From positions 1 to 34,997 of the IMG/VR virus record IMGVR_UViG_3300042691_055943: DNA of 34,997 bases; one strand, written 5' to 3'. Of the stretch, positions 1-34,997 are shown in pieces. The stretch is from a virus. Positions within the stretch are counted from its first letter, which is position 1. The number at the start of each line of letters is the position of its first letter. The notes under the pieces were generated by a model that was not told the origin of the DNA, did not search any database, and worked only from the letters and a program-made list of their open reading frames with translations. The position numbers and the translations under genes are program-made.

Positions 1-372
1 TCATGAATTTTCCCCTAATGTTTTGGTATTTGGCGTTTCCTGTCCCGCCCAACAAGTCGATGCACCGGAGCCGGCCACAATGGTCTGATCTGCTTTCCCC
101 TGGTCGCTCGGGCCGGCCCGGTGATCTCTGACGTTGGACGGATTAATCTCGACCCATTTTCCTGCTGTTATATATTCCTCACAAATTTGTCTCGTGTACC
201 CTATCGCTTCTCGGTATCTAATTTTATTAAAGATAAATACAGGGCTTTCAGTGTCTCCATACATCAAAAATTCAGTGTCATCATGAAATCCATATTTATG
301 ACGCACATATTTTATCCGCCCAACAAGTCGATGCACCGGAGCAGGCGACGATGGTTTGTTTTGCTTGTTCAT
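1..372 (-). CDS. Cassette ORF1, hypothetical protein with attC-encoded N- and C-terminal segments
   Basis: Unrecognised 123-residue protein, last gene of the minus-strand early operon. The ATG at 372 overlaps the stop of the preceding gene (ATGA) and has a GAGGA ribosome site a few bases upstream; both lie inside the attC-like element at 318-411. The first ~18 residues are therefore translated from that element. The central part (about residues 19-80) is rich in Tyr, Ile, Asp and Glu and looks like a genuine folded domain. The last ~45 residues begin PSNVRDHRAG and are the translation of the element at 47-139. The body is visibly more AT-rich than the phage core. A longer upstream start at 435 exists but would begin inside the preceding gene. 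The stop falls exactly at the window edge; if the genome is circular, terL starts at the next base. Function unknown. Confidence 0.6.
   Translation of the reverse strand: MNKQNKPSSPAPVHRLVGRIKYVRHKYGFHDDTEFLMYGDTESPVFIFNKIRYREAIGYTRQICEEYITAGKWVEINPSNVRDHRAGPSDQGKADQTIVAGSGASTCWAGQETPNTKTLGENS
47..139 (+). repeat. attC-like site 1 (integron cassette recombination site)
   Basis: A 93-bp imperfect palindrome with attC architecture. R'' GCCCAAC is at 47-53, spacer AAGTC at 54-58, L'' GATGCACCGG at 59-68, L' CCGGTGATC at 118-126, spacer TCTGAC at 127-132 and R' GTTGGAC at 133-139. L'' pairs with L' except for one extra base (G in GAT-G-CACCGG), which matches the extrahelical base of known attC sites. 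The interior extends the stem with GCCGGCC/GGCCGGC. AACAA after R'' and AC before R' match the usual top-strand polarity, so plus is the likely top strand. Integron function is inferred. Confidence 0.75.
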
Positions 373-411
373 GGTTTTTCCTCGCCTGCCCGGTGATCTC
401 TGACGTTGGGC
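318..411 (+). repeat. attC-like site 2
   Basis: A 94-bp element with R'' GCCCAAC (318-324), spacer AAGTC, L'' GATGCACCGG, then L' CCGGTGATC, spacer TCTGAC and R' GTTGGGC (405-411). It has the same single extra G in the left arm as the other copies. Its arms are identical to those of site 1 but its interior differs: it carries, on the minus strand, the Shine-Dalgarno sequence and start codon of cassette ORF1 and the stop codon of ORF2. It thus acts as a translational junction as well as a candidate recombination site. Confidence 0.75.
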
Positions 412-608
412 GGCAAATCTGGCAATTCCATCCAATGTGTGATATTATCGCATGCTGACAGTGTGTATTTATTTTTTCCCACGCTTGTCCTAGTTACATA
501 TCCAAAATTCCCCGGGGTCATGTACCTGCCAATCATGATGGTGCGCCCATCAGTGATCAATATCTGCCGTGCATCATCAGGATAAAAATCAGATTTATGC
601 CAAATCAT
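369..608 (-). CDS. Cassette ORF2, DUF551-like phage protein
   Basis: A 79-residue protein. The ATG at 608 overlaps the stop of the upstream gene (ATGA, 608-605) and follows an AGGAG ribosome site. The pattern 'DGRTIMIGRY ... DNITHWMELPDLP' with a C-terminal THWM-LP-PP resembles the DUF551 domain, a short domain common in phage and prophage accessory regions whose function is not known. It ends with PPNVRDHRAG and a few more residues, which are translated from the attC-like element at 318-411, where it stops. Its AT-rich body contrasts with the GC-rich phage core. The DUF551 assignment rests on the C-terminal motif and spacing only. Confidence 0.65.
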   Translation of the reverse strand: MIWHKSDFYPDDARQILITDGRTIMIGRYMTPGNFGYVTRTSVGKNKYTLSACDNITHWMELPDLPPNVRDHRAGEEKP

Positions 609-1003
609 ATTGCATCTCCTGACTGGACTGCCGCCCAACAAGGCGATTCAGCCGAGGGCGGGTCGATTGGTTGGGGTGCTTGGCGGTCCTCGCTGGGCCG
701 CCCCGGCTGATCTTTGACGTTGGGCGGCTTCGGAAATGGTTTGCAGATTGATAAAAATAATTCTCGACCGATTACCTGGATTCTCCCGTCCTGACTTGGG
801 ACAATGAAATCATCAGGCTTGGCAATAACGGTTTTACCGTCAATCGGCAGATGAATCCCTTCATCAGTGAAAACAACCCCGCCCTTTTCGTATAAATCTC
901 TAATCCATTCGGGCATGGAATACCAATTATATTTGGCATCCACCATTATTCCACGACATTGGAATGCCTCGACAATTTGTGGGTTAATTTGGAAAAATGG
1001 CAT
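605..1003 (-). CDS. Cassette ORF3, phage hypothetical protein with attC-encoded tail
   Basis: A 132-residue protein. The ATG at 1003 lies 3 nt after the stop of the preceding gene and follows an AAGGA ribosome site. The first ~93 residues resemble a family of small phage proteins that begin with a 'V-EAFQ' segment and have a central 'GKTVIAKPDDFIV' and a terminal 'GR-IQVIGRELF' block; I recognise the style but not a named function. After residue ~93 the chain reads straight through the attC-like element at 633-725 as PPNVKDQPGR... to ...PCWAA and stops in an ATGA overlap with the next gene. The gene body is AT-rich. The proline-rich tail is nearly identical to that of ORF4. Confidence 0.65.
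   Translation of the reverse strand: MPFFQINPQIVEAFQCRGIMVDAKYNWYSMPEWIRDLYEKGGVVFTDEGIHLPIDGKTVIAKPDDFIVPSQDGRIQVIGRELFLSICKPFPKPPNVKDQPGRPSEDRQAPQPIDPPSAESPCWAAVQSGDAI
633..725 (+). repeat. attC-like site 3
   Basis: A 93-bp element with R'' GCCCAAC (633-639), spacer AAGGC, L'' GATTCAGCCG, then L' CGGCTGATC, spacer TTTGAC and R' GTTGGGC (719-725). The single extrahelical base is a T here instead of G, at the same position as in the other copies. It is nearly identical over its whole length to site 4 (about two substitutions), including the unpaired interior. Confidence 0.75.
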
Positions 1004-1006
1004 GGT

Positions 1007-1741
1007 TTATTCCTTCGTGGTATTGGGTTGCATCTGCGCCGCCCAACAAGGCGATGCAGCCGAGGGCGGGTCGATTGGTTGGGGTGCTTGGCGGTCCTCG
1101 CTGGGCCGCCCCGGCTGATCTCTGACGTTGGGCCGACTCGATTGGGCCAGCCGTATTAACACATCACGAAACGCGACAGGCGTGGCATTCCTGATCCTGG
1201 TCTTGTCCTTGCCACCGACCATCGCCATCATGCCAATCTGGCGGGCCTTCTCGTATCCATACCGCTCCAGCGCCACGGGATGGATGCGTTGTTCAGATGG
1301 CCCCCAGGCCAATTCCGGGCGCTCAGTCTTGCACGCATACAGCCATGTCGCCTTGCGTGACAAGTGCCCGTAGTGCCCTTGTTCGACCTGGCAGACCCAT
1401 CCGCCAAACTCGTCCGGCCCTGTCCAGGTAAATGCCGATTTTGGGGTGATTACCCCTAACCAGTTAAATGCGTGACTGTGTGCCGGGTGCTCCAATACAC
1501 CGCCATAATTCCTTACGGCACAAAGCGCAGATGCGAAACAGCCCTGGTCTTCCCCCATGCGATATTGCCCAGGTAATGCCGGCGACCCGTGCCAATAGCG
1601 TCCCCACCGCTGACAAGGTGGGTGCGCCACAACCGGATGCGGCCCATTGTATTTCCTGGCGTCCCGCTCGAGGTCCCAGGCGTCCACCTCGGGCAAACCG
1701 AAATAACATCCTCCGCTTTCCACGAACAGTGCCGCAATCAT
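1007..1741 (-). CDS. Cassette ORF4, conserved phage protein with cytosine-methyltransferase-like motifs
   Basis: A 244-residue protein starting at ATG 1741, which overlaps the stop of the preceding gene (ATGA), with AGGGG upstream. Residues 1-205 match a family I know from Mu-like and lambdoid prophages: MIAALFV start, 'VDAWD--RDAR-Y-GP-PVVAHPPC-RW', 'ED-GCFA-AL-AVR--GGVLEHPA' and a 'TP-AFRDVL' end. The PPCQ and GGVLEHP segments recall motifs IV (PPCQ) and VI (ENV-like) of C5-cytosine methyltransferases, so a distant relationship is possible, but a SAM-binding motif is not evident and activity is not claimed. Residues after about 207 (PNVRDQPGR...) are translated from the attC-like element at 1041-1133. 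This cassette is GC-rich, unlike its neighbours. Confidence 0.8.
   Translation of the reverse strand: MIAALFVESGGCYFGLPEVDAWDLERDARKYNGPHPVVAHPPCQRWGRYWHGSPALPGQYRMGEDQGCFASALCAVRNYGGVLEHPAHSHAFNWLGVITPKSAFTWTGPDEFGGWVCQVEQGHYGHLSRKATWLYACKTERPELAWGPSEQRIHPVALERYGYEKARQIGMMAMVGGKDKTRIRNATPVAFRDVLIRLAQSSRPNVRDQPGRPSEDRQAPQPIDPPSAASPCWAAQMQPNTTKE
1041..1133 (+). repeat. attC-like site 4
   Basis: A 93-bp element with R'' GCCCAAC (1041-1047), spacer AAGGC, L'' GATGCAGCCG, then L' CGGCTGATC, spacer TCTGAC and R' GTTGGGC (1127-1133). One extrahelical G is in the left arm. It is almost identical to site 3 at 633-725. Confidence 0.75.
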
Positions 1742-2124
1742 GGCGCTGCCCCTGTCGTGGTATCAGGTGGCAACGTGGTCGGCCCAACAAGGCCATGCAC
1801 CGGAGCCGCGACGATAGTCGCCGGTGCTTGGCCATCATCCTGGGCGCGGCCCGGTGATGTTGGTGCGTTGGGCCGCTTTAATTGGGCCTGTTGTTTTGAT
1901 AAAAAACTTTGCCTAGATATTGCGTGATCGATTCGCAGCTTTGCCTCTTTATTTGCGCCACCGAATGTACTAAATCTGCCTAAGTGTCTTTCGTCTACGT
2001 CGGCATAATAATACTCAGTACCCTTTCTAATGTGAATTATTCTCCCTTTGTATTTAAGAGTTGAACATAATGATATTACCTTCATTTGATGGCCATCCTC
2101 GAATACGACGTTAAAAATGCTCAT
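1738..2124 (-). CDS. Cassette ORF5, hypothetical protein, first gene of the cassette array
   Basis: A 128-residue protein of unknown function. The ATG at 2124 has a near-perfect CAGGAGG ribosome site (2130-2136), the strongest in this region, and lies 27 nt after the DUF1376 replication gene. Residues 1-87 form a small, Lys/Tyr/His-rich domain. The remainder, from PNAPTSPGR, is the translation of the attC-like element at 1782-1873, followed by 'LPPDTTTGAAP'. It stops in an ATGA overlap with the next gene. The body is AT-rich. No element of the same kind lies upstream, so this gene marks the promoter-proximal edge of the array. Confidence 0.65.
   Translation of the reverse strand: MSIFNVVFEDGHQMKVISLCSTLKYKGRIIHIRKGTEYYYADVDERHLGRFSTFGGANKEAKLRIDHAISRQSFLSKQQAQLKRPNAPTSPGRAQDDGQAPATIVAAPVHGLVGPTTLPPDTTTGAAP
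1782..1873 (+). repeat. attC-like site 5
   Basis: A 92-bp element with R'' GCCCAAC (1782-1788), spacer AAGGC, L'' CATGCACCGG, then L' CCGGTGATG, spacer TTGGTGC and R' GTTGGGC (1867-1873). L'' and L' carry compensating changes relative to the other copies (CATG/GATG), so pairing is kept, and one extra G is again unpaired in the left arm. The interior has its own stem. This is the last copy before the replication gene. Confidence 0.72.
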
Positions 2125-2151
2125 GATAACCTCCTGGGGGATTTGTGTCGT

Positions 2152-3156
2152 TCACGGCCTCCCCTCACCGCCCTGGTTAATCCCCAAATCAATCATCGCC
2201 TCAGCGATGACCTCCGCGCGCTCTCCCTGGGGTCGAGCCAGCCAGGTGGCGAGGCCAATGCGCAGCCCGGACGGTTCGCGGATCGGTTGGCGCATCCGGG
2301 ACGCCAGCCAAAGTATCGTCAGGATCGTTCCAAGTTGGTGCCCGTTGGCCTCGCGAACCCATTCTTGAACCCGGTCGGGCTTGGTGTTGGCCCCGAATTG
2401 CGCGACGATCGGCAGTAATTCCCCACGGTTTAGAGCTTGTTTCAGCCTGGTCTTGTCGAGGCCGTTGATGCGGGTTGTTAGTTTTTCCTTGATGTTTTCA
2501 GATTTTTGATCGGCCGGTGCGCCGCCGCCGTCGTCGCCGGGGGGTGTGGGGGCGTCAGCCCCCGCGTCGCGCTCGCGCGAAGAACCGCCCGGCGACGGCG
2601 GCGGCGTATTATTCTTAGGTAAGGTAAGGTCAGGTAAGGTCCTGTCCTGTCTCTCAGCGACGAAACGCGTTTCACCGTGCGTTTCCATGCCCGTGTCTGC
2701 GTCGTTTCGCGTACGCGTTTCGTCGCACCGATCACGCCAGTCCTTCAGCCGTTTCGCGTCCCGTTCGCGCTTCGTTTTTGCGCGGCTTTTCTGCCCCATG
2801 GCTTCCAGCGCCTTCTCCGCGACAACGGGGTGATATAGACGTCCATCAGAGTGCAGTTTCCAGCCGCGCAGTCCGCCGGCCTCGCGGACCTTTTTCCAGC
2901 CCTTCAGGTCGCGTCCGAACCCCATCAGGCGGGCCAGGATAGCGTCGTTATCCGGCAGGCTGGATGCCGGCACCTGGTGCCAGGATGCACACCAGGACAT
3001 GACTGCGACCCTGAAGACCTCACCATCAGGCGTGGTTGCCAGGTCGGAATCGCGCAGTCGCACCACATCCAGCGGCATCCATTGGAGGTCGCGTAGATCG
3101 CAGTGGGCGGGCACGGGGGGATCAGGCAGAACGTCAGGGCCGGTGCTCATGCTCAT
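2152..3156 (-). CDS. DUF1376-type phage replication protein
   Basis: A 334-residue protein. Residues ~25-115 match the DUF1376 (YdaU-like) N-terminal domain of phage replication initiation proteins: 'LQWMPLDVVRLRDSDL', 'A-MSWCASWHQVPASSLPDND-ILARL-GF' and 'SDGRLYHPVVAEKALEA'. A basic Lys/Arg stretch, a long low-complexity Pro/Gly linker (about 190-225) and a helical C-terminal domain follow. Proteins of this layout usually act at the phage origin and recruit host replication factors; that role is inferred from the family. The start is coupled to the upstream gene by an ATGA overlap at 3156. It is the last core early gene before the cassette array. Confidence 0.85.
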   Translation of the reverse strand: MSMSTGPDVLPDPPVPAHCDLRDLQWMPLDVVRLRDSDLATTPDGEVFRVAVMSWCASWHQVPASSLPDNDAILARLMGFGRDLKGWKKVREAGGLRGWKLHSDGRLYHPVVAEKALEAMGQKSRAKTKRERDAKRLKDWRDRCDETRTRNDADTGMETHGETRFVAERQDRTLPDLTLPKNNTPPPSPGGSSRERDAGADAPTPPGDDGGGAPADQKSENIKEKLTTRINGLDKTRLKQALNRGELLPIVAQFGANTKPDRVQEWVREANGHQLGTILTILWLASRMRQPIREPSGLRIGLATWLARPQGERAEVIAEAMIDLGINQGGEGRP

Positions 3157-3410
3157 CCAAGGGAAGAAATGGGAGGGAAAACAAGGTTATTCTCAAAGGC
3201 AAACCGAGCCGCATGGTTGCAGCACACCCGCTGCCCGCGCCCGCTCGGCCATTCAATCAGGTAGGTCGGCCCCTCACCGTTGCACCGGGTTTCATCCCCC
3301 GCGTGCTCGCATCGGTCGCGGTGGTCACGGTGCGACGACCGGACGATGATCGGCGGCGGTTTGCAGGTCTGCGCCCGGTGGGCTGGCAACATCGCGGGAA
3401 GGGTCGGCAT
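3153..3410 (-). CDS. Small cysteine/histidine-rich phage protein
   Basis: An 85-residue protein. Its second half holds CEHAGDETRC and a CCNH motif about 25 residues later, a pattern suggesting a zinc-binding fold, and ends in a hydrophobic/aromatic stretch. The stop overlaps the start of the replication gene (ATGA). The N-terminal ~50 residues overlap the 3' part of the preceding gene in another frame, so the true start may be internal, or the two reading frames could be one frameshifted gene. Function unknown. Confidence 0.55.
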   Translation of the reverse strand: MPTLPAMLPAHRAQTCKPPPIIVRSSHRDHRDRCEHAGDETRCNGEGPTYLIEWPSGRGQRVCCNHAARFAFENNLVFPPISSLG

Positions 3411-3598
3411 TGGGTTTCCAGGTAGCGATCAGCCAGGTCGGGCGATGCCTCGGTCAGGTACGCCACCCCGGCGGTGATGGTCATCCGCAGCCGCTTGGCG
3501 GTCGATCGCGCCCGGCGTCCGTAGTGCGCGAGATCGAAAAACCACTTCCCGGCGCGCACGCCACGCCAGGAAGCGTCTTCAATCAGTTGCCGATTCAT
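3257..3598 (-). CDS. Hypothetical early phage protein
   Basis: A 113-residue reading frame whose ATG at 3598 overlaps the DUF2303 stop (ATGA). Residues 1-62 ('W-GVRAGKWFFDLAHYGRRARSTAKRL', then 'AYLTEASPDLADRYLETQ') look like a genuine small helical protein. Residues after ~65 are Arg/Pro/Thr-rich and look like out-of-frame translation of the overlapping cysteine-rich gene. The 154-nt overlap is long for this otherwise tightly coupled operon. Either the tail is real but unconstrained, or a frameshift joins this N-terminus to the downstream frame. Confidence 0.5.
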   Translation of the reverse strand: MNRQLIEDASWRGVRAGKWFFDLAHYGRRARSTAKRLRMTITAGVAYLTEASPDLADRYLETQCRPFPRCCQPTGRRPANRRRSSSGRRTVTTATDASTRGMKPGATVRGRPT

Positions 3599-4494
3599 TC
3601 CCCGCGCTTGAACGCAGCCGGATCATGCGTGCCCAACGCCGGCACAATGCCGGTCTTTTCGGTGATCAACTCAACCACGTGACCGATCGCGGTTTCGGTG
3701 ATGCGCTCCAGGTGCAGCGCTTTGTAATGCAGTTTGAGGTCGCTGCCGTTCGCGCGATACCGCAGTTTGCAGTCCACCGGATAACGATGGCTGCCCATGA
3801 ATGGCCGAATCCCAATCTGGAAGTCGGTGGGGATCGAGGCTGAGCTTCCGCGCACCTTTCCATCCACGGTTTCATCGTAACTGAATTGAACCTCGCCGGT
3901 GGCCAAATTCGTCGCCTGGCGCAGGGTTGCGCCCACCGTCACCGCCAGGCCCCGGGCCACATCCACGATGGCCGTGGGGTCCGGCTTGATGATGTCATCG
4001 ATCTGGTCTTCAAGAAATTCGGCAAATGCTTGCTGGCCAAATGGTTTCAGGCTTGCCGCCGACCAAATATCCCATTCCGGCGACCGTTCCAGTTTCAGCG
4101 TGGCGATATGATCGCCATGGCGCTGGGCCGGCTGCGCGCAGCGCAGTGGCTCGGTGGAATTGCGGTGAATGTGATGATCGATCACCGCGACCACCGTGCC
4201 GTCAAGCCGATAGAACAGCCGGGTCGCAGGATCCTGGAAATCTTTGACGTACAGGATGAATCCGGCCGGATCATTGAAAACCGGGGATGCCGTCAGGAAT
4301 CGCGGAGCCGCCAGTTTGTCGCGCTCCAGCAGCTTGATTTCCCCGGTTTTCGGCGCGAACACGATGGCGCGGTGGCCCTCGACCGGCGGAAGCACCTGCG
4401 CAAGATTCTTGCCGGCATCGATCGCGGCATGCACATCGCTCGCCGCAACGGTGATGGGGTTGTTGCTGCCGTAGTTGGTGGGATGGTCGCCCAT
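3595..4494 (-). CDS. DUF2303 family protein
   Basis: A 299-residue protein matching the DUF2303 (YfdQ-like) family found in phage early regions, often near recombination or replication genes; its function is not established. Seen here: the N-terminal segment with 'DVHAAIDAGKNLAQVLPPVEGHRAIVFAP', the central 'FILYVKDFQDPATRLFYRLDGTVVAVIDHH' block, the W-rich 'SPEWDIWSAASLKPFGQQAFAEFLEDQ' block and the C-terminal 'F-IGIRPFMG' segment. Length is usual for the family. The start lies 3 nt after the stop of the preceding gene, and the stop is coupled to the following one. Confidence 0.88.
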   Translation of the reverse strand: MGDHPTNYGSNNPITVAASDVHAAIDAGKNLAQVLPPVEGHRAIVFAPKTGEIKLLERDKLAAPRFLTASPVFNDPAGFILYVKDFQDPATRLFYRLDGTVVAVIDHHIHRNSTEPLRCAQPAQRHGDHIATLKLERSPEWDIWSAASLKPFGQQAFAEFLEDQIDDIIKPDPTAIVDVARGLAVTVGATLRQATNLATGEVQFSYDETVDGKVRGSSASIPTDFQIGIRPFMGSHRYPVDCKLRYRANGSDLKLHYKALHLERITETAIGHVVELITEKTGIVPALGTHDPAAFKRGE

Positions 4495-4497
4495 GGC

Positions 4498-4923
4498 CTA
4501 TTCCTTTCCTGCGGCGGCATCCGGAGCCGTCGCGGCTACGCGGGCGACCGTGTGCCGGCCACTGGCTGAGCTGGCAGCCGCCGGCAGCGGCCTGATGGCA
4601 GGGGCTTCACTGCGCCCCCCACCCATCAGGAAATCACGCTGGTCCAGCAATTCGCCGGCAGGTCCCTGATGGAACTGGGTCGACGGCATCGGCAACTTCG
4701 GCAGCCGCGCCTCGACGTTCGCGGTCAGCACCAACGCGCCAACCTCATTGTGCGGGTCGACCTCGACGGTCAGGATGACCTTGGCCTTCTTCTTGGTGAT
4801 CGCCGCGCGATCGGCAGCTGCATGCACCGCGCGGGCGAAATCGGCATCAGCGCAGCCGCTGCCAATCTTGGAAAGCAACGCGGTCGCGGTGTTTCCGGGG
4901 TGGAAGGTTTCGGGGGTGTCCAT
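4498..4923 (-). CDS. Hypothetical early phage protein, partner of the DUF2303 gene
   Basis: A 141-residue protein of unknown function. The N-terminal ~75 residues are structured in appearance: a helix around 'GNTATALLSKIG', then 'KKKAKVILTVEVDP' and 'VGALVLTANVEARLPKLP', which look like beta strands. The C-terminal 45 residues are Ala/Pro/Ser-rich and probably disordered. It directly precedes the DUF2303 gene with a 3-nt gap, an arrangement that suggests the two are expressed together. Confidence 0.7.
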   Translation of the reverse strand: MDTPETFHPGNTATALLSKIGSGCADADFARAVHAAADRAAITKKKAKVILTVEVDPHNEVGALVLTANVEARLPKLPMPSTQFHQGPAGELLDQRDFLMGGGRSEAPAIRPLPAAASSASGRHTVARVAATAPDAAAGKE

Positions 4924-4974
4924 AATGCATGCTCCTTGGTGCCGCAGGTACGGCGGGTGGGTGAGGAAGGTGGT

Positions 4975-5583
4975 CTATCGCTGCCCGGGTGGCACCACGG
5001 CGGCAAATGCGCCATGCCGCTCATCATCCGCAAGCCCGGTCTCGCTTGCTTTGATGTGGGTCGCAGGCGCGAAAACCTGGGCGACCATCGCCGCCAGGTG
5101 CGTCCGCTCGCGCGGATGGCACCGCGTCCACGCCGATTCCACATGCGCGCGCACCGCGTGGGCACTCAGCCCCATGGCAACCATGCGGATGATCTGCCGG
5201 GCAAGATCCAGTCCGCTGGGGCTGACGATGTCGGCCGGGATGTTTGCGGTTCGGTCTGCCACCAATCGATCGATGCGCCGAGGCGCGGGCGGGGCAAGAT
5301 CCGGCTCACCCGTGCGCAGGATGTCACCGATGCGCCGACCGGCCTTTACCTGGGCCACCACGACGCGCAGCGTGTCCACCGTTTCGGGGCTGTAGAGGCG
5401 GAATCCACACTTGGTGCGGATCGGCACCGGCCAGCCGTAGCGGGCTTCCCACATGCGCACGGTGCTGGCGTTGGTGCCGGCGCGTTCGGCCGCCTGGGCG
5501 ATCAAGCAAGGCGAGCCTTGGACACGGGACGCCGATTTCAGCTTGGCCTGAATACGATTGGCAGACGGGCGACCTATCAGCAT
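4975..5583 (-). CDS. MerR-like helix-turn-helix protein
   Basis: A 202-residue protein. Residues ~29-95 contain 'IAQAAERAGTNASTVRMWEARYGWP', then 'GFRLYSPETVDTLRVVVAQVKAGRRIGDIL', the pattern of a MerR winged helix (helix-turn-helix, 'R-YSPE' wing and a following helix). The remaining ~100 residues, including 'GLDLARQIIRMVAMGLSAHAVRAHVESAW', are helical and unassigned. A GTG at 5598 is an alternative start 15 nt upstream; I prefer the ATG at 5583 because it leaves only a 7-nt overlap with the previous gene. A role as an early or late transcription regulator is plausible but not shown. Confidence 0.7.
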   Translation of the reverse strand: MLIGRPSANRIQAKLKSASRVQGSPCLIAQAAERAGTNASTVRMWEARYGWPVPIRTKCGFRLYSPETVDTLRVVVAQVKAGRRIGDILRTGEPDLAPPAPRRIDRLVADRTANIPADIVSPSGLDLARQIIRMVAMGLSAHAVRAHVESAWTRCHPRERTHLAAMVAQVFAPATHIKASETGLADDERHGAFAAVVPPGQR

Positions 5584-5843
5584 GCGATCGATTCCCACTT
5601 GGTCCCATGGCCACGGACGGGACGCAGCACCAAGCGTGAGCGGTGCCCGGCCTGACAGCGGCGAACATCAAGGACTTCGCGCGCAGTCGGTCGACCGCAG
5701 GCGGGACAAGCCGGAATGACGGAATCCCCGGCCGCAGCCATGGTGGTGGTCTCGGGCTCATCATCCGAAAACCGCCATTTTTTTGGGGCTTCGCCATAAC
5801 GGTGCCGGGCTTTCGGCTCAACGATGGTGCCGCGACGGGTCAT
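5577..5843 (-). CDS. Small zinc-ribbon protein
   Basis: An 88-residue protein starting at ATG 5843, which overlaps the stop of the previous gene (ATGA). Residues ~45-63 carry a CPAC-GRPTAREVLDVRRC pattern, consistent with a treble-clef or zinc-ribbon knuckle with three visible cysteines and a nearby His. The N-terminal 40 residues are basic and probably flexible. Function unknown; small zinc-ribbon proteins are frequent in phage early operons. Confidence 0.62.
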   Translation of the reverse strand: MTRRGTIVEPKARHRYGEAPKKWRFSDDEPETTTMAAAGDSVIPACPACGRPTAREVLDVRRCQAGHRSRLVLRPVRGHGTKWESIAC

Positions 5844-6067
5844 AGGCCGACCCCGAAGAGCCGGTTTGCGGCGGTGGCGCTGACCATGATCTTTCGCCCG
5901 CGTTGGCGGCCCGGCAGTTGGCCCGATCGCCACGCAGCGGCGGCGGTGCCGTTGCGCAGGCGGTACTTCCGTTCGCACTCGCGGCAATTCAGCAGCGCCG
6001 GCTCGACCCGACGCACATCCCGGGGCGGGGCCAACGGTTCCACCGCGATGGAATGCCGCCGCCTCAC
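5840..6067 (-). CDS. Small basic phage protein with a CxxC motif
   Basis: A 75-residue basic protein. The GTG start at 6067 overlaps the stop of the small membrane-protein gene (GTGA, 6067-6064). A single 'NCRECERKYR' knuckle in mid-protein and many Arg residues suggest nucleic-acid binding, but only two cysteines are present, so a full zinc site is not evident. Its end is coupled by ATGA to the next gene. Confidence 0.55.
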   Translation of the reverse strand: MRRRHSIAVEPLAPPRDVRRVEPALLNCRECERKYRLRNGTAAAAWRSGQLPGRQRGRKIMVSATAANRLFGVGL

Positions 6068-6201
6068 GGCTTGCCCTTTCCGTCGCCGTCGCCGTGGCGA
6101 TCCGCCGGATCACCACGCCCGGCTTTCATAAACTTCCCGACCAGGATCATCAGCACGAAATAAGTCCCCAGACCAACCACGATGATGATTGCCGTTTCCA
6201 T
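6064..6201 (-). CDS. Very small membrane protein (45 aa)
   Basis: A 45-residue gene: METAIIIVVG start, a single hydrophobic helix of about 20 residues (positions 4-22), then a Lys-containing turn and a polar Asp/Gly/Lys-rich tail. The ATG at 6201 follows the upstream stop (6204-6206) by 2 nt, and the stop overlaps the GTG of the next gene. The exact fit between two real genes and the clear transmembrane pattern support it as a real gene. Function unknown. Confidence 0.65.
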   Translation of the reverse strand: METAIIIVVGLGTYFVLMILVGKFMKAGRGDPADRHGDGDGKGKP

Positions 6202-6203
6202 GA

Positions 6204-6656
6204 TCAGCCTCCCAGCAGCGCCATCAGGTCGGCGCGCAGCTGGGCCAGCGTCATTTCCGACCCATCAATATCCGCCAGCAGTTTGCGCGCCTCGGTGCGA
6301 TCCACCGTGCCATCATGCACCGCGTCGGCCAGGTCGCTTGCCACCCGCAGCAGCGACGGCAGGGCCGCGCGCGCATCCGTGGTCGTTCGCCGCTGGTCCC
6401 CGATCGGCCGCGCGCCCGCCGCCAGGGCGTTCAGCCGGTCGAGCACCAGCGACGACCGCAGTTGCGACAGCCCCGCCGCCACCATGCGGGCGATGTCACC
6501 GGCCGACCAATCGTGGGTGCCGTTGCACCGGCGGCGAATGGAATCTTCGCTTATGCCGCATTCGGCCGCAGCAGCACCGACGCCGCCCAGGCGGGTGACC
6601 TCATCAGCGAGAGCGGCGGACAGGGTGGATGAGGCTTGCGCAGCAGTGACGGACAC
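6204..6656 (-). CDS. CII-like or other helix-turn-helix early regulator
   Basis: A 150-residue protein. Residues ~20-65 read 'TRLGGVGAAAAECGISEDSIRRRCNGTHDWSAGDIARMVAAGL', in which a helix-turn-helix followed by a short W-containing segment resembles the phage CII-type DNA-binding domain. Residues 70-150 are helical, with repeated Leu/Ala and a 'VDRTEARKLLADI' segment. Its position, third or fourth after the cro-like gene on the early transcript, is where cII lies in lambdoid phages. The assignment is by pattern and position; it could equally be a generic regulator. Confidence 0.6.
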   Translation of the reverse strand: MSVTAAQASSTLSAALADEVTRLGGVGAAAAECGISEDSIRRRCNGTHDWSAGDIARMVAAGLSQLRSSLVLDRLNALAAGARPIGDQRRTTTDARAALPSLLRVASDLADAVHDGTVDRTEARKLLADIDGSEMTLAQLRADLMALLGG

Positions 6657-6694
6657 GGGTTGCTCCTGGTGTCGGTTGAATGAAATGGGCGCGG

Positions 6695-6790
6695 TCAGGG
6701 CGTCAGGTCGTGGCGGTAAATCCAGGCAACGATCAACGCGGCTGCCGCCAGGGCGCTGATGACCAGTGCGGCGATCTCGAGCTCACCCAT
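6695..6790 (-). CDS. Very small membrane protein (31 aa)
   Basis: A 31-residue reading frame, MGELEIAALV start followed by one hydrophobic helix rich in Ala/Ile/Leu (about residues 5-26) and a short 'YRHDLTP' tail. The ATG at 6790 overlaps the end of the preceding gene by 8 nt, as is common in this operon. It may be a small inner-membrane protein; function unknown. A longer in-frame start at 6931 would overlap the upstream gene almost completely and is unlikely. Confidence 0.5.
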   Translation of the reverse strand: MGELEIAALVISALAAAALIVAWIYRHDLTP

Positions 6791-7058
6791 GGCGCACCGC
6801 CATCGTAGCGACCCGGCGCCGGTGCTCCTGGTGCGCTGCCAGGGCATGGCCGGCGGCGCAGCGGACCTTGGTCCTCTCATCAGCCAGCGCCTTGCTGCCG
6901 ACTTCACCAAGGACACGCGAAAAGCCGGCAATAGCCTGCGCCTGCGCCAAGTGATGGCGGGCGTACCCAGCCCACATGTCGCGCACCTGGATCAGGGCCG
7001 GAGCCATCGCGCCCGAATAGGCATGGGATGACTCCGGGTTGGTGGTGGTAATGGACAT
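6783..7058 (-). CDS. Hypothetical early phage protein
   Basis: A 91-residue, mostly helical, Ala/His-rich protein with no recognised domain. It follows the preceding gene with a 5-nt gap and overlaps the next small membrane-protein gene by 8 nt. Two Cys/His positions near the middle and end do not form a clear metal site. Function unknown. Confidence 0.6.
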   Translation of the reverse strand: MSITTTNPESSHAYSGAMAPALIQVRDMWAGYARHHLAQAQAIAGFSRVLGEVGSKALADERTKVRCAAGHALAAHQEHRRRVATMAVRHG

Positions 7059-7063
7059 GGCGA

Positions 7064-7297
7064 TCAGAACTGTCCCTGGCCGTGCGGTCCGCGATGGACG
7101 CCGTAGGTCATTTCCAAGGCGCGAGAAATTCGACTGGTGCCCCGGCTGATCCGCGCTGCGATCTCCAGTTCAACCCGATCAACGATCGCCTGGAAAGCCG
7201 CCGCGTCGGTCATCACCGGCGTGACTGGTTCCAGTGTGATCGGCGGAAGCTGGGCCGCGCAGGACTGCGCCGCCGTGGCAGATGAACCGGCAGTCAT
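7064..7297 (-). CDS. Hypothetical early phage protein
   Basis: A 77-residue protein that follows the cro-like gene with an ATGA overlap (7297-7294). The N-terminal third is Ala/Thr/Pro-rich; the rest contains an amphipathic helix ('AAFQAIVDRVELEIAARISRGTSRISRALEM'). No known domain was recognised. As the second gene of the early transcript it occupies a regulatory position, but nothing in the sequence shows a role. Confidence 0.6.
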   Translation of the reverse strand: MTAGSSATAAQSCAAQLPPITLEPVTPVMTDAAAFQAIVDRVELEIAARISRGTSRISRALEMTYGVHRGPHGQGQF

Positions 7298-7605
7298 GCT
7301 ACACCCCGCCCGGCAACCTGGCGACGTGAACCGCGACCGATCGCTGATGCCGCCTTCCGCCGCCCCGGCTTGGGCAGCCGCGCCAACCGGAAGCGCTCGG
7401 CGCGGTCGGACTCCACCGCTGCCGTCAGGTCGGCCAGCGGGATGCCCAGGGCAGCGGCGAGGGATGGCAGGCGGGTGCGGGTGGGGAGGTGGCGGCCGGT
7501 CTGCCAGGACGACACGACCGACTGCGACACCCCGGCGGCGGCGGCAACCACCACCTGGGTTTTTCGGGCGGTCAGTGCCTCCAATAACGAACCTGTATTG
7601 CTCAT
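7294..7605 (-). CDS. Cro-like XRE-family DNA-binding protein
   Basis: A 103-residue protein, first gene of the minus-strand early operon, divergent from the repressor-like gene. Residues ~10-60 form an XRE/Cro-CI helix-turn-helix: 'KTQVVVAAAAGVSQSVVSSWQTGRHLPTRTRLPSLAAALGIPLADL', with the recognition helix around 'SQSVVSSWQTG'. The C-terminal part is strongly basic. By position and size it would be the lytic-side regulator that binds the operators in the divergent region; one operator candidate (7581-7600) lies within its own first codons, suggesting autoregulation. Confidence 0.82.
   Translation of the reverse strand: MSNTGSLLEALTARKTQVVVAAAAGVSQSVVSSWQTGRHLPTRTRLPSLAAALGIPLADLTAAVESDRAERFRLARLPKPGRRKAASAIGRGSRRQVAGRGVA
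7581..7600. promoter_or_regulatory. Candidate operator within the cro-like gene start
   Basis: CCAATAACG at 7581-7589 repeats the half-site of the perfect inverted repeat at 7613-7633, followed by an imperfect inverted half (TATTG, 7596-7600). The two sites are 32 bp apart, about three helical turns, so dimers could bind the same face of the DNA. Confidence 0.5.
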
Positions 7606-7612
7606 GGCTCTA

Positions 7613-7633
7613 CCAATAACGATGTCTTATTGG
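7613..7633. promoter_or_regulatory. Candidate operator in the divergent lysogeny switch
   Basis: A perfect 7-bp inverted repeat, CCAATAA (7613-7619) and TTATTGG (7627-7633) with a 7-nt centre, lies between the divergent cro-like and repressor-like genes. It sits over the -10 side of the leftward promoter candidate. It is the expected kind of site for the two HTH proteins encoded on either side. Confidence 0.65.
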
Positions 7634-7640
7634 CTGTCAA
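7617..7640 (-). promoter_or_regulatory. Candidate leftward early promoter
   Basis: On the minus strand a perfect -35 hexamer TTGACA (7640-7635) is followed after 16-17 nt by a weak -10 (TATTGG/ATTGGT), which overlaps the operator. It would drive the cro-like gene (ATG at 7605) and the whole early operon down to the cassette array. Confidence 0.5.
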
Positions 7641-7666
7641 ATAAAAATCAGTTAGGATAATAATAT

Positions 7667-8161
7667 ATGAGTTTTTCCAAGATATTATCTAAACGATTCA
7701 TGGAGCTTGGCATTTCTGAAACAGCCGGAAGCAAGCGAATGGGCGTCACTCAGCCATTTGTCAACAATATCGTCAACAAAAAAAGTCTTCCATCAGCAGA
7801 TCGCCTCGTTGATTGGGCCAATGCTCTCGACCTTCATGATGAGGCTCGTGCCGAATTTCTCATTGCTGGAATTGCCGAGCATGCCCCCCAGGCCATTTCA
7901 GAATTGCTGGAAAAACACTTCGCCCGCAAAGTAACCCGCCTGCGCGACGGCGGCGATGTGGAGTATGCCGTCACCCTGCCACCGCTGGACGAACAACGCG
8001 AAATAGCAGCCCAGCTTGCCCAGGTCGAAACCGAACGCGATGCACTCAAGGCCCAGCTTGCCGCGATCGAAGCGCTCATTCACCCGCAGCCCATTCCCCC
8101 GGCAAAAACCCCACGCAAATTGAAATTGCGCGCACCGCTTGTCCCGACTCCGAAACCGTGA
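7667..8161 (+). CDS. Repressor-like XRE-family protein
   Basis: A 164-residue protein. Residues ~8-60 form a helix-turn-helix ('RFMELGISETAGSKRMGVTQPFVNNIVNKKSLPSADRLVDWANAL', recognition helix about 'TQPFVNNIVNKK'). A middle segment of unknown fold follows, then a coiled coil at ~108-135 ('EQREIAAQLAQVETERDALKAQLAAIEAL') and a basic Pro-rich tail. There is no LexA-type peptidase domain, so induction by RecA cleavage is not expected. The start has AGGA 9 nt upstream. It is divergent from the cro-like gene and heads a plus-strand operon, so it is the best candidate for the lysogeny repressor. Confidence 0.75.
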   Translation: MSFSKILSKRFMELGISETAGSKRMGVTQPFVNNIVNKKSLPSADRLVDWANALDLHDEARAEFLIAGIAEHAPQAISELLEKHFARKVTRLRDGGDVEYAVTLPPLDEQREIAAQLAQVETERDALKAQLAAIEALIHPQPIPPAKTPRKLKLRAPLVPTPKP

Positions 8162-8616
8162 CAGCACACCACCAGCGCCAATCGCTGAACCTCCCAGGCT
8201 TTCCGCCCGCCCCCCTGCCTACCTGGCTGCCAGTGACCACCGACCACCGTCTCTTCACGCTTGGTGATGAAATCGGCAAGGCGTTGTCGCTCCGACTGGA
8301 TGCCTACCACCGCAGTCCGCATCAGGTCAGCGATGCGCGCAATACCATTCGATGGTGGTGCTCAGACGTTGCCGATGCCCTGGCCCAATCCAGCCGCTTT
8401 GACGTAGCCGACGAAGCCGTTTCCCAGGCCGATCCCGACACCCATGCCGCGATCATGCGCTGGCTTGAAGGGGAGTGGTCCACCAGCGCCAGCCTCATAG
8501 ACCTGGCTTGGCGACTGCACGGACACCCGACCTTGATTTCCGCGCTTGAGTGGTTATTTGATCAAGCCGACACCCCATCCCGCCCGCGCCGGAAGTCCGT
8601 CGCGCGCCCATCCTGA
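8158..8616 (+). CDS. Hypothetical lysogeny-operon protein
   Basis: A 152-residue soluble protein of unknown function. The GTG start at 8158 overlaps the stop of the repressor-like gene (GTGA), so the two are translationally coupled. The protein is Trp/His-rich and helical in appearance ('SDARNTIRWWCSDVADALAQSSRFDVADEAVSQ', then 'HAAIMRWLEGEWSTSASLIDLAWRLHGHP'). Coupling to the repressor suggests expression in the lysogen; it could be a repressor cofactor or an exclusion protein, but there is no direct evidence. Confidence 0.65.
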   Translation: MTAHHQRQSLNLPGFPPAPLPTWLPVTTDHRLFTLGDEIGKALSLRLDAYHRSPHQVSDARNTIRWWCSDVADALAQSSRFDVADEAVSQADPDTHAAIMRWLEGEWSTSASLIDLAWRLHGHPTLISALEWLFDQADTPSRPRRKSVARPS

Positions 8617-8625
8617 CAGGAATCC

Positions 8626-9081
8626 ATGACTCGCATTCTTCTCCTGGTTGTGGCCACGCTCTGCGCCACGGGCTGCACCCAACGCATGATCGATGCGACC
8701 CTGGTCAGCACCAAGAACATCCCCGCAGAAACGGTCTCGCTGTCCGACAACATCACGATCAAAGGTGTCGAAGGAACTTCGGGAACCTTCTGGTTTACGA
8801 TCATCCCGACCGCAACCATCGCCAATCCCAAAGACGCCATTGATGACGCGCTCAAGAAATCAGGATCCGACTACCTGACCAGCGCCGTGCTCTATCACAG
8901 CGTTTTTGGCATCCCTGGCATCCTCTGGTACGAATCCTATGACATCAAAGGCGATGGCCATTCAGCGAAGCCCATGCCCGCCGATGAACTCAAGCGCCTG
9001 CGCGATGATTTCGAGGAAAAGCGCAAGGCCAAAGAGGCGCAACGTTCCAGCACCACCGCCCGTGGCGGCAGCCAGGATTGA
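8626..9081 (+). CDS. Putative lipoprotein expressed from the lysogeny operon
   Basis: A 151-residue protein with a classic signal peptide (MTRILLLVVATLCATGC) and a lipobox ending at Cys17, so it should be exported and lipidated. The mature part has a beta-rich centre and a 'DAIDDALKKSGSDYLTSAVLYHSVFGIPGILWYESYDIKG' segment that recalls small envelope lipoproteins with a TRL-like fold. The C-terminal 40 residues are charged and helical. It lies 9 nt after the preceding gene. As a surface-exposed product of a lysogenic operon it is a candidate for superinfection exclusion or host-envelope modification; this is inference. Confidence 0.75.
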   Translation: MTRILLLVVATLCATGCTQRMIDATLVSTKNIPAETVSLSDNITIKGVEGTSGTFWFTIIPTATIANPKDAIDDALKKSGSDYLTSAVLYHSVFGIPGILWYESYDIKGDGHSAKPMPADELKRLRDDFEEKRKAKEAQRSSTTARGGSQD

Positions 9082-9084
9082 TCC

Positions 9085-9552
9085 ATGTCTTATATCGCGT
9101 CCAACCTCATGCCCGGCGAAACCATCCAGCATCAAACCCGTGTATCCTGGTGGTCCATCAGCGGCATGGGCATCTTTCTCGGCCTCGCAGCGATCGTCGG
9201 CGGCTTGGCGGGTGGCTCGCCGTTGTTCATCGTGCTTGGATTCTTCGTCCTGGGTGGGCTGTGGCTCTCCATGTTCATTGCCGTAAAGACAACCGAACTC
9301 GCCATCACCAACCGCCGCGTCATCGCCAAGGTCGGATGGCTGTCCCGCCGAACCATCGAAATGCAGTTAGACAAAGTCGAAAGCATCCACGTCAACCAAG
9401 GAATCTTGGAACGCCTCGCTAATTTTGGTTCCATCGTCATCGCTGGCACCGGGTCATCACATGCGCCGATCCTGGGCATCGTAGACCCGATGGCCTTCCG
9501 CCGGCAATTCCTGACCGCAGTCGAGGCAACCAAGGTCAGGCCCGCCCCATGA
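9085..9552 (+). CDS. Bacterial PH-domain (bPH2/YdbS-like) membrane protein
   Basis: A 155-residue protein. The N-terminus 'LMPGETI-HQTRVSWW' is followed by two adjacent transmembrane helices (about 25-45 and 48-68), then 'TTELAITNRRVIAKVGWLSRRTIEMQLDKVESIHVNQGILERLANFGSIVIAGTGSS', the signature of bacterial PH (bPH2) domains ('TN-RVI--G---R---E--L-KVE-I', 'G-V-I-GTG'). Function in general is poorly known; family members sit at the cell membrane. Its place between the lipoprotein and a small membrane protein in the lysogeny operon suggests envelope-level lysogenic conversion. Confidence 0.88.
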   Translation: MSYIASNLMPGETIQHQTRVSWWSISGMGIFLGLAAIVGGLAGGSPLFIVLGFFVLGGLWLSMFIAVKTTELAITNRRVIAKVGWLSRRTIEMQLDKVESIHVNQGILERLANFGSIVIAGTGSSHAPILGIVDPMAFRRQFLTAVEATKVRPAP

Positions 9553-9752
9553 CCCCACCCCGCTGGTCCATCCGCCCCTTCATCTGGACCCTGTCCGGCT
9601 GGTCCCTCGCCGCCGGCCTGGCGGTGGTCTGCGTCTGCCAATACACCCACATCGCCATGCTTGAAAACGACGCCGCAGAAAATCAAAACTACCGGGAAGA
9701 CTGCCGGAATCTGCTTAAGCCGTTGAAGACAAAGAACCTTCCTCCGTCTTGA
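9549..9752 (+). CDS. Small membrane protein ending inside the att core
   Basis: A 67-residue protein whose ATG overlaps the stop of the PH-domain gene (ATGA, 9549-9552). One transmembrane helix (about residues 15-33, 'LSGWSLAAGLAVVCVCQYT') is followed by a short polar tail. Its TGA stop (9750-9752) is supplied by the att core that begins at 9749. In the integrated state the crossover lies at or beyond the stop, so the protein should be unchanged. Function unknown. Confidence 0.65.
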   Translation: MTPPRWSIRPFIWTLSGWSLAAGLAVVCVCQYTHIAMLENDAAENQNYREDCRNLLKPLKTKNLPPS

Positions 9753-9791
9753 AAATCCATGTGTCGCTGGTTCGATTCCGGCCGAGGCCAC
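9749..9791 (+). other. Phage attachment site core (attP) matching the 3' half of tRNA-Phe
   Basis: The 43-bp stretch reads as the 3' half of a tRNA: anticodon loop TTGAAAA (GAA, Phe), 3' anticodon stem TCCAT, variable loop GTGTC, T stem and loop GCTGG-TTCGATT-CCGGC, acceptor 3' strand CGAGGCC and discriminator A. No matching 5' half lies upstream, so no complete tRNA gene is present. It lies just before the integrase and between two phage regions, as expected for attP of a phage that integrates at tRNA-Phe and restores its 3' end. Confidence 0.82.
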
Positions 9792-9797
9792 TAGGTA

Positions 9798-9824
9798 AAC
9801 CCCGCAGAAATGCGGGGTTTTTTG
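9798..9824 (+). terminator. Rho-independent terminator
   Basis: AACCCCGCA, loop GAAA, then TGCGGGGTT followed by a T run. The 9-bp stem with a tetraloop is a strong intrinsic terminator for plus-strand transcripts. It separates the lysogeny operon from the integrase. Lying directly after the tRNA-like core, it may have been acquired with the tRNA 3' end. Confidence 0.88.
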
Positions 9825-9907
9825 TTTAATAAGCCTTGGTCGGGGGTGCTGTTATTGTCCCGATTCGTCCCCTTTCGTCCCGCGAAAGTGCCGACAAAGT
9901 GCCGGGC

Positions 9908-10975
9908 ATGGGTGAGCACAAAGGCTGGCGGTTGCGGGCTGAGGATGGGGGGTGGCGGGCGTATGTCCGCATCCCGGGCAAGGGATATCGGTCGCGGAAT
10001 TTCCCCGGTGAGGCGAAGGCTGAGGCGCGGGCGTGGGCCCAGGATGAGGCGGCCAAGCAGCGCACGTCGCGCCGGTACACGCCGCTCATCGGCGGCAAGG
10101 CGATGGTGGCGACGCTGGCGGTCGACTACCTGGCGTCGCTGACGGCGCGGGGGCGGTCACCGGCGCACTTGCGGAACTGCCGGACGACGTTGGAAGGGGT
10201 CGCCGCGGTGGCGCCCGACCTGGCGGCGGGGGATGCGGGGCGGGCGCTAGAGCGCTGGCTGGATGGGATGGAGTGCGCGCCCGGGAACCGCAACCGATTG
10301 CTGGCTGAGGTGCGGGCGTTTTGCCGCTGGCTGATGCGGCGGGATCTGCTTGAGCGTGATCCGACCAAGGCGATCGATCGGGCGAGCGTGCCGGACTACC
10401 TGCGGCCTCAGTTCGGGCTGGATGAGCTTCACCGGCTGCTGACGGTGCCGGATCCGTATCGGGCTCGGTTCGCGCTGCTGGTGTATGCCGGTCTTCGGGC
10501 CGGTGAGGCGGCGGCGTTGACCTGGGGCGACGTGGATCTGGCGGGCGGGGTGATCCTGGTGCGGATGCATGTCGGGCATCGGCTCAAGCGAAACCGGGAG
10601 CGAATCGTCCCATTGCAACCAGAATTAGTGCAGTTGCTCGGTACACCGGGGGAACCAGGGCGGCGGGCGACCGGGCCGAGCGGGCACAACGAGCGGCGAG
10701 ACTTCGCCTCATACCTTATACGACGAGGCGTGACACCCCAGGGGCGTTCGCCGCACGCCTGCCGCCACACCTATGCTGGGTTGATGACGGCAAGTGGGGT
10801 TCCTGGGCCGCTGCTGAGTGCCTACCTGGGGCACACCAGCGCCGCGACCACGATGTTGTACACCAAGATGGCGGCCCGGTACGCTCAGGCGGTCACGGCG
10901 TGGCCGCGTGGGCGATTTGTGCTGACGCCTGCGCATGATGTGCCAGTGCCGCTGATTCCGCCCGTTCACGGCTGA
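9908..10975 (+). CDS. int: Tyrosine recombinase (phage integrase)
   Basis: A 355-residue integrase from ATG 9908. An in-frame TTG at 9836 would add 24 residues that run through the direct repeats and is less likely. Counting from ATG: an N-terminal arm-binding segment (~1-60), a core-binding SAM-like domain (~65-160) and a catalytic domain (~165-330). Catalytic residues are visible: Arg in 'YAGLRAGEAAALTW', Lys in 'HRLKRNRE', HxxR in 'HACRHTYAGLM', His in 'YLGHTSAATT' and the nucleophile Tyr in 'MLYTKMA'. It lacks the extra patch typical of integron IntI. It is adjacent to attP and convergent with the tail operon, and would catalyse integration at tRNA-Phe. Confidence 0.92.
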   Translation: MGEHKGWRLRAEDGGWRAYVRIPGKGYRSRNFPGEAKAEARAWAQDEAAKQRTSRRYTPLIGGKAMVATLAVDYLASLTARGRSPAHLRNCRTTLEGVAAVAPDLAAGDAGRALERWLDGMECAPGNRNRLLAEVRAFCRWLMRRDLLERDPTKAIDRASVPDYLRPQFGLDELHRLLTVPDPYRARFALLVYAGLRAGEAAALTWGDVDLAGGVILVRMHVGHRLKRNRERIVPLQPELVQLLGTPGEPGRRATGPSGHNERRDFASYLIRRGVTPQGRSPHACRHTYAGLMTASGVPGPLLSAYLGHTSAATTMLYTKMAARYAQAVTAWPRGRFVLTPAHDVPVPLIPPVHG

Positions 10976-11111
10976 TCTTTCCGTTATATTCGATGATGGC
11001 GGCGCGTTCGACGATGGCCTCGATGGTGGCCAGGGGCATGCCGTCATAGGACAGCATGCACGCCAGGCGGTCGGCGTGCAGCGGTGGCGGAAGATGGGTT
11101 ACGTCCGGCAT
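10893..11111 (-). CDS. Hypothetical small protein at the end of the tail operon
   Basis: A 72-residue protein. The ATG overlaps the gpJ-like stop (TGATG at 11113-11109). The sequence 'ADRLACMLSYDGMPLATIEAIVERAAIIEYNGKISRERAESAALAHHAQ' looks like a real small helical protein. Its 3' end overlaps the convergent integrase gene by about 83 bp, so antisense interference between late transcription and int is possible. No function recognised. Confidence 0.55.
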   Translation of the reverse strand: MPDVTHLPPPLHADRLACMLSYDGMPLATIEAIVERAAIIEYNGKISRERAESAALAHHAQASAQIAHAATP

Positions 11112-13855
11112 CAGGCCCCGCTGGCGTGGATCCGTGCATCATAGGGCACCGCGGTCAGTTCGACCGTGGATGAGTCCGAGGGCGCGACGCTGGTTATGAC
11201 CACGTCCTGGGTGTAAGTGGCATTGGCACCGAATTGGAATGAGGTCCGGTCTCCGTTGCTGAGGTCGGTGCGGGGGGTGAAGTCCAGGGTGGTGGAAAGG
11301 CCGAATTGATCCGAGTGGCCGACGATTTCCGTGACGACATAGGGGCCAGCGACGCTGCCGTCAGGGCGGCGAAGGAGCACGCTGTGGGTGGCGCTGGGGG
11401 TAAACGTCAGTGGCTCGCTGCTGGTGTAGGTGGTGCCAGAGACGGCCACCAGGTCGCCGCTTTGGCCCCAGGCGGGCACATCGTGGGACAGGGCGACCAG
11501 GTCACCGATGCTGACCAGATGGCCGTCCATTTCGGTCTGCCAGGTGATCAGCTTGCGCTGGTACTTGCGGACCCGGTCCAGGTACGTGGCCTCTCGGGTG
11601 GCCTGCGCTTCGCTGGTGACGCCGAACAGGTCGAAGGTGCGGGGCTGGGTGGGGGTTCCGCCGCCGTCGATAAGGTCGATGTGCGCTTGCTGCCAGATGC
11701 TGGTGTCCATCCAGGCGACGCTGGTGCCGTCAGGGTCTCCATCCTGCGGCAGGCGGTAATCGATGCGCAGCGACCCGGGCAGGATGTTCGATGGGGTGAA
11801 CATCGCGACCCGCAGACTGCGGGTGCTGTCGCGCACAAAGGTCACCTGACCGCCAGCCAGGACGGGGATGGTGCGGCCGGCGCGGGCGATGGTCTGGATG
11901 GCTTCCCAGGTGGTGGTCGTCTGGTCAAAGACGGCGTCAGAGTAGTCGCCGCGGCTGTTGAAAGTGGTATCGAGGGCGAGTAAGGCGGCGAGATCGATTT
12001 CGGCATCGGTCAGGCCGGCGCCATAGCTGGCATTTTTCAAGGCGTCAGCGATGGCCCAGGCGATGGATCGGTTGGCGGATTCGGTCCAGGAATAGCCGTC
12101 CCAATAGGGGATCAGACGGGTCGCGACCAGATTGATCTGGGAGGATTGGCCCTGGGTCAGTTGGTTCGTGGCCTTGGCGATCACCGCCAGGGTGGTAACG
12201 CCGGGATAGGTGCCGACATCGGGCAGGATGCCTTTCAGGCCAGACCAGGCGAGTTCATCCAGGTCGTTGACGCTGGTGCTTTGGGCGGTGGTGCGGCGGG
12301 CGCGGGCGCGCACCCGGGGCTTGGTGGTGTCGTTTGCCCAGGAGTGGGTCTGGCGCACGGCGTTGGCCTGGGCGGCGGTCACCGTGATGGTGCGGGTGGT
12401 GGCGCTGCCGTAAGGGCTGCCGTCACTGTTGAGGCCCTGGTATTCGACTTCGACCGTGATTGATCGCGATGAGATCGCGCCGCCGCCACCGACCGTGCCC
12501 AGCCCTTTGGCGGCGATGAAATCCACCGCAATATCGTCGATGGCGTCATTTGGGCCGGCGACTTCGAACCAGCCAGACCACCCGGCATGGACAAACACCA
12601 GGTTCGCGTTCAAGGCGGTTTCGTTGGTGACGGATTCCGCAACCTGGATCCAGGATTGATCCGGGGCGACACTCACCACGGTTTTGGTGGCGTTGTTCGA
12701 CGCGGTGTTGGTGATCGTCAGGATGTCATACGGGCTGACCCCAGCGAATGCGCCCGCGCCATCGGCCGAGGTCAGGCGCTTGGTGGATGCGGAAAAGGTG
12801 ACCGTTGGTGGAAGATTGATCAGGGCGCTCGGTATTCCACCGCCAGAAGGGACACGGGTCAGGGTTGCCCCGAGTGGAAACTCGTCACCGACGCTTTCCA
12901 GGGTATCGATCGCAGAGCTACTTATGATCGTATTTATGGTGAAAACGTGGTTATTCGGTGATGCTGCGACATTCCCCGGGGTCAGGGTATCGCCAGGGCC
13001 ACAAGCTGAAAAAATCGGGGAATCACAGTTGATGCGGTTCCCCGAATTGATGAACGATAACATCGGTCCTTTGGCAATAGTCAATCCAGCGGAAGGTCCG
13101 CCGATGATCTGCCCATTCACGGCAGCCGAGGTGCTGACGTGGTCATGGCATAGGGTAAGACTGTCTCCGGGTTCAACAAACTGATACTGGATTCCGGTCA
13201 ATTCACTGAACAGGGCTTCGCCGAATTTCAGAGTTGCCAGGTCGACGCTGAACTTGCCGATGCCCAGGCACAGGATGATATATAGGTATTGATCATCATT
13301 TTCATAGATCACGTAACTTTGCGAGATGAGATCCGGCAGCAACCGGTGCCTGCCGTACAGGACGGGGATCGGTTCCCCGATGCGCTTGCGGTTCTGGCTG
13401 AATCCGATCGCGTACGTCGGGGATCCGCTTTCACCGGACAGATAGGTAGGAACATTGGGTTTTCCCATCCTTCCGGCAATAAATTCCCCAATGCCCCAAA
13501 AACCTGTAAAAGCAGTGACTGCCCCCATATAATCGCCATGAATAAGCGAATTTCCGGATTGATAGAACTGATAGTATCCCATCGTAGCGATATTAAGTGC
13601 CAGGTTACGCGTTGCACTGCCGCCACCGCCATGGGGCAGACTGCGGAATTCGACCGTCGCGCCATCGGGCAGGGCTTCGTCCCATCGTGCCCGCATCCAG
13701 GCCTTGCCATCCACCAAGGCGACGGTCGGCGTCGGCCATTCGCGCTGGTTGGCGATGTCCTTGGTCAGGCCGCGCAGGGTCGCCCCGGCGGCGATCTCGC
13801 GCGTGTCGCGGTCGCGCGGGTCGAGGGCGTTGCGGTAGTGGGTGACGGTGATCAT
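11111..13855 (-). CDS. gpJ-like tail tip / host-specificity protein
   Basis: A 914-residue protein, start taken at ATG 13855 because it overlaps the NlpC stop (ATGA); a start at 13936 would overlap that gene by 85 nt. The N-terminus resembles TipJ/gpJ-type proteins: a small beta domain ('TVALVDGKAWMRARWDEALPDGATVEFRSLPHGGGG') and a hydrophobic segment ('AVTAFTGFWGIGEFIAG'), followed by 'IPVLYGRHRLLPDLIS' and the long 'putative phage tail' region with the conserved 'EAIQTIARAGRTIP' and 'TSVAWMD' blocks, ending in beta-rich repeats. It should form the distal tip that contacts the receptor. Position after NlpC/P60 and DUF1833 genes is canonical. Confidence 0.88.
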   Translation of the reverse strand: MITVTHYRNALDPRDRDTREIAAGATLRGLTKDIANQREWPTPTVALVDGKAWMRARWDEALPDGATVEFRSLPHGGGGSATRNLALNIATMGYYQFYQSGNSLIHGDYMGAVTAFTGFWGIGEFIAGRMGKPNVPTYLSGESGSPTYAIGFSQNRKRIGEPIPVLYGRHRLLPDLISQSYVIYENDDQYLYIILCLGIGKFSVDLATLKFGEALFSELTGIQYQFVEPGDSLTLCHDHVSTSAAVNGQIIGGPSAGLTIAKGPMLSFINSGNRINCDSPIFSACGPGDTLTPGNVAASPNNHVFTINTIISSSAIDTLESVGDEFPLGATLTRVPSGGGIPSALINLPPTVTFSASTKRLTSADGAGAFAGVSPYDILTITNTASNNATKTVVSVAPDQSWIQVAESVTNETALNANLVFVHAGWSGWFEVAGPNDAIDDIAVDFIAAKGLGTVGGGGAISSRSITVEVEYQGLNSDGSPYGSATTRTITVTAAQANAVRQTHSWANDTTKPRVRARARRTTAQSTSVNDLDELAWSGLKGILPDVGTYPGVTTLAVIAKATNQLTQGQSSQINLVATRLIPYWDGYSWTESANRSIAWAIADALKNASYGAGLTDAEIDLAALLALDTTFNSRGDYSDAVFDQTTTTWEAIQTIARAGRTIPVLAGGQVTFVRDSTRSLRVAMFTPSNILPGSLRIDYRLPQDGDPDGTSVAWMDTSIWQQAHIDLIDGGGTPTQPRTFDLFGVTSEAQATREATYLDRVRKYQRKLITWQTEMDGHLVSIGDLVALSHDVPAWGQSGDLVAVSGTTYTSSEPLTFTPSATHSVLLRRPDGSVAGPYVVTEIVGHSDQFGLSTTLDFTPRTDLSNGDRTSFQFGANATYTQDVVITSVAPSDSSTVELTAVPYDARIHASGA

Positions 13856-14298
13856 GCGGCGTCCTGTCTGCGGTGGTGCCGATACCAGCGGAAGCCGCTC
13901 CACCCGAGGGCATGCAGTTGCGCCACGGTCTGGCATTGCACCCCGCCGACGCGGTCGCAGTGCGCGATACGGCCGATGCCGTCAGCAACGATCCAGATGC
14001 CGCAGTGGTGCGAGGCGAGGGGGAAGCGGCCCATGATCACGGCATCGCCGCTGCGTTCGTCCCCAGGGTCGACCGGCAGCCAGTCGCCGGCCGTGCGCAG
14101 CCTTTCAAGGGCGGCATGGGCGGCGGTGGCATCATCGGGGTCGGTGCCCGGCAGGGCGGGCAGGATGATGCCGTAGGCGTCGGCGTAGACCCCGCGCAGG
14201 AAGGCCCAGCAATCGTAATGGCGGGCGCAGAAAGGGCGGCCGACGTTGTGGTTGATCGCGGTGATCAGGGTGGGTTCCTGGATTTTCATATTTTTCAC
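13852..14298 (-). CDS. NlpC/P60 family tail peptidase
   Basis: A 148-residue protein. Cys30 lies in 'ARHYDCWAFLRGVYADAYG', which matches the catalytic-Cys block of NlpC/P60 enzymes. The 'GDAVIMG' strand, 'HHCGIWI' (His98) and a further His in 'GRIAHCDRVGG' supply the His region. Phage homologues are tail-associated, cutting peptidoglycan during DNA entry. Start: GTG at 14298 overlaps the DUF1833 stop (GTGA); ATG at 14289 is an alternative. It precedes the gpJ-like gene as in lambda gpK. Confidence 0.88.
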   Translation of the reverse strand: MKNMKIQEPTLITAINHNVGRPFCARHYDCWAFLRGVYADAYGIILPALPGTDPDDATAAHAALERLRTAGDWLPVDPGDERSGDAVIMGRFPLASHHCGIWIVADGIGRIAHCDRVGGVQCQTVAQLHALGWSGFRWYRHHRRQDAA

Positions 14299-14816
14299 AC
14301 CCGGGATTCCAGACCGGGGAATTCTTCGACCCGGTAGATGCGGCGGGGGAAGCGGCGATTCGCAAAGTCAGCATAGCCGCAGGCCAGGGTGACCTTGGCA
14401 ACGTCGGCGGTGATGCTGCGCACGACGAGTTTCAACGGTGGGTTCAGGTGCGGGGCTGAGAGATCGGTGGACAGGTATGGGCGATAGATCACCCGCACCG
14501 GTTGATCTACCGACAGGTCGAGCGATTCCAGCAGGTCCATCAGCAGGCGGCTGGCGTTTTCGACCGTGAGCTGCAATTCCTGGCGACCTTCGCCCCGGCG
14601 GGGCAGGGTGAATTCAAAGGGAAAGGCGGTGAAAAGAACTGCGGTGCTGGGGTCGTTCGGGGCACTGGATTCCAGGGTGGCGGTCAGGTCCACCCGATCG
14701 CGCACCAGGCGGACCGGGCTGGCCCAGGTCGGATGGTATATCTCGATCGTCGACAGTTCCGCCACGGTCGACGGGCAAGAGGCGTATGCCTCTTTTAGGG
14801 CGGCGGAAATGGTCAT
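14295..14816 (-). CDS. DUF1833 family minor tail protein
   Basis: A 173-residue protein matching DUF1833: 'LKEAYASCPSTVAELSTIEIYHPTW-SPVRLVRDRVDLTATLE', then 'F-FPFEFTLPRRGEGRQELQLTVENASRLLMDLLE' and a C-terminal 'LACGYADFANRRFPRRIYRVEEFPGL'. In lambdoid tails this family lies between the fibre or minor tail proteins and the NlpC/P60 gene, and is thought to belong to the tail tip. The start overlaps the upstream stop (ATGA). Confidence 0.9.
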   Translation of the reverse strand: MTISAALKEAYASCPSTVAELSTIEIYHPTWASPVRLVRDRVDLTATLESSAPNDPSTAVLFTAFPFEFTLPRRGEGRQELQLTVENASRLLMDLLESLDLSVDQPVRVIYRPYLSTDLSAPHLNPPLKLVVRSITADVAKVTLACGYADFANRRFPRRIYRVEEFPGLESRV

Positions 14817-16858
14817 GGGGTGGTGTCCGGTCCAGCACGTTTCACGCCTGCTCCATCGGCGTAGATCAGGGCGACCTTGCCGGATGCGATGGTGATGTAA
14901 GTCCCGAGGTCGGTGGTCAGATCACTGGCAACCGCGCCAATGGACAGCGCATAGGCCCCGGTGGTCAGGTTTTCGATCGTCCAGAGTTTTGGCATGAACC
15001 CTTGGACGTAGACCACGCGCGCGCCGGTCAGGGTGCCGGTGAGGCGGATGTGCCCCCCCGTAAATCCGACATCATTGCGCAGGTTGATCGATCCGGTTCC
15101 AGATACGTCAAACGATTTGAGCCCCGCGTCACTGAACCGCAGCGCACCGGCCCGGACCGGTTCCGTGGCCATGGTGCCGGCGCGTTTCTGGTACGGGCTG
15201 GGTGCGGCGAAGTCCCAGAAAGATTGCTGGGCGGCATAAATGCCGATGGCCAGTTTTCCGGGCGCCCCAAAGTGGGTTCCATCACCGTACCAGGCGGAAT
15301 CCTTGCGCAGCGAGTTCGGGAAGTAGGGATCCACCACCACCGACGCGAGATCCAGCACATGCGGGAAGGTCTGGAAAATCCAGGTATTGAGGTCCGTCCG
15401 CTTGGTTTCCTTGGCGCTGTCGCCCATCGCTGCCGCAAAAGGCGTGCAGGTGCAGACGACGGGGATCATGCCGTCCGTGATCGCACTGGCGTACATGCTG
15501 GAAAGGTTCGACTGGATCGTCGCCAGAGCATCCCCGGCGATGATGTCATTTATGCCGCCCTGGATGATGCAGTATTTCGAGTTTCCAGCCAGCGGCGTGA
15601 TGTCGGCGGCGTAGCGCGCCACCATCATGGTGGTGGTGTCGCCGCCCACGCCGCGGTTGTAGCAGTGGCAGCAAAGCAGGCCTTCTAGCCACCGCGACCA
15701 TTCGACGGTGCCGGCGTAGTCCTTTTTCCCGGACGCACCGGCCATGGTGCTGTCACCGATCATCGCGATTCCCAGCTTGGTGGTGCTGGGGCATTCCTCC
15801 AACTGGAAGCCACCGATGCGGATATCGAACGAACCCGACAACGCCGCAAAGGTCACCCACGACACGACCGAGGTGGGCGTGGTGCTGGCCAGGGCCGTCG
15901 ACGGATCGCCAATTTCCGCGAAGGTGCTGGACGTGGCTGCGTAAATCAATTTCCGGATGCGGCGAACGGTCGGCAGGATCAGGATGCCGCCGTGCGCGAA
16001 ATCGCTGGTATTTGCTACGCTTTTTCCATACATCCATTGCGGTGTCTGCTTCATCGACTTCACGAAGCAGGACATCATGTAATACTTGCCGGCGGTCAGC
16101 ACGGATCCAACGCCGCCGATATTGGTGTAAATCTGGGAATAGAAACTTGACCCGGTCACCTTGCCGAGGGTGATGTCCCGGAAGTTCATCGTGGTCGCGC
16201 TGTCCTTGGTGATGCTGGAACCGGCCCAGGCCCCGGAACTGATGTCTTCCGTATTCGGCAGCAACTGCCGCACCGCACCCAGGATCAGGTCTGAATTGCC
16301 ATGCAGTTGCGCGTTGCCCAGGCCCAGGTCGGCGCAGCGCGAGAGATTTTCCAGTGAAGGCACGGCGTCGGGATAGGTGTTGGGATAGACCGTGGGCGCA
16401 ATCGATCGGGCGAGCAGGTCGGCAAACAGGTCGGCCAGGGCCTGGGCCGTGCTGCGGCCGGTCGGCGTTGCCAGGGCATCGCCCCATGGCCCCATCGCGG
16501 CGCGGGCGGCGGCGAGCGAGGCGGCAGTGATGACCGCCGACATGACGGGATTGATGCCGCCGTAGTTCAGTTGCCACTTGCTGGCGGCAAGGTCCGTCGC
16601 GAACGTGCCCGAGGTATGGGCCAGAGTGCAACGGTAAACGACTGAGCTTTCCGTCACCACATCGTTCAGGGCATAGGCGGTGCTGGTCGTCCAGGCGCCG
16701 CGACTGGTGCCAGCACCAAGTTGCGCCAGACGCTTGGCCAGGGTCGGGACGCTGCCGCCTTCCGTCACCACGTCGGCGGCCACCGCGCTGCCGTGGATGA
16801 CCTGGTGCAGGGTCAGAGTATCGGCGTCGATAGTGGCGATGTCGGTGGCAAGGCTCAT
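14813..16858 (-). CDS. Tail fibre with a C-terminal-half SGNH hydrolase domain
   Basis: A 681-residue protein. The N-terminal ~100 residues include a 'WTTSTAYALNDVV-ESSVVYRC--AHTSG-FATDLAASKW-L' segment typical of small carbohydrate-binding-like modules in tail fibres. Residues ~200-355 look like a beta-sandwich. Residues ~363-550 carry a complete SGNH set: GDS (Ser370), Gly in 'NRGVGGD', Asn437 in GGIND, and Asp/His in 'GDGTHFG' (His529). The C-terminus is a small beta domain. It probably deacetylates or de-esterifies a surface glycan during adsorption. The start overlaps the upstream stop (ATGA). Confidence 0.88.
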   Translation of the reverse strand: MSLATDIATIDADTLTLHQVIHGSAVAADVVTEGGSVPTLAKRLAQLGAGTSRGAWTTSTAYALNDVVTESSVVYRCTLAHTSGTFATDLAASKWQLNYGGINPVMSAVITAASLAAARAAMGPWGDALATPTGRSTAQALADLFADLLARSIAPTVYPNTYPDAVPSLENLSRCADLGLGNAQLHGNSDLILGAVRQLLPNTEDISSGAWAGSSITKDSATTMNFRDITLGKVTGSSFYSQIYTNIGGVGSVLTAGKYYMMSCFVKSMKQTPQWMYGKSVANTSDFAHGGILILPTVRRIRKLIYAATSSTFAEIGDPSTALASTTPTSVVSWVTFAALSGSFDIRIGGFQLEECPSTTKLGIAMIGDSTMAGASGKKDYAGTVEWSRWLEGLLCCHCYNRGVGGDTTTMMVARYAADITPLAGNSKYCIIQGGINDIIAGDALATIQSNLSSMYASAITDGMIPVVCTCTPFAAAMGDSAKETKRTDLNTWIFQTFPHVLDLASVVVDPYFPNSLRKDSAWYGDGTHFGAPGKLAIGIYAAQQSFWDFAAPSPYQKRAGTMATEPVRAGALRFSDAGLKSFDVSGTGSINLRNDVGFTGGHIRLTGTLTGARVVYVQGFMPKLWTIENLTTGAYALSIGAVASDLTTDLGTYITIASGKVALIYADGAGVKRAGPDTTP

Positions 16859-17331
16859 GGCAGGATCCGGCTTGGGATGGTGGTGTGGACCAGGTAATGC
16901 AGGGCGGATGCCGGCAGGGGGAAGATCGTGGGCGACAGGGTCAGGATTCCGGCCAGTTCATCCGCCGGCAGCAGGGGTGGCGACAGCAGTTCGACGGCGG
17001 CGGTGATGCGCCACTTGCCGTCCAGGTCTTCCGCCTGGTATGGCCCCAGGAAGCGCACCGGCTGCGCCACGTCGTCAAAGCCGTTGGGCAGGGCGATCAC
17101 GGCCGGGGTCGATCCGCCGGCCAAATCCGTACGCCACCAGGCGGCGAAGGTGCGCAGTTGCGCAGTAGTGAACTGCCAGACCAGGGTCGCGGTGGCGACG
17201 GCGGCGCGGCCCATCGGGCGGCAGCGCGTCGCCGGCCGGTCGCGCATGGTCGCGGTGGCGGCCGGGGCGACGGCATAGCCATAGCCATTGCGCTGCGGGC
17301 GCGGCAGGGTTCCGGGGTACGTGGTGCTCAT
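16855..17331 (-). CDS. Minor tail protein, copy of a repeated 'AAWW' module
   Basis: A 158-residue protein, start at ATG 17331 because this gives the MSTTYPG N-terminus shared with the paralogue upstream; an in-frame ATG at 17361 would overlap that gene. Shared features: MSTTYPG-LPRPQR-GY start, 'W-FT--QL--FAAWWR-DLA-GS', 'NGFDD' and 'PYQAEDLDGKW'. The C-terminal 'LHYLVHTTIPSRI' resembles the end of the 18115-18591 product. It lies between the tape measure and the fibre, so it is probably a tail-tip or baseplate structural protein. Confidence 0.72.
   Translation of the reverse strand: MSTTYPGTLPRPQRNGYGYAVAPAATATMRDRPATRCRPMGRAAVATATLVWQFTTAQLRTFAAWWRTDLAGGSTPAVIALPNGFDDVAQPVRFLGPYQAEDLDGKWRITAAVELLSPPLLPADELAGILTLSPTIFPLPASALHYLVHTTIPSRILP
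17011..17043. repeat. 33-bp direct repeat, copy A
   Basis: Identical to 17801-17833. It encodes the 'YQAEDLDGKW' segment shared by the two neighbouring minor tail genes and is a trace of gene duplication with strong local conservation. Confidence 0.8.
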
Positions 17332-17338
17332 GCGGGCA

Positions 17339-18118
17339 TCAGGCGTGCGGGGGATCGTCAAGATCCAGTTTCATCGTGACGTGCCACTTGTTGCCAGCCT
17401 CTGCCGCAGCCTGATACCCGCCATTCACCCGCGCCTTGTGGGTCTCGGCGTCGTTTTCGCCCAACAGGGTCAGGGTGAACCAGGCGGTTCCCTGATTCAG
17501 GAAGTAGAACCACCAGGCGTCGAACGCGGTCAACTGCGCATCGGTGAAGTTGATCGCGATCGGGCAGGCGTCGAGCAGGTGATGATGCCGCTGGCGGGCG
17601 ACCTGGGGGCCGGCAGCCAGGCTGGCGCGGGCGGATCGATCGACCGGGCTGCGGCTGTTGCCGGCCCGCAACACCTGGCCCAGGTAGGCCACGGGCCAGG
17701 CGGGCAGGTATGGGGTGGCGGAACCGCCGGGGATCAGGGCCTCAAGCGCGGCCTGCGACATGCGGGGATATGTCGGCAGTTCAGCCTGGACGCTGACCTT
17801 CCACTTGCCGTCCAGGTCTTCCGCCTGGTATGGGCACAGAAACCGGACATAGGTGATGTCGTCGAATCCGTTCATCAGGATGATCTGCGCCAGGGCTGAT
17901 CCCTGGGCGAGGTCATAGCGCCACCAACCGCAGAAAACGGCGAATTGTTCCACCGTGAAAATCCAGGTCAGGGACACCACGTAGACCGGGGCCAGGCCGA
18001 TGCGGCGGCAACGTGGGACGGTGCGATCGCGGGCAGTGGCGGTCGCCATCGCCGCGGCGCTGATGTGGTAACCGCTGCGCTGCGGCCGGGGCAGGACGCC
18101 GGGGTACGTGGTGCTCAT
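17339..18118 (-). CDS. Minor tail protein with two repeat modules
   Basis: A 259-residue protein made of two modules. The N-terminal half matches the following gene (MSTTYPG start, 'FCGWWRYDLAQGS', 'PYQAEDLDGKWK'). The C-terminal half matches the preceding gene ('GNSRSPVDRSARASLAAGPQVARQRH', 'AFDAWWF-FLNQGTAWFTLTL', 'GGYQ--A--G-KW-V---L--DDPPH'). The start overlaps the upstream stop (ATGA). Probably a tail-tip structural protein; function not known from sequence. Confidence 0.72.
   Translation of the reverse strand: MSTTYPGVLPRPQRSGYHISAAAMATATARDRTVPRCRRIGLAPVYVVSLTWIFTVEQFAVFCGWWRYDLAQGSALAQIILMNGFDDITYVRFLCPYQAEDLDGKWKVSVQAELPTYPRMSQAALEALIPGGSATPYLPAWPVAYLGQVLRAGNSRSPVDRSARASLAAGPQVARQRHHHLLDACPIAINFTDAQLTAFDAWWFYFLNQGTAWFTLTLLGENDAETHKARVNGGYQAAAEAGNKWHVTMKLDLDDPPHA
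17801..17833. repeat. 33-bp direct repeat, copy B
   Basis: Identical to 17011-17043, about 790 bp apart, in the same orientation, and encoding the same peptide in the paralogous gene. Confidence 0.8.
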
Positions 18119-18591
18119 GGGCGCAACCGCGCTCGCAGAGTGGTATGCACCAGCACATGCAGGGCGCTGCGATCCGGCCCGAGGGGGATCGCCCCGTTGA
18201 GGATCATGCCGGCGTAGTCGTCAGCCGAGAGGTGCGGCGGGTTGTCGATCTCGATATGCGCGGCGACCTTCCACCTGGTGCCGGCGGCGCCGTCGACCTG
18301 ATAGCCGCCGCTGAATCGCGCCGCGTGGATGGTCTGTTCCAGTTCGCCGTTCAAGGTCAGGGTGAACCAGGCGCAGCCCATGGCGAGGGTGAAGAACCAC
18401 CACGATTCAAAGGCGGCAAGCTGCACATCGGACAGCACGATCGACACCGGGCAGGTGTCGCGCGGCATGGTGTGGCGCTGGCGTGCCACCTGTGGACCCA
18501 CCGCCAGACCAGCCCGGGCCGCCCGGTCGACCGGGCTGCGGCGGTTGCCGGCGCGCTGCACCGCTGGAAAGAAGGTGGGGAAGGCCAGCAT
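18115..18591 (-). CDS. Minor tail protein, single repeat module
   Basis: A 158-residue protein whose residues ~10-110 ('GNRRSPVDRAARAGLAVGPQVARQRH', 'AFESWWFFTLAMGCAWFTLTLNGE', 'SGGYQ-DGAAGTRWKV') are homologous to the C-terminal half of the next gene. Its C-terminus ('ALHVLVHTTLRARLRP') matches that of the third gene. It begins in a TGATG overlap with the tape-measure stop. Likely part of the tail tip. Confidence 0.72.
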   Translation of the reverse strand: MLAFPTFFPAVQRAGNRRSPVDRAARAGLAVGPQVARQRHTMPRDTCPVSIVLSDVQLAAFESWWFFTLAMGCAWFTLTLNGELEQTIHAARFSGGYQVDGAAGTRWKVAAHIEIDNPPHLSADDYAGMILNGAIPLGPDRSALHVLVHTTLRARLRP

Positions 18592-21011
18592 CAGAACGCC
18601 CCGCGCGCCCGGTTGACGCCGTAGACCTCTTTCATCGCGCTGGCGATCTGGCCCTGGCCGCCGCGAATTTCGCCGGCCACCTCGCGTTTGATCATTTCCA
18701 CGATGACGTTGATTTTGGGCTGTTGTTCGGTGCCCGACTGTTCGACCCGGGCGGTGGTGCCGGGAGCGGTTTGCACGTTCACCACCACCTGCGGCCCGCG
18801 ACCGGGGCCGCCGCTGTTGGGGGTGACGTGGCCATCCTGGCTGCCCATCATCAGGAAGGTGCGGTCACCGACCGAAAGCAATTCCGGACCGCGTTCGTTG
18901 ACCTCATACATGCTGCCACGCGACACCGGGCCGCCCATGGCCCGGCCCTGGGGCTGGGCGGCGGCGATCTGGGCGACGGCCATCTGGCCAGCGGCCAGGG
19001 CGGTTGCAGCCATCACCTGGGTTGCGATCGGCCCCATGAGTTGATTCAACTGCTGGTTGCCGATCACGGCGCTGTAGGCCATCCAGGCGTTGATTTCGGC
19101 CTGGGCCATCTGGAATCCCTTGTTCGCCCAGAACATGGCCTCGTTGCCCTTGGCGGCTTCCTCGGTGAGGGTCGCCAGGTTGCCGAAGAATTCCGCGCTG
19201 GCCTGCATGCGGATGCGCTGTTCCTCGCGCTCGCGCTTGATCATTTCAGCTGCCTGGCGGTCGCGTTCCTGCATGACCAGGTAGGCGACCTTTTGCTCAT
19301 AGGCCACCTTCGGATCCATCTTCGGGTCGCGCCATTGGGCCTCCTGCGCCTGGCGCTGGGCGACCATGGCCCGGGATTCGTCCAGGGTGCGCAGGTGGTC
19401 GGAATCCTTGAGCAAGTTCAGCACTTCGCGTTCGTATTTGACGCGCGGATCGCTGTCGGCGCTGGCCAGGAACTTGTCGCGGTTTTCGGCGCGTTGGATT
19501 TCCTTGGCCCGATTTTGTGCTTCAGTAACCGCATTTTTTGTTTTCTGTTGCTCGGCCTTTTGTTCCTGGGCAATGGCGCGGGTGCGCGCATTGGCCTTGG
19601 CGTTGTCGATGACGGTCTGCACCTGTTCATTGATCCGGATGCGGGCATCGTTCTGTGCGTAAAGTTTCCTTTTTTCGTCGTTGAAATTGTCGGTGATATT
19701 CTGGCGCCAGCGCTGCCAGGTCTCGCCCATGCCGACCTTGTCGAGGTCGACCTTGAACATGTTGAGGTTCGCGTCTTTGAATTCCTGTGCAGCTTTTCCA
19801 GATACGGCAAGCGCCTCTTTGTATTCCTTGCTTGCCGTTCCAGCCATCTTTCCGACAGCCGTAGTGACAGCAAATGCGGCATCAACAAATGCATCGCCCA
19901 TGCCGGATTTAATCGAATTCAAACCCATTCCGATTTGACTAAGAAACCAGCCAAATTTATTCGCACCCCAGCTAATAAAATCCCAGAACGTGGATTTTAT
20001 AAATTTCCATGCCAAGACGCCAGATGCACTGATCAATTCCCAGTTCGCTTTAAAGGCACGCCCCATGTTTTCGCCCAGACCAACCACATAGGTGATCCCA
20101 TCCATGATGGTCTTGAATAGCCACATGACGCCGACACGCAGAGCGGTCCAGACCATTTCCAGGCGTAGCCAGCCATCGATCATGAACTGCACCGCACTGA
20201 CGGCGAATTCGACCACCTTGCGGATGGTATCCTTGAAACCGTTGGAGTCCTTAGCTGCCTGGATGAAGGCATTCGCCGCCTCGGTGATGTAGGGCGATAG
20301 TTCGACGGCGAAGGTCTGCCCAAGGGCTTCCGTGGCTTTCTGCGCTGTGCGGAGTTGTTTCTGGGCTTCCTCCACTTGGGCGGTGTCCAAATTGCTGAAC
20401 GCCAGGCCGAGTTGCTTGGCATCGTTGGTCGCGGTTGCGAATCCTTCCGACCCTTCGCGCAGCATGTCCAGCATCTGGTATCCGCCCTTGCCGAACATCT
20501 CCATTGCGGCGGTGGTCGCGTCACCAGCGTCGCCCATCTGGCTGATGCGGTCAGCGATGATGCCCAACGATTCGGCGGTATCCTTGCCCTTGAGTTCGGC
20601 CAGGCTGATGCCCAGCCTGTCAAACAGTTCCACGGCAGCGCGGTTTTCAACGTTCGCCTCGCTGATGTTTTTCTGCATCTTGGCGATTGATGCCGCGAGT
20701 TGTTCTTGTTTCACCCCGGATTTTTCCGCCGCCAGGCTGAGTCCGGCCATCTGTTCCGTGGTGACGCCCAGCATCTGTGCGTTTTCGCGCAGCATGCTTA
20801 CCTGATCCATGCCGACTTTGACGAATTCGGCGGCCTTTTTGATCCCCTCCATCGTGGCCCAGCCGGCAGTCACGGCGGCGATGGATTGGAACGCGCCCTT
20901 CACGCTTTCGTGGAAATCCGCCACTTCCTTGCGCGCCTTGCGCATCTCGGCTGCCAGGGATTGATCCTTGGCGGACAGGATGACTTGCACGACGCCGATG
21001 TTGTCTGCCAT
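18591..21011 (-). CDS. Tail tape measure protein
   Basis: An 806-residue protein. The N-terminus ('VVQVILSAKDQSLAAEMRKARKEVADFHESVKGAFQSI') and the following 'MLGVTTEQMAGLSLAAEKSGVKQEQLAASIAKMQKNI' block match the phage_TAC/TMP families. The central region has hydrophobic helices (~250-345), then a long charged coiled coil (~430-640) rich in Arg/Glu/Lys/Gln, and a Gly-rich C-terminus with 'MGGPVSRGSMYEVNERGPELLSVGDRTFLMM', the classic tape-measure end. A siphovirus tail is implied. The start lies 1 nt after the chaperone stop. Confidence 0.93.
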   Translation of the reverse strand: MADNIGVVQVILSAKDQSLAAEMRKARKEVADFHESVKGAFQSIAAVTAGWATMEGIKKAAEFVKVGMDQVSMLRENAQMLGVTTEQMAGLSLAAEKSGVKQEQLAASIAKMQKNISEANVENRAAVELFDRLGISLAELKGKDTAESLGIIADRISQMGDAGDATTAAMEMFGKGGYQMLDMLREGSEGFATATNDAKQLGLAFSNLDTAQVEEAQKQLRTAQKATEALGQTFAVELSPYITEAANAFIQAAKDSNGFKDTIRKVVEFAVSAVQFMIDGWLRLEMVWTALRVGVMWLFKTIMDGITYVVGLGENMGRAFKANWELISASGVLAWKFIKSTFWDFISWGANKFGWFLSQIGMGLNSIKSGMGDAFVDAAFAVTTAVGKMAGTASKEYKEALAVSGKAAQEFKDANLNMFKVDLDKVGMGETWQRWRQNITDNFNDEKRKLYAQNDARIRINEQVQTVIDNAKANARTRAIAQEQKAEQQKTKNAVTEAQNRAKEIQRAENRDKFLASADSDPRVKYEREVLNLLKDSDHLRTLDESRAMVAQRQAQEAQWRDPKMDPKVAYEQKVAYLVMQERDRQAAEMIKREREEQRIRMQASAEFFGNLATLTEEAAKGNEAMFWANKGFQMAQAEINAWMAYSAVIGNQQLNQLMGPIATQVMAATALAAGQMAVAQIAAAQPQGRAMGGPVSRGSMYEVNERGPELLSVGDRTFLMMGSQDGHVTPNSGGPGRGPQVVVNVQTAPGTTARVEQSGTEQQPKINVIVEMIKREVAGEIRGGQGQIASAMKEVYGVNRARGAF

Positions 21012-21012
21012 G

Positions 21013-21659
21013 TCAGGGCTTTCTATTCTGGTTGAACTGCTTGGCGAAGGCGAGCAGGTGGGCGGTGGTTTCGCGCGGGGTCATGTCGTCGGCGTCGTCG
21101 GGATCGATGAGCGGGCGGCCGGTGCGGGCGCGTTCGGCCATGTCCTGGCGGAGTTCGAACCAGAACATCCAGTCGTGGAATTCGGCCTCGGTCATGCGCT
21201 CCTGCGCCTCAGCGACTGGCATGCGCAGTTCATGCGCCAGGAAATGCCAGTCGCGGCGGCGACCGTCGCGCCTCAGCCTTTTTTTGCGGCCTCCGCACTG
21301 GCCTTGGTCATGCGGTTTATTTCCAATGCCTTTTCGATGATGGGCTGTAGCGCGGAGTACGGCAGTTCGAACAGGGCGTCGCCGTCTTCCTTGGTCAGGA
21401 TGCGCTTGCCGTTTTCGTCGCAGATGCTGGCGACGGTCGCGGCCTGGGTGAAGGACACGCCCAGCTTGGCCGCCTGGTCCGCCTTGGCGGGCTGACCAGC
21501 TTCGTCGGTCGGGTCGGCGGCCGAGTACACCGCCAGCGCCTCGGCCCCGGATAGGGCCCGCAGGCAGACGCTGGTGATGCTGCCCAGGCCCGGCGTGGAC
21601 ACGGTGTGGATGTCGCCACGGTGCGCGCCGAGCAGGCCTTCGCGGGTGAGGGCTGCCAT
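21013..21659 (-). CDS. Tail assembly chaperone G-T fusion made by -1 frameshift
   Basis: The frame starting at 21659 ends ...AAKKG-stop at 21273 (128 residues). Its last codons are GCA AAA AAA GGC TGA, containing the slippery heptamer A AAA AAA (21285-21279) followed by G. A -1 slip continues as AGG CTG AGG... and runs in frame into the 21013 frame, giving about 215 residues. The extension ('RDWHFLAHELRMPVAEAQERMTEAEFHDWMFWFEL') has the typical T-domain form. The position between tail tube and tape-measure genes, and the A7 slippery site, match the lambda gpG/gpGT system. The frameshift is inferred from sequence. Confidence 0.82.
21273..21659 (-). CDS. Tail assembly chaperone, short (G) form
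   Basis: The 128-residue unshifted product: 'MAALTREGLLGAHRGDIHTV', then a helical body ending 'EKALEINRMTKASAEAAKKG'. It follows the tail-tube gene by 2 nt. As in other siphoviruses it should coat the tape-measure protein during tail assembly and not be present in the virion. Confidence 0.8.
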   Translation of the reverse strand: MAALTREGLLGAHRGDIHTVSTPGLGSITSVCLRALSGAEALAVYSAADPTDEAGQPAKADQAAKLGVSFTQAATVASICDENGKRILTKEDGDALFELPYSALQPIIEKALEINRMTKASAEAAKKG

Positions 21660-21661
21660 GA

Positions 21662-22072
21662 TCAGGTCCCTTCCGTCCAGGTCAGGTCGGAATTCACCTG
21701 GATGGTGATGTCGGCCGTGCTGCGGCCTTCGTTGCTGGCCTTGGGCCGTCCGAGCTTGCTGATGTGGCCGGAAAATTCGAGCTTGCCGGCGGTGGTCTGG
21801 CCGGTGAGCAGCGGCAGGGTGATGCGGATGACTTCATCCACCGCACCGACCGGGATGACCAGGCCGGGGATGTAGCGCACGGTGGCCGCGACTTCGCCGG
21901 CGTCGATGACCTTGCCGGCGAACGTCTTTTTGATCGTACTCGACAAGTCGGTGTCATCGATTTCGGTTGTCGCCGCGTTCGGCAGGTCGAGCGCGATGAG
22001 GGTGAGGATGAGGGAGGGACGGGCGGGGAAACTCAACGTGGTTCCGTTGAGGTTCTTGTATTCGCTGGGCAT
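21662..22072 (-). CDS. Major tail tube protein
   Basis: A 136-residue protein. The position directly before the tail assembly chaperone and the beta-rich composition ('TLSFPARPSLILTLIAL', 'AATVRYIPGLVIPVGAVDEVIRITLPLLTG', 'TADITIQVNSDLTWTEG') fit a siphovirus tail tube. No strong family motif was recognised, so the call relies on order and size. Confidence 0.68.
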   Translation of the reverse strand: MPSEYKNLNGTTLSFPARPSLILTLIALDLPNAATTEIDDTDLSSTIKKTFAGKVIDAGEVAATVRYIPGLVIPVGAVDEVIRITLPLLTGQTTAGKLEFSGHISKLGRPKASNEGRSTADITIQVNSDLTWTEGT

Positions 22073-22108
22073 GGTCTGGTTCCTTGTGGGTGGGGTGGAT
22101 GGGGGTGA

Positions 22109-22642
22109 TCAGGGGGCGGTGTTCTTGCGGATGAATCCAAGGATGTCGGCGCCGACGCCGTCGATGTAGCCTTGTCGGGTGGCATCGAGGCCACCTTGCA
22201 GCATGTGGGCGCCGCCCACGCGACGCGCCAGGCCGCCGCCGCGCTTGCGTCCGGTTTCGATGCCGAAGACGTACTTGAAGGCGGTGCGGTTGGTCGCGGT
22301 GTCCAGGCCGCGATGGGCGGCGATCTTGGCGGCGCGCTGCGGGCGCAGGGATGTGGCGAGCATCTTCTTGCCGCCGACGTTGATGGTGACGTTGTCGCGG
22401 ACGCCGATCAGGGCGTAGATCTCGCCGTTGCCGGCGTCGGACTTCATGGTGATTCCCAGCGACTGTTGCAGTTGTCCGGTGCGCACGGGGGTGCGGCCAC
22501 GGATTTCAGCCAGCACTGGCTTGGCCCGCTTGTTGACGGATTTCCGCAGCACCTTGATAAGCTGCTGCGGATCGCCGGACCGGTGGAAGGAATCCACGAT
22601 GGACTGGTCGACCAGGGCGACGCCGCGAATCGTCATGGCCAC
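22109..22642 (-). CDS. HK97 gp10-like tail completion protein
   Basis: A 177-residue protein. The pattern 'LIKVLRKSVNKRAKPVLAEIRGRTPVRTGQLQQSLGI' is the hallmark of the HK97-gp10 family (basic helix, then 'TPVRTG-L--S'). The middle and end contain 'FKYVFGIETGRKRGGG', also in keeping with the family. It acts at head-tail joining. It overlaps the upstream gene by 10 nt. Confidence 0.85.
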   Translation of the reverse strand: MAMTIRGVALVDQSIVDSFHRSGDPQQLIKVLRKSVNKRAKPVLAEIRGRTPVRTGQLQQSLGITMKSDAGNGEIYALIGVRDNVTINVGGKKMLATSLRPQRAAKIAAHRGLDTATNRTAFKYVFGIETGRKRGGGLARRVGGAHMLQGGLDATRQGYIDGVGADILGFIRKNTAP

Positions 22643-23130
22643 ACCGTCACGGCAAGATCCCAGGCGGATTCGTAGATGTCGCCATACTTGTCGCGTTCGT
22701 GCGCCGGGATGCGCGATGGGCCTGCCGCCAGGGCGTAGGAATCGATCACGGTGCCGACCCCGCCGCTGGGTGCGGCCAGTTCCATGGATCCCAGGACGGC
22801 ATCAACCCGGTTCAGGTAGTCGGTCATGGCGGCGGAATGATCGCCGCCGGTCAGCACGTCGGCGGCGATGTACAGCCGCACGCCGCCGCGCATCACGAAC
22901 CGCCCGACGGTTTCGCCGTCGCGGGTGCGGGTGATCGCGCCGGAGAGGTCGAGGATCGCATGCGGGCGCGGGGCCTTGGCCGGGGCACCGACGAGGAAGG
23001 TTTGCGCCGTCGCCTGGGCCAGGCCGCCGCACCAGGATTGCCAGTCAACCGACGCCAGGAGTAGGGTGCGGACGTCGTGGAGAATCATGGCGGCGGTTCC
23101 TGTGGCGGGTGGGTTCAGCGGCGGGATCAT
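22633..23130 (-). CDS. Tail terminator-like protein
   Basis: A 165-residue protein, or 151 if it starts at the internal ATG (23088), which has a better AGGA site; the upstream ATG at 23130 overlaps the previous stop (ATGA). The fold pattern 'VRTLLLASVDW', 'PHAILDLSGAITRTRDG', 'RLYIAADV', 'RVDAVLGSMEL' and the final 'YESAWDLAVTVWP' strand resembles minor tail or tail terminator proteins. Position between neck and gp10-like genes supports this, with moderate certainty. Confidence 0.65.
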   Translation of the reverse strand: MIPPLNPPATGTAAMILHDVRTLLLASVDWQSWCGGLAQATAQTFLVGAPAKAPRPHAILDLSGAITRTRDGETVGRFVMRGGVRLYIAADVLTGGDHSAAMTDYLNRVDAVLGSMELAAPSGGVGTVIDSYALAAGPSRIPAHERDKYGDIYESAWDLAVTVWP

Positions 23131-23501
23131 GCGATGCCACGGATGACGGTTTGCCCGGTGTCTTCCAGGGAGACCAGTCGGGGATTTAGCTGAAAGTCAG
23201 CTTGCGTGAACGTCGCTGCGGTGACGAAGATCCTATAAAGCGTGCCCTGGCGAGCGGACACCCCGCTGGAATGTGCGGCCGCGGTCGTCCCGTTCTGTCC
23301 GCGACTGCATCCGGTCAGGGTGTTGGCGCTTTTGCCGGTGTAGGCAACCTCTTCGCCTTCGATCACGATGCTGCCAGACGCGGAAAAACTTGCTGCGCTT
23401 GTCAGGACGATGGACGTGCTGCCAGAGGTGATCGCGCCATTCAGCGTCGACGTGACCAGCGTGGCAGCAGCGTATTTTCCACCGGCGAGAGTGACGGCCA
23501 T
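23127..23501 (-). CDS. Small phage structural protein with a 'GEEVAYTG-LTGCSRGQNGT' motif
   Basis: A 124-residue protein. The segment 'ITSGSTSIVLTSAASFSASGSIVIEGEEVAYTG', followed by 'NTLTGCSRGQNGTTAAAHSSG', is a recurrent motif in phage fibre and baseplate proteins. It starts in a TGATG overlap with the preceding SGNH gene. It is likely a virion structural or decoration protein; its exact place is unknown. Confidence 0.68.
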   Translation of the reverse strand: MAVTLAGGKYAAATLVTSTLNGAITSGSTSIVLTSAASFSASGSIVIEGEEVAYTGKSANTLTGCSRGQNGTTAAAHSSGVSARQGTLYRIFVTAATFTQADFQLNPRLVSLEDTGQTVIRGIA

Positions 23502-25828
23502 CAGCGCACCGACCCGACCGTTTCCTCGGTCGCCAGTGACAAGTGAACGCGCCAGCCGACACCAGTCAGCAGTTCAGTCTGTTCGATGTCCCAGGTCTCA
23601 CCGGTGGCGACGCGGCGGAAGCGGTCGGCGCGGGTCAGGGTGGGGGCGAGGGACAGGGCGATCACCAGGATGGATTGGTTCCACGACGCCTGCGCGCCGA
23701 TGCCGTTGCGCATCAGGGCATCGCTGGGGCGCAGGCCGGTCCAGATGCCCCGGGCGGGGATTTCGGCGCCGGTGGATGGGATGTAGACGATGTCCTCTGC
23801 CAGGCCCATGGGGCTGGCGAGGTGGCTTTCGCGGTCTCTGGCGGCGATGCCGCGCAGCGTCGGCGCGGTGTAGATCGGCGCGGCGGCGGCAACGGTGATC
23901 GGTATGGGCAGAGCGCGCACGGCGACCGGGTCGGCCTGGTCATCGGTCAGCAGCCCGGTGGGGCCGGCGGGATTCTGGCCGAGCAGGTAGCCCAGGGTGG
24001 TCGCTCCGACCGCAGCAACCGCCAAGGTGATCAGCAGGGTGGTGCCGGTTTCGCGCACGGCGCTGGCGATGGTCATGGGGCCAACGGTGTCCGCGACGGT
24101 GAAGCCGGGAATCGCGGTGGCCGGGGTCAGGGTGGTGCCGCCCCGGTGGCTGATGGTGATGCGGATGGCGGTGCGCGCGGCCGTGGTGAACTGCGCGGCG
24201 GTGATGCGTGGGGCGCCGTAGCTGGTCGCCAGGCCGAGGGTGGACAGCAGGGCGCGGGCCTCTTGCCGGCCGCGTCGGCGCATCGATGCGCCGCCGTAAT
24301 GGCTGGTATAGCCGCCGACCAAATCGCCGTTGATGATGGGGTAGTCGATGGTGTCTGCAGCGTTGAGGCGGTTGGTGCCGTCGTCCCAGGTCTGGTGCGC
24401 GGCGCGCACAGCGTTGTAGCCGGCGTCCCAGGATCCGGCCAGGACGGTGCGGCCGACGGTGCTGGTGATCCATTTCACCGTGCGGCCAGTGTCTTCATCG
24501 AGCCAGGTGCGCAGGGTGTCCATGGCGGCCAGATAGGCGGCGGTGCTCTGGCCGTTTATCGCGTCGCTGGCCCCCTGGGACCAGATGATGGCCTCGATCT
24601 TGCCGCCGGCCTGGTTGATGGCGGTGAGCAGCACGCCGTACTTGGTGGCGGGGTCGGTGTGGGTGGTTCCCCGGAATCCCCACACGGTGCCGTCGACGCC
24701 AACCAGGGCGGCGAGTTGATCCGGGCAGACCAGGCCGACCGGGATGCCCAGGGCTGTCGCCAGGGCATTGGCGCAGGGAACACCACTGTTGGCGCGGCGG
24801 CCGGACACGATCGGTTCCGTGGCCAGGCCCCAGGTTCCGGCGGTGCAGATGCTGACGGTATCGGCTGGGGTGGTGTAGTCGGCGTCCCCGTATCCGATGG
24901 CGTTGGACTGGCCGGCGATGGCGAGGATCAGGCCGACGCCGAAGCGGTTGGATCCAGACCAGGTCGCTAGGGTGGCGTTGCTGCCGTCCACGGTGCGGGC
25001 GAGCAGGCGATACCATCCGCCCTGGGGCAGGGTGGCGGCCAGGGTGAAGGTTCCAGCGCCAAAGGTGGCGTCGGTCCAATCCAGGACGGTGGCCGCGTCG
25101 GCGAAGGCTTCGACCCGGACCTGTACCTTGGCCGGGGTGCCGGTGTAGGTGCCGGCCAGGGTCACGGCGGCGGTGCTGCCGGTGCGCTGGTAGACCTTGC
25201 GGCTGGGCTGATCCGTGCCGGTGATGGTGTCGCTGGGCGTGGTGTCGATCGCGTACACCCGGCTGATCTGCAGGCCGGTGGTGGCACTGCCCGTGCCAAC
25301 GGTGCGCACGCCAGCGCGACCGATGCGGGTGATATTGGCGTCGGTGACGCTGATGACCTGGACGCCGTCCCACCAGACCGAGATGGAAGAGCCGCTGACG
25401 CGCAGTTCAAGCACCTTGAAGCCGCCGCCCAGGGTGGGGATGGTGATGTCGGCCACGGACCCGAGTTGCGTCCCAGCGCCGGCATCAACGCGGTACAGGA
25501 TCAGTTGCGCCGCGCTGGCGACAAAGCGCACGACGTAGTTGCTGATGGTCGCGTTGGTGTCCATGCGGGCGGCGATGCCCACGGATGGACCGGTGAGGCC
25601 GCCGCCCAGGTATTCGACCTCAGCAAAAACCGAATAATCCGGCGAGGATGGCACCCCACTGGCGGTGCAATATCCGCTGGCATTCGGCCACAAGCGGCCG
25701 GCGGCGCTGATCTTTGCGGCCGTGGGGGCGGCAATCCAGTCGGTCCACGACGCCCCGACTTCGCCGGTGTGGGCGACCAGGTTGGTATTGTCGGCCTCGC
25801 CGGTGAAGGTGTCGTTGAGGAACAGCAT
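23501..25828 (-). CDS. Large SGNH/SASA-type esterase fused to a connector-like C-terminus
   Basis: A 775-residue protein. Residues ~1-195 look like a LamG-type jelly roll (beta strands, 'GFKVLELRVSGSSISVWWDGVQV'). Residues ~300-530 resemble sialate O-acetylesterase-type SGNH enzymes: AGQSN with nucleophile Ser308, 'WSQGASDA' at ~416-423 (the family usually has WxQGExD, so the Glu is replaced by Ala), and His510 in 'TSHYGGASMRRRGRQ'. The last ~90 residues ('LTRADRFRRVATGETWDIEQTELLTGVGWRVHLSL') resemble small head-tail stopper proteins. It lies in the neck gene region, not beside the tail fibre. The enzyme call is good; the C-terminal call is inference. Confidence 0.78.
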   Translation of the reverse strand: MLFLNDTFTGEADNTNLVAHTGEVGASWTDWIAAPTAAKISAAGRLWPNASGYCTASGVPSSPDYSVFAEVEYLGGGLTGPSVGIAARMDTNATISNYVVRFVASAAQLILYRVDAGAGTQLGSVADITIPTLGGGFKVLELRVSGSSISVWWDGVQVISVTDANITRIGRAGVRTVGTGSATTGLQISRVYAIDTTPSDTITGTDQPSRKVYQRTGSTAAVTLAGTYTGTPAKVQVRVEAFADAATVLDWTDATFGAGTFTLAATLPQGGWYRLLARTVDGSNATLATWSGSNRFGVGLILAIAGQSNAIGYGDADYTTPADTVSICTAGTWGLATEPIVSGRRANSGVPCANALATALGIPVGLVCPDQLAALVGVDGTVWGFRGTTHTDPATKYGVLLTAINQAGGKIEAIIWSQGASDAINGQSTAAYLAAMDTLRTWLDEDTGRTVKWITSTVGRTVLAGSWDAGYNAVRAAHQTWDDGTNRLNAADTIDYPIINGDLVGGYTSHYGGASMRRRGRQEARALLSTLGLATSYGAPRITAAQFTTAARTAIRITISHRGGTTLTPATAIPGFTVADTVGPMTIASAVRETGTTLLITLAVAAVGATTLGYLLGQNPAGPTGLLTDDQADPVAVRALPIPITVAAAAPIYTAPTLRGIAARDRESHLASPMGLAEDIVYIPSTGAEIPARGIWTGLRPSDALMRNGIGAQASWNQSILVIALSLAPTLTRADRFRRVATGETWDIEQTELLTGVGWRVHLSLATEETVGSVR

Positions 25829-26340
25829 CAGGTCTTGCCGTCTGGACTCTTGGTTATTGCTTGCTGTTTGATCACATCCCAGGCTTCATCCGCGTCTTTT
25901 CCGTTTTTCCGGCTGGCGAGATATTCACGCAGGGCGAGCAGGGCCAGGGCGGCACCGCCGGCCGTGGTGCCGACATCAAGTCCATTTCCCTTGATGTCGG
26001 AAACCGCCTTAGAGATTTCTGCGATGGATGGGGCGGTGGGTGGGGCTGGGCGTTCGGCAATAGCCTTGATTGCCCCACGGATGTCACCCAGGCCGGCACT
26101 GATGGCGGCCGTCACGGCTGGGCCGAGGTCGACCGTGGTGGTGGAGTTGGTCTTGGTCTGGCGGACGGTGGTCAGGTCGGTGGGTTGCCCGGCCTGGGTG
26201 CCCTGGGTGCGCTCGACCGTGGCTGATTCGGCGCGGGTATCGGTGCAGCCGAACAAGATAGACGCAGCGATTCCCAGGCCGATGGCGAGCATGGCCCAGG
26301 CGATCTTGTTGCGTAATTCGGCTGCGGTCTGGCGGGTCAT
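25828..26340 (-). CDS. Membrane protein or lipoprotein of unknown function (possible lysis protein)
   Basis: A 170-residue protein. The N-terminal hydrophobic helix (~13-31) ends in 'ASILFGC', a lipobox-like sequence with Phe at an unusual position. A Thr/Gln-rich linker, a helical segment and a second hydrophobic stretch ('VGTTAGGAALALLALREYL') follow. It is coupled (ATGA) to the preceding anchored coiled-coil protein. The pair could be spanin-like or holin-like, but this is weak inference. Confidence 0.55.
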   Translation of the reverse strand: MTRQTAAELRNKIAWAMLAIGLGIAASILFGCTDTRAESATVERTQGTQAGQPTDLTTVRQTKTNSTTTVDLGPAVTAAISAGLGDIRGAIKAIAERPAPPTAPSIAEISKAVSDIKGNGLDVGTTAGGAALALLALREYLASRKNGKDADEAWDVIKQQAITKSPDGKT

Positions 26341-26810
26341 GCGTGATCGCGATTCTTTTTCGTGATGGGGTGGGTTTCCACTTCACTGGCGAGGGGATGC
26401 GGTTCGGGAAGCGGCGTGGCTGGCGCCGGTGCCGGTCGCTGATGCTGGGAAAGGTGCTGGCGGATGGCTTCGGTCTGCTGCGCGATGGCGCGAGCTAGCT
26501 CACGGATGCCCTTGCTGTTGTCGGAATTGGCGTGGGCACTGTCGCTGATTACCTGGCTGGTACGAATAATCAGGTTTTCCAGTCGGGCGGCGTGGTTGTG
26601 AAATTCCTTGATGCGGGTTTCTTCCAGGGCTTCAACCCGAGCCTCCAACCGGCTGAGGCGAGCGTCGCGTTCCTTCAATTCGGCGTGGTGTTCGGCCTTG
26701 ATGGTGGCGACGATGCGGCCTTCACGGGTGGAATAGAACCGCCACAGGGCACCGATGCCGGCTGCCAGGGCTGCAATACCGCTGAGGGCAATGGTGTCGT
26801 CAACGATCAT
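26337..26810 (-). CDS. N-terminally anchored coiled-coil protein (possible spanin/holin-like)
   Basis: A 157-residue protein. One transmembrane helix (~6-26) is followed by a long charged coiled coil (~30-110, 'HAELKERDARLSRLEARVEALEETRIKEFHNHAARLENLI') and a Pro-rich tail. Topology is like an inner-membrane spanin or a phage membrane-anchored structural factor. Start overlaps the previous stop (ATGA). No endolysin gene is recognisable nearby. Confidence 0.6.
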   Translation of the reverse strand: MIVDDTIALSGIAALAAGIGALWRFYSTREGRIVATIKAEHHAELKERDARLSRLEARVEALEETRIKEFHNHAARLENLIIRTSQVISDSAHANSDNSKGIRELARAIAQQTEAIRQHLSQHQRPAPAPATPLPEPHPLASEVETHPITKKNRDHA

Positions 26811-27652
26811 GCTTTGATCCTGCGGGGACGAGGGCGGCTTGGTTCGGATTTTGTTTCCGGCATGGCGGCGACCGGTTGCGGGCGGTGTTCATGCGCCACG
26901 GCTTTTCCGTCGACCCAGCGGATATGATCGATCGAAACGCCTCGTGCGGTCAGGTTGTAGAGGTCTCCTTCCACCGCATTCCGGCAGGATTCCATGTGGC
27001 CAACGTCCCATGAGGCGGTTCCGGTTCCAAAACCGGGGATGCAGTCGTGTCCGATCAAGGTGATGGTCTTCGCCTTTAGGACTTCCTCGGCCAAGCGCAG
27101 AGCGCAGCGGACGGTGAACATGCCGTCTGAGATGCCGAGGCGATCGATGGCAAACCACGGTCCGCTTGGTTTGGTGGCGAGATAGCGACGTTGGGTAACC
27201 CGCACCGCATCGGTCACCACGTTGCGGATGGTAGCATCGGCAAAACCGTCATTAGCGATGAAGTAATCAAAGCGGGGCAGCACATGGGCGGCCTCATTGA
27301 CGGCGATCACCGCGCCGGTCGGTGGGTGCTGGGTCAATTCTTCACGTACGAACTTGCCTGGGCAAACGATGGTGACGTGGTCGGCCTGGGGCAGGGTTTC
27401 AAGTTCTTCGTGGTGGATCGGCGCTGCGCCAAGCTTGCCGTCGAGTTCTTTGGTGCCGTGGATCCGGTAGGCATCGACAATGCCAGGATAACCGGGGGCA
27501 TAAATGGAATCAAAACCCGGTTCGGCATAGGTGGTCGGGAGCCAGTATCGGGCGTTGCGACAGGCGACGGCGGTGACGCCGGGCACCGCCAATAGGCGGG
27601 CGCGGGTTCCCTCAAAGTCGGCTTCGGGGTGGAGAAACGCGACAACGCGCAT
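26807..27652 (-). CDS. DUF115-like phage protein
   Basis: A 281-residue soluble protein. 'VTIVCPGKFVREELTQHPPTGAVIAVNEAAHVLPRFDYFIANDGF' has the form of DUF115/MptE-like domains (nucleotide-sugar or pterin-type Rossmann fold: G-S/K-x, 'IAVN-A', 'D-F---D'), and 'TITLIGHDCIPGFGTG' continues the fold. Family members are found in glycan biosynthesis and in phages; a sugar-modifying role for the virion or host surface is a guess. It lies 62 nt after the major capsid gene, beyond a hairpin. Confidence 0.6.
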   Translation of the reverse strand: MRVVAFLHPEADFEGTRARLLAVPGVTAVACRNARYWLPTTYAEPGFDSIYAPGYPGIVDAYRIHGTKELDGKLGAAPIHHEELETLPQADHVTIVCPGKFVREELTQHPPTGAVIAVNEAAHVLPRFDYFIANDGFADATIRNVVTDAVRVTQRRYLATKPSGPWFAIDRLGISDGMFTVRCALRLAEEVLKAKTITLIGHDCIPGFGTGTASWDVGHMESCRNAVEGDLYNLTARGVSIDHIRWVDGKAVAHEHRPQPVAAMPETKSEPSRPRPRRIKA

Positions 27653-27674
27653 GAATGCTCCGGCGGTGGTGTGG

Positions 27675-27698
27675 CCGCCCTGCGTACATGCAGGGCGG
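27675..27698 (-). terminator. Hairpin after the major capsid gene
   Basis: A perfect 9-bp GC-rich stem, CCGCCCTGC / GCAGGGCGG with a 6-nt loop, lies between the capsid stop (27715) and the next start (27652). There is no U run, so it is more likely an attenuator or an mRNA 3' end stabiliser than a full terminator. Confidence 0.5.
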
Positions 27699-27714
27699 AC
27701 CCATCACCGTCGGA

Positions 27715-28713
27715 TCAGGTCGACTTGATGACAACGCCTGCGCGCTGCTTCATGTCGGTGCTGGCCGCATCCCAATTCGTCGCGGTGGCCAGGGCCGTGT
27801 CGTCGGGGTTCGCGCCGCCGTTGGCGTAGTCGTAGGCAAAACCCTTGAGCCCGAGGAACCAGTCGCGTTCGCCCTGGATCCGGACGCGCATGTTTTCGTA
27901 ACCGGTCACATCCTGGATGATGATATTGGAAAGTTGATCATCGGCTTCCAGGGTGACGGCACCGGCGGTGAGTCCGAGCGTGTAGTATTTGTCCGTGGTT
28001 TCGTCGAGGATGAGCGAGCTTTCATCGGTGACGATGACCGGCTTGCCGAGGGTTCCGGGTCCGCCGCCGTACAGGGCGACGTTGGCGACCATGTCGTTGA
28101 CGGACGTGGTGGTGCTCAGGTCTTTGCTGACCAAATCGAAGTACGACTTGCTGTGCATGACCCAGCAGACGATGTCGTTGGCTCGATCACCCATCAGGGC
28201 GAGTCCACCGGCCAGCGCGCCCCGGTTGAGGCTGGAATCGGCGGTCGATGCCGAAATATCGTAGAGGTAGGGGCTACGATTCAGAGCGCCGACGAGTGCC
28301 TTGGTCGCGTCAACCAGCATTTTCTGCATGACGGCTTCGGCCGCCATCTTGCCGACCACGGCCGAGAACCCGGCCGGGCTGCCCACGATCTTGCGCAGCG
28401 CATCGTAGGTGACTTCCACGGGACCGATCTTGCGGGACAGGCGGACGCGGGCGTTTTCGCCCTGCGTGACGGTGACCGGGGTCGCGGCCGAATCATGGCC
28501 CGACCCGGTCGCGATGCGGCGGGACACCAGCGATGAAGGGAACTTGAAAAACGATTCTTTGATGAAGTCGCCCGGGATCGTCGCGTCACGAACGATGACG
28601 GCGCCCTTGGTATTGGTGAAAAAACCGTTGATCGCCTGCGCGAGAACCTCGGCGTAGGAGTTACGGATCTGGTCGTGATAGACCTGGAAGTTGGATGCGG
28701 TGGTGATGGCCAT
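27715..28713 (-). CDS. Major capsid protein
   Basis: A 332-residue protein. Its features are 'NFQVYHDQIRNSYAEVLAQAINGFF', a long central region with 'EVTYDALRKIVG', 'WVMHSKSYFDLVSKDL', 'LGKPVIVTDES' and 'YYTLGLTAGAVTLEADDQLSNI', and a C-terminal 'ENMRVRIQGERDWFLGLKGFAYDYANGGANP'. These match phage coat proteins of the HK97-fold type encoded after an S49 protease/scaffold gene. Length is usual. It is preceded by a 47-nt gap. Confidence 0.9.
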   Translation of the reverse strand: MAITTASNFQVYHDQIRNSYAEVLAQAINGFFTNTKGAVIVRDATIPGDFIKESFFKFPSSLVSRRIATGSGHDSAATPVTVTQGENARVRLSRKIGPVEVTYDALRKIVGSPAGFSAVVGKMAAEAVMQKMLVDATKALVGALNRSPYLYDISASTADSSLNRGALAGGLALMGDRANDIVCWVMHSKSYFDLVSKDLSTTTSVNDMVANVALYGGGPGTLGKPVIVTDESSLILDETTDKYYTLGLTAGAVTLEADDQLSNIIIQDVTGYENMRVRIQGERDWFLGLKGFAYDYANGGANPDDTALATATNWDAASTDMKQRAGVVIKST

Positions 28714-28760
28714 GGGATGGTGCTTTCAGGGAGTGGGGGGGTGTGGTTTTGAGGGTTGGT

Positions 28761-29186
28761 TCAGAGGGGCAGCTTGTTGTAGGCGTCGATGCCGTGCTTG
28801 GTCTGATACTCGCCTTTTTCGGAGAAGCTCATGGTCGAGCGGCGCAGTTCCGGCGTGCCCTGGCCAGGGCCGGGGTCGGTGTGGCCAGGGACATGCTTGC
28901 TCAGCTTGGCGAGCGCTGCGTCGGAGGCGGCTTTCGCTGTTTCGGCGGCGACGCGGGCGGTTTCGGCGGCGATGGCCTTGGCCTCGAACTCGGCTGCCTT
29001 GGCCTTGAGCCCGGCGATCTCGGCGGCGGTGGCTTCGTCTTTGGCCTTGGCGACCTGGGCGGCGGCGAAGGATTCCAGGCCGGCGGCGGTCTGGCCGGGC
29101 TTGATGGCCTCGGGCACAAGGGCTGCGGCGAGGGTGGGATTGGCGACGGTGAGAGCGGCGAGCGCCGCCTGGAGCTTGGCGTCCAT
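28761..29186 (-). CDS. Nested scaffold protein (Nu3-like)
   Basis: An internal start within the protease gene. ATG at 29186 has AAGGA 7 nt upstream, a proper ribosome site. It would give a 141-residue product in the same frame: helical, Ala/Lys/Glu-rich ('AAQVAKAKDEATAAEIAGLKAKAAEFEAKAIAAE'), typical of scaffolds, ending 'GEYQTKHGIDAYNKLPL'. The arrangement is the same as lambda C/Nu3. Expression is inferred. Confidence 0.65.
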   Translation of the reverse strand: MDAKLQAALAALTVANPTLAAALVPEAIKPGQTAAGLESFAAAQVAKAKDEATAAEIAGLKAKAAEFEAKAIAAETARVAAETAKAASDAALAKLSKHVPGHTDPGPGQGTPELRRSTMSFSEKGEYQTKHGIDAYNKLPL

Positions 29187-30197
29187 GGTGTGGTCCTTGC
29201 CGTTGGGCGGCGGTGGGGGGGTGGGTTCGGTTGAGGCAGAGGTCGAACGTCCGTCCCCCCCGTCCCCGTCCTCTGCCGGGAGCAGCGGCGGAGGCTGAGG
29301 AACGGGGGGAGCGTCCGATGATGTGGGTTCGTCGTTTTCATCGGCCGGTGATCCGACCGCGTCGATGAGTCCGAGGGCGAGCGCGTCACCGGCAAGCCAG
29401 ACTTCGCCGGTGAACACGGCATCGAGTTTGGCGGCAGCCAGGCCGCGCCCGGCTGCGACGGCGTCGCGGAAGACTGCGGTGATGCCGTCGATGAGCCGTT
29501 GCGATTGGGCGCGGCGTTCAGCCGAGATCGCGCCATCCATGCCCAGGCCCTTCAACGGGGTACTGCCGACGATTTCCAAGCGGATACCCTGCTGTCCCAT
29601 GGCGACGGTTTCGTCACACATGATCTGCATGGTTCCGAGCGATCCGACGCGAGTTGTCGCGGTGGCGATGATGCGGTCGGCATTGGAGACGAGCCAATAC
29701 GCGGCGCTGGCCAGGGTGCCGGCGGCGTGGACTTCCACCGTTTTTCCGGCGGCCTGGAATCGTGTCAGGGCGGCGGCGGCTTCGCCGGTGCCCGACGTGG
29801 TGCCGCCGCAGCAGTCGACTTCCAGCACCAGTTTCGTCACCGCCGCGTCAGCAGCCAGGGCATCGAAGGCATCCGCCAAGTCAAATGGGTCGATCGCGTT
29901 CAAATATGCCTTCGCCCACCACGGGGCGCGGGCAATGATGTCGCCCACGATTTCGATGGTGGCGACGCCGTTGGCGATCTCGGGGATGATGGGGTTGCCG
30001 CCGTTGTAGATCACACGCTGACGGTCGGCGGGTGAGAGATCGGCGCGAGTCTGGTCGATATTCTGAACGCGCGAATGATCAGGCAGGGCGATGCCCTTGC
30101 TGACGAGTTCACCAATGGAATCCGCGCGGGCCGATAGGGCGCGCAGAGCTTCCGGGGTGATGGACCAGGACTGATGACGCAAGGATGCAAAGGTCAT
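28761..30197 (-). CDS. S49-family head maturation protease with scaffold domain
   Basis: A 478-residue protein starting in an ATGA overlap with the portal stop. Residues ~65-300 are an SppA/S49-type (ClpP-fold) protease: 'VATIEIVGDIIA', 'VTKLVLEVDCCGGT', the nucleophile block 'AAGTLASAAYWLVSNADRIIA' and 'TRVGSLGTMQIM', with a downstream Lys in 'GSTPLKGLGMDGAISAE' as candidate base. A Pro-rich linker (~305-340) follows, then the helical scaffold segment. It matures the prohead, as lambda gpC does. Confidence 0.9.
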   Translation of the reverse strand: MTFASLRHQSWSITPEALRALSARADSIGELVSKGIALPDHSRVQNIDQTRADLSPADRQRVIYNGGNPIIPEIANGVATIEIVGDIIARAPWWAKAYLNAIDPFDLADAFDALAADAAVTKLVLEVDCCGGTTSGTGEAAAALTRFQAAGKTVEVHAAGTLASAAYWLVSNADRIIATATTRVGSLGTMQIMCDETVAMGQQGIRLEIVGSTPLKGLGMDGAISAERRAQSQRLIDGITAVFRDAVAAGRGLAAAKLDAVFTGEVWLAGDALALGLIDAVGSPADENDEPTSSDAPPVPQPPPLLPAEDGDGGDGRSTSASTEPTPPPPPNGKDHTMDAKLQAALAALTVANPTLAAALVPEAIKPGQTAAGLESFAAAQVAKAKDEATAAEIAGLKAKAAEFEAKAIAAETARVAAETAKAASDAALAKLSKHVPGHTDPGPGQGTPELRRSTMSFSEKGEYQTKHGIDAYNKLPL

Positions 30198-31762
30198 GCG
30201 GCACCCTGGACGAAAGCGGTGAGGCGGGCGAACTGCCGGCGCAGCCAGGGCGCACTAGCCTGGGCCGGTGGGTTCGACTGCGGCGGGGAGTTGGGGGACT
30301 GGTCTTCCGTCGCAGGCGCTGCGCTCGGGTCGGCGGGTGTAGGCGGCTGGCCTGGGCCGGAAGAATTGGGGGTGCTGCCGGTGGAAGCGCTGACGCCGTG
30401 CGCGGCTTCAAACACCTTTTCGGCGGCACGAAGTTCGGTTTCATCTTCAAACGATCCACTGACACGGGCGAAGGCGCTGGTCTTGCTGAATCCGGCCTCA
30501 AGCATCGCTTTGACGGTGTTCGCGTCTTTGAGCGCGTCGGTGCTGAACCGGGGCGGACGGCTGTATTTTCCAGCCATGATTTGCGCCCATTTTTCGGTCG
30601 ATAGGGTCATGGTTCCGGTGGCGATGGCATCGGCAATTTCGACCCGGTCGATTACGCCAGCGCATTCGGCAATGTGCTGTTCCTGTTCGGTCTGGGCCCA
30701 GCGGTCGACCTGATCCAGGCTGGCGCGGGCGGACGAAAGGGACGCCTCGGATAGTTGGCAGAGCACCACGTCGACCGCCATGCCAACGGCGGCACACTGG
30801 ATCTTATACATCAACACGCAGTAGGCAGTGAGATCGGTGCCACTGAATTCGGTCTTGGGCAGGTCGATGGTCTGGCCGGATTTTTTGACCCAGATTCCGA
30901 GCGGTCCCTTGACCTGGAAGGTGAATGGGTCGAGCGCGTCACCCGTTGCCTGGGCTTGCTGGTATTCTTCGGGCGTTTCGGCCTCGACGATCATGCCGTG
31001 GATTGCCTGTAGGCGCTTCGCCGCGACGTGGCTTTCCAGTACGCTACCGAGTTGACGCGACAGGATGATCATCGGGGCCAGGCGGGTGACACCGCGCAGC
31101 ATGCCGGGCAGGCAGGTTCCCTTGCGGTGGATCACGTTTGGCGTGCCGTCAGCGGCGAACCAGGGCACGTAGACGGGGGCTGCGTCGGCAGCGCCGGGGC
31201 CAGATTGCAGCCAGTTAGTGTTCGCCACCCATAAGCCGACGATGCGACCGGATGCGTCGATACGGAAGCCGTCGCGGATGGTTGCGGTGTTCAATTCCAT
31301 GGCGGGGTTGCGGATGCGGTCGGGCATCACGATCCGCCATGTGGATCTGCCGCTGTGCCAGGTGCGGATCGCAAACCCTTCTCCGATGGCCCAACTCATC
31401 CAGATCAGGATTGCTTCCATTTCGCGGCGGGTGCGCGACCCTTCTGCGTCGATGTCTTTGCCATACCAGGACATTTCTAGGATGGCGGTGATCACCCGGC
31501 GGGTCTTGAGGTCGGTATCGCTGACGCCGTCTTCTTCCGGCGTAGAGTCGAACAGTGATTGGAGGTGCAGCCCGACCGGCCCCAGGGTGAGGTTGATCGC
31601 CTGGCCAATCATGGCGGCTATAAAGGGGTCATTGCAGGCGAGAGCCATGCCGCGCGAGGCCAGGGTGCGCCATTCGCTGGCGTAGGTGTATTCCTGCGAC
31701 TGGTAGAAGGCGAACCAGTCCGCAAGCAGCGGATGAGCTGATGCGCCGGTGAATTGGGTCAT
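30194..31762 (-). CDS. Portal protein (lambda family)
   Basis: A 522-residue protein with the lambda-type portal pattern: 'EWRTLASRGMALACNDPFIAAMIGQAINLTLGPVGLHLQS', 'WRIVMPDRIRNP', 'VIHRKGTCLPGMLRGVTRLAPMI', 'AAKRLQAIHGMIVEAETPEEYQQ' and 'AVGMAVDVVLCQLSEASLSSARASLDQ'. The C-terminus is Pro/Ser-rich. It forms the dodecameric DNA channel. It overlaps its neighbours by ATGA on both sides. Confidence 0.92.
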   Translation of the reverse strand: MTQFTGASAHPLLADWFAFYQSQEYTYASEWRTLASRGMALACNDPFIAAMIGQAINLTLGPVGLHLQSLFDSTPEEDGVSDTDLKTRRVITAILEMSWYGKDIDAEGSRTRREMEAILIWMSWAIGEGFAIRTWHSGRSTWRIVMPDRIRNPAMELNTATIRDGFRIDASGRIVGLWVANTNWLQSGPGAADAAPVYVPWFAADGTPNVIHRKGTCLPGMLRGVTRLAPMIILSRQLGSVLESHVAAKRLQAIHGMIVEAETPEEYQQAQATGDALDPFTFQVKGPLGIWVKKSGQTIDLPKTEFSGTDLTAYCVLMYKIQCAAVGMAVDVVLCQLSEASLSSARASLDQVDRWAQTEQEQHIAECAGVIDRVEIADAIATGTMTLSTEKWAQIMAGKYSRPPRFSTDALKDANTVKAMLEAGFSKTSAFARVSGSFEDETELRAAEKVFEAAHGVSASTGSTPNSSGPGQPPTPADPSAAPATEDQSPNSPPQSNPPAQASAPWLRRQFARLTAFVQGAA

Positions 31763-32055
31763 ATGAACTTCACCGGGATAGAGAGTCCGCCGTTGCCAGT
31801 CGACATCATTTGACGCAGGAATGACACCAGTGCGCGAGCGGATTCCATGGAAAACTTGGTCGTCTGGTTTTCTAGGGTAACCTCGATGATGCCGCCCCGA
31901 TCGGTGCCTTCCTTGGCGATGCGCAATTGCAGGGCAACTAGGTAGAGATCAGCGGCGGCTGCCACCGTCAACCCGGTCAACGCCGCCATCAATGCGGCAT
32001 CAGTGATGCCGGCCAGGGCCAGGTGTTGCGCGGTGATGACGGTAGTTGCCGCCAT
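31759..32055 (-). CDS. gpW-like head-tail joining protein
   Basis: A 98-residue protein, in the gpW position between terminase and portal. Two helices flank a short hairpin ('TDAALMAALTGLTVAAAADLYLVALQL', 'VTLENQTTKFSMESARALVSFLRQMM'), which resembles gpW. The start lies 3 nt after the stop of the preceding gene and the stop is coupled to the portal start. Confidence 0.7.
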   Translation of the reverse strand: MAATTVITAQHLALAGITDAALMAALTGLTVAAAADLYLVALQLRIAKEGTDRGGIIEVTLENQTTKFSMESARALVSFLRQMMSTGNGGLSIPVKFI

Positions 32056-32058
32056 GAT

Positions 32059-32418
32059 TTAGGCCGTGATGGGATTGACGCGAACGGCCTGGACGACGAT
32101 CGAAGTGATGGCGCTGAACGCCATGTTGAGCTCGCCATTCGCGTCGTTGTACGCGCCGGGCGAGAACGGGCCGAGGACGTAGTTCTTGTTCGCGGCCAGG
32201 GCGATGACGGGGTTGGTGCCGGCGATGCCGGCCGCGCTGCCGTCTGCGATCTTGCTCTGCACCGTCAGGGTGAGGTTGGCTGTGGTCGCGCCGGTCTTGA
32301 TGTGCAGCTGGGTCTTGCCGTCGTTCGCCATCGTCATGGACAACGCGGCGGCGGTGGCTGGCGTGGTGATGTCGACGCCCAGGGGGGTCGCGGCAGTCGC
32401 GGCGGGGATGTTGGCCAT
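32059..32418 (-). CDS. Putative head decoration protein
   Basis: A 119-residue protein, start at ATG 32418 with AAGGAA 6-7 nt upstream; an in-frame start at 32457 is less likely because of this. It is Ala/Thr-rich and beta-patterned ('KTQLHIKTGATTANLTLTVQSKIADG', 'FSAITSIVVQAVRVNPI'). Small beta proteins near the terminase in this gene order are often decoration or stabilising proteins. No firm family motif was recognised. Confidence 0.6.
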   Translation of the reverse strand: MANIPAATAATPLGVDITTPATAAALSMTMANDGKTQLHIKTGATTANLTLTVQSKIADGSAAGIAGTNPVIALAANKNYVLGPFSPGAYNDANGELNMAFSAITSIVVQAVRVNPITA

Positions 32419-32592
32419 GCGGAATTCCTTGGATGGGTGGGCGGAAGATTGGCCCAACCAAATAGCAAGGATTCCAGGACAGGAAGGTGTCTGCGTTGTC
32501 GCGCGACAACAGAAATCAGAACAGCTTGTTAATTTTCACGGTTTTAGATGAGGGCCAAAGTTACGCACGCCAGCGACTTTCCCCTTGCGTTC
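32419..32592 (-). other. Intergenic region with a 16-bp palindrome
   Basis: A 174-nt gap, the largest in the late operon. It holds a perfect palindrome GTTGTCGCGCGACAAC at 32495-32510 and an AT-rich stretch at 32515-32550. A promoter or operator for the capsid genes is possible, but no clear -10/-35 pair is visible. Confidence 0.5.
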
Positions 32593-32823
32593 CTACGCCA
32601 GGCGCGGGGCTGGGCTGTCCTTGAAGTTGTGCCCGCATTTTTTGCAGATGAGAAACACGATGGAATCCTTGCTGCTGCGCACTTTCAATTTGTCGTGACC
32701 ACATTCGTCGCAGCAGGCAACGATCACGGTGGTGCGCCGCTGGCCTTTGGTCCAACCGATGGGCGTCACCGGAGGCGGCCGGTGGCGCCGGGGCTCGTTG
32801 CCGAATCCGACGAGCCAGTTCAC
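32593..32823 (-). CDS. Small zinc-ribbon protein adjacent to terminase
   Basis: A 76-residue protein. 'CCDECGHDKLKVRS' and 'LICKKCGHNFKDSP' are two CxxCGH knuckles about 20 residues apart, a clear zinc ribbon. The GTG start at 32823 overlaps the terL stop (GTGA). It may bind DNA or an RNA polymerase; function is unknown. Confidence 0.75.
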   Translation of the reverse strand: MNWLVGFGNEPRRHRPPPVTPIGWTKGQRRTTVIVACCDECGHDKLKVRSSKDSIVFLICKKCGHNFKDSPAPRLA

Positions 32824-34997
32824 AATCCACCGCCGAATCCGGTGAGCCAGCCGCCGTTGCTGGGTCGGCGGGGGGGGGGAAGTGGTGGTTTTTGGGGCTG
32901 CGCTGGTGCTGGTGTTTGAGGTGCCATTGGGTCAGCAGCGATGAGCGCGGCGGCCTGCCGATGCGCGGCGCGGATAGCGACTTGTTCGTCAAGCTTTGCG
33001 CCCCGGATGCTGGCGCCGATGGCTGCCATGGTCCAAGTATCAAACCAGTGATTGTCCCGGTTTGGCCTAAGTTTCCATTCGTCGGTGGTGCGACCGTTGG
33101 CGGTGACCCGGGTGCGGATTTCGGAGCTTAGCTGGTCTGCGATCATGCGGTGTTGCGAGACTTGGTCTTTGGTTCCGTAGAGGGTCAGGCAGCCGGCATC
33201 ACCGATGCGGGTCAGCAGACGATCAGCGACAAAGGATTTCCAGGCGTTCGCGTCGGCAAGGATGTGCCGCGTTTGGCGTTGGCGTGGTTTGGGAATGCGC
33301 CAACCGGGACCGACCCGGTCTCCGGGCTTTTTCTTCCACTCGTCCATAGATGGTGCTCCTGCTGCGATGGTGCGGCCGAAATAGGGGAGCAGGATGGAGG
33401 CGTGCGCGGATCGGCGGCAGAATTGATACACGGTGTCGGTGCTGTTGCCGTAACCGGCATCGATCACGATCTGGTCGAGGCGCATCACGCCGCCGTCGTC
33501 GCGGGCCCATTCCCTGCCGGCGAGAATTCCGACAAGGGATTCAAGTGCCGCATACAGGGAGGCTTCCCAGGATCCGCCGGGGTGCGCTTTCGCGAGGGTC
33601 TTTTCCACCTCACGATAGGTGAAGTGCGGGCGGCCTTGGTCTGGATAGGTGCCATAGGCGATGCAGTCACCGTCGAATGACTGCGTCCAAGCCATGGTTG
33701 ACCAGTACAGGCATTTTTCCTGCACGTCGATGCCGGCGGTCAGGATGGTAGATTCGATCGGGGCAATGCCTTTGTCGAGTCCGCTCGCCTGGCGCAGGAC
33801 GGCGGCGGCGGTGACCTGTTCGACCTCAGACGATGCCAACGGGTCCATGGGTTCGTTTTGATATTCGGCCATGAAAGTCGCGTGTCCGCGCTTGAGCAGC
33901 AGATTCATCGCGTGTTGAATTGCGCTAAGTTCGGCCAGACCGGGGGTGTGTTTTTTACCGCGCTCGGGCCGTTCGTAGCGTTCGCGCCAGGATGGGATCG
34001 CGCCGGCATCCATCGCGGCTCGGTTCGCCCGGTAGAACGCGGTTGCTCGCTTCATGCCGAATCCAAGCCGCATGTCTTCCTTGTAAATTTCAAAATATTC
34101 GTCCCAAAGCTTTTGATTCGTAGGCATGGTGTGCATCAGCCGCGCCTTGAAGCCCTGCCATTCGGGATGTTCTTTCCGATCAAGGATCTGGTCCGCGAGA
34201 TCACCCTTGTCGATGACGGTGCAGGTGGTCAGGGCGGCGATGCGCTGGCCGGGACCAGCTAGGCCGAGCACGGTCCCGGTGAGCGTGCGCAGGCGTGCAG
34301 CGACCTGGGATACAGAGCGGGCGGATTCATCGGTTTGGGGATCATCGACCAGGACAATGTCTGGGCGGACCTGGGAGCCATCTGCAAGACTGCACTTGGC
34401 ACCGCGAATGCGGCCCGTGATCCCAGCGGTGCGAATGACCGAGCCACCGCCGGCCGCCGATCGAGGAAGGCGCACCGTCGTCTTGGTCCAGAGCAACATG
34501 GTGCGAACGCCTTCGCTAGTCTGACCCTCAGCCCGGCGCGAGATGCCTTCCAGCACAGTGATTGGATACACTGCATCGGGGAAGTCGTCGGAAAGGGCTT
34601 CGTTGTTGTCGAGTTCTTCTTTGATCGAAGAACAGACCAGTTCAGCCGCATCCGCATCCGCCGCGATGACAAACAGGAAGCGCCGGTGGCCGTACAGCAT
34701 GGCCCAAATGCAAGCGCATTCGCAAACTGTGGTTTTTCCCGATCCGCGTGGCATCGCGACCGCGAACTGGCCACCCTCCAGGATCGCCGTCTGAAGACGC
34801 TCGATCATGAGCTTGTGGTCACCCGAAAACGCCAGTGGGAACCGCTGCGGGAAATACTTGGACAAGAACCCAAGCAGGTTCCGGGCGTAGCGTCCACGCC
34901 GCTGCGGATTCTTGCACGGCGGGATCGGCCCGATGTCCCGGGCCGAGGCCCGCCGCGCCTTCCGTCCTGCGCTGTTTTTTTCTCGATCTTGTTGCAT
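32820..34997 (-). CDS. terL: Terminase large subunit (GpA-type)
   Basis: A 725-residue protein that starts at the last base of the window. The ATPase domain has Walker A MPRGSGKTT (82-90) and Walker B IVLVDDP (214-220). The nuclease domain has Asp in 'AGIDVQEK' (Asp424), 'VIDAGYGNSTD' (Asp513) and a C-terminal 'NHWFDTWTMAAIGA'. It cuts concatemers and pumps DNA into proheads. No separate small terminase is recognisable. The Pro-rich C-terminus may contact the portal. If the genome is circular, ATG follows the stop of cassette ORF1 at position 1, with AGGGG about 13 nt upstream. Confidence 0.93.
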   Translation of the reverse strand: MQQDREKNSAGRKARRASARDIGPIPPCKNPQRRGRYARNLLGFLSKYFPQRFPLAFSGDHKLMIERLQTAILEGGQFAVAMPRGSGKTTVCECACIWAMLYGHRRFLFVIAADADAAELVCSSIKEELDNNEALSDDFPDAVYPITVLEGISRRAEGQTSEGVRTMLLWTKTTVRLPRSAAGGGSVIRTAGITGRIRGAKCSLADGSQVRPDIVLVDDPQTDESARSVSQVAARLRTLTGTVLGLAGPGQRIAALTTCTVIDKGDLADQILDRKEHPEWQGFKARLMHTMPTNQKLWDEYFEIYKEDMRLGFGMKRATAFYRANRAAMDAGAIPSWRERYERPERGKKHTPGLAELSAIQHAMNLLLKRGHATFMAEYQNEPMDPLASSEVEQVTAAAVLRQASGLDKGIAPIESTILTAGIDVQEKCLYWSTMAWTQSFDGDCIAYGTYPDQGRPHFTYREVEKTLAKAHPGGSWEASLYAALESLVGILAGREWARDDGGVMRLDQIVIDAGYGNSTDTVYQFCRRSAHASILLPYFGRTIAAGAPSMDEWKKKPGDRVGPGWRIPKPRQRQTRHILADANAWKSFVADRLLTRIGDAGCLTLYGTKDQVSQHRMIADQLSSEIRTRVTANGRTTDEWKLRPNRDNHWFDTWTMAAIGASIRGAKLDEQVAIRAAHRQAAALIAADPMAPQTPAPAQPQKPPLPPPRRPSNGGWLTGFGGGL

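Follow-up and report, generated by a model that had tools for sequence, protein, structure and literature searches.

An array of inverted integron attC sites in a phage that looks like a phage-adapted form of the cassette array

Five short elements separate small genes near one end of a metagenomic phage record (IMG/VR IMGVR_UViG_3300042691_055943; the window, that is, the whole stretch of 34,997 nucleotides analysed here), raising the question of whether they are integron recombination sites and, if so, how a phage uses them. The preliminary description had placed attC-like elements at five positions, and all of them were found there. They are listed with their scores against a covariance model, R1.

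47–139, + (top) strand: attC site 5; 91.7 bits, E 1.4e-22; near-identical to Planctomycetota chromosomal-integron sites
318–411, + strand: attC site 4; 91.3 bits; its loop holds a ribosome-binding site (RBS) and an ATGA in which the gene 4 stop overlaps the gene 5 start
633–725, + strand: attC site 3; 74.4 bits
1041–1133, + strand: attC site 2; 76.7 bits
1782–1873, + strand: attC site 1, first in transcription order; 69.3 bits

The anatomy ascribed to these elements was also confirmed. Each has paired R'' and R' boxes (GCCCAAC and GTTGGRC, conforming to RYYYAAC and GTTRRRY), 5-nt and 6–7-nt spacers and an L''/L' stem with extrahelical bases in L''; one extrahelical base is kept at a constant place across the elements, and a second (A, after L'') is likewise conserved. 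R1 was built from 31 bacterial chromosomal-integron sites only, taken from a Planctomycetota metagenome-assembled genome (MAG) with two integron integrases, and its matches in the whole window were these five elements only, all on the + strand (69.3–91.7 bits; E values of 1e-22 to 2.5e-16), which bears out the covariance-model check proposed earlier and shows the strand specificity of an attC site. A strict structural scan gave five matches in the window versus none in 100 first-order Markov simulated windows. As single-stranded DNA, every site gives a better fold than most of its dinucleotide shuffles (− strand z of −2.1 to −5.4), and the folding expected at the outset was obtained except at 1782–1873, where the minimum-energy fold is an alternative two-hairpin form. 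The window was without any match in an Rfam scan at gathering scores, and a search of isolated phages with the array DNA returned no real match. A reading as terminators or regulatory hairpins was not retained, since genes run through most of the sites and the sites match those of integrons. We conclude from sequence and predicted structure that the five elements are real integron attC sites.

The window carries a tyrosine recombinase of its own, which was compared with the integron integrases (IntI).

9836–10975, + strand: phage tyrosine integrase, not an integron integrase; phrog_1, E 4.6e-39; TIGR02249, 33 bits versus a cut-off of 265

The absence of IntI from the record, as first described, is thus supported, and no IntI was detected in the four phage records tested. 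A cluster of attC sites lacking integrase (CALIN) is defined by two or more attC sites spaced within a few kb and by the lack of a neighbouring IntI. With five sites in 1.9 kb and no IntI in the record, the array is CALIN-like within that record, as had been proposed; lacking IntI, it differs from a complete integron, which has intI and attI.

Sites of this type were traced to a bacterial source. When 84,980 bacterial and archaeal genomes were scanned with a 24-base pattern, six stretches were returned, five of them in the Planctomycetota MAG LBMAG_Planctomycetes_hypo.bin5, which contains dozens of near-identical attC sites and two full IntI (TIGR02249, 364 and 352 bits), one of which adjoins an array and is divergent from it. 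R1 matches at E 1e-5 or better were present in 12 of 198 sampled Planctomycetota genomes, and sites this close to those of the window occurred among them only in LBMAG_Planctomycetes_hypo.bin5. Both attC subtypes of the MAG (AAGTC...CTCTGAC and AAGGC...CTTTGAC) are present in the phage array, suggesting repeated exchange with the integron pool. The two different integron integrases found in one Planctomycetota MAG (L016 and L017, at G001:C22 and C8) each lie near attC arrays of the same type.

The layout had been read as that of an integron cassette array, and this holds for the association of attC sites with small genes. It does not hold for the arrangement of the two, as the cassettes are inverted and the genes have no stop before attC; the antisense orientation and the read-through had both gone unnoticed.

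1738–2124, − strand: cassette gene 1, unknown protein; runs through attC site 1; its stop overlaps the gene 2 start (ATGA, 1741–1738)
1007–1741, − strand: cassette gene 2, phrog_12600 family (E 3.6e-61, residues 1–203)
605–1003, − strand: cassette gene 3, unknown protein; continues through attC site 3
369–608, − strand: cassette gene 4, DUF551-like; its stop lies within attC site 4; PF04448, 22.2 bits (cut-off 22); phrog_924, E 8.8e-7
1–372, − strand: cassette gene 5; starts inside the attC site 4 loop; reads through attC site 5
2152–3156, − strand: phage replication protein (phrog_22470, E 7.7e-43); immediately precedes the array and has the same operon direction

A canonical cassette has its gene in the attC top-strand orientation with attC 3' of the gene. 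In the window the attC top strand is the + strand and all cassette genes lie on the − strand, so that every cassette is inverted and its gene antisense. The same orientation was observed when cassette interiors were compared across three phages (the window, G004 and G003, represented by loci L007/L032 and L006/L034, respectively): the antisense strand was the more open one in 11 of 13 interiors, with two ties and none reversed, whereas in the Planctomycetota MAG the sense strand was the more open one in 20 of 21, with one tie. This open fraction replaced a longest-ORF measure with extended ends, which was ambiguous for phages. Cassette gene 1, for example, has an open fraction of 0.99 on the − strand versus 0.31 on the + strand. 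Homology likewise places coding regions antisense to their own attC, namely the phrog_12600 and DUF551 genes in the window, an N6/N4 DNA methyltransferase in G004 and HicAB in L031. A 3-periodic base-composition test did not tell the strands apart, and the assignment of the coding strand rests on open frames and homology.

A canonical cassette gene has a stop of its own, but at each of the five window sites the gene reaches the attC boundary without one. Cassette gene 2 illustrates the consequence: its homology stops at the attC boundary, and attC site 2 encodes its C-terminal tail. Pseudomonas phage Persinger encodes a homologue (70% identity over 202 aa) that is without attC and has its own stop some 20 residues beyond the point where window gene 2 meets attC; a search of viral contigs confirmed no further relatives. 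Of 16 phage sites from five phages, 14 share one phase of entry (binomial p 1.2e-5 for an expected one third, with sites within a phage being related), and the predicted attC tail at same-phase sites resembles ...PN(V/A)RDHRA...; the other two are entered in another frame, one of them being degenerate. At most phage junctions the stop codon either overlaps the following start codon or lies within a few bases of it (ATGA, TAATG or TAA-ACC-ATG). ATGA overlaps are common in phage operons generally. An attC loop holds both the RBS and the start codon of the following gene in three phages (window 318–411, L034 8466–8559 and L032 4954–5041), and at the last of these sites the upstream methyltransferase gene stops in another frame, just inside the site.

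The array differs in composition from its surroundings, as G+C falls to 47% in window positions 1–1000 compared with about 60–69% in most of the record; this low G+C suggests foreign cargo. PADLOC gave no defence match among the window cassette proteins, and the cassette genes had no match in the fetched bacterial arrays. Outside the array, large phage proteins at 14813–16858 and 23501–25828 show, by eye only, SGNH-hydrolase-like motifs (GDSTMAG and AGQSNA).

Searching related phages for the same elements with other cargo had been suggested at the start, and four further metagenomic phage records proved to share the layout (G004/L007, G003/L006, G005/L008 and L031). They have no detectable proteins in common with the window, save a weakly similar integrase in G003. 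Their cargo includes the DNA methyltransferase cassette of G004 (L007 2219–2926) and a HicAB toxin-antitoxin pair that immediately follows an inverted attC (L031 10468–11060). A leader, GG(G/A)TTCTGGTCAGGAG(T/G)TGCAGCCATGA, is common to cassettes of two of these phages with different genes. In G003 and G005 the array lies directly upstream of the large terminase gene; these two terminases are related to each other (33% identity), and that of G003 is of the GpA type. In L025, a relative by its replication protein, the replication gene and terminase are close together, with no array detected by R1.

The position of the array in the window depends on how the record ends are interpreted.

32820–34997, − strand: terminase large subunit (GpA type), PF20454; relatives in Planctomycetota genomes

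The record starts on the final base of a stop codon (position 1) and finishes on the initial base of the terminase ATG (position 34997). Because both ends fall exactly on gene boundaries, the record was probably trimmed from a longer contig, and the description of the phage as complete is not borne out. A further ATGA start at 4–1, running off the record end, suggests that the array continues past position 1. The array had also been placed between early genes and terminase: it does follow the replication gene, but the terminase is at the other end of the record, and the two are adjacent only if the ends join. By analogy with G003 and G005, the window array is likely to lie beside the terminase if they do.

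The phage host is probably a member of the Planctomycetota, judging from the terminase. Its relatives occur in 19 of 198 Planctomycetota genomes, including LBMAG_Planctomycetes_hypo.bin5, at 45–50% identity over most of the length for most of the best matches, some being weaker; identity to isolated phages is below 30% in the best matches listed. Apart from the terminase, matches in Planctomycetota genomes were limited to weak ones for two structural proteins. The replication protein, which resembles those of Pseudomonas and Burkholderia phages, and the G003 and G005 terminases had no relatives in the 198 genomes, and no attC was detected upstream of 16 related Planctomycetota terminases.

We consider it fairly probable that the phage uses freshwater Planctomycetota-type integron attC sites as inverted, translated operon junctions, with cassettes that a host IntI could exchange in trans. 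In the gene direction, each cassette would consist of an inverted attC, an RBS and start, and an ORF without its own stop, which would cross the recombination box of the next cassette, enter its attC in a fixed frame and stop at or next to the following start codon; ribosomes would be passed on by termination-reinitiation at each junction. A fixed frame and a junction stop would let cassettes be joined in any order with correct termination, and the need for every cassette to hand over to the next start, whatever its neighbour, would explain why the frame is fixed. Hairpins formed by attC in mRNA hinder ribosomes, an obstruction that is lifted when a short ORF within the attC is translated, and class 1 integrons use termination-reinitiation at attI1 (PMC8876359); translation of the phage tails may similarly melt a hairpin that otherwise blocks ribosomes. 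The folded bottom strand is what IntI recognises, and cassette orientation with respect to the Pc promoter follows from this (PMC8191803). In inverted cassettes the bottom strand is the coding (non-template) strand, and phage transcription may expose it. If the sites stay substrates for host IntI, the array could gain, lose and reorder accessory genes. We hold more tentatively a broader possibility, that of a phage-specific lineage of inverted cassettes which fit, always in one frame, into a translationally coupled phage operon and keep the recombinogenic bottom strand non-template and exposed by transcription. Phages in different bacteria might then share and shuffle accessory genes through host integrases, from a pool that would recombine with bacterial integrons and be silent behind their Pc promoter.

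The rival we regard as least improbable, though still unlikely, is a frozen state, in which old integron sites persist as junction sequence, recombination is dead and the inverted, read-through operon has spread among phages by homologous recombination at shared attC or leader sequence. The lack of IntI in these phages, the shared leader, the near-identity of sites within each array and the degeneracy of some (e.g. L034 8159–8216 and L032 4195–4289) are consistent with it; conservation of R boxes, spacers and extrahelical bases in most sites, and the mixture of both host subtypes in one phage array, argue against it. Elements at gene junctions that carry the RBS and start of the next gene are difficult to reconcile with selfish palindromic repeats that entered gene ends in frame and only resemble attC, and so are the full attC anatomy with both extrahelical bases and spacer lengths, the strand-specific model matches and the identity to sites in canonical arrays beside IntI. 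Rickettsia palindromic elements are repeats of this kind, inserted inside ORFs and devoid of recombination-site anatomy, and the window sites differ from them in having that anatomy. In-frame read-through in genes of phages without shared proteins would fit such repeats, which we nevertheless judge very improbable.

Less improbable than such repeats, yet still improbable, is an ordinary CALIN, that is, a piece of a host integron array with canonical cassettes captured by the phage, as in other phages. The match of the sites to a bacterial integron and the CALINs described in phages (PMC9892861) point in this direction. A captured host segment would, however, keep gene and attC co-oriented, whereas here all cassettes are inverted and stop-less, the inversion is repeated in four other phages, and the cassette genes lack counterparts in the fetched arrays. 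Finally, an assembly chimera of phage and integron DNA could be imagined in a metagenomic record whose ends are cut at gene boundaries, but it is scarcely credible given the same architecture in five independent contigs, an orientation unlike that of bacterial arrays and genes that overlap continuously with the phage operon.

Taken as inverted, translated junctions, the sites give the locus the look of a phage-adapted form of the integron cassette array. Phage attC arrays have so far been treated as passengers from bacterial integrons, and the recurrence of an inverted, stop-less, frame-locked design in phages without shared proteins suggests a cassette adapted to phage operons. It would offer a testable mechanism for the reshuffling of phage accessory genes by host integrases, and annotation assuming the canonical orientation would miss or misread such arrays. 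A search of open-access PubMed Central papers found no description of phage arrays in which every cassette is inverted and translation continues through the attC.

The position inside a phage had been described as an unfamiliar one, but attC arrays in phages are already published. Qi et al. (2023) describe attC arrays without IntI between small genes in phage genomes, and report recombination with attI1 in E. coli for five of the six phage attC sites they assayed (PMC9892861). As phage attC arrays and their activity with IntI1 are therefore known, location alone is not the novelty. The window array resembles those phage CALINs in its IntI-less attC sites between small genes, and methyltransferases are cargo in both groups, if the array phages are taken together. 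It is set apart by that paper's description, in which the arrays of TJE1 and PH101 are given a typical bacterial structure, whereas the window cassettes are inverted and read through attC; the scans used here picked up no attC in TJE1, which has a published array, or in parts of P12002L. The Vibrio anguillarum prophages described in the same source are also temperate phages with integron parts, but these are captured pieces of the host chromosomal integron, with IntI (PMC9892861). The chromosomal integron of the Planctomycetota MAG (BJHQ01000008 and BJHQ01000022) has attC sites near-identical to those of the window but differs in having IntI, long arrays and canonical gene orientation. The closest parallel to the junctions is the coupling of ORF-11 at attI1 and the short attC ORFs of class 1 integrons, where the following cassette likewise supplies the stop and translation restarts at its gene (PMC8876359); there the coupling involves attI1 and the first cassette in canonical orientation, whereas here it would involve every junction and the opposite attC strand.
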